Source: Arcicella sp. (GTDB lineage Bacteria > Bacteroidota > Bacteroidia > Cytophagales > Spirosomataceae). From it: a stretch of DNA of 37,442 nt. Of the stretch, positions 1 through 37,442 are shown in pieces. Within the stretch, counting starts at the first letter, position 1; every line of letters starts with the position of its first letter. The position numbers and the translations under genes are program-made. The stretch spans positions 1 through 37,442 of the forward strand of contig JACMRQ010000135.1 of NCBI GenBank assembly GCA_014376355.1, given 5' to 3'. Below the pieces are notes generated by a model. That model saw only the letters and a list, made by a program, of their open reading frames with translations, was not told the origin of the DNA and did no database searches.

Positions 1-98
1 ACTTCACGTCCTAATTCACGGTTTAAATCGTCTTTTCTTTGACGAGTCTGTTCCCTTCTTTCGGGAGTCAAATCAACTTTTTCGATTCGCTTTCTCAT
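1..98 (-). CDS. N-terminal fragment of a hypothetical protein, truncated by the window edge (MRKRIEKVDLTPERREQTRQRKDDLNRELGRE...)
   Basis: Open minus-strand frame from ATG at 98 to the window edge; TAnnTTTG-type promoter element upstream at 230-237. Confidence 0.4.
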   Translation of the reverse strand, partial: MRKRIEKVDLTPERREQTRQRKDDLNRELGRE

Positions 99-229
99 TT
101 GTTTTTTTGTTAAAATATTGCAACATCACTGCTGTAAAAAATATAGTATTAATTCCAATTAAAACGAATATTTACGCCCTGTAAATCACTAAATTTCAAC
201 GATTTAGCTCAATTTTTTTTAATGGTTTG

Positions 230-237
230 CAAAGGTA
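230..237 (-). promoter_or_regulatory. Putative Bacteroidota -7 element (TACCTTTG on minus strand) for the truncated ORF at 1-98
   Basis: caaaggta on + strand; matches the Bacteroidota TAnnTTTG consensus. Confidence 0.4.
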
Positions 238-296
238 CGATTATTTATGGAGTTAAAAAAAACTTTTTATAATACAATTTTTTGATTCTATTATAT

Positions 297-1787
297 CTAC
301 TCCTCCCAATCAAAACTCCTTGCCACCGCTTTCTTCCAATAATGAATTAATTTCTCTCTTTTTGATTCTTCCATAGCAGGTTTCCACGTGTGGGCGATTC
401 CCCAATTTTGTTTTAAATCATCTAAATCTGTCCAATAACCAACGGCTAAACCTGCGGCATAAGCGGCACCCAAAGCGGTAGTTTCAATCATGGCTGGACA
501 AACGACTGGTACTTCCACCAAATCTGCCTGAAATTGCATGAGGGTCTGATTTACAACCATTCCACCATCCACCCGAAGTGAAGAAATCTGAATACCAGAG
601 TCTTTTTCCATGGCTTCCAAAACCTCCAAAGTTTGAAATGCCGTTGCTTCCAAAGCCGATCGTGCAATGTGGGCCTTGTTCACATAGCTGGTTAAACCTA
701 CAATAATTCCACGGGCATCGGCTTTCCAGTAAGGAGCATATATACCCGAGAACGCAGGTACGACATAACAACCGCCATTATCTTCAACGGTATTTGCCAA
801 AGTCTCAACGTCTGAACTCTTTTTTATAATACCCAAATTATCCCGCAGCCATTGAATCAAAGAACCCGCAATGGCAACTGAACCTTCTAAAGCATAATTA
901 ACAGGCTGATTTCCAAATTGATAAGCAACAGTTGTGAGTAATCCATAATTAGAGGGAGTAATTTTTGTACCTGTATTCATTAACATAAAACAGCCCGTTC
1001 CATAAGTATTTTTGGCTTCTCCTGGAGCAAAACAAGTTTGTCCGACCAAAGCAGCTTGTTGGTCGCCCAAGTCGCCCGCCACAGGTACACCAGCTAATAC
1101 GCCACGAGCTTCGCCATAAATTTCACTACTTGATTTTATAGTTGGTAACATTGCTTTTGGAATATTCAAAGTCGCCAAGATTTCATCGTCCCAAGCTAAG
1201 GTTTTTAAATCCATCAATTGGGTTCGGCTCGCATTTGTTACATCCGTTATGTGGATTCCTCCATCCGTTCCACCCGTCAAATGCCAAATAATGAAGGTAT
1301 CCATGTTGCCAAAAATAGCATTTCCTATTTCTGCATCTTCTCGAAGACCCTCCACATTTTCCAACAACCACTTAATTTTTAATCCACTAAAATAAGTAGC
1401 TAAAGGCAAACCCGTTTTATCACGGAATCTATCTGCTCCACCATCTTTTGTTAATTCTGCCACCATATTTCCAACACGAGTATCTTGCCAAACGAGTGCA
1501 TTGTAATAAGGCTGACCTGTATGCCGATTCCAAACTACGGTAGTTTCACGTTGATTTGTGATACCAACGGCTGCAATATCAGTAGATGAAAGATTGGCTT
1601 TACCCAAAGCTAAACCAATAACTTCCTGCGTATTTCGCCAAATTTCGTCTGTGTCATGTTCAACCCAACCCGCTTGTGGATAAATCTGTTTATGTTCCTT
1701 TTGTCCGACCGAAATCTGATTTCCTTGTTTGTCAAAAATAATAAAACGAGTACTGGTTGTGCCTTGATCAATTGAGCCGATGTACAT
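297..1787 (-). CDS. glpK: Glycerol kinase (FGGY family)
   Basis: ORF 297..1835; [20 protein letters not shown]-terminus, internal ATG at 1787 preferred; [11 protein letters not shown] and [24 protein letters not shown] motifs. Confidence 0.95.
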
Positions 1788-1880
1788 AAATAATGGTTTT
1801 TTGGATAAATGATTTGTAAAGATATAAAATATCATTAAAGCGAGATAATTTATGAGAATAAGATGTTAAAATGGACAACA

Positions 1881-1913
1881 AAAAATAGCCATGTTTCTTG
1901 AAGAAACATGGCT
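1881..1913 (-). terminator. Intrinsic terminator of the AbiEii-like gene or operon
   Basis: agccatgtttc-ttgaa-gaaacatggct, 11-bp perfect stem, followed on the minus strand by atttttt. Confidence 0.7.
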
Positions 1914-1940
1914 TTGAAATATATGTATTTTACAAAACAA

Positions 1941-2567
1941 TTACCTCAAATATTCACTAACTTTCAAGCTAATTACTCTCTGAATATCTTCCCACGTTTG
2001 ATTTTGCAAGCTAATTGGGTCTTCACTTTCGTCTGCATCCGCAAAGTAGGTAATGGCTTGAGGAACAGTGATGAACAAATTTTGAGTAACGTATTTTTCT
2101 TTATGAAAATTAGTAAAATCTTCGACAGTATAATGTTTTAGTAGTTCGGCTACATCCCAAAAATCTTTCTTTTTAGCTCTCCCCAAAATAGCCTGTACTT
2201 TCATGGCAACTATATCTTCGGTTGAAAACATTCGTATGCCTTGCGTTTCAAATTGTGGTCTAATGAGCGGATGTGGGTGACGAACAATATCAATTTTGAC
2301 TTCATCGACAAAGCAGAAGATACCAAAACGAGAGGGTTTATCTTCAACTACGAAACTATCTCGAAATTTATTTCGTAGTGCCTCAACAATATGAACATTT
2401 TCAAAAGATTTATTTGAAAATAAGTCCAAATCAATTGACATTCTATGTCCATATAAAAGAGACAAAGCCGTACCTCCAACTAATGCAAAATCCTTTAATT
2501 CAGGTATTTGCATTAGTTTATTTAATACGGAAAGAGTGTAGGGTTCGACTGTCTCAATGCGTAGCAT
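1941..2567 (-). CDS. Nucleotidyl transferase AbiEii/AbiGii toxin family protein
   Basis: LKDFALVGGTALSLLYGHRMSIDLDLFSNKSF nucleotidyltransferase motif (GGTAL...H.R.S.DLDLF); about 208 aa. Confidence 0.85.
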   Translation of the reverse strand: MLRIETVEPYTLSVLNKLMQIPELKDFALVGGTALSLLYGHRMSIDLDLFSNKSFENVHIVEALRNKFRDSFVVEDKPSRFGIFCFVDEVKIDIVRHPHPLIRPQFETQGIRMFSTEDIVAMKVQAILGRAKKKDFWDVAELLKHYTVEDFTNFHKEKYVTQNLFITVPQAITYFADADESEDPISLQNQTWEDIQRVISLKVSEYLR

Positions 2568-2818
2568 CTAAAATCTTTTAAGGGTTTACTGATTATGGCA
2601 CTTGCCAAATACATTCTTGTTTCAGGGAGAAATTTGGTATTTAAAAGAACCTGGGTAACTCTTTCATCACCATAATAACGACGACAATTTCGAATATCTT
2701 CAACATCGCCACGTTCAAAAACCCGTTCAATGACAAAATTTGCTTTTTTATCATAATCAATATTTTCAAAGACTACATCCCAAAAAATACGTTTATTAAA
2801 TATTGGTTTTGTTTCCAT
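2522..2818 (-). CDS. DUF6922-like small protein, probable antitoxin partner of the AbiEii-like protein
   Basis: 98 aa, FWDVVFENIDYDKKANFVIERVFERGDVEDIRNCRRYYGDERV; immediately upstream of and overlapping the AbiEii-like ORF. Confidence 0.65.
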   Translation of the reverse strand: METKPIFNKRIFWDVVFENIDYDKKANFVIERVFERGDVEDIRNCRRYYGDERVTQVLLNTKFLPETRMYLASAIISKPLKDFRCYALRQSNPTLFPY

Positions 2819-2828
2819 TTCATAACTA

Positions 2829-4826
2829 TTATCTTATTTCTAAAACCTTAAACTCCGTCCGACGATTGGCTTGGTGTTCTTCTTCTGAACATGGAATTCC
2901 GTCGGCACATTGATTTACTAATTGACTTTCGCCATAACCTTTTGCTACAATACGAGTAGGCGAAATTCCTCTTGAAATGATGTAGGAAACCGCTGATTCT
3001 GCTCGCCTTTGTGATAGTTTTTGATTGTATTCAGACGTTGCTCGTGAATCGGTATGTGAACCTAATTCTAATTTAATATTTGGATTATCAATTAAAATTT
3101 GTGCAATTTTATCCAATTCTGGCGAAGCATCACTTCTAATGTCAGATTTATCTAAATTATAATAAATTGGAGCAATACTAAATGTTTTTGTAATATCCCT
3201 TCCCACCTCTGGTTTGGTCATTTTTATACTGGCATAAAAGGTAGTATCCGTTTCGGCTTTAATTAGTTTATCAATTGGAACTAACTTCCCAACCATCGTA
3301 AAAGGCTCCCGTTTAGTGAAATATCCTTTCTTTTCAGTAACGATGATATATGTCTTTTCTTCATCCATTTTTACTTTTCCAAAAGTACCTTCTACCTTAG
3401 TATAAACTTCTTCAATAGCTTGATTTGTTGAGTTATCAATAATGGCAACTTTTACAGAGTCAAGCGTTTGATTTTTATCATCTGTAATTGTTCCCAGTAA
3501 AAAATAACGAATAGTTTTCTTTTTTGGAGGATCAATTTTCGCAATAATTGGCGGTGGAACTTCATATTTTTTACCAGGTTGCGTATTTTCATAATAATAA
3601 ATATCATCATCACCTTTACCAGAATCACGGTTTGATGCAAAATATCCTTTAGTTGAATCAATCGCAACTAATCCAAAATCATCGAAGCGTGAATTCAAAG
3701 GAATTCCCAAATGTTCAATTTTAATTTCGCCGTTTACTCGAGTGGCTGTAAATAAATCTAAACCACCAATTCCAGCGTGTCCATCCGAAGAAAAGTACAA
3801 CTTTCCATCTGCCGAAACATAAGGAAACATTTCATCACCAGGTGTATTAATGTCCGAACCCATATTAACGGCTCTTCCAAATCTTCCTGCATTGTCAATA
3901 TTGGCACGATAAAGGTCAATTCCACCTTTTCCACCCGCACGATTTGAACTAAAATATAATGTTTTATTATCAGCAGAAAAGGAAGGAGAACCATCCCAAG
4001 CCAACGAATCGGATACAGAAACCATTTCAGGTTCTGACCAAACACCGTCAATATTTTTGGAAATATATAAATCAACATCGGGGGATGCATCTGAACGCTT
4101 GCCAGTATTGCCACGGGCAAAAACCATCATTTTACCATCCTTTGAAAATGTTGGTGTTCCTTCATTGGCATTATCTTTAAAAATGGCGGCACTAAAAAGC
4201 GTGGGTGTTCCAATTTCTGTGGGTGTATTTAAGGAAGCACGATATAAACCCAGAAAAGGCAGACCATTATTCTTATAAATAACATCCTTGCGTGAAGCCG
4301 TAAAAATCAGCTCATTTCCCTGTGGAATTGGGGCAAATTCTGTACCCGTAGAATTCAAACTCATTGGTTTGATTTCGATGTACGTTTTATTATTTGCCAA
4401 TGCCTCAATTTCAGGTAAAAGGTCAATTTCATTTTGAGCCTTTAGTTTAAATTCTTTACTTGGAATACCTGATAAATACTTTTCCAAGTTTTCACTTGCT
4501 TCTTTATACTTGCCCTGCATTTTTTGGATTGTTGCCAAATGATAACGCAAATCGTTTTCTTTGCTACCCGCAGTCAAGGCTTTCTCATAATAATCTCCTG
4601 CCATCAAAGGACGATTGGAAAGTCGGTAGGATTCAGCAATTAAATAATTGGTTTTGCCCAATTCATAATTTGCCCCCGATGCCTTTTGTAATTCCTTTAT
4701 AGCCAATTCATATTCGCCATTATCAAATTTTTTCTGCCCTTTTTTGAAAGATTGTAGAGCGGAATTACAACTATTTAGCAAAATAATTGCCAAAAAAAAC
4801 AATATAGAAATACGCAATTTTTGCAT
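2829..4826 (-). CDS. OmpA-family lipoprotein with TPR, WD40-like (PD40) propeller, carboxypeptidase-regulatory-like and OmpA_C domains; PorE-like (type IX secretion associated)
   Basis: ORF 2829..4883; likely start MQKLRISILFFLAIILLNSCNS (lipobox); N-terminal TPR; repeats such as SPSFSADNKTLYFSSNRAGGKGGIDLYRA; CRD segment FLLGTITDDKNQTLDSVKVAI; C-terminal ELGSHTDSRATSEYNQKLSQRRAESAVSYI. Confidence 0.85.
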   Translation of the reverse strand: MQKLRISILFFLAIILLNSCNSALQSFKKGQKKFDNGEYELAIKELQKASGANYELGKTNYLIAESYRLSNRPLMAGDYYEKALTAGSKENDLRYHLATIQKMQGKYKEASENLEKYLSGIPSKEFKLKAQNEIDLLPEIEALANNKTYIEIKPMSLNSTGTEFAPIPQGNELIFTASRKDVIYKNNGLPFLGLYRASLNTPTEIGTPTLFSAAIFKDNANEGTPTFSKDGKMMVFARGNTGKRSDASPDVDLYISKNIDGVWSEPEMVSVSDSLAWDGSPSFSADNKTLYFSSNRAGGKGGIDLYRANIDNAGRFGRAVNMGSDINTPGDEMFPYVSADGKLYFSSDGHAGIGGLDLFTATRVNGEIKIEHLGIPLNSRFDDFGLVAIDSTKGYFASNRDSGKGDDDIYYYENTQPGKKYEVPPPIIAKIDPPKKKTIRYFLLGTITDDKNQTLDSVKVAIIDNSTNQAIEEVYTKVEGTFGKVKMDEEKTYIIVTEKKGYFTKREPFTMVGKLVPIDKLIKAETDTTFYASIKMTKPEVGRDITKTFSIAPIYYNLDKSDIRSDASPELDKIAQILIDNPNIKLELGSHTDSRATSEYNQKLSQRRAESAVSYIISRGISPTRIVAKGYGESQLVNQCADGIPCSEEEHQANRRTEFKVLEIR

Positions 4827-4892
4827 GAAAGTATTTTTATTAGAGTAATTATTTAACGAGAGCATAGTACAAAGAAATACCAATACTTTACA

Positions 4893-5135
4893 TTAATTTT
4901 TTAATAATTTATGTATATTTCGTTTTACTAAATAGGTCAATATTAAAACTATAGTTAACACAATCAGCCCTTTATCGGTATGATTTTGGAAAAATAATGT
5001 CGGAAATTTTTTCCAAGAATAAATCATAATGGCGATAATCAATAATTCTGCAAAAAAGAAAACTTGAAGAATTCCAATAATTACAGACAATAAAATTGGG
5101 CGAATATTCCTGAATATATTTTCTTTTTCTACCAT
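4893..5135 (-). CDS. Small membrane protein (2-3 predicted TM segments)
   Basis: 80 aa with hydrophobic stretches; tightly packed between co-directional genes. Confidence 0.55.
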   Translation of the reverse strand: MVEKENIFRNIRPILLSVIIGILQVFFFAELLIIAIMIYSWKKFPTLFFQNHTDKGLIVLTIVLILTYLVKRNIHKLLKN

Positions 5136-5139
5136 GAAT

Positions 5140-5715
5140 TTAAAAGAAGAAACCGCCTACTCTAATTACAATCGGACTTCCATAAAGTTGATTACCCGAA
5201 TTTGCATTGTACGAAAAATTGTAAAGAGCCGTTATTTGAAAACCTCCAAATCCCACGCCAAGACCAGCCAAAAACTGGGGGTCGTAGGAAGCTGATTGAG
5301 TCCCTGAGGCAAGAAAATATTTTTGTATCTCTCCTTGTGCAAATGCCTTTGAAAGAATTCCCTCTAATATATGTAAACGATATTGTCCAAATGCTCTTGG
5401 ACCATAAAAATTCAAAGCATTTGGGTTAAAAGTCGACTTGTAATATTGATAATCTACGGCCAAACCTGCCGTAAAATCATTTGTTACTTGATAACCTACC
5501 ATCGGGGAAACACTTATTACAGTTGGATTTCCAAATTGTAAACCACCAACTCCTCCACCAATTCTAATTCGCTGACGGAAAGGCAAATCTCTGACATCTT
5601 GTTCTTCATCCAAATCACGAACAGAACTATCTTGTTTAATTACTATGGGATCTTGGGCGTAAGTACTTGTATATGAAACGATTGATAAAAATAAAAAGAA
5701 AAGAAACTTTTTCAT
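5140..5715 (-). CDS. Predicted outer-membrane beta-barrel protein
   Basis: Signal peptide MKKFLFFLFLSIVSYTSTYAQ; alternating aromatic/glycine strands (GGGVGGLQFGNPTVISVSPMVGYQVTNDFTAGLAVDYQYYK) ending in VIRVGGFFF. Confidence 0.75.
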   Translation of the reverse strand: MKKFLFFLFLSIVSYTSTYAQDPIVIKQDSSVRDLDEEQDVRDLPFRQRIRIGGGVGGLQFGNPTVISVSPMVGYQVTNDFTAGLAVDYQYYKSTFNPNALNFYGPRAFGQYRLHILEGILSKAFAQGEIQKYFLASGTQSASYDPQFLAGLGVGFGGFQITALYNFSYNANSGNQLYGSPIVIRVGGFFF

Positions 5716-5911
5716 GATTCTGGTAATTAGTTGTTAATTGTATGTCTTTATAAACGTAAATAAACCATATTTTCTTGCAAGATACGAAACATTCTTTTCT
5801 GAAATTATGTCTGATTATTAAGGGTACAGTGTTTTCCTAAGTTTTCACGCACTTGCACACAGCGTATTTTGTAAACCATTACCCTAAAAACTAATCAAGC
5901 ATAGAATTTGT

Positions 5912-5919
5912 TACCTTTG
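5912..5919 (+). promoter_or_regulatory. Putative -7 element TACCTTTG upstream of uvrA
   Basis: Matches TAnnTTTG; about 75 bp upstream of the uvrA ATG (5992). Confidence 0.45.
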
Positions 5920-5991
5920 TTACATTCATTTACCAGTGATTTATAGGGCTAAGAACTAATCTCGAAAACCTAATCACTATTCTCCAAATTC

Positions 5992-8868
5992 ATGAATATT
6001 ACTGAAATTAATCATCAAGATCATACTTCAATTGAAGACCTTGACCCTAAGCGTTTTATCATAATCAAAGGGGCGAGGGTTAATAATCTTAAAAATATTG
6101 ATGTTGCCATTCCCCGTAATAAATTAGTGGTAATTACAGGTTTATCGGGTTCTGGAAAGTCATCTTTGGCTTTTGATACACTTTTTGCGGAGGGGCAACG
6201 AATGTACGTTGAAAGTTTAAGTTCATACACTCGGCAATTTTTGGGACGAATGGAAAAACCTGATGTGGACTATATTAAGGGTATTTCTCCTGCGATTGCT
6301 ATCGAACAAAGAGTTTCAACCAAAAACCCTCGTTCAACCGTTGGAACAACTACCGAAATTTATGATTATTTAAAATTACTTTTCGCACGAGCGGGCACAA
6401 CGATTTCCCCTGTGTCGGGAAAAGAGGTAAGTAAAGACACCATTTCAGATGTTGTGGATTATATTTTCACTTTGGAAGAATCCACTCGTGTAATGATTTT
6501 AGCACCATTTTTTCTGAAACAAGAACGAAAGTTAGCGGAAGAAATGAAAGTTTTACTACAGAAAGGCTATACCCGAATTGTAATTGATGGAGAGACAAAA
6601 TTTTTAGAAGAATTACTGGATAATAAAGAAGAATTGAAGAATCTTCCACCGTTAAATATTTTTACCAATAATTATAAAATTCTGATTGATCGTGTTGCTA
6701 TCAAAAAAGAAGAGAACGGTCAGCCTGAAGAAGAAACACAATTTCGCCTATCAGATTCCGTTCAAACTGCCTTTTTTGAAGGAGATGGAATTTGTTTCGT
6801 GGAAGTTATGGGAGGAGAAACGAAAGTATTTTCTGATAAATTTGAAGCAGATGGAATCAAATTTGAAGAACCCTCTTTGAACCTATTTAGCTTTAATAAT
6901 CCTTACGGAGCTTGTAAAAAATGCGATGGTTTCGGAAGAATTTTAGGACTTGACCCCGATTTAATTATTCCTGATAAAAGTATTTCAGTTTATGAAGGAG
7001 CAATTGCCCCGTGGCGAACTGAAAAAATGGGCGAATATTTAGTTCCATTAATAAAAAATGCCACACAATTTGAATTTCCAATTCATCGTCCTTACAAAGA
7101 TTTAACGAATGAACAGAAGGCTGTTTTGTGGTCAGGAAATAAATACTTTTTAGGTTTAGATGCCTTCTTCAAAATGATTGAGGCTGAAACATACAAAATT
7201 CAATATCGAGTAATGCTTTCTCGTTATCGTGGACGTACTTCATGTCCCGAGTGCAAAGGTTCACGTTTGCGTCAAGATGCTGGGTATGTAAAAGTGGATG
7301 GAAAGTCGATTATTGACTTGGTCTTGATGCCAATTACAGACGTGATAGTATTTTTTAATAATTTGCAATTACCAGATTATCAAGTAAGCGTTTCCAAAAG
7401 AATTCTTCAAGAAATTGAAACTCGTTTGGAATATATGAACAAAGTTGGATTAGGATATTTGAGTTTAAACCGCTTGTCTTCTACCCTTTCTGGTGGAGAA
7501 TTTCAACGGATAAAACTCGCTACTTCCTTAGGTAGTGCCTTGGTGGGTTCGATGTATATATTGGATGAGCCAAGCATTGGTTTACATCCACGAGATACAC
7601 TGAGATTAGTGTCCGTTCTGGAATCTTTGCGAGATATGGGGAACACCGTAATCGTCGTTGAACACGAAGAGGAAGTCATGCGTGCTGCCGACCAAATTGT
7701 TGATATTGGACCCGATGCGGGGAGAAATGGCGGAGAGTTAGTTTTTCAAGGAACCATTGATGATTTTAAGAACAATGATTCTACACTTCTTTCACATACG
7801 ATTAATTTTTTATCTGGAAAAGACAAAATTGAAGTTCCAAAATTCCGTAGGAAATCGACCAGTTTTATCGAAATAAAAGGGGCTTATGAGAATAATTTAA
7901 AAGATATTTCGGTAAAGTTTCCCTTAGGAATTCTCAATGTTATCACGGGTGTGAGTGGTTCGGGTAAGTCAACTTTAGTACGTAAAATCTTATATCCAGC
8001 TCTTGGAAAACACTTAGGAACTTATTCGGATGAATCCGGGAAATTTGGAGAAATGACGGGAAGTATCAATAAGATTGAAGCCGTTGAAATGGTTGATCAA
8101 AACCCGATTGGCAAATCATCTCGTTCAAATCCAGTTACTTACATCAAGGCTTACGACCAAATTAGATTGTTGTATTCTGAACAACCCGTTTCAAAATCAA
8201 GAGGTTATAAACCTGCTCATTTTTCTTTCAACGTTGAAGGAGGGCGTTGTGAAACTTGTCAGGGAGAAGGTTTTATAACCATCGAAATGCAGTTTATGGC
8301 AGACGTAAAACTCAAATGTGAATCATGCGGAGGCAAGCGGTTTAAGCAAGAAATTTTAGATGTAAAATACCACGAAAATGACATTGCTGACATTTTAGAT
8401 ATGACAGTGGATGAGGCCATTGAATTATTCAAAAAAGACCAACCTAAATTAGTTGAAAAACTCCTACCACTACAAGAAGTAGGTTTGGGATACGTCAAGT
8501 TAGGACAATCTTCCAACTCGCTTTCGGGTGGAGAAGCACAGCGGGTAAAATTGGCAAGTTTCTTGGGAAAAGGCAATGCAAATAAAGGAAAAACGCTCTT
8601 TATTTTCGATGAACCAACCACAGGTTTACATTTCCACGATATTAAAAAACTTTTAAAAGCCATCAATGCGTTGGTGGAACAAGGGGATTCGGTAATTATT
8701 ATTGAACATAATATGGAAGTTATCAAATCGGCTGACCACATTATTGACATTGGTCCTGAAGGCGGAGAAAAAGGTGGTTATATTACTTTTGAGGGTACAC
8801 CTGAAGAAATGATAAAAATTGACGGGAATTATACGGCTAATTTTCTGAAAGGGAAAATAGAAAAGTAG
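5992..8868 (+). CDS. uvrA: Excinuclease ABC subunit A
   Basis: Two Walker A motifs ([46 protein letters not shown]), CxxC zinc motifs, duplicated LSGGE signature; 958 aa. Confidence 0.98.
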
Positions 8869-8889
8869 TTACCATTTAAAAAGAAAATA

Positions 8890-8922
8890 CAAAAAAACCT
8901 TACGACTATAAGGGTTTTTTGT
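8890..8922 (+). terminator. Intrinsic terminator downstream of uvrA
   Basis: aaaaaaaccttacgactataagggttttttgtt hairpin with T-tract. Confidence 0.6.
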
Positions 8923-8930
8923 TAACGTAA

Positions 8931-9125
8931 CTATGCAACTCTTTGTTGCTGATTTTGGATTGATTTTTGAAAAGAGAATGTCCTCAGCATACCGATTTTG
9001 ATTTTCTTTTTCAGGGCCGCAGTCTCAAACTTATATGTGTTATGACCTTTCAGTAATTCTTCGGCGATATTCGCCACTAACATATCCACGGATTCGGTTG
9101 TTAGTACAATTGGCATGTTTTTCAT
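8931..9125 (-). CDS. Hypothetical 64-aa protein
   Basis: Isolated ORF in otherwise noncoding DNA; TATATTTG (-7-like, minus strand) at 9171-9178. Confidence 0.45.
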   Translation of the reverse strand: MKNMPIVLTTESVDMLVANIAEELLKGHNTYKFETAALKKKIKIGMLRTFSFQKSIQNQQQRVA

Positions 9126-9261
9126 CAGAGACAGTTTTGTGGTTGTGAATATTGTTTTATAATGTATTTACAAATATATTACTTATCCTAATAACTTCAT
9201 AATCAAGACAATAACAAAACGAATATATCACTAAAATAGTTTTAAAACAGCGACGAAACGG

Positions 9262-10260
9262 TTAAAATAATTTTATTAAAGACTTGCCCCATGCACCCCC
9301 TTGTAAAATTAAATTTAATTTTTGAGGAACTTCTTCCAAAGTAATTTCAGTGGCTAATAATTCTAAATCTGCTGGTTTAAAATCGGTAGCTAATTTTTTC
9401 CAAATTTCTTGCCGTAAAGGCATAGGACACTCGGCTGAATCAATGCCAAATAACGTATTTCCACGAAGGATAAAAGGTAAAACAGAAGTTGGCAAATCAG
9501 GCGAGGCTACTAAACCGCAGATTGCCGCCGCTCCTCCATATGTCAGTGATTTTAATGCAGTCGCTAAAATATTTCCTCCAACCGTATCCACAACCCCCGC
9601 ATAAACTGATTTCAACATTGGACGACCAGATTTATCATCCATAGCTTCTCTTGATACAATTTCAGTTGCACCAACCTTTAATAAAAACTCATGTGCTTCT
9701 GGTTTTCCTGTTACTGCTGTTACTTTAAAACCTAATTTTTTCAATATCGCAACTGCTAAAATTCCCACACCGCCCGTTGAACCTGTTACTAATACCTTTC
9801 CTTTTTCAGGAGATAAACCATTGTTAATCAAAGCATTTATGCACGAAGCAGCCGTAAATCCCGCCGTTCCATTTATCATTGCCTCACGCATTGACAAACC
9901 TGCTGGCATAGCCACAATCCAGCGGGCAGGCACACGGATATACTCAGATAGTCCGCCCGAAGTATTCATGCCTAAATCATAACTGGTTACGATAACTTCA
10001 TCACCTACCTTAAAATCAGACGATTGACTTTCCTCCACAATTCCTGCGGCATCAATGCCTGGCGTGTGCGGATAATTGCGAGTAACCCCTTTATTACCAA
10101 CCGACGACAAAGCATCTTTATAATTGAGAGCAGAATAATGTACTCGAATCAAAACTTCCCCCGCAGGCAAATCCGAAACTTGACGTTGAATTATTTCTAT
10201 ATCATACTGTTTATCCGATTTTTCTGAAATTTGAAGTGCTTTAAACGTTTTGTTTTCCAT
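9262..10260 (-). CDS. YhdH/YhfP family quinone oxidoreductase / acryloyl-CoA reductase-like MDR protein
   Basis: HYSALNYKDALSSVGNKGVTRNYPHTPGIDAAGIV; VLVTGSTGGVGILAVAILKKLGFKVTAVTGK; 332 aa. Confidence 0.9.
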   Translation of the reverse strand: MENKTFKALQISEKSDKQYDIEIIQRQVSDLPAGEVLIRVHYSALNYKDALSSVGNKGVTRNYPHTPGIDAAGIVEESQSSDFKVGDEVIVTSYDLGMNTSGGLSEYIRVPARWIVAMPAGLSMREAMINGTAGFTAASCINALINNGLSPEKGKVLVTGSTGGVGILAVAILKKLGFKVTAVTGKPEAHEFLLKVGATEIVSREAMDDKSGRPMLKSVYAGVVDTVGGNILATALKSLTYGGAAAICGLVASPDLPTSVLPFILRGNTLFGIDSAECPMPLRQEIWKKLATDFKPADLELLATEITLEEVPQKLNLILQGGAWGKSLIKLF

Positions 10261-10386
10261 GTTTTTATTTTCTTAAAAGATGTTAAACCCTTGCCTTTTA
10301 AGATTGAAATTGTTTGTTTTGTTATCATTTTCTTAAAACCATTTAAAAAGTCCTAAATCTAATTGTTTTAAGACTTTCTAATAATA

Positions 10387-12015
10387 CTATTCCAATAAAA
10401 AAGGATACTTATAATCAATTGGCGATACTAACGTCTCCTTAATGGTTCTTGGAGAAACCCAACGTAAAAGGTTTAACATCGAACCCGCTTTGTCGTTTGT
10501 ACCCGATGCTCTTGCTCCTCCGAAGGGTTGTTGCCCAACTACAGCTCCCGTTGGTTTATCATTTATATAGAAATTACCTGCGGCATTGACTAACTTTTTA
10601 TTGGCTACATCCAAAGCATAACGGTCTTGAGCGAAAACCGCTCCCGTTAAAGCATATTCAGAAGTAGAATTTACGATGTCTAAAGTTTCTTCGTATTTAT
10701 TTTCATCGTAAACATAAATTGTCAAGACTGGTCCAAAAATTTCTTCGCACATCGTTTTGTAGTATGGGTCTTGCGTTAGAATAATGGTTGGTTCAATGAA
10801 ATATCCTTTTGATTTATCGCAATTTCCCCCTGCAAAAATCTCTGCGTTTTCTGAACGTTTAGTTTCTTCGATGTAATTAGCAATTTTATCAAAGGCTTTT
10901 TCATCAATAACAGCATTTACGAAATTTGAAAACTTTTCTACTACTCCCATTTTTATCTCCTGCAAAAACGTTTTTACATATCCCGAAGTTTCTTCCCATA
11001 GATTTTGCGGAATATAAGCACGGGAAGCCGCCGAACATTTTTGTCCTTGATATTCAAAAGCTCCTCTCACTAAACCCACAGCAAGTGCTTTTGGGTCAGC
11101 AGATTTGTGCGCTACAATAAAGTCTTTCCCACCTGTTTCACCTACAATTCTCGGGTACGATTTATAGAGGTGAATATTAGCTCCGATAGTTGTCCAAATA
11201 TGCTGAAAAACTTTTGTACTTCCTGTAAAATGGACTCCTGCAAATTGAGGATGTTTGAAAACAATATCTCCTGTCATTGGTCCATCGGTGTAAATTAAAT
11301 TAATCACACCATCTGGTAAACCTGCTTCTTTAAGAATTTTCATTAAGATATTAGCGGAGAAAATTTGTTGAGGTGATGGTTTCCAAATAACGACATTTCC
11401 CATTAAAGCGGCTGATGCGGGTAAATTTCCAGCAATTGCAGTGAAATTAAAGGGCGTTATCGCAAACACAAATCCTTCCAAGGGACGATATTCAAGGCGA
11501 TTCCAAACTCCGTCTGAAGATTCAGGTTGTTGAGCATAAATCTGAGCAGCAAAATGAGCATTAAATCTTAGAAAATCTATCCATTCGCAGGCGGCATCAA
11601 TCTCGGCTTGATAAGCATTTTTTGATTGCCCCAACATAGTAGAAGCATTTAAGTCCATCCGATATTTTGTAGCGGACAAGTCGGCTGCTTTTAGAAAAAT
11701 AGAAACCCTATTTTCCCAAGGTAAATTCGCCCATTGTTCACGAGCTTCAAGAGCAGATTCGATAGCTTTATTTACGTGAGTGGCATCGCCTTCGTGATAA
11801 TATCCAAGGATATGTTGGTGGTCATGCGGACACGTTAAGCACTGTTTATTGTTTGTTCTTATTTCCTCCGAACCAATGTACATCGGCACATCAACTACTT
11901 GACTACGCATTTCTGCCAGTTTAGCTTTAAGGGCTTCACGTTGAGGCGTATTAGGTGCGTAAGAAATTATTGGCTCGTTTTGAGGTTTGGGTACATTAAA
12001 AAATCCTGTTGACAT
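10387..12015 (-). CDS. pruA: L-glutamate gamma-semialdehyde dehydrogenase (delta-1-pyrroline-5-carboxylate dehydrogenase)
   Basis: ORF 10387..12078 with likely start MSTGFFNVPKPQNEPI; ALDH motifs GETGGKD, FEYQGQKCSAASRAYIP, EEIFGPVLTIYVY, QQPFGGARASGTNDKAG. Confidence 0.93.
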   Translation of the reverse strand: MSTGFFNVPKPQNEPIISYAPNTPQREALKAKLAEMRSQVVDVPMYIGSEEIRTNNKQCLTCPHDHQHILGYYHEGDATHVNKAIESALEAREQWANLPWENRVSIFLKAADLSATKYRMDLNASTMLGQSKNAYQAEIDAACEWIDFLRFNAHFAAQIYAQQPESSDGVWNRLEYRPLEGFVFAITPFNFTAIAGNLPASAALMGNVVIWKPSPQQIFSANILMKILKEAGLPDGVINLIYTDGPMTGDIVFKHPQFAGVHFTGSTKVFQHIWTTIGANIHLYKSYPRIVGETGGKDFIVAHKSADPKALAVGLVRGAFEYQGQKCSAASRAYIPQNLWEETSGYVKTFLQEIKMGVVEKFSNFVNAVIDEKAFDKIANYIEETKRSENAEIFAGGNCDKSKGYFIEPTIILTQDPYYKTMCEEIFGPVLTIYVYDENKYEETLDIVNSTSEYALTGAVFAQDRYALDVANKKLVNAAGNFYINDKPTGAVVGQQPFGGARASGTNDKAGSMLNLLRWVSPRTIKETLVSPIDYKYPFLLE

Positions 12016-12137
12016 TTGATGAAGTGTTTTGTTTACTGTAAAATTAGGAAATTTATTGTTAATGTAACATTGAACCATATTTGAGCATAGACGTTATTTG
12101 ATTCAAAACAGGAAACTTGTTTTAGATAAAAAGATAT

Positions 12138-13118
12138 TTATAACTCAAAATAAGGAAATATCTTGTCCAAAGTCTTCACGTCTAATAATTTAATCGGTTC
12201 AAAGTCCTTTTTTGAGGTAAAATTGCCATGTTGTTGTCGATAGGCAATAATGGATTTTGCAATATATGGACGTATGTAATAGTGCTTAAACTCCTCAGTG
12301 GTTACTTCATTTATTTTAATTTTTTTAAGCGGAGGATTCTTGATTGTTCCGAATTTTAATATCTCGTTCACAACGATTGAATCTAAGCCAAAAACTTCTT
12401 TTACTTGATTTTCTGAATAAAAACCACCAATCATTTCTCTGTATTTGATAATTCGAGCAGATAGTTTTGAGCCAATTCCTTTCAATTTTTTTAAATCGTT
12501 AGTGTCCGCACGGTTTAAATCAAACGCCACTGGTTTGAAGGATTCTTTGGTTGGGACTGGTGATGCTATTTTTACTTCGGAATTTAATTCTGGCTTTGGA
12601 AATGGCGTGAATCCTCCATTTGAAGATTTTTCGGGAAGCGTAATATAGGGTTCTAATTTTGTGTAAAGGTCAGTTGGGAAATCATAAATTCTTTTAAGGT
12701 CTTCTTTTTTACGAAATTGTCCTCCCTTTGTTCGATAATTGATAATTCGTTTTGCCATCCATTTGGCGATTCCCAATTCTTCAAATTGTGCCTCTGAGGC
12801 TTGATTTGGGTCGAATAGAGATAATTTTACAGGTTTTGAAGGATTGTTTTCTGATTCATATTTTTCATATTTATTGGCGTAACGGTCTTGAAAAGCCTCT
12901 TTTTTATCGGATTCTTTCACTTCTATTTTTGCCATTAATTCCTCAACTCTTTTGGGGTCAATGGTTTTGGAAGTTTGGGGATTATCTGGAAGAAAATCGA
13001 AAATGAATACTGAAATAATTAGAGTTACAATTAAAAAAATCATGAACATAAATCCTTTAATTTCAGTCTGATTGAAGGCGAAGTAATCTCGTAGGTAGAA
13101 TTTGATTTTTTTGAACAT
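12138..13118 (-). CDS. Membrane-anchored helix-hairpin-helix protein (ComEA-like HhH repeats)
   Basis: N-terminal TM; repeated HhH segments: FDPNQASEAQFEELGIAKWMAKRIINYRTKGGQFRKKEDLKRI, DLNRADTNDLKKLKGIGSKLSARIIKYREMIGGF, and a third near the C-terminus. Confidence 0.85.
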   Translation of the reverse strand: MFKKIKFYLRDYFAFNQTEIKGFMFMIFLIVTLIISVFIFDFLPDNPQTSKTIDPKRVEELMAKIEVKESDKKEAFQDRYANKYEKYESENNPSKPVKLSLFDPNQASEAQFEELGIAKWMAKRIINYRTKGGQFRKKEDLKRIYDFPTDLYTKLEPYITLPEKSSNGGFTPFPKPELNSEVKIASPVPTKESFKPVAFDLNRADTNDLKKLKGIGSKLSARIIKYREMIGGFYSENQVKEVFGLDSIVVNEILKFGTIKNPPLKKIKINEVTTEEFKHYYIRPYIAKSIIAYRQQHGNFTSKKDFEPIKLLDVKTLDKIFPYFEL

Positions 13119-13226
13119 CGTAGTTTTTAGAATTATTAGTGGTTTTAACTTAATTTTGTGGTGTTAAATTAATGGATTTACCACAAAGTCGCAAGAATGC
13201 AAAGTTTTTAATAAGTAATTTAGTTT

Positions 13227-14531
13227 ATGATACTTTATAGCACCAATCATCAAAGTCCTGATGTGTCATTAGAAGAGGCAGTTTTCCGAGGTTTACCGTC
13301 CGATAATGGCTTATATATGCCTCATATTATTCCGACTTTACCATCCTCTTTTTTTGAAAATATTGACAAAATGTCAATTACTGACATTGCCTTTGAAGTA
13401 TCAAAAGCATTATTGAGTGGTGATATTTCAGATGAGGATTTGAAAATGATTGTGGAACGAGCTATTGATTTTGATGCTCCTTTGGTTAAAATAGAAAAAA
13501 ATACTTTCATTTTGGAATTATTCCATGGACCTTCAATGGCTTTCAAGGACTTTGGAGCAAGATTTATGGCTTCGTTGATGTCATATTTCTTACAAAAATC
13601 TCATAAAGATATTCATATTCTTGTGGCAACCTCGGGCGATACAGGCGGAGCTGTGGCACAAGGCTTTTATAAAACTCCAGGCATTAAGGTTACAATTTTA
13701 TATCCAACTGGCAAGGTTTCGGATATTCAAGAAAAGCAGTTGACTACCTTGGGCGAAAATATAACGGCTTTAGAAATTGATGGTACTTTTGATGATTGTC
13801 AGACTTTGGTAAAAGCGGCATTTTTGGATAAAGATTTGGCATCAAAATTTAATTTGGCATCAGCTAATTCTATAAATATCAGTCGTTTAATTCCTCAAAC
13901 CTTTTATTATTTTAATGCTTTTGCAGAATTGAAACGTAAAGGAAATACCAAACCCGTAGTTTTTTGTGTACCTAGTGGCAATTTCGGAAATCTATCGGCA
14001 GGATTAATTGCCAAACGAATGGGTTTACCCGTGAAGATGTTTGTGGCAGCTACCAATGCAAATAATGTTGTACCCGAATATTTAAAAACGGGTAATTATG
14101 TTTCAAAAATATCTCAAGAAACTATTTCAAATGCGATGGACGTTGGCAATCCTTCCAATTTTATCCGTATGCGTTTATTAGCAGGTGATGCCCATGAGCA
14201 AGTTCTTACACATATCAAGGGAGATTTTAGTACTGATACGGATACTCGTAAAGCCATGAAAGATGTTTTTGAACGGACAAATTACATAATGTGTCCGCAT
14301 ACTGCAGTGGCTTATTTAGGCTTGAAATCTTATACTGAAACGTTGAATGAAGAAGTGGCTGGCGTTGTACTTTCAACAGCTCATTATGCTAAATTTTTAG
14401 ATGTAGTAGAAGATACTTTAGGAACCAAGGTTGATGTTCCAGAGCGTTTATCGGCTTTATTATCGAAAGAGAAAGTGGCGATTCCGATGAGTAAAGAATT
14501 TGTAGATTTTAAAAAATATTTATTGAGTTAA
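13227..14531 (+). CDS. thrC: Threonine synthase
   Basis: ELFHGPSMAFKDFGARFMASLM PLP-lysine motif; ATSGDTGGAVAQGF; VPSGNFGNLSAG; 434 aa. Confidence 0.95.
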   Translation: MILYSTNHQSPDVSLEEAVFRGLPSDNGLYMPHIIPTLPSSFFENIDKMSITDIAFEVSKALLSGDISDEDLKMIVERAIDFDAPLVKIEKNTFILELFHGPSMAFKDFGARFMASLMSYFLQKSHKDIHILVATSGDTGGAVAQGFYKTPGIKVTILYPTGKVSDIQEKQLTTLGENITALEIDGTFDDCQTLVKAAFLDKDLASKFNLASANSINISRLIPQTFYYFNAFAELKRKGNTKPVVFCVPSGNFGNLSAGLIAKRMGLPVKMFVAATNANNVVPEYLKTGNYVSKISQETISNAMDVGNPSNFIRMRLLAGDAHEQVLTHIKGDFSTDTDTRKAMKDVFERTNYIMCPHTAVAYLGLKSYTETLNEEVAGVVLSTAHYAKFLDVVEDTLGTKVDVPERLSALLSKEKVAIPMSKEFVDFKKYLLS

Positions 14532-14580
14532 ATTATTAAAAGAGGCTCTAAATTCTAAATTTAGAGCCTCTTTTAATAAT
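14532..14580. terminator. Bidirectional hairpin terminator between convergent thrC and acyl-CoA ligase genes
   Basis: Perfect 23-bp inverted repeat attattaaaagaggctctaaatt / aatttagagcctcttttaataat with a 3-nt loop (cta). Confidence 0.85.
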
Positions 14581-14581
14581 T

Positions 14582-16357
14582 CTATGATTCATACATTCCC
14601 TCAATCAGTTCCTTATATTTTCCATGAATAATTTTTCTTTTCAATTTTAAGGTTGGCGTTAATTCTCCACTTTCAATCGTGAAAAGTTTTGGGAGTAACT
14701 CTACCTTTTTAACTTGTTGGTATTGAGCTATGCTTTTCATTAAATCTTTTACTTCTTGGTTTATTTTATCCTTTACTTTGTCATTTTTAATCATTTGAGC
14801 ATCATCACCATAATCTATTCCATTTCTTGAACACCATTCTTTCAAAGCATTAAAGTCTGGGATTATTAAGGCTGACGGGAATTTCTGCCCCTCACCTACT
14901 ACAATTGCCTGTTCTATTAAAACGGATTCTTTTAATTTATTTTCTACCAACTGCGGAGCAACATATTTTCCGCCCGATGTTTTGAATATTTCCTTTTTAC
15001 GGTCGGTAATTTTCAAATATTTTCCTTCCGATAATTCACCAATATCTCCTGTATGAAACCACCCTTCCGAATCAATTGCCTCTGCTGTGGCTTCTGGTTT
15101 TTTGTAGTATCCTTTCATAATTGAAGGGCCTTTTACGCAAATTTCACCATCCTCTGCAATTTTTAATTGTACGTTTGGGAGTACCGTTCCTACGCAACCG
15201 ATTCTAAAATCACTCAAGATACTACTTGAAATTACTGGTGAAGTTTCTGTCAATCCATATCCCTCCGCAATCGGAATTCCAGCTGCCCAAAATATTCTTG
15301 ATAGCCGTGGTTGTAGTGCTGCAGAACCAGAGGCTATGAGCTTAATATTTCCTCCTAAAGCTTCTTTCCATTTACTAAAAATGAGTTTTCGAGCAATTTT
15401 TAATTGTGTATCATACCACCAACCCATCGGTTTCATGGGGTCATATTTTAAACCTAAATTTAATGCCCAGAAAAATAGTTGTTTTTTAATGCCTGTTAGT
15501 TCATAACCTTTTGCGACAATCTTGTCATAAACTTTTTCTAAAAGTCGAGGAACTGTGGCAAAAACGTGCGGTTTGACTTCTTTCAAATTATCACCAATAG
15601 TTTCCATACTCTCGGCATAATAAACAGAAACGCCATAATACATATATACGTACACATCCATACGCTCATAAATATGACATAAAGGGAGAAAACTCAATGC
15701 TCTTTCATCTGAAAGTAAGGGTAATGATTCTGCCTCCACGATACCTTCAATATTTGAAATGATGTTATGATGCGTCAGCATTACGCCTTTAGGTTGTCCC
15801 GTTGTTCCAGAGGTATAAATTAACGTCAGAAGATTATCTGGTTCAACGGCAGCTTTTAAAGGCTCTAATTGTGCAATATTTTCTCCATTTGCTAAATCTG
15901 TAACTTCATACCAATGTTTCGCACCACTAATCTTATCAAAAGTATAAATTCCCTCAATTCCTTCCAAAGTTTGCGTTGCTTCAAGGACTTTTTCTAATAG
16001 TTCTTTTCCTGCCACGAAGATAAATTTAACCTCCGCATCACTAAATATATATTTATAATCTTCTACTGTAATGGTTGGATACATTGGCACTGAAACTGCT
16101 CCCAGTTGCTGTATTCCAAGTTCAATAAAATTCCATTCAGGACGATTGGGTGAAATAATGGCTATTTTATCATCTTTTTTCACACCTAATTTCATTAGTC
16201 CCAAACTTACTTTATTCACAGTTTCAATTAATTCTACGGCACTATATTTTTTCCACTCACCGTTTACTTTATTGGCAAAGGCATCATTTTTATTTACTGG
16301 TAAAACACAGTTTGGCAGTAAATCAAATACCCGTGTTATTTTTTGGTTATTTTTCAT
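14582..16357 (-). CDS. Long-chain fatty acid-CoA ligase (AMP-binding family)
   Basis: LIYTSGTTGQPKGVMLTHHN; IAEGYGLTETSPVIS; GWFHTGDIGELSEGKYLKITDRKKEIFKTSGGKYVAP; 591 aa. Confidence 0.95.
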   Translation of the reverse strand: MKNNQKITRVFDLLPNCVLPVNKNDAFANKVNGEWKKYSAVELIETVNKVSLGLMKLGVKKDDKIAIISPNRPEWNFIELGIQQLGAVSVPMYPTITVEDYKYIFSDAEVKFIFVAGKELLEKVLEATQTLEGIEGIYTFDKISGAKHWYEVTDLANGENIAQLEPLKAAVEPDNLLTLIYTSGTTGQPKGVMLTHHNIISNIEGIVEAESLPLLSDERALSFLPLCHIYERMDVYVYMYYGVSVYYAESMETIGDNLKEVKPHVFATVPRLLEKVYDKIVAKGYELTGIKKQLFFWALNLGLKYDPMKPMGWWYDTQLKIARKLIFSKWKEALGGNIKLIASGSAALQPRLSRIFWAAGIPIAEGYGLTETSPVISSSILSDFRIGCVGTVLPNVQLKIAEDGEICVKGPSIMKGYYKKPEATAEAIDSEGWFHTGDIGELSEGKYLKITDRKKEIFKTSGGKYVAPQLVENKLKESVLIEQAIVVGEGQKFPSALIIPDFNALKEWCSRNGIDYGDDAQMIKNDKVKDKINQEVKDLMKSIAQYQQVKKVELLPKLFTIESGELTPTLKLKRKIIHGKYKELIEGMYES

Positions 16358-16502
16358 AAAAGAACTTTATAATTGTTAATTAGTTTTATCTTTTTTAAGT
16401 ACAATTTTTAATTTTTTTTATTATAAAAACTGTTCAACAAATATAAAGAGGTTTGCTTAGAATGGAATAATATGCAAGCATAATTATTTTATTATTATTT
16501 AA

Positions 16503-16529
16503 CAAAAAAGCCCAAATTTCTTTGGGCTT
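16503..16529 (-). terminator. Intrinsic terminator downstream of the M48-MORN gene
   Basis: aagcccaaa-tttc-tttgggctt stem with T-tract on the minus strand. Confidence 0.75.
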
Positions 16530-16533
16530 CCTA

Positions 16534-17685
16534 TTAATTTTCTTCATCGCTTTCTACTTTAATGATTTCCTTTCTTCCATCCGAGTAGATATAGGTTAAT
16601 TCAACTACGTCCCGTTCCTCATTACTATCTAAAACATAGCTGCCATTATTGGTCGGTCTATCATCAATAAATCTACCTTCAAATTTTTCTCCATTCGGAA
16701 AATAAAAGGTTCCACTTCCATATCTTTTTCCAAGAACATATTCACCGACGTACATTTTTTTACCATTTGCGTAAAAGTGCATTCCATATCCATCTCTTTT
16801 TCCATTTCTCCAAGAACCCTTATAACTTCCTTGCAATGGGTGTATGTAGATTCCGTCTCCGTTAGCACAATCGCCCGTAACGCATCCTATTCTTGAAACT
16901 GAAGATGTTGTTGTTCTACCCATTCCCAAATCTCTCTCCGTCACTTGTACTTGTCTCTGTGGAGTTCTTGTATCATTCCTAACAATTACTTTATTTTCCT
17001 CAACTCGATTCGTTTCTGGAACGTTATTTATTTCAGGTTGAATTGGTTTTGTTTGTGGTCTTTGTGAAATTGTTGATATTCTTGGGTGCATATTTTCCGC
17101 TTCATTCCATCCTTTTTGAATAGCTACAAGTCTTTGCGATTGTGGAGGATGCGTTGAAGTGACAAATTCACCTTGAAAATGTTTCATTGCCTCCTGCGAT
17201 TGTGAAAGATTCGCTCCCATTTCATGCAACCAAAATCCTGAGAAATAATCTGCCTCTAACTCTTTTTCAGGACGACTTCCCGTTCCGTCAATGGTGTGAA
17301 AATTAGCATGATGACCAATTTCATGGGCTAAAATTGAAATTGCTCCCCAATCAGTATGCGTTGTTTCTTCAACCCTGCTCAAAAATGCATTATCATAAAT
17401 AATAAAAGGCTGTCCCTCTATTACAGTTGCAAAACAATTATCAGTATTTGAACACTGCATTACTTTAAATTTCGAATTAACCTGTCCCATCTTCTTGGCA
17501 AATTGTCTAATTACTTGCTCAGCATGGCTGTCGGATACGAACCCTTGCATTTGTGGACAAATCTCTTGAGGAGAAATATTTCTACCGAAATAATTACAAG
17601 CGAAATTATTCTTTCTGTTACTCTGTTGGCTATACGATTGATTTATCAACAAAAAAGTCAATAATACTAATAGTCTGGTTTTCAT
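16534..17685 (-). CDS. M48 family metalloprotease with C-terminal MORN repeats
   Basis: ORF 16534..17733, signal-peptide start MKTRLLVLLTFLLINQSYSQ at 17685; ISILAHEIGHHANFHT (HExxH) plus EADYFSG; C-terminal GSYKGSWRNGKRDGYGMHFYANGKKMYVGEYVLGKRYGSGTFYFPNGEKFEG MORN repeats. Confidence 0.85.
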   Translation of the reverse strand: MKTRLLVLLTFLLINQSYSQQSNRKNNFACNYFGRNISPQEICPQMQGFVSDSHAEQVIRQFAKKMGQVNSKFKVMQCSNTDNCFATVIEGQPFIIYDNAFLSRVEETTHTDWGAISILAHEIGHHANFHTIDGTGSRPEKELEADYFSGFWLHEMGANLSQSQEAMKHFQGEFVTSTHPPQSQRLVAIQKGWNEAENMHPRISTISQRPQTKPIQPEINNVPETNRVEENKVIVRNDTRTPQRQVQVTERDLGMGRTTTSSVSRIGCVTGDCANGDGIYIHPLQGSYKGSWRNGKRDGYGMHFYANGKKMYVGEYVLGKRYGSGTFYFPNGEKFEGRFIDDRPTNNGSYVLDSNEERDVVELTYIYSDGRKEIIKVESDEEN

Positions 17686-17693
17686 GTGGATAA
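17685..17693 (-). promoter_or_regulatory. Perfect DnaA box TTATCCACA (minus strand)
   Basis: TGTGGATAA on + strand. Confidence 0.6.
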
Positions 17694-17704
17694 ACTTACT
17701 TGAA

Positions 17705-17713
17705 TGTGGATAA
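17705..17713 (-). promoter_or_regulatory. Perfect DnaA box TTATCCACA (minus strand)
   Basis: TGTGGATAA on + strand, 20 bp from the previous box. Confidence 0.6.
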
Positions 17714-17815
17714 TTTCGAGTTAATAGAAGCATTTTTCATAAGTAAATTTTTATCATGCTTTGAATGGAAATTATTGAAGATTAAACGGTTGATTTTTTG
17801 ATAATAATTTTAATT

Positions 17816-17824
17816 TTATCCACA
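17816..17824 (+). promoter_or_regulatory. Perfect DnaA box TTATCCACA
   Basis: tttta-ttatccaca-aaaaa. Confidence 0.6.
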
Positions 17825-17826
17825 AA

Positions 17827-17857
17827 AAACCGCAAGTCTTTAAAAAACCTGCGGTTT
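17827..17857 (-). terminator. Putative terminator downstream of the TPR protein gene
   Basis: aaaccgcaagt...acctgcggttt stem with one mismatch, T-tract on the minus strand. Confidence 0.55.
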
Positions 17858-17879
17858 GACATTATTACGAAATTTACAA

Positions 17880-19691
17880 TTAGTTTATTGTATCACCTCT
17901 TAAATTTCTAAATCTTTTTCTGGCATCAGCTCCGTAGATACTCCCAGGATATTTAGTTAATAACTCTTGATATAATTTCATCGCTTTTGCAGGCTGATTT
18001 AATTTTTCTTGATACGTTTTTGCTAAATTATATGTTGCATCATCTCCTTTCAATTCAACGGGAAATTTTTGAATAATGGTTTCCAAATCTTTTACACCTT
18101 TTTCAGTATCCCCTTGTTTTAAATAAGTTGTAGCTCTTAAATAAATAATTTCATCTTCCAATGGGTCGCCTTTGAATGTTTTTTCCATGGTATTCAAACT
18201 GGCAATTGCTTCTTCATTCCTATGCTGAAAAAGCAGTAATTCAACATTTGAATAGGCTTTCATCGCTTTTTCAGTACTATCTGCTCCTGTATTTTCCATG
18301 ATTAATAAACTTAGTTCCATCGCATCATTGGCAATTTCTCTGGTGGTAGCTTGTTTCAAAATATCTAATACTTCCTTCGATAATTCAAAATCTCCTCTAA
18401 AATAAGCTAATTTGGCATTTCTTAATTTAGCATCATATCCTAACGGACTATCTTTTTCAGATTTTTCCACTTGTGAATAAAGTAGCGTAGCTTCCCATGG
18501 TTCAGATTTTAATACATAAATATCTCCTAAATCTAATTTACAACGATCAATAAATTGTTGGTCACCATTAGCCAATTTGATGGCATTTTCCAAAACCACT
18601 ATCGCCGTATCTTTTTCATTCAAGTAAAATGCGTACAATAATCCTTTATTTCTAACCGCTTCAAGGGTTTTCTGATTTGTTCCTAACTCCTCCAACATCT
18701 TAGAATATTCGTTTATCAATAATCTAATATCGGCCGTATTGATAGGATATACACTTTTAATTACTTCCTCTTTTGCATTTATCAACATTCTTCGCCAAAG
18801 TGGATAATTTTGGCTTCGAGGATATTCTTTCACCAAATATTCAAAAATCTTCCCTGAGTTTACGTAGTCCTTATTTTGATGTGCTAAAAATCCTAAATCC
18901 GTTACTTGGACACCTTCTTTACGATAGCGTCTGTCTAAGGCACGTGCTTGTACAAATGCTTTGTAAAATTCTTTCTTTTGGATTAAATGCCAAATCAGGA
19001 CTTCGCTGTAATAAGATTGATCGGGATACTTTTGAACATTTGTGTAAAGTATTTTTTCTAATTGCTCAATTTCCTTTTCATCTTTGAGTTCGTCTTGTAG
19101 GATTGACTGCATCATTTCTCGATAATCAGTCAATAAACCGAACTTTAAGTACTCTTCTATCATTTGAGGAGTTTTGCCTTGAATACGATATAACTTTGCT
19201 AATTGTACCGCAAATTTATTAGGTAATTTTGCATCTTCCCTTGCTTTCTCAATTGTTTGAATTGCTAAATCAAATTGTTGATTCTGGGAGAAATCACTAA
19301 TTAAATCTATTGTTGCCTCCTCGTTTGATTTAACCTTGTCCATTGCGATGGTATATTGTTTTTGAGCTTCCTCATTTTTATTTGCAATTTCCAAGAGACG
19401 TGCATAGTCAGTAAGGTATCTTGCATTACCATCAGAGTTTTTGATTTGCTTTTTGACAAATTTCTCCGCCTCATCAAATTCCTTCAATTTGATGAGCGTT
19501 TGTAAATATGGTTTGTGGATAATTTTTGCAGTCTCCTTATTTTTTGCCAGTTTCTGAAAAATCAATTTTGCTTTTTCATATTCCCCAGCTTTCATGTATT
19601 CCATTCCCAATTCAGTTTCTTGAGCAAATGTTCCGAATGAAAACATTATTAATCCGAGAAGTCCAACTTGCTTCAAAAAACTTTTCAACAT
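17880..19691 (-). CDS. Tetratricopeptide repeat protein with signal peptide
   Basis: ORF 17880..19709; likely start MLKSFLKQVGLLGLIMFSFGTFAQ; multiple TPR-like helical repeats (MEYMKAGEYEKAKLIFQKLAKN; TYNLAKTYQEKLNQPAKAMKLYQELLTKYPGSIYGADARKRFRNLRG). Confidence 0.85.
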   Translation of the reverse strand: MLKSFLKQVGLLGLIMFSFGTFAQETELGMEYMKAGEYEKAKLIFQKLAKNKETAKIIHKPYLQTLIKLKEFDEAEKFVKKQIKNSDGNARYLTDYARLLEIANKNEEAQKQYTIAMDKVKSNEEATIDLISDFSQNQQFDLAIQTIEKAREDAKLPNKFAVQLAKLYRIQGKTPQMIEEYLKFGLLTDYREMMQSILQDELKDEKEIEQLEKILYTNVQKYPDQSYYSEVLIWHLIQKKEFYKAFVQARALDRRYRKEGVQVTDLGFLAHQNKDYVNSGKIFEYLVKEYPRSQNYPLWRRMLINAKEEVIKSVYPINTADIRLLINEYSKMLEELGTNQKTLEAVRNKGLLYAFYLNEKDTAIVVLENAIKLANGDQQFIDRCKLDLGDIYVLKSEPWEATLLYSQVEKSEKDSPLGYDAKLRNAKLAYFRGDFELSKEVLDILKQATTREIANDAMELSLLIMENTGADSTEKAMKAYSNVELLLFQHRNEEAIASLNTMEKTFKGDPLEDEIIYLRATTYLKQGDTEKGVKDLETIIQKFPVELKGDDATYNLAKTYQEKLNQPAKAMKLYQELLTKYPGSIYGADARKRFRNLRGDTIN

Positions 19692-20276
19692 TACATTATA
19701 ATAAATCATTATTTTTTATTTTTAAATTTTTCAAGAAAAGAAAACTATTATCTCTATTATGCTGTGGATATGTGGATATCCTTTGTGAAACATTTTTTTC
19801 ACGACTCCATGTTTACTTTACAATAATTATCCACATTTATTATCGAGTTATCAACACATAACTAATTGAATAACAGTAGTTTTAAAAACTTACCACTTAA
19901 ATGTGCATAAGTATTGTTATTTTATCAACGCTGTCCACAATGACTTTGTTGTCTGATAACTATGTCGTTAAGTACCAGATATATCCGATACTTATCCACA
20001 TTCATTATTGCTCATTTTATTAATCCACAATGCCGTCCATTTTTTCCACAAATTTATTGTTCAAAAATCATACCTTATCCACGCTTTATGGGTGTTTATC
20101 TCTTCTTTTAGTATAGTTATACACATAAATTTATGGAGAAAATTTATAAATTTATTACTTTCAAATTTTATAAGTTATCCTTCTTGTCTACACTTTTGAA
20201 AATAGAAAATTGGTTAAATGGCTTAAAATTGTTGATCATTCCTGAAATTTCTCCTTCTCAAAATGCATAATTTGTA
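19692..20276. other. oriC: Candidate chromosomal replication origin (oriC): DnaA-box cluster in the longest intergenic region of the window
   Basis: Perfect TTATCCACA at 19827-19835 and 19992-20000; TTWTNCACA matches at 19902-19910 (minus), 20042-20050 and 20117-20125; single-mismatch boxes at 19763-19771, 19771-19779, 19848-19856, 20021-20029 and 20075-20083; very AT-rich flanks (19690-19760, 20120-20175). Confidence 0.7.
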
Positions 20277-21911
20277 CTACTCGATTACAAAATCATACCC
20301 CGTCAATTCAAAATTTTGTTTCAATTTAATCTTATCAGACGAATATTTAATAATTTCTGGAATCTGATTTTTTTCTAAATCTCCCGAATCCCATTTACCA
20401 TTTCCATTCTCATCAACAATTAATCTTATGTAATATATACCTGCTTTTACAAAGGCAAATTCATATTTCAAAATGTTGTCCACTTTTTGAATAACTTGAT
20501 ACTGTTCATCTAAAAGTTCTACAAAAAAAGTTTTTTTATTGGGATTTTTAATCTCTCCACTAATTGTTCCATAATTTTCGGGATTACGAACTGGATGGGT
20601 TGAAACAAAATTTGTTGTTGAATCATTCTCTACAGATATAAATGTGCCTCTTGGTATTTTTAATCTTACAAAATCTTTCGGCTTTTTTCCGTCAACTTTA
20701 ATTTTTACTTCCGTTTTCTCTTTATTCCACACTATGTCTTTTTCTGTTACGAGTACTCGCACAAGTGTATCGTTCATAAATTCAATTTTATTCAAATCGA
20801 AAATTTTAATTGGTTTCGTAAAAGTAAAAGTATATCCTACTTCTTTTAAATCTATATCTTCCCCATTTGATGGTTTTGTTTTCATATTAAACTCCTCTTT
20901 TACACCTTCATTCTTTTTTGGTTTTTCTTTAAATTTAATTTTTTGATCATGTGTAAAAACTCTATCCAAAGAGTCTATAACTGATATTTTTACCTTAATA
21001 GTATCATTATAAACTTGATTTGTATTAAAAATTCTTATACTTTTTGCTTCGACTTGTTGGTAAACCATACTGTCTTTTTTATCGACAAAATTTATTTTAA
21101 CATTTTTGATTCCTCTGTAATAATCAATGTAAGCGTAATTTGATGTTGTTCTTACTTTTAAAACTTTATTAGGAATTTTTTCCATCTTCGCCACATTAAT
21201 TTCTAAATTTTCTTTATTCGTTTTTAAAATAATAGTATCTACAACTATTCCTATATTTTCTTTTGCTTCATCGTATAATAAGTTATTATTTACATCAGTA
21301 ACTGCATAAATTCTGTATTTTCCAGCAGCTACATTTTCGATGGTAAATATTCCTGAACTATCAGTTTTCATAAAATAATAAGGTTTATTCTTCTTTGGAT
21401 TTAAAGTATCTGAATAAATATACATTCCCACACTTACATCCATAATAGGTTTATTGGTTAATGGATTTCTCACTTTTCCACTCACTTTTAATGAGTCAAT
21501 GACACTTCCTGTACTAAAAACCAACCGAATATTTTTAGCTATATTTCTTTCATTCATATCTTTAAAGGTATTTCTGAAATTTAAGCTGTAAGTCGTATTT
21601 TCTTTAAAAGGCTTATCGAAAGTTAATCTTGCTCCTTTTGGCATAACTTTCGTTTCATACGTTCCTTCCAAATTTGGTGTAATTGATAATTGTTGTTGAA
21701 TATTATCTATACTCACATACTCATCAAACAAAATATCTATTTGTTTCCCATTAAAATTTCTTGATTGATTTTCTGGAATTATTTTAACAATTCTTGGAGC
21801 AAGTGTATCTTTCTTTCCTCCTGTTGGTGCTACTATTTGAGCGCAACTCAACAGCATTTCGGTAATTATTAAACTCAAAAAACTTATCAATACTATGTGT
21901 TTCAACTTCAT
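20277..21911 (-). CDS. Ig-like domain (SbsA/Big-type) lipoprotein
   Basis: Lipobox LLSCAQIVAPTGGKKDTLAPRIVKIIPENQSRNFNGKQIDILFDEYV; carboxypeptidase-regulatory-like segment SGIFTIENVAAGKYRIYAVTDVNNNLLYD; 544 aa. Confidence 0.8.
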   Translation of the reverse strand: MKLKHIVLISFLSLIITEMLLSCAQIVAPTGGKKDTLAPRIVKIIPENQSRNFNGKQIDILFDEYVSIDNIQQQLSITPNLEGTYETKVMPKGARLTFDKPFKENTTYSLNFRNTFKDMNERNIAKNIRLVFSTGSVIDSLKVSGKVRNPLTNKPIMDVSVGMYIYSDTLNPKKNKPYYFMKTDSSGIFTIENVAAGKYRIYAVTDVNNNLLYDEAKENIGIVVDTIILKTNKENLEINVAKMEKIPNKVLKVRTTSNYAYIDYYRGIKNVKINFVDKKDSMVYQQVEAKSIRIFNTNQVYNDTIKVKISVIDSLDRVFTHDQKIKFKEKPKKNEGVKEEFNMKTKPSNGEDIDLKEVGYTFTFTKPIKIFDLNKIEFMNDTLVRVLVTEKDIVWNKEKTEVKIKVDGKKPKDFVRLKIPRGTFISVENDSTTNFVSTHPVRNPENYGTISGEIKNPNKKTFFVELLDEQYQVIQKVDNILKYEFAFVKAGIYYIRLIVDENGNGKWDSGDLEKNQIPEIIKYSSDKIKLKQNFELTGYDFVIE

Positions 21912-21929
21912 ATAAATATGTTAATAAAT

Positions 21930-21938
21930 TGTGGATAA
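21930..21938 (-). promoter_or_regulatory. Perfect DnaA box TTATCCACA (minus strand)
   Basis: TGTGGATAA just upstream of the Ig-like lipoprotein gene. Confidence 0.5.
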
Positions 21939-22038
21939 TTAATTTTTGTTGCTTGTGAAACAATTTTTGATTTATTACTTACCTCAAAATTGCTTATAAA
22001 TATCGGTTTATAGAAATTTAAAATCTGTTACAAAAATA

Positions 22039-22069
22039 AACCCTCAATAATTGATAACTATCGAGGGTT
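22039..22069 (-). terminator. Putative hairpin terminator downstream of the methyltransferase gene
   Basis: aaccctc ... gagggtt stem; + strand A-tract at 22031-22036 gives a T-tract on the minus strand. Confidence 0.5.
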
Positions 22070-22091
22070 GTTAATAAATATGTAAATAGTG

Positions 22092-22976
22092 TTAATTTTT
22101 CTTAAATACATAAATCAAACTTGAATAATTTCCTTCATTTTTCTTTGCATTATGATTTGATCTGAAGCCGTCTATAAATGCTTTAAAGTAATTAATTTTA
22201 CCAGTTTGATATTTTGTACTCAGCATTGAAACATAAAAAGAATCAAACTTCATTGGTAAAGTTTCTTTTAACTGAAACCCTTTTTCGCTAAACAACTTTG
22301 TGATAGATTTTTGGGAAAAATGATACAAATGTCTGGGAACATCATAAGCCGCCCATTTCTCTTGATACAGTTCTGCATCTTTAGATTCGTGATTTGGAAC
22401 GGCAATAATTAGTAATCCATCTTCATAAAGTCTTTCTTTTAACCAATTAATTGTTTCATTTAATAAGTGAATGTGTTCAAGTACGTGCCACATCGTAATT
22501 ATATTAAATTGCTCGTTTTGAAATGAAGATAAAATTTCAGTTTTAATAATAGCTTCAATACTTTTTTCAGCAATTTGTCTTGCTCCCGAATCTGGTTCAA
22601 TGCCACTTACCTTCCAACCATTCTCATTAGCTTGGTTTAAAAACATACCCGTTCCACATCCTACGTCTAATAATTTTCCTTTTTGTGGACAGAGTCTATT
22701 AATTAAATTTACTTTACTTTTTAGCGTATATTTTCTAACGGCATGATAAATTTTTGCAATCAATCCTTTAGAAGTATTTGTGTGTGAAATATAAGATTCT
22801 GCCTTGTAATACTCTCCCATCTCATTTGAGTTAGGTCGTGGATTTGTAAATTTGAACCCACATGATTTACAACCAACAATTTGAAAGTTCTCATTACTAA
22901 CCGTATAATCTTTTACCTCTAAATATTTTTCAAAGGTATTATTTTGGCAAACTGGGCAATTACTTATTTGTTCCAT
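22092..22976 (-). CDS. Class I SAM-dependent methyltransferase with N-terminal zinc-ribbon-like CxxC motifs
   Basis: CPVCQNNTFEKYLEVKDYTVSNENFQIVGCKSCGFKFTNPRP; GKLLDVGCGTGMFLNQANENGWKVSGIEPD; ITMWHVLEHI. Confidence 0.9.
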   Translation of the reverse strand: MEQISNCPVCQNNTFEKYLEVKDYTVSNENFQIVGCKSCGFKFTNPRPNSNEMGEYYKAESYISHTNTSKGLIAKIYHAVRKYTLKSKVNLINRLCPQKGKLLDVGCGTGMFLNQANENGWKVSGIEPDSGARQIAEKSIEAIIKTEILSSFQNEQFNIITMWHVLEHIHLLNETINWLKERLYEDGLLIIAVPNHESKDAELYQEKWAAYDVPRHLYHFSQKSITKLFSEKGFQLKETLPMKFDSFYVSMLSTKYQTGKINYFKAFIDGFRSNHNAKKNEGNYSSLIYVFKKN

Positions 22977-23054
22977 ATTTTAAATAGCACAGCTTTCTAA
23001 ACTGCCTAATAATTTACTACTCTTCCGCCAGAGTGAATCTGTTGCATATTTTTA

Positions 23055-23062
23055 CAAAGATA
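23055..23062 (-). promoter_or_regulatory. Putative -7 element TATCTTTG upstream of the methyltransferase gene
   Basis: caaagata on + strand; TAnnTTTG consensus. Confidence 0.4.
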
Positions 23063-23063
23063 C

Positions 23064-23100
23064 AAAAAAGACCTGCATGGTTTTAATTCCATACAGGTCT
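23064..23100 (-). terminator. Intrinsic terminator downstream of mnmG
   Basis: agacctgcatgg...ccatacaggtct (one mismatch) followed by a T-tract on the minus strand. Confidence 0.7.
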
Positions 23101-23133
23101 AAAATTAATCTTAGTTTATCTCTACGATTATTA

Positions 23134-23159
23134 TTCCGAAAGTTTTAGAACTTTCGGAA
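23134..23159. repeat. 11-bp perfect inverted repeat between mnmG and its terminator
   Basis: ttccgaaagtt-ttag-aactttcggaa, no T-tract. Confidence 0.6.
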
Positions 23160-23195
23160 GGTTCTTATGATAAATTCTTTTAGTATTCAACTTAA

Positions 23196-25058
23196 CTATC
23201 TTCCAATATAAATCATTAAAACTGAAATATCTGATACTGAAACACCACTTATTCTTGAAGCTTGTCCAATTGTTTGAGGTCTAATTTTTGTTAATTTCTG
23301 ACGACCTTCGATAGAAATTGTCTTTAATTTCATATAGTCAAATTCTGTCGGAATATTTAAGTTTTCTAAACGTTGAAGTTTATTAACCATTAATTGTTCC
23401 TTTTCGATATAACTTTCATATTTAACATTTATTTCAGCTTGTTCTAATACTTCGTCTGCATATTTTGAAAACAATATTTCTGTTTCCTCTGTCAATGTTC
23501 TTAGATGAGGAATTTCAATATTTGGTCTTCTTAATAAATTCCAGAGTGATACTCTTTCTCTCAATGTTGCTGTCCCAAAGCTTTCTAATTTTTCATTTAC
23601 TTCATTTGGATTTACTTTTAATACTTTTATCTCCTCTATCAATTCATTTGTTTGACTTATTTTATGTTGAACATTTACTAATCTGTCATTCGATGCTAAT
23701 CCAATTGAATATCCTCTGGCTGTCAAACGAACATCGGCATTATCCTGTCGTAATAATGTTCTGTATTCGGCTCTTGAAGTAAACATTCTGTATGGCTCAT
23801 CAGTGCCTTTATTAATTAAATCATCAATCAAAACCCCAATGTATGCTTCCGAACGATTAAGTACGAAGTCAGGTAATTCATTAATTTTTTGATGGGCATT
23901 TATCCCTGCCATTAATCCTTGACAAGCAGCTTCTTCATAGCCAGTTGTTCCGTTTATTTGTCCTGCAAAAAATAAATTACTTATTCTTTTTGTTTCTAAG
24001 GTAGCTTTTAATTGTGTTGGTGGAAAGAAATCATATTCAATAGCATATCCTGGACGAAACATTTTTACATTCTCAAATCCTGGAATTTTTTTTAAGGCTT
24101 CGTATTGTACATCTTCTGGTAGTGATGTTGAAAAACCATTCACATAAACTTCAACTGTATTCCATCCTTCTGGTTCAACGAATATTTGATGGCGGTCTTT
24201 ATCTGCAAAACGATTTATTTTATCTTCTACTGACGGACAATATCTTGGACCTAACCCTTTTATTCTACCTGCAAACATCGGAGATTTATCGAAGCCAGTT
24301 TTTAATACATCATGGACTTCTTGATTAGTGTAAGTTATCCAACAGCTTCGTTGGTTTACTAATGGTTTTGTATCCGTGTAGGAAAACTTACATGGATTTT
24401 CATCTCCTTTTTGTTCTTCCATCTTAGAAAAATCTAAACTTCTCGCATCTACTCTTGGAGGCGTTCCTGTTTTCATCCGACCAGCCTCAAAACCTAATTC
24501 AATCAATTGTTCAGTAATTCCAGTAGCTTTTCCTTCTGCAGTTCTACCTCCACCAAAATTCTTTTCTCCAATATGAATCAATCCATTCAAGAATGTTCCA
24601 TTTGTCAGCACTACTGATTTCGCAACAAATTCTACACCTAATTGCGTTTTCACTCCTACTACTTTATTATCTTCTATTAATAACCCAGATACCATCTCTT
24701 GCCAAAAATCCACATTATAATTTTGTTCTAATGCCATTCTCCACTCCTCTGCAAATTTCATTCTATCCGACTGACATCGTGGCGACCACATAGCAGGCCC
24801 CTTTGAACGATTTAGCATTCGAAATTGAATCATTGTTTTATCTGAAATAATTCCTGACATTCCTCCAAGTGCATCTATTTCACGAACAATTTGTCCTTTT
24901 GCAACTCCACCCATCGCTGGATTGCAAGACATTTGAGCTATGGTATTCATATTCATAGTAATTAATAAAACCTTTGAACCCATTTTTGCGGCAGCGTGTG
25001 CTGCCTCGCACCCTGCGTGTCCTGCCCCTACTACTATTACATCATAATTTTTGTACAT
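23196..25058 (-). CDS. mnmG: tRNA uridine-5-carboxymethylaminomethyl(34) synthesis enzyme MnmG (GidA)
   Basis: [99 protein letters not shown]; 620 aa. Confidence 0.98.
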
Positions 25059-25133
25059 TTCTATTTACTTTTTATCAGATATATTATATTTTTATCGAGC
25101 CAATTCGTTTTTTAAAAGCGACTTTTTGTCAAC

Positions 25134-25149
25134 TGTTTCACGTGGAGTG
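25134..25149 (+). promoter_or_regulatory. Degenerate parS-like site (TGTTTCACGTGGAGTG)
   Basis: Perfect left half and CACGTG core of TGTTTCACGTGAAACA; right half diverges. Confidence 0.3.
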
Positions 25150-25174
25150 TTTGATTAGTTATGTTTAAAACAGA

Positions 25175-25588
25175 TTAAAAAATCGAAATATATTTACTCT
25201 CCAAACGCCTCATTTCTACTTTTTCTTCAATCGAATGATCATCATGTCCACATAAGTGTAAGAGCCCATGTATAACAACCCGTTTAATTTCTTCCTCAAA
25301 AACAGTATTTAATGTTTGTGAGTTCTCTTTAACTCTTTCGATACTGACAAATATATCACCTTCAATGGTACTTTCATCTTCTGAATTATCAAAGGTTATG
25401 ATATCAGTTAAGGTATCATGGTCTAAATAATCAACATTAATTTTATGTAAATACTCGTCAGAACAAAAGATATAGTTTAGGTCTTTAATCTTAAAACCCT
25501 CTTTATCAGCCACTTTCTTTAACCAAGCTTTAAAATTATTTTTGCCTTGAAATTTAAAATCAATATCTTCGTTAAAAAAAATAATCAT
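25175..25588 (-). CDS. ybeY: Endoribonuclease YbeY (rRNA maturation factor)
   Basis: VIHGLLHLCGHDDHSIEEKVEMRRLE (H3xH5xH metal motif); 137 aa. Confidence 0.93.
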   Translation of the reverse strand: MIIFFNEDIDFKFQGKNNFKAWLKKVADKEGFKIKDLNYIFCSDEYLHKINVDYLDHDTLTDIITFDNSEDESTIEGDIFVSIERVKENSQTLNTVFEEEIKRVVIHGLLHLCGHDDHSIEEKVEMRRLESKYISIF

Positions 25589-25625
25589 TTGTATTGTTAT
25601 TTATAAATTAAATAAATTCTTACGA

Positions 25626-25633
25626 CAAAGATA
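25626..25633 (-). promoter_or_regulatory. Putative -7 element TATCTTTG upstream of ybeY
   Basis: caaagata on + strand; TAnnTTTG consensus, about 40 bp upstream of the ATG. Confidence 0.45.
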
Positions 25634-25683
25634 CAACACAATTCATTACTAAGTGAAAATCAGTAATTTAGCAGAATGGAATA

Positions 25684-26997
25684 ATGATAACCAAATACTT
25701 AAATCCGATGAAAGTCAAAATGCCTCCTCAGAATTACATATTAATAACAATTATAATACTCGCTGTACTACATGAAAGTGCTTGTCAAAAGCCAAGAGAT
25801 GGACTTAGACAAAAAGAAGATAGATACCAGAACACAAGTATCCCCAATAACTGTGATGACAAAATTTATGCAATTACTGAAATAGGTAATTTAATTGAAA
25901 TTGAAAAAATTGAAAGTAAAGATATAATTATAAAACAATTAGGAAAAGCATTACCATTTAAGTGTAATGCTTTTGTAAAAGGAGTAAACAATAAAATTTA
26001 TGCAGTAAAAGCATATGAACAAGCTCGCACTCCTTTATATGAATACAATCCTAAAAACAAACTAGGAAGTATCAGCAAATGGGTATTGCCATCGAATGAA
26101 GATGGTGGTTGGGTTTCTGGGGCGGTGGACTCCAAGGGAAAATTATACTTCATATCTACTACTATGGAAAATCTTGTGAGAATAGATATTCGGAAAGTAG
26201 AACCAGATATAATATGGACAGAAAATTTGTCGGTGGAAGGTTGGAGAAAAGAAAATTGTAAAAGTGGATGTAATTTTTTCATAAATCAGATGGACGAATT
26301 AGTAGTTAAAGAAAATAGAGGAAATAGAATATGGAATATTTCTATAACAAATCAATTAAAAGTTGTGAAGGCTGACATTGTAAATACCGCAAATGAAGTA
26401 AATCCTACGAATGATATTATGGAATACATTAATTCATCGGGAAAAACAATGACATTTTTATTGGGGCGAAATACTATTTATAATTATTCAACTAAAAAAA
26501 ATGATGTAATTTCAATAATTAAAATTGATACATTGAAATTAGGTTTTTTTACCGAAATCGCAGGATGTAATAACTTTATTAAAAAAGAAGAAAATGTAGT
26601 TGAGCAAGAAAAAGATGAATTAATTACCGCAGCTACGGGTATTAATGAAAGTGTAAGGTTAAAAAACATTATTTTTCGACTGGGAGAATCAGAGTTGCAA
26701 CCAGAATCATTCTCTGAATTAGATAAATTGGTACGACAACTAAAAAAGTATCATCAAATAGAAATTTTATTAGAAGGTCATACTGACATAACAGGAGATT
26801 CAGATGAGAATATTCAGCTATCTTTGGAAAGGGTTAACTCATGCAAGAAATATCTTGTAAATAAGGGTATCGAAGGCCAAAGAATACAGACGAAAGGATA
26901 TGGCAATGAAAGACCATTAAAACGCTCAGGAAATGAAAAAGAACGTGAAATTAATAGACGTGTGGAGTTCAAAATTATAAAAGGAATTGGATCTTGA
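25684..26997 (+). CDS. OmpA family protein with N-terminal propeller-like domain
   Basis: C-terminal EILLEGHTDITGDSDENIQLSLERVNSCKKYLVNKGIEGQRIQTKGYGNERPLKRSGNEKEREINRRVEFKI; N-terminal hydrophobic segment then a KIYAITEIG/KIYAVKAYE/KLYFISTTME repeat pattern. Confidence 0.8.
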   Translation: MITKYLNPMKVKMPPQNYILITIIILAVLHESACQKPRDGLRQKEDRYQNTSIPNNCDDKIYAITEIGNLIEIEKIESKDIIIKQLGKALPFKCNAFVKGVNNKIYAVKAYEQARTPLYEYNPKNKLGSISKWVLPSNEDGGWVSGAVDSKGKLYFISTTMENLVRIDIRKVEPDIIWTENLSVEGWRKENCKSGCNFFINQMDELVVKENRGNRIWNISITNQLKVVKADIVNTANEVNPTNDIMEYINSSGKTMTFLLGRNTIYNYSTKKNDVISIIKIDTLKLGFFTEIAGCNNFIKKEENVVEQEKDELITAATGINESVRLKNIIFRLGESELQPESFSELDKLVRQLKKYHQIEILLEGHTDITGDSDENIQLSLERVNSCKKYLVNKGIEGQRIQTKGYGNERPLKRSGNEKEREINRRVEFKIIKGIGS

Positions 26998-27009
26998 AAA
27001 TTTATTATC

Positions 27010-27058
27010 AAAAAGCAAAAGGTGTATTAGAAAATATCTAATACACCTTTTGCTTTTT
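27010..27058. terminator. Bidirectional hairpin terminator between the convergent OmpA-like and DUF4175 genes
   Basis: Perfect 22-bp inverted repeat aaaaagcaaaaggtgtattaga / tctaatacaccttttgcttttt with a 5-nt loop. Confidence 0.85.
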
Positions 27059-27075
27059 ATTTAAAACCGACAATA

Positions 27076-30000
27076 TTAATTTATTTGTTTAAAATAATTA
27101 TCAACTTGACGTTTGTAATAAGGGTTCAAATTTGGTGGAACAGTTCGAAGTAATTCAGTCTGTTTTTGTTTGTCCTTAACGTATTGTTGAAACTGTGGTG
27201 GAGCTTTTCTTTCATAAGTCTGACGAGCCGTCTCTGCTTTACGTTTTTGGTCTTCTTCCTGTTCTTTCATCGCTTTTTCAGATTCTAATAAACGAGTTAA
27301 TAATTCTTGCTGACGTTTCATTGTTTCGGGATTAATGCGTTTATTGACCAAGTCTGTTTCAGTTTCTTCCATCTTTTTCATCATATCCTTTATTTCATCT
27401 CCTAATTTGCGACCTTTTTCCGTTCCTTTAGAACTATCTAAAAAGCCTTGAAGCATTTTTCTTAACGCAGATTGTTCTCGTGCCATTTTTGCTAATTGCT
27501 CAGAAATACCACCCTGTCCTTTTGAACCTTTCTGCATAGATTTACCCATTTGTTCATTCAATTCTTTCTGAGCTTCTCCCATACTTTTTTGCTTCCCTTT
27601 GTTTTTGCCCTTTCCGCTACCAGAACCAGCCATCATTTGTTGATTTTGTTGCATTTGTTTCAATACATCAGATAATAATAGAGCTAAATTATTCATCGAA
27701 GTCATAGCAAATTGCTGTTTTGAAGTTGTCATGGCTAATTTACGTTCCTTTATCAATTTTACAGCATCGCCCATGTAGTCTTTCATATTATTCATTTCAC
27801 GAGTCACAAAAGTTTCAATCTGTAAAACTCTTTTCGATAAAGCATACAGACTATCTTCAATAACTTTCGCATCATCTTGTAATTTAATTTGGTCTTGCGA
27901 AAGTTTAATAAATCTTGGATCTGATGGATTAATACCTCTAAAGTCTTTCATTAGCCGTTCTTGGTCAAATGAAACGGTGACTAAGTTTTCAAGAATATCT
28001 CTCAAATCATCCATATTTTCTTCATTCTGTTTGGATTCTTGCTGTTGTTTAGCGGCAGCAAGTTTTTGAGCGAGATTACGCATTTTTTTAGCAGCACGTT
28101 TTTGCTTTTCGGAAGCACTTTTATTGTCACCTTTATCCATTTGTTTCTCAGAATCCTTTTGGTCTTCTGAAATATCCTCTTGTTGCTCTTTATCCATATC
28201 CATCTTTTCAGAATTTTTCATCTCCTCGTTCATCTTCTCTGCTTCTTTCAAATCCTTCTTCAAATCATCAAATTCCTTACTTAATTTCTCCTGTTCTTTT
28301 TTATTTGCCTCACTTTCCTTTTGTTTTTCAGTAGAATTATCGGGTTTCTTTTCTGTTTGATTATTTTTCTCAGCTAATTTCTCTTCTTTTTCAGCCTGAT
28401 TTTCAAGTTCTTTAATGGCTTTATCCATTTTTTGGTCAAGTTGTAATTTCTTGAAAAGGTCTTTCATTCGTTCTAATTCTTTTTCAGCATTTTTTTCTTT
28501 ATTTTTAATCCGCTCCATTTGCTCCAACATCTTATTATCTTCTGGATTTTGTTCGAGCATTTTTTTTAATTCCTCGTACATTTTTTGAGCTTCTGGATCC
28601 ATCAATTCATTCATCATCTTTTGCAGAGCATCCATTTTCTGTTGGTTTTCAGGTTTTTGTTCGTTAAAACGTTGCTGTTTCTCGTTAAGATTTTGGTTTT
28701 GTTCTTGCATCTGTTTGATTTCATTCATCAATTCTTCTTTCTTTTTAATAAGTTCTTCAGCTACTTTCTTATCTTGAAAATCAAGCTCTTTTTTATTTTT
28801 CAGACGACTTTCCAAAGCAGCAATTTCCTTACGAAGTTTTTGAGCTTTTTCAAGCGTTTTTTCAATTTGTGCTTCAGCTTTATCAATAGAATTGTCAATT
28901 TCTTTATCAATAGCACGTTTGTCAGGTACAGCATAATTCATTATTTGCGAACGGGTAGATTTTGCTCCATTCACACCATCATTATCCCAAACTTGAACAA
29001 AATACTCGATTTTGTCGGCAGGACTTAACTTTAAACTATCTAAATTCCATTGTTTATAAAAACTTTGGATAGTTTGAGATACATTTATAGGTATGTTGAT
29101 GCTTGCATAATTTTGAGTCGAGGGCTTCCCTTCACGTAAAACTTTATAAAAAATAGCTAATTTACTGATACCATAATCATCAGCAATATTGCCACCTAAA
29201 ACCATGAAATTATAAAGTGTTGAATCTTTATATTGCTCTAAGCTTAGTTGAGGATGTTTATCAGGCACAACGTTTAAGAAGAAACTTATTCCATCAGAAT
29301 TTGAAGCGTATTGATTTTTCAAAAATACTTTATACGTACCAGAAGTTTTAACAATGCGAGAAAGGTCAAATCCTCCCCCTAACAATTTTTTGTAAGCATG
29401 ATAACGTTTTCCATCACCATCAAAAACCATGACAATTGAATCAGTATCTGATACATTAAAATCCCAGTCAATGGATGTACCTTCTGGAACGGTCAAATTA
29501 CCCACATTTTTCAAAGATTCATTTGGTTTATGTAGATAGTTGGGATAGTTCAAATTAACATCAAAAAATGCCAAACTTGGTCGATTAATGATTTCAATAT
29601 CATATTCTGCCGATTTGAATCCTGCCGCCTCAAATTTGAAATCAAAATCTTGTTGAACCTTTGAAAATGTGTAAGTATAATGACGTTTATCAACCGTCTC
29701 CATTTTCAGTTTACGGTCGTTATGTATCAGATAAACTGATTCAGGAATCGTATTCCCTTGAAGCGTTAAATTTATCGTAAAGTCTTCATTCTTAAACGCT
29801 TGCATTTTTTTATTCTCTAATACAAACGTAAATGGAGCTTCTTCTTGGTATTCATTTTTGAAGTTAACAATACGTTCGGTACTTTTTGAAAAGAATGCAG
29901 GATATAACATCAAAATCAATATAATTGCTCCCGCAGGTAAAGCCGCAAATTTCAGATATTTACGATTTTCATTTATTTTAATTGCATCAGCAAACTTTAA

Positions 30001-30423
30001 GAATCCCAATTGTTTTGACTTTTGATTGATGGAAGCCAAAAGCAATTCATTTTGTTCACGGTCGAGCGTACGATTTAATTGCAGGGTATTTACCAATTTA
30101 TCTCCTACTTCTGGAAAATACTTCCCAATTTGATCGGCAGCTTGTTCATCGGAAAGCGGTTTTTTTTCTCCGTACAAAAACATCAAAGGCTTAATTACCC
30201 AAAAAATGATGGATACAATGAAAGCAGCCAAGAACGAAAAGAATAAAATCGTCCTAAAAATCGTCCCCAAATGCCCAAAGTATTCGAGGGTATTAAAAAC
30301 CAAAAAGGCGGACAAGATAACTGCCGCCGTAAAAATAGAGCCTTTTATAAGCCTATTGAGATAATATTTACGTTTATATTCCTCAATACGCATCAGAAGC
30401 GTAGCAATGGGTGAAGTTGTCAT
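27076..30423 (-). CDS. DUF4175 family large membrane/coiled-coil protein
   Basis: 1115 aa: two N-terminal TM segments, beta-rich region, very long K/E/Q/M-rich coiled coil; architecture as in Bacteroidota DUF4175. Confidence 0.8.
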   Translation of the reverse strand: MTTSPIATLLMRIEEYKRKYYLNRLIKGSIFTAAVILSAFLVFNTLEYFGHLGTIFRTILFFSFLAAFIVSIIFWVIKPLMFLYGEKKPLSDEQAADQIGKYFPEVGDKLVNTLQLNRTLDREQNELLLASINQKSKQLGFLKFADAIKINENRKYLKFAALPAGAIILILMLYPAFFSKSTERIVNFKNEYQEEAPFTFVLENKKMQAFKNEDFTINLTLQGNTIPESVYLIHNDRKLKMETVDKRHYTYTFSKVQQDFDFKFEAAGFKSAEYDIEIINRPSLAFFDVNLNYPNYLHKPNESLKNVGNLTVPEGTSIDWDFNVSDTDSIVMVFDGDGKRYHAYKKLLGGGFDLSRIVKTSGTYKVFLKNQYASNSDGISFFLNVVPDKHPQLSLEQYKDSTLYNFMVLGGNIADDYGISKLAIFYKVLREGKPSTQNYASINIPINVSQTIQSFYKQWNLDSLKLSPADKIEYFVQVWDNDGVNGAKSTRSQIMNYAVPDKRAIDKEIDNSIDKAEAQIEKTLEKAQKLRKEIAALESRLKNKKELDFQDKKVAEELIKKKEELMNEIKQMQEQNQNLNEKQQRFNEQKPENQQKMDALQKMMNELMDPEAQKMYEELKKMLEQNPEDNKMLEQMERIKNKEKNAEKELERMKDLFKKLQLDQKMDKAIKELENQAEKEEKLAEKNNQTEKKPDNSTEKQKESEANKKEQEKLSKEFDDLKKDLKEAEKMNEEMKNSEKMDMDKEQQEDISEDQKDSEKQMDKGDNKSASEKQKRAAKKMRNLAQKLAAAKQQQESKQNEENMDDLRDILENLVTVSFDQERLMKDFRGINPSDPRFIKLSQDQIKLQDDAKVIEDSLYALSKRVLQIETFVTREMNNMKDYMGDAVKLIKERKLAMTTSKQQFAMTSMNNLALLLSDVLKQMQQNQQMMAGSGSGKGKNKGKQKSMGEAQKELNEQMGKSMQKGSKGQGGISEQLAKMAREQSALRKMLQGFLDSSKGTEKGRKLGDEIKDMMKKMEETETDLVNKRINPETMKRQQELLTRLLESEKAMKEQEEDQKRKAETARQTYERKAPPQFQQYVKDKQKQTELLRTVPPNLNPYYKRQVDNYFKQIN

Positions 30424-30485
30424 AGTAATAAAATTTCTTTAGAATATATATTGCAAATTCAATTTCAATTTCAAAACGTTTAAAA

Positions 30486-31247
30486 TTAATTAATCTCCAG
30501 TAAAACAGGACAATGGTCAGAATGTTTAGCCTCTGAGAGGATTGCAGAACCCACCAAACGCTCACGCATGGGCTCTGTGGCACAATGATAATCGATACGC
30601 CAACCTAAGTTTTTCATTCTTGCTCCTGCTCGATAGCTCCACCACGTATAATGATGAGGTTCGGAATTAAAATGCCTAAAGGTATCAATAAAACCATCTT
30701 CTAAAAATCCTCCCACCCATGCTCTTTCGTCGGGTAAGAATCCTGAACTATTAGCATTTGATTTTGGATTATGAATATCAATAGGATGATGACAAATATT
30801 ATAATCTCCCGAAATAATCAAATTGGGTACTGTCTTTTTCAAATCGCCGATATATTCGTGAAAATCCGTAAGCCACTTCATCTTAAATCCTTGACGCTCC
30901 TCCCCGCTCGAACCGGAAGGCATATATACAGACATTAACGAAAAATCTTCAAAATCAGTACGTAAAACTCTTCCCTCACGGTCATAAATTTCAATTCCGC
31001 AACCATGAACGATTTTCGAAGGCTTTACTTTTGTAAAGATGGCAACGCCCGAATAACCTTTCTTTTCGGCAGCATACCAGTGAATTTCGTAACCTAATTC
31101 TTCAAAAATGGCTTTGTCGATTTGGTGTGCTTCAGCCTTAACCTCTTGCAAACAAATCATATCGGCATCAGTTGTCTTTACCCAATCAACAAAACCTTTT
31201 GAAATTGCGGAACGAATACCATTGACGTTATAAGTTATAATTTTCAT
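30486..31247 (-). CDS. xth: Exodeoxyribonuclease III
   Basis: MKIITYNVNGIRSAISKGFVDWVKTTDADMICLQEVKAE; ISGDYNICHHPIDIHNPK; GWRIDYH; SDHCPVLLEI. Confidence 0.95.
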   Translation of the reverse strand: MKIITYNVNGIRSAISKGFVDWVKTTDADMICLQEVKAEAHQIDKAIFEELGYEIHWYAAEKKGYSGVAIFTKVKPSKIVHGCGIEIYDREGRVLRTDFEDFSLMSVYMPSGSSGEERQGFKMKWLTDFHEYIGDLKKTVPNLIISGDYNICHHPIDIHNPKSNANSSGFLPDERAWVGGFLEDGFIDTFRHFNSEPHHYTWWSYRAGARMKNLGWRIDYHCATEPMRERLVGSAILSEAKHSDHCPVLLEIN

Positions 31248-31267
31248 GCAGTTAATTTTAAAAATGG

Positions 31268-31609
31268 TTATATAAATACTTCCTTCTCAAAATACTCAAT
31301 CACATGAGCCTTCATCAATTTTTCTTGTTCAATAATGTTCACAAAAGGCAAAGGCTGAATTAATTTCCAATGTGGCCAACCATCTTGATCAGTACCCTCA
31401 AGTTCATAAATTCCACTAAAACTTAAAGCTTTGCAAATGGCAATATGCATCAAATCTTGCTTTTGTTCTTTCGTGAAAAACTGGTGCCCTTTACCCAACT
31501 CTTGTACGCCCATAAGGAACAATACTGAATCTAAATCGGCAGGGCGTTTGCCCATAGCCTCTTCTAATTTATCTAACAACGCTTCCCATTCTTGGGTTAA
31601 ATTTTCCAT
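31268..31609 (-). CDS. Conserved hypothetical protein, 113 aa
   Basis: Uninterrupted ORF between xth and the CMD-like ORF, co-directional and tightly spaced. Confidence 0.7.
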   Translation of the reverse strand: MENLTQEWEALLDKLEEAMGKRPADLDSVLFLMGVQELGKGHQFFTKEQKQDLMHIAICKALSFSGIYELEGTDQDGWPHWKLIQPLPFVNIIEQEKLMKAHVIEYFEKEVFI

Positions 31610-31610
31610 T

Positions 31611-31954
31611 TTATGCTTTAATTAATTCCTCCCAAAATTCAGTTGCACGACGAAGATGAGGAACAACAATCGTTCTACCAATAAGTGTTGCGACCGAAAA
31701 TATTTCTTGAATTTCTTCTGATTTTACCCCTAATTCATGACATTTTCCAAGGTGATATTTTACACAATCATCACACCGTAAAACCATCGAACAGGCTAAT
31801 CCCATCATCTCTCCTTCGTCTTCTCAGACAAAGCTCCGTCAGCGTAAATATTAGTATCAAGATTAAAATTTTTTTTGATAATATTATTGTCAGAAGCCAT
31901 GATTTTTTCATTCATTGTGCTTCGATAATCATTAAATTCTGTAACTAAACTCAT
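31611..31954 (-). pseudogene. Carboxymuconolactone decarboxylase (CMD/AhpD-like) gene split by an apparent frameshift
   Basis: Upstream frame 31954..31805 encodes MSLVTEFNDYRSTMNEKIMASDNNIIKKNFNLDTNIYADGALSEKTKER*; downstream frame 31808..31611 encodes MMGLACSMVLRCDDCVKYHLGKCHELGVKSEEIQEIFSVATLIGRTIVVPHLRRATEFWEELIKA. Together they resemble one family member broken at KTKE|MMGLA. Confidence 0.75.
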
Positions 31955-32051
31955 CCGTTTAGCATGTTGATTTTTAAGAAAAAATTAGTAGTAATGATGC
32001 CTCACTTATTGTTAAATTAAAACAGAAAAGGCCGTTTATACTTCAACAAAA

Positions 32052-32059
32052 CAAAGTTA
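32052..32059 (-). promoter_or_regulatory. Putative -7 element TAACTTTG upstream of the split CMD gene
   Basis: caaagtta on + strand; TAnnTTTG; TTG (minus) at 32078-32080 with about 18 nt spacing. Confidence 0.45.
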
Positions 32060-32136
32060 ATCAATATCACGGACTACCAATATTTTCAAAAGATTTTGTA
32101 CATTTAAATCTTCAAATTTAAACCATTATTTTCAAG

Positions 32137-32817
32137 ATGTTCCAATCCTTTATTGATCTCATTTTTCCACGAATTTGTGCTGGCTGCCAACAACCGCTTC
32201 AACTCAACGAACTGCAAATTTGTATTGACTGCCGATTCGAATTACCCTTTACAAACTCACATCTTCAAGCCGATGAAAAACTCAACAATAGATTCATCGG
32301 GAAGGTAACCTTAACTCATGCTCTATCCTATTTAAAGTTCGTAAAAGGCGGGAAAGTTCAAAGTATCATGCACGAATTGAAATATAAAGGCAATCAGGAA
32401 GTTGGTGAGATGTTAGGAAGAATGTATGGTTATGATTTGAAGGAAAATGGGTTCTGTAATGAATTTGACTTAATTTTACCAGTTCCTTTACACACAAACC
32501 GATTAATCAATCGAGGATACAATCAATCTGATTCTCTTGCAAAAGGGCTTTCAGAGAGTTTAAATTTAGAATGGAGAAATGATGTGCTGAAAAGAGGAAG
32601 TGAGACAACATCTCAAATCAATAAATCTAGGTTAGAACGTTATGAAAACATGAAGAATGTCTTTTTTGTGGATAAACCCGAAGGACTTTCAGAAAAGAGA
32701 ATTGTAATTGTAGATGACACGCTAACTACAGGTGCAACACTCGAATCATGTGTGGTGGCACTTAATAATGTAGGAGTAAAAAATGTTTCAATCATAGCTA
32801 TTGCCGCAACTTATTGA
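32137..32817 (+). CDS. ComF family protein (phosphoribosyltransferase-like)
   Basis: CAGCQQPLQLNELQICIDCRFELP zinc motif; PRTase motif RIVIVDDTLTTGATLESC; NRGYNQSDSLAKGLS. Confidence 0.92.
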   Translation: MFQSFIDLIFPRICAGCQQPLQLNELQICIDCRFELPFTNSHLQADEKLNNRFIGKVTLTHALSYLKFVKGGKVQSIMHELKYKGNQEVGEMLGRMYGYDLKENGFCNEFDLILPVPLHTNRLINRGYNQSDSLAKGLSESLNLEWRNDVLKRGSETTSQINKSRLERYENMKNVFFVDKPEGLSEKRIVIVDDTLTTGATLESCVVALNNVGVKNVSIIAIAATY

Positions 32818-32822
32818 CACAA

Positions 32823-32860
32823 AAAAAGAGCCATTAAAATTAATTTTAACGGCTCTTTTT
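32823..32860. terminator. Bidirectional hairpin terminator between convergent comF-like and gldJ-like genes
   Basis: aaaaagagcc-a-ttaaaa...ttttaa-c-ggctcttttt, 10 + 6 bp stem with one mismatch. Confidence 0.8.
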
Positions 32861-32871
32861 AATGAAAGATT

Positions 32872-34119
32872 TTATTTATTAGTACCAGCTCTAATCATTG
32901 CACAACGAAAACCGATGGTTGAAGTTGCTGAATCTTGATCAATGAAACGACGTGTTCCTGGAGCTAACCAATAGGCAACATCTGCCCATGAACCACCTTT
33001 ATAAACACGAGATTTATTATCAACTAAAGAGTTATTGTTTTTCTTATCATAACTCTTTTCCTTGTCCAAATAATCACTTCTACGGATTGGATTTAAATCA
33101 TTGAAATCTTCGTAAGATAATGGACGATACAAGTCATAAACCCATTCGTTTACGTTACCGGCCATTTGGTATAAACCAAAATCATTCGGAGGATAAGTAT
33201 AGGTTTCAGTAGTAATAATTGCACCATCATTTGACTTACCTGCAATACCTGCATAATCACCACGTCCACGTTTGAAATTGGCTAACATTGTTCCTTTTTT
33301 CTTACCACGAGAAGCTCGCATATTTGGTCCATCCCAAGGATAAATTCTTTGATTAGTCTGATTTTCATCTTCATATTGCGTGCCAATCATTGCTTTGGCT
33401 GCATATTCCCATTCCGCTTCTGTTGGAAGACGATAAGCGGGAAGAACCTTTCCAGATTCAATCTGTAAACGCTGACCAGCAGTCGAGACTGAAGCAACTT
33501 TATTAGATTCAGCACCTCTTTTGGCTTTGGTTGTCTTTGCACCTTTTTTGCTTCCTTTTTGGCTTTTCATGGCAATATCATTATTGACTGCCGCAGTACG
33601 CCAGTTACAATAATCTGATGCTTGAGTCCATGAAACACCCACCACTGGGTACATTCGGAAACCAGGATAACGCAAATATTGCTCAACGTAAGAATCGTTA
33701 AAAGCTAATTCATTTTTCCAAACTAACGTATCGGGAAGGGCTGATTCATAAAATTCTTGTGATGAATCCTTCTGAATTGCGTTCAAATATTCAAGGTAAT
33801 GGACATTACCAATTTCAGCTTCGTCCATGTAAAAGGACTGTACAGATACGGTTCTTTCCAAGTTATCTCTTGAATTCATAACGTCTTCCTCTAAAGCACC
33901 CATCGTAAAACGACCGCCTTCAATGAAAACTAAATTTGGACCAGTTGGTTGCCCTTTAAAAGACTTATCAACTTGAAAACCACCTTTTTTGTTGTAAGCA
34001 ATACCAGTAGCTGTACTGTTTTTGCTCATTTTTACGCTACTTGACTTTTTCGATTTACATGAACTTACTAAGGCAAGCCCAGCCAAAAGAATAGCCATTG
34101 ATTTGAGGGACAACTTCAT
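32872..34119 (-). CDS. gldJ: Gliding motility / type IX secretion lipoprotein GldJ-like (SUMF1/FGE-sulfatase domain)
   Basis: Lipobox LALVSSCKSKK; FIEGGRFTMGALEEDVMNSRDNLERTVSVQSFYMDEAEIGNVHYLEYL; RLPTEAEWEYAAK; NVNEWVYDLYRPLS; GGSWADVAYWLAPGTRRFIDQDSATSTIGFRCA. Confidence 0.85.
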   Translation of the reverse strand: MKLSLKSMAILLAGLALVSSCKSKKSSSVKMSKNSTATGIAYNKKGGFQVDKSFKGQPTGPNLVFIEGGRFTMGALEEDVMNSRDNLERTVSVQSFYMDEAEIGNVHYLEYLNAIQKDSSQEFYESALPDTLVWKNELAFNDSYVEQYLRYPGFRMYPVVGVSWTQASDYCNWRTAAVNNDIAMKSQKGSKKGAKTTKAKRGAESNKVASVSTAGQRLQIESGKVLPAYRLPTEAEWEYAAKAMIGTQYEDENQTNQRIYPWDGPNMRASRGKKKGTMLANFKRGRGDYAGIAGKSNDGAIITTETYTYPPNDFGLYQMAGNVNEWVYDLYRPLSYEDFNDLNPIRRSDYLDKEKSYDKKNNNSLVDNKSRVYKGGSWADVAYWLAPGTRRFIDQDSATSTIGFRCAMIRAGTNK

Positions 34120-34262
34120 CTGTCGAATAATTTGATTGTCGTGATATGAAAAATTTTAAATTCTAATTCAAAATGGTAAAATACTGTAAAAAGGTATGCA
34201 ATTTACATCAATAAGTGTAAAATCTGGTGGAATGTCTAAGAAGTTTGATAATGTATAACTAT

Positions 34263-37200
34263 CTACTTAGATTCAATTCCAACAATGTTGCTCAAAATGG
34301 CTTCTAATTCATCAATTGACGTAATTTTCTCAAAAATTAACATCAATTTACCTTTGGCTTCTTTAAGTGTACATTTGCGAGAATTCAGCTTGACATATTC
34401 AATAATCTTGCCAAAAGTCGATGATTTGTAATACTTTTCATTCTCAGATGAAACGAAGTAACATTTTAAATTATTGCTTTTAAGCATAATTTTTTCAATT
34501 CCTAATGATTCCGCTAACCACCGTACTCGTACAATTTTAATAATGTCAATTACTTCGGGAGGCAAAGGTCCAAATCGGTCTTTGACCATTACTTCAAATT
34601 TCTGTAATTCTTCTTCCGTTTTCATATCGTCTAATTGAGTATAGAGTGACAATCTTTCTGAAATACTAGTTACAAATTTTTCTGGAATAAGTACGTGTAA
34701 ATCCGTGTCAATTTGACAATCTGTTTTAATTGCCTCAACAATTTCTGAAAGGTCTTTTTCAAATAATTCACGGAACTCATTCTCTTTCAGTTCTTGTACG
34801 GCTTCGTCTAATATTTTGTGGTATAATTCATATCCTAAATCATTTATAAAACCACTTTGTTCGGCCCCTAAAAGGTTTCCTGCTCCTCGGATGTCTAAAT
34901 CCCTCATAGCAACTTTAAAACCATCTCCTAAATCAGAAAATTCTTCTAAGGTGCTTAATCTTTTGCGTGCATCGCTCGTAAGTAATGATAAAGCAGGTGT
35001 AAGGAGGAAACAAAAAGCTTTTTTGTTAGAACGCCCTACTCTCCCTCTCATTTGATGTAAATCAGACAAGCCAAAATGATTAGCATGATTAATAAAAATC
35101 GTATTAGCATTTGGAATGTCAAGACCTGATTCGATAATATTAGTTGAAACCAAAACATCATAATGTCCCTCAATGAAGTTCATCATTACTTTTTCAAGTT
35201 TATCACCTTCCATTTGACCGTGTGCAGTGGCAACTTTAGCATCTGGAACCATGCGAAGAATAAGATTGGCAATAGAATCTAATTCAGCTACTCGATTATG
35301 AACAAAATAAACTTGTCCACCACGTTTAAGTTCGTAGCTAACGGCATCACGGATTAAGACTTCGTTAAAAATCTGTAATTCTGTTGTAACTGGCTGACGG
35401 TTGGGCGGAGGCGTAGCGATAATGGATAAATCTCTTGCTCCCATCAAAGAAAAGTGTAATGTTCGGGGAATCGGAGTTGCTGTTAAGGTTAATACGTCAA
35501 CATTTACCCGCATTTCCTTCAAACGGTCTTTTACTTTTACGCCAAATTTTTGTTCTTCATCAATAATCATCAAACCTAAATTTTTGAAAACGATGTCTTT
35601 ATTCACGATTCGGTGGGTTCCGATGAGAATATCTGTTTCGCCAGATGCCACTCTTTTCAAGGTTTCTTTGATTTGTTTATCCGATTTAAAACGATTGACG
35701 TATTCAACTCGGCAAGGAAATTTCTCTAAACGATCACGAAAAGTTCTAAAATGTTGCATTGCCAAAACCGTTGTAGGCACTAAAATCGCTACCTGTTTTG
35801 AATCTGCCACAGCTTTGAAGGCGGCTCGGATGGCAATTTCTGTTTTCCCAAAGCCAACATCTCCGCAAACTAATCTGTCCATTGGATGAGGCTTTTCCAT
35901 GTCCGCTTTCACGTCTGCGGTTGATTTTGCTTGGTCTGGCGTATCTTCGTACTGAAATGAAGACTCTAATTCGACTTGCATAAAAGTATCAGGTGAAAAG
36001 GAAAATCCAGGAGCCATTCGACGTTTGGCATAGAGTGAAATTAACTCTTTTGCAATGTCTTTTACTTGCTTTTTAACCTTCGATTTACGGTTATCCCACT
36101 CCTGAGAACCCAATTTTGACATGGAAGGCGGTCCTCCCTCCTTTCCAGAATATTTGGCAATTTTGTGGAGTGAATGAATCGAAACCATCAAAACGTCATT
36201 GTCTTTATAAATTAAGCGAATGGCTTCTTGTTCAGAATCTCCGACCATCACACGATCCAATCCTGCAAAACGCCCAATTCCATAGTCCACGTGGGTGACG
36301 TAATCACCGATTTGCAAAATTCTTAATTCTTTTAATGTTAAAGATTTAGATTTAGAATATTTGCTTTTCTCTCGGAAACGGTGAAAACGGTCAAAAACTT
36401 GGTGGTCAGTATAGCAAACAATTTTGGTTTGTTCGTCAATGAAACCTTCTCGTAAAGAAATATTTAAGGGCTGAAAACGTACACTTCGGTCAATTTCCTC
36501 AAAAATGGTCGCTAACCTTTCTAATTGCTTTGGAGAATCTGCGGTGATAATATTGGTATAATTGAATCCCTGATTTTCGTGGAGATTATCGGCAAGCCGT
36601 TTAAAATCTTTATTGAAAGCGGGCTGAGGTTTGGAAGTGTAAGCAGTTTTGTCTTTTTCAGATTTAAAGTAAAATCGTTTTCCAAACTCAATCGTTGCAA
36701 AGCCTTTTATCAAATTTAAAAATCCTCGACGAGTTTCAAATAATTTATTTGGGTCTGAAATAACTTGAATTCCACCCGATTTTGCAATCGTTTCCGCAAA
36801 ATAACCTTCTACTTTCTCGAAACATTTTTCGATAATTTCTAAAGTCAATTCCACATCCTTAAACCATAAACGAGCATCTGTTGGAAGGAAATTTAAGAAA
36901 GGTTCACGGCTTTCCAAAGTCAATCTGTTTTGAACATCTGGAATAATATTAATTCTGGAGACAGACTCAATCGAAAGCTGAGATTCAGGGTCAAAAGTTC
37001 GGATGCTTTCCACTTCATCACCAAACAAATCAATGCGATATGGCAAGTCGTTGGCGTAACTAAACACGTCAACAATTCCTCCACGAATGGAATATTGCCC
37101 TGCCTCGTACACAAAATCAGTTTTCTCAAAATCATAACTTGCCAAGACTTCCCCTAAGAAACTGGTATCCAATTTTTCATTGACAGTAATGGTAAAAGTA

Positions 37201-37442
37201 TTCTTCGACAAGGAGCGTTTGTTAATAACTTTTTCGGAAAGAGCTTCGGGGTATGATACCAATAGCAAACCTTCAACGGCATTGTTAAGTTTGTTCAAAA
37301 CTTCCGCTCGCATTAGCACATTTGCGTTATCGACATCCTCATATACATACGCACGCTTGTAGGACATCGGGAAAGAAAGCACGTTTTCCTCTCCTACCAA
37401 ATTTTGCAAATCATTGATGAAATAAGCGGCTTCTTCACGGTC
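34263..37442 (-). CDS. mfd: Transcription-repair coupling factor Mfd (N-terminus truncated by window edge)
   Basis: RLVCGDVGFGKTEIAIRAAFKA, IIDEEQKFGVKVKDRLKE, TLTATPIPRTLHFSLMGARDLS, HQMRGRVGRSNKKAFCFLL; the frame stays open through 37442 (DREEAAYFINDLQNL), so the 37409 TTG is not the real start. Confidence 0.96.
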   Translation of the reverse strand, partial: DREEAAYFINDLQNLVGEENVLSFPMSYKRAYVYEDVDNANVLMRAEVLNKLNNAVEGLLLVSYPEALSEKVINKRSLSKNTFTITVNEKLDTSFLGEVLASYDFEKTDFVYEAGQYSIRGGIVDVFSYANDLPYRIDLFGDEVESIRTFDPESQLSIESVSRINIIPDVQNRLTLESREPFLNFLPTDARLWFKDVELTLEIIEKCFEKVEGYFAETIAKSGGIQVISDPNKLFETRRGFLNLIKGFATIEFGKRFYFKSEKDKTAYTSKPQPAFNKDFKRLADNLHENQGFNYTNIITADSPKQLERLATIFEEIDRSVRFQPLNISLREGFIDEQTKIVCYTDHQVFDRFHRFREKSKYSKSKSLTLKELRILQIGDYVTHVDYGIGRFAGLDRVMVGDSEQEAIRLIYKDNDVLMVSIHSLHKIAKYSGKEGGPPSMSKLGSQEWDNRKSKVKKQVKDIAKELISLYAKRRMAPGFSFSPDTFMQVELESSFQYEDTPDQAKSTADVKADMEKPHPMDRLVCGDVGFGKTEIAIRAAFKAVADSKQVAILVPTTVLAMQHFRTFRDRLEKFPCRVEYVNRFKSDKQIKETLKRVASGETDILIGTHRIVNKDIVFKNLGLMIIDEEQKFGVKVKDRLKEMRVNVDVLTLTATPIPRTLHFSLMGARDLSIIATPPPNRQPVTTELQIFNEVLIRDAVSYELKRGGQVYFVHNRVAELDSIANLILRMVPDAKVATAHGQMEGDKLEKVMMNFIEGHYDVLVSTNIIESGLDIPNANTIFINHANHFGLSDLHQMRGRVGRSNKKAFCFLLTPALSLLTSDARKRLSTLEEFSDLGDGFKVAMRDLDIRGAGNLLGAEQSGFINDLGYELYHKILDEAVQELKENEFRELFEKDLSEIVEAIKTDCQIDTDLHVLIPEKFVTSISERLSLYTQLDDMKTEEELQKFEVMVKDRFGPLPPEVIDIIKIVRVRWLAESLGIEKIMLKSNNLKCYFVSSENEKYYKSSTFGKIIEYVKLNSRKCTLKEAKGKLMLIFEKITSIDELEAILSNIVGIESK

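Follow-up and report, generated by a model that had tools for sequence, protein, structure and literature searches.

The dnaA gene is the usual landmark for locating a replication origin. Studies have shown that oriC is not always near dnaA (PMC10225481). The oriC regions of DoriC/Ori-Finder (PMC6323995, PMC10225481) combine a TTATCCACA-type cluster with an AT-rich stretch, a nearby GC-skew minimum and a close mnmG/gidA. The Arcicella gap described here resembles them in these respects, whereas its position away from dnaA, between a Big_5 gene and a TPR gene, sets it apart. In the literature searched, DoriC entries aside, we found no published description of a Big_5/TPR neighbourhood of oriC.

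The BUS of B. subtilis and others (PMC8287927, PMC10721633) consists of tandem boxes followed, after a short spacer, by three or more 3'-NAN-5' trinucleotides within 16 bp and then by AT-rich DNA. The trios have been described in a 5' tail (PMC8287927). The same elements are found in Arcicella, but its tandem boxes share one base, where the published search assumes a separation of up to 3 bp, and the trinucleotides most similar to TAG read on the strand opposite the canonical one. In the bipartite origins of B. subtilis and H. pylori (PMC8235120), as at this locus, a gene is flanked by box groups; the intervening gene is dnaA there and the TPR gene in Arcicella, and the likeness lies in the box positions. 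For the ParB-parS centromere (TGTTTCACGTGAAACA), the counterpart in relatives is a tandem of near-consensus sites beside mnmG, some 5 kb away from the boxes, whereas the window keeps only one half-degenerate site.

The intergenic gap and its DnaA boxes

The window analyzed in this study is a stretch of 37,442 bp, the entire contig C383 of a draft genome (hereafter the home genome; 4.67 Mb, 524 contigs, 6.9% contamination). Identities of 74-93% between its TPR protein and named Arcicella proteins place the genome within or beside the genus Arcicella. The genes around the locus all run leftward, in the order M48/MORN, TPR, gap, Big_5, methyltransferase, mnmG and ybeY (Table 1). The GC content of the region is 27-32%, and Rfam and tRNA scans of the window gave no matches. 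The first-pass annotation, made from the sequence alone, had singled out the gap before the TPR gene as the longest in the window, at roughly 585 bp, and had proposed it as oriC. The gap does measure 585 bp, and the next longest between predicted genes is 527 bp. We believe that this gap is almost certainly the oriC of this Arcicella genome because of its box enrichment, its synteny, the skew switch in relatives, the conserved unwinding module and the parS pairs in relatives. In kind, it is a DnaA-dependent oriC that is unlinked to dnaA and previously unannotated, in an aquatic bacterium of an under-described lineage.

Table 1. Coordinates of the proposed origin locus and neighbouring features in the window.
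Feature	Position	Strand	Basis or remark
M48/MORN protein gene	16534-17733	leftward	
Flanking DnaA-box group (17685-, 17705-, 17816+), gap downstream of TPR gene	17685..17824	.	also at the same place in L031, L032, L033, L034
TPR-repeat protein gene, conserved left flank	17880..19709	-	alternative start ATG at 19691
DnaA box TTATCCACA within TPR gene	19514..19522	-	
AT-rich presumed duplex-unwinding element, ends at TPR gene start	19690..19740	.	duplex stability and conservation
Proposed oriC core, intergenic gap, ten DnaA boxes (<=1 mismatch)	19692..20276	.	box scan and syntenic cluster in relatives
Trinucleotide-periodic tract (CTATTATCTCTATTATGC), conserved, DnaA-trio-like, adjoins paired boxes	19740..19762	+	alignment; PMC8287927 rule
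Tandem DnaA boxes ATATCCACA/ATATCCACA, one-base overlap (8-bp register), CACA ends toward unwinding region	19763..19779	-	alignment; conserved in Cytophagales
Palindrome GTGAAACATTTTTTTCAC (GTGAAAN6TTTCAC)	19785..19802	.	conserved in Arcicella and some nearby genera, beside the paired boxes
DnaA box TTATCCACA (perfect)	19827..19835	+	perfect or one mismatch in aligned relatives
DnaA box TTATCAACA	19848..19856	+	position conserved
DnaA box TTATGCACA	19902..19910	-	position conserved
DnaA box TTATCCACA (perfect)	19992..20000	+	
DnaA box TAATCCACA	20021..20029	+	
DnaA box TTTTCCACA	20042..20050	+	
DnaA box TTATCCACG	20075..20083	+	
DnaA box TTATACACA	20117..20125	+	perfect TTATCCACA there in most sister species
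Big_5 (bacterial Ig-like) protein gene, conserved right flank	20277..21911	-	
DnaA box TTATCCACA, gap upstream of Big_5 gene	21930..21938	-	
Methyltransferase gene	22092-22976	leftward	
mnmG/gidA	23196..25058	-	
Degenerate parS-like site TGTTTCACGTGGAGTG between mnmG and ybeY	25134..25149	+	sister species carry CACTCCACGTGAAACA or intact sites here
ybeY	25175-25588	leftward	

Every box reported earlier for the gap was present, namely perfect TTATCCACA at 19827 and 19992, TTWTNCACA matches at 19902 (minus strand), 20042 and 20117, and one-mismatch boxes at 19763 and 19771 (both minus strand), 19848, 20021 and 20075. The whole window holds nine perfect boxes rather than the eight counted at first, of which seven fall within 17685-21938, as had been stated. 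Dinucleotide shuffles gave an expectation of 0.46 perfect boxes, and none reached 9. TTWTNCACA matches numbered 17 against 7.4 expected, and boxes with at most one mismatch 32 against 12.4; no shuffle reached either count. The densest 585 bp contained 10 boxes with at most one mismatch, compared with a maximum of 3 in 40 Markov-1 random sequences of 37 kb. The home genome has 88 perfect TTATCCACA boxes in 4.67 Mb (29 for the reversed control), and seven of the 88 fall inside 4.25 kb at this locus (P ~2e-12 per window, ~2e-9 genome-wide). By analogy with bipartite origins, a second sub-region may be made up of the boxes at 17685-17824, 19514 and 21930.

No cluster of more than four boxes was found around 30 other perfect boxes checked in the home genome. 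Contig C37 (L004/L005, ~10.9-12.2 kb) carries, within 585 bp, four DnaA boxes with at most one mismatch each, away from oriC, and this cluster could be a DnaA-titration site. In the complete relative G001, 16 perfect boxes lie in 5 kb at the syntenic locus, the densest cluster among the matches listed. Groups of 2-4 perfect boxes also occur on G001:C6 at 3561569-3562649, 3788957-3788977 and 3977974-3978009, 50-240 kb from oriC; these are possibly titration or regulatory sites.

The presumed unwinding module and the palindrome

Nine sequences from Arcicella and close relatives were aligned over the module. The block 19740-19808 was nearly invariant, with the constant order CTAYTAYHTCTAT-TAT, paired boxes (TGTGGATATGTGGAT in the window) and GTGAAAN6TTTCAC. 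The paired-box motif TATNCACNTATNCACA has a single occurrence in the 4.67-Mb home genome, at this gap. In 46 loci, the paired boxes upstream of the TPR gene had at most 3 mismatches in 35, while the best match in control windows usually had 5-6.

The trinucleotide periodicity of the adjoining tract was evaluated in 26 non-redundant loci, where lags 3, 6 and 9 beat all 200 shuffles and the mean trio run was 3.9 against a shuffle maximum of 3.7. On either strand, the runs were longer than in the shuffles (means 3.9 and 4.2), which favours neither strand. In locus L035, the box strand reads TAA-TAG-AAG-TAG-TAG. The published BUS rule (PMC8287927) asks for a box with at most 2 mismatches, a spacer of 0-16 bp and at least three 3'-NAN-5' trinucleotides; the window satisfies it with a run of five at spacer 11, although the rule is loose in AT-rich DNA. 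Beyond the periodic tract lies the least stable DNA of the region. Of all 50-bp windows in the 37 kb, those beginning at 19690 and 20107 rank 4th and 8th for low duplex stability, so that neither is unique. Both AT-rich stretches named in the first-pass annotation as unwinding candidates are real, but conservation and a place beside the paired boxes are limited to the left one (19690-19740); in several Arcicella species, the right one (20120-20175) is shorter or absent.

GTGAAAN6TTTCAC occurs once each in the home genome, G046 and G059, always at this gap. A perfect or one-mismatch copy was present in 12 of 30 family gaps, and 300 shuffled gaps gave 2 copies within one mismatch and none perfect. 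The half-sites of this palindrome look like parS half-sites turned outward. Its near-uniqueness to the gap in Arcicella and the 1-bp overlap of the tandem boxes are new, minor features. A further idea is that Cytophagales have their own distinct form of the unwinding module at the origin, with overlapping boxes in 8-bp register, DnaA perhaps on the TAG/TAA strand opposite to the B. subtilis polarity, and a palindrome-binding protein controlling initiation in Arcicella and close genera; we regard this as rather unlikely. The module of paired boxes, trios and AT-rich DNA offers a well-sampled Bacteroidota case bearing on the universality of the BUS.

Synteny, GC skew and the position of dnaA

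The arrangement of Big_5 gene, gap and TPR gene carries the box cluster throughout the family and in much of the order. In 30 family genomes, the 3' side of the Big_5 gene had a mean of 11.1 boxes (at most one mismatch) in 1.5 kb versus 1.3 on the 5' side. The conservation beside the same TPR and Ig-like genes that had been suggested as a check was found throughout the family. The cluster lies just upstream of the TPR gene in named Arcicella, many Cyclobacteriaceae and other Cytophagales loci. Some family members have few boxes at the syntenic gap, and no recognisable boxes were seen at the locus in a few lineages (L041-L044, Pontibacter and Adhaeribacter). The linkage is not general in the class, where 29 class-level loci averaged 1.1 boxes; the three class-level loci with 5-9 boxes belong to the same order as Arcicella. 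Whole-genome box lists of four class members gave no clear common cluster, except in G095, where three boxes lie 2-3 kb beyond the 3' end of the Big_5 gene.

Tandem parS-like sites were located about 5 kb upstream of the TPR gene, on the mnmG side, in most order-level loci. They also lie beside the locus in G046, G056, G019 and G029, and G039 has one perfect site. The single TGTTTCACGTGAAACA-like site of the window is half-degenerate, with 3 mismatches. In Arcicella, one half of parS is mostly degenerate (CACTCCACGTGAAACA), a state common to several species, and most other Cytophagales have two intact sites.

GC skew was measured in 20-kb samples around the chromosomes of three complete relatives (G056, G042 and G001), and a two-arc model was fitted. 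For the home genome, a 524-contig draft, the origin was compared with skew only through the syntenic locus in these relatives; inside the window, no skew switch was visible, both sides having mostly negative skew and leftward genes. In G056, the switch fell between the last sample of the contig (5.177 Mb) and its first, within approximately 15-25 kb of the locus at 5.165 Mb. In G042, it fell between the samples centred on 1.31 and 1.475 Mb, and the locus at 1.478 Mb lies beside that interval. The best-fit switch of G001 was at 3.91-4.01 Mb, 170-270 kb from the locus at 3.740 Mb, and 3.745-3.765 Mb fitted about 2 log units worse. None of 60 shuffled samples fitted as well in any of the three. 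The GC-skew check proposed in the first-pass annotation therefore gave close agreement with the locus in G056 and G042 and loose agreement in G001. Samples of 20 kb are too coarse to single out the gap from its neighbours, which the sequence anatomy does.

As a marker of the origin, dnaA was rejected. It lies at 3.394 Mb in G056, 4.811 Mb in G042 and 0.0002 Mb in G001, on the circle 1.6-1.8 Mb from the locus in all three, inside an arc and away from the switch. A skew switch near the locus together with dnaA inside an arc indicates an origin near the locus, not at dnaA, and the origin locus is not linked to dnaA. In Cytophagales, dnaA is a misleading landmark, at which two of eight complete or near-complete relatives start; the start of the G001 sequence at dnaA is 1.7 Mb from the origin. 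G001:C6 and G019:C1 begin at dnaA (positions 184 and 59) with the origin locus elsewhere, so the origin is not at position 1 in either. Skew, gene-dosage and growth-rate (peak-to-trough) analyses need correct origins, and the gap would provide a precise oriC for Arcicella and, via synteny, for much of Cytophagales.

Alternative explanations and proposed mechanism

Box clusters alone are no proof of an origin. The cluster might be a titration or reactivation site of the datA/DARS type with the true origin elsewhere, for example at dnaA, and smaller clusters do exist (four boxes in 585 bp on C37, and the group at 3.5625 Mb in G001). We consider this very improbable: the skew switch is at or near the locus rather than dnaA in three complete relatives, the home dnaA contig C437 has a single perfect box, and a BUS-like module is present here together with parS pairs. 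Even less credit can be given to the reading of the boxes as transcriptional DnaA operators of the TPR gene and its neighbours with no role in initiation. The module does end at the TPR start and so overlaps the TPR promoter region, but ten boxes, an order-wide architecture of tandem boxes, trios and AT-rich DNA, and a skew switch would not be expected of operators. Chance enrichment has an equally negligible probability. A GC content of 27-32% raises the number of matches, but the shuffles already allow for fewer than one perfect box against the nine seen, and box position is conserved across species, by which the chance reading is already refuted.

With the gap taken as oriC, initiation would proceed there as follows. 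DnaA would fill the box array across 19763-20125, perhaps with help from the boxes further out at 17.7, 19.5 and 21.9 kb. Starting at the tandem boxes (19763-19779), DnaA would spread to the left along one strand of the periodic tract, and the AT-rich DNA at 19690-19740 would melt. The helicase would then be loaded at the melted stretch, and two forks would depart in opposite directions. The ParB-parS site by mnmG, approximately 5 kb away, would segregate the new origins.

Eight draft relatives (G014, G028, G021, G008, G034, G036, G052 and G050) each have a contig end roughly 5.7 kb from the Big_5 gene, and a repeat may be located at that point, perhaps an rRNA operon.
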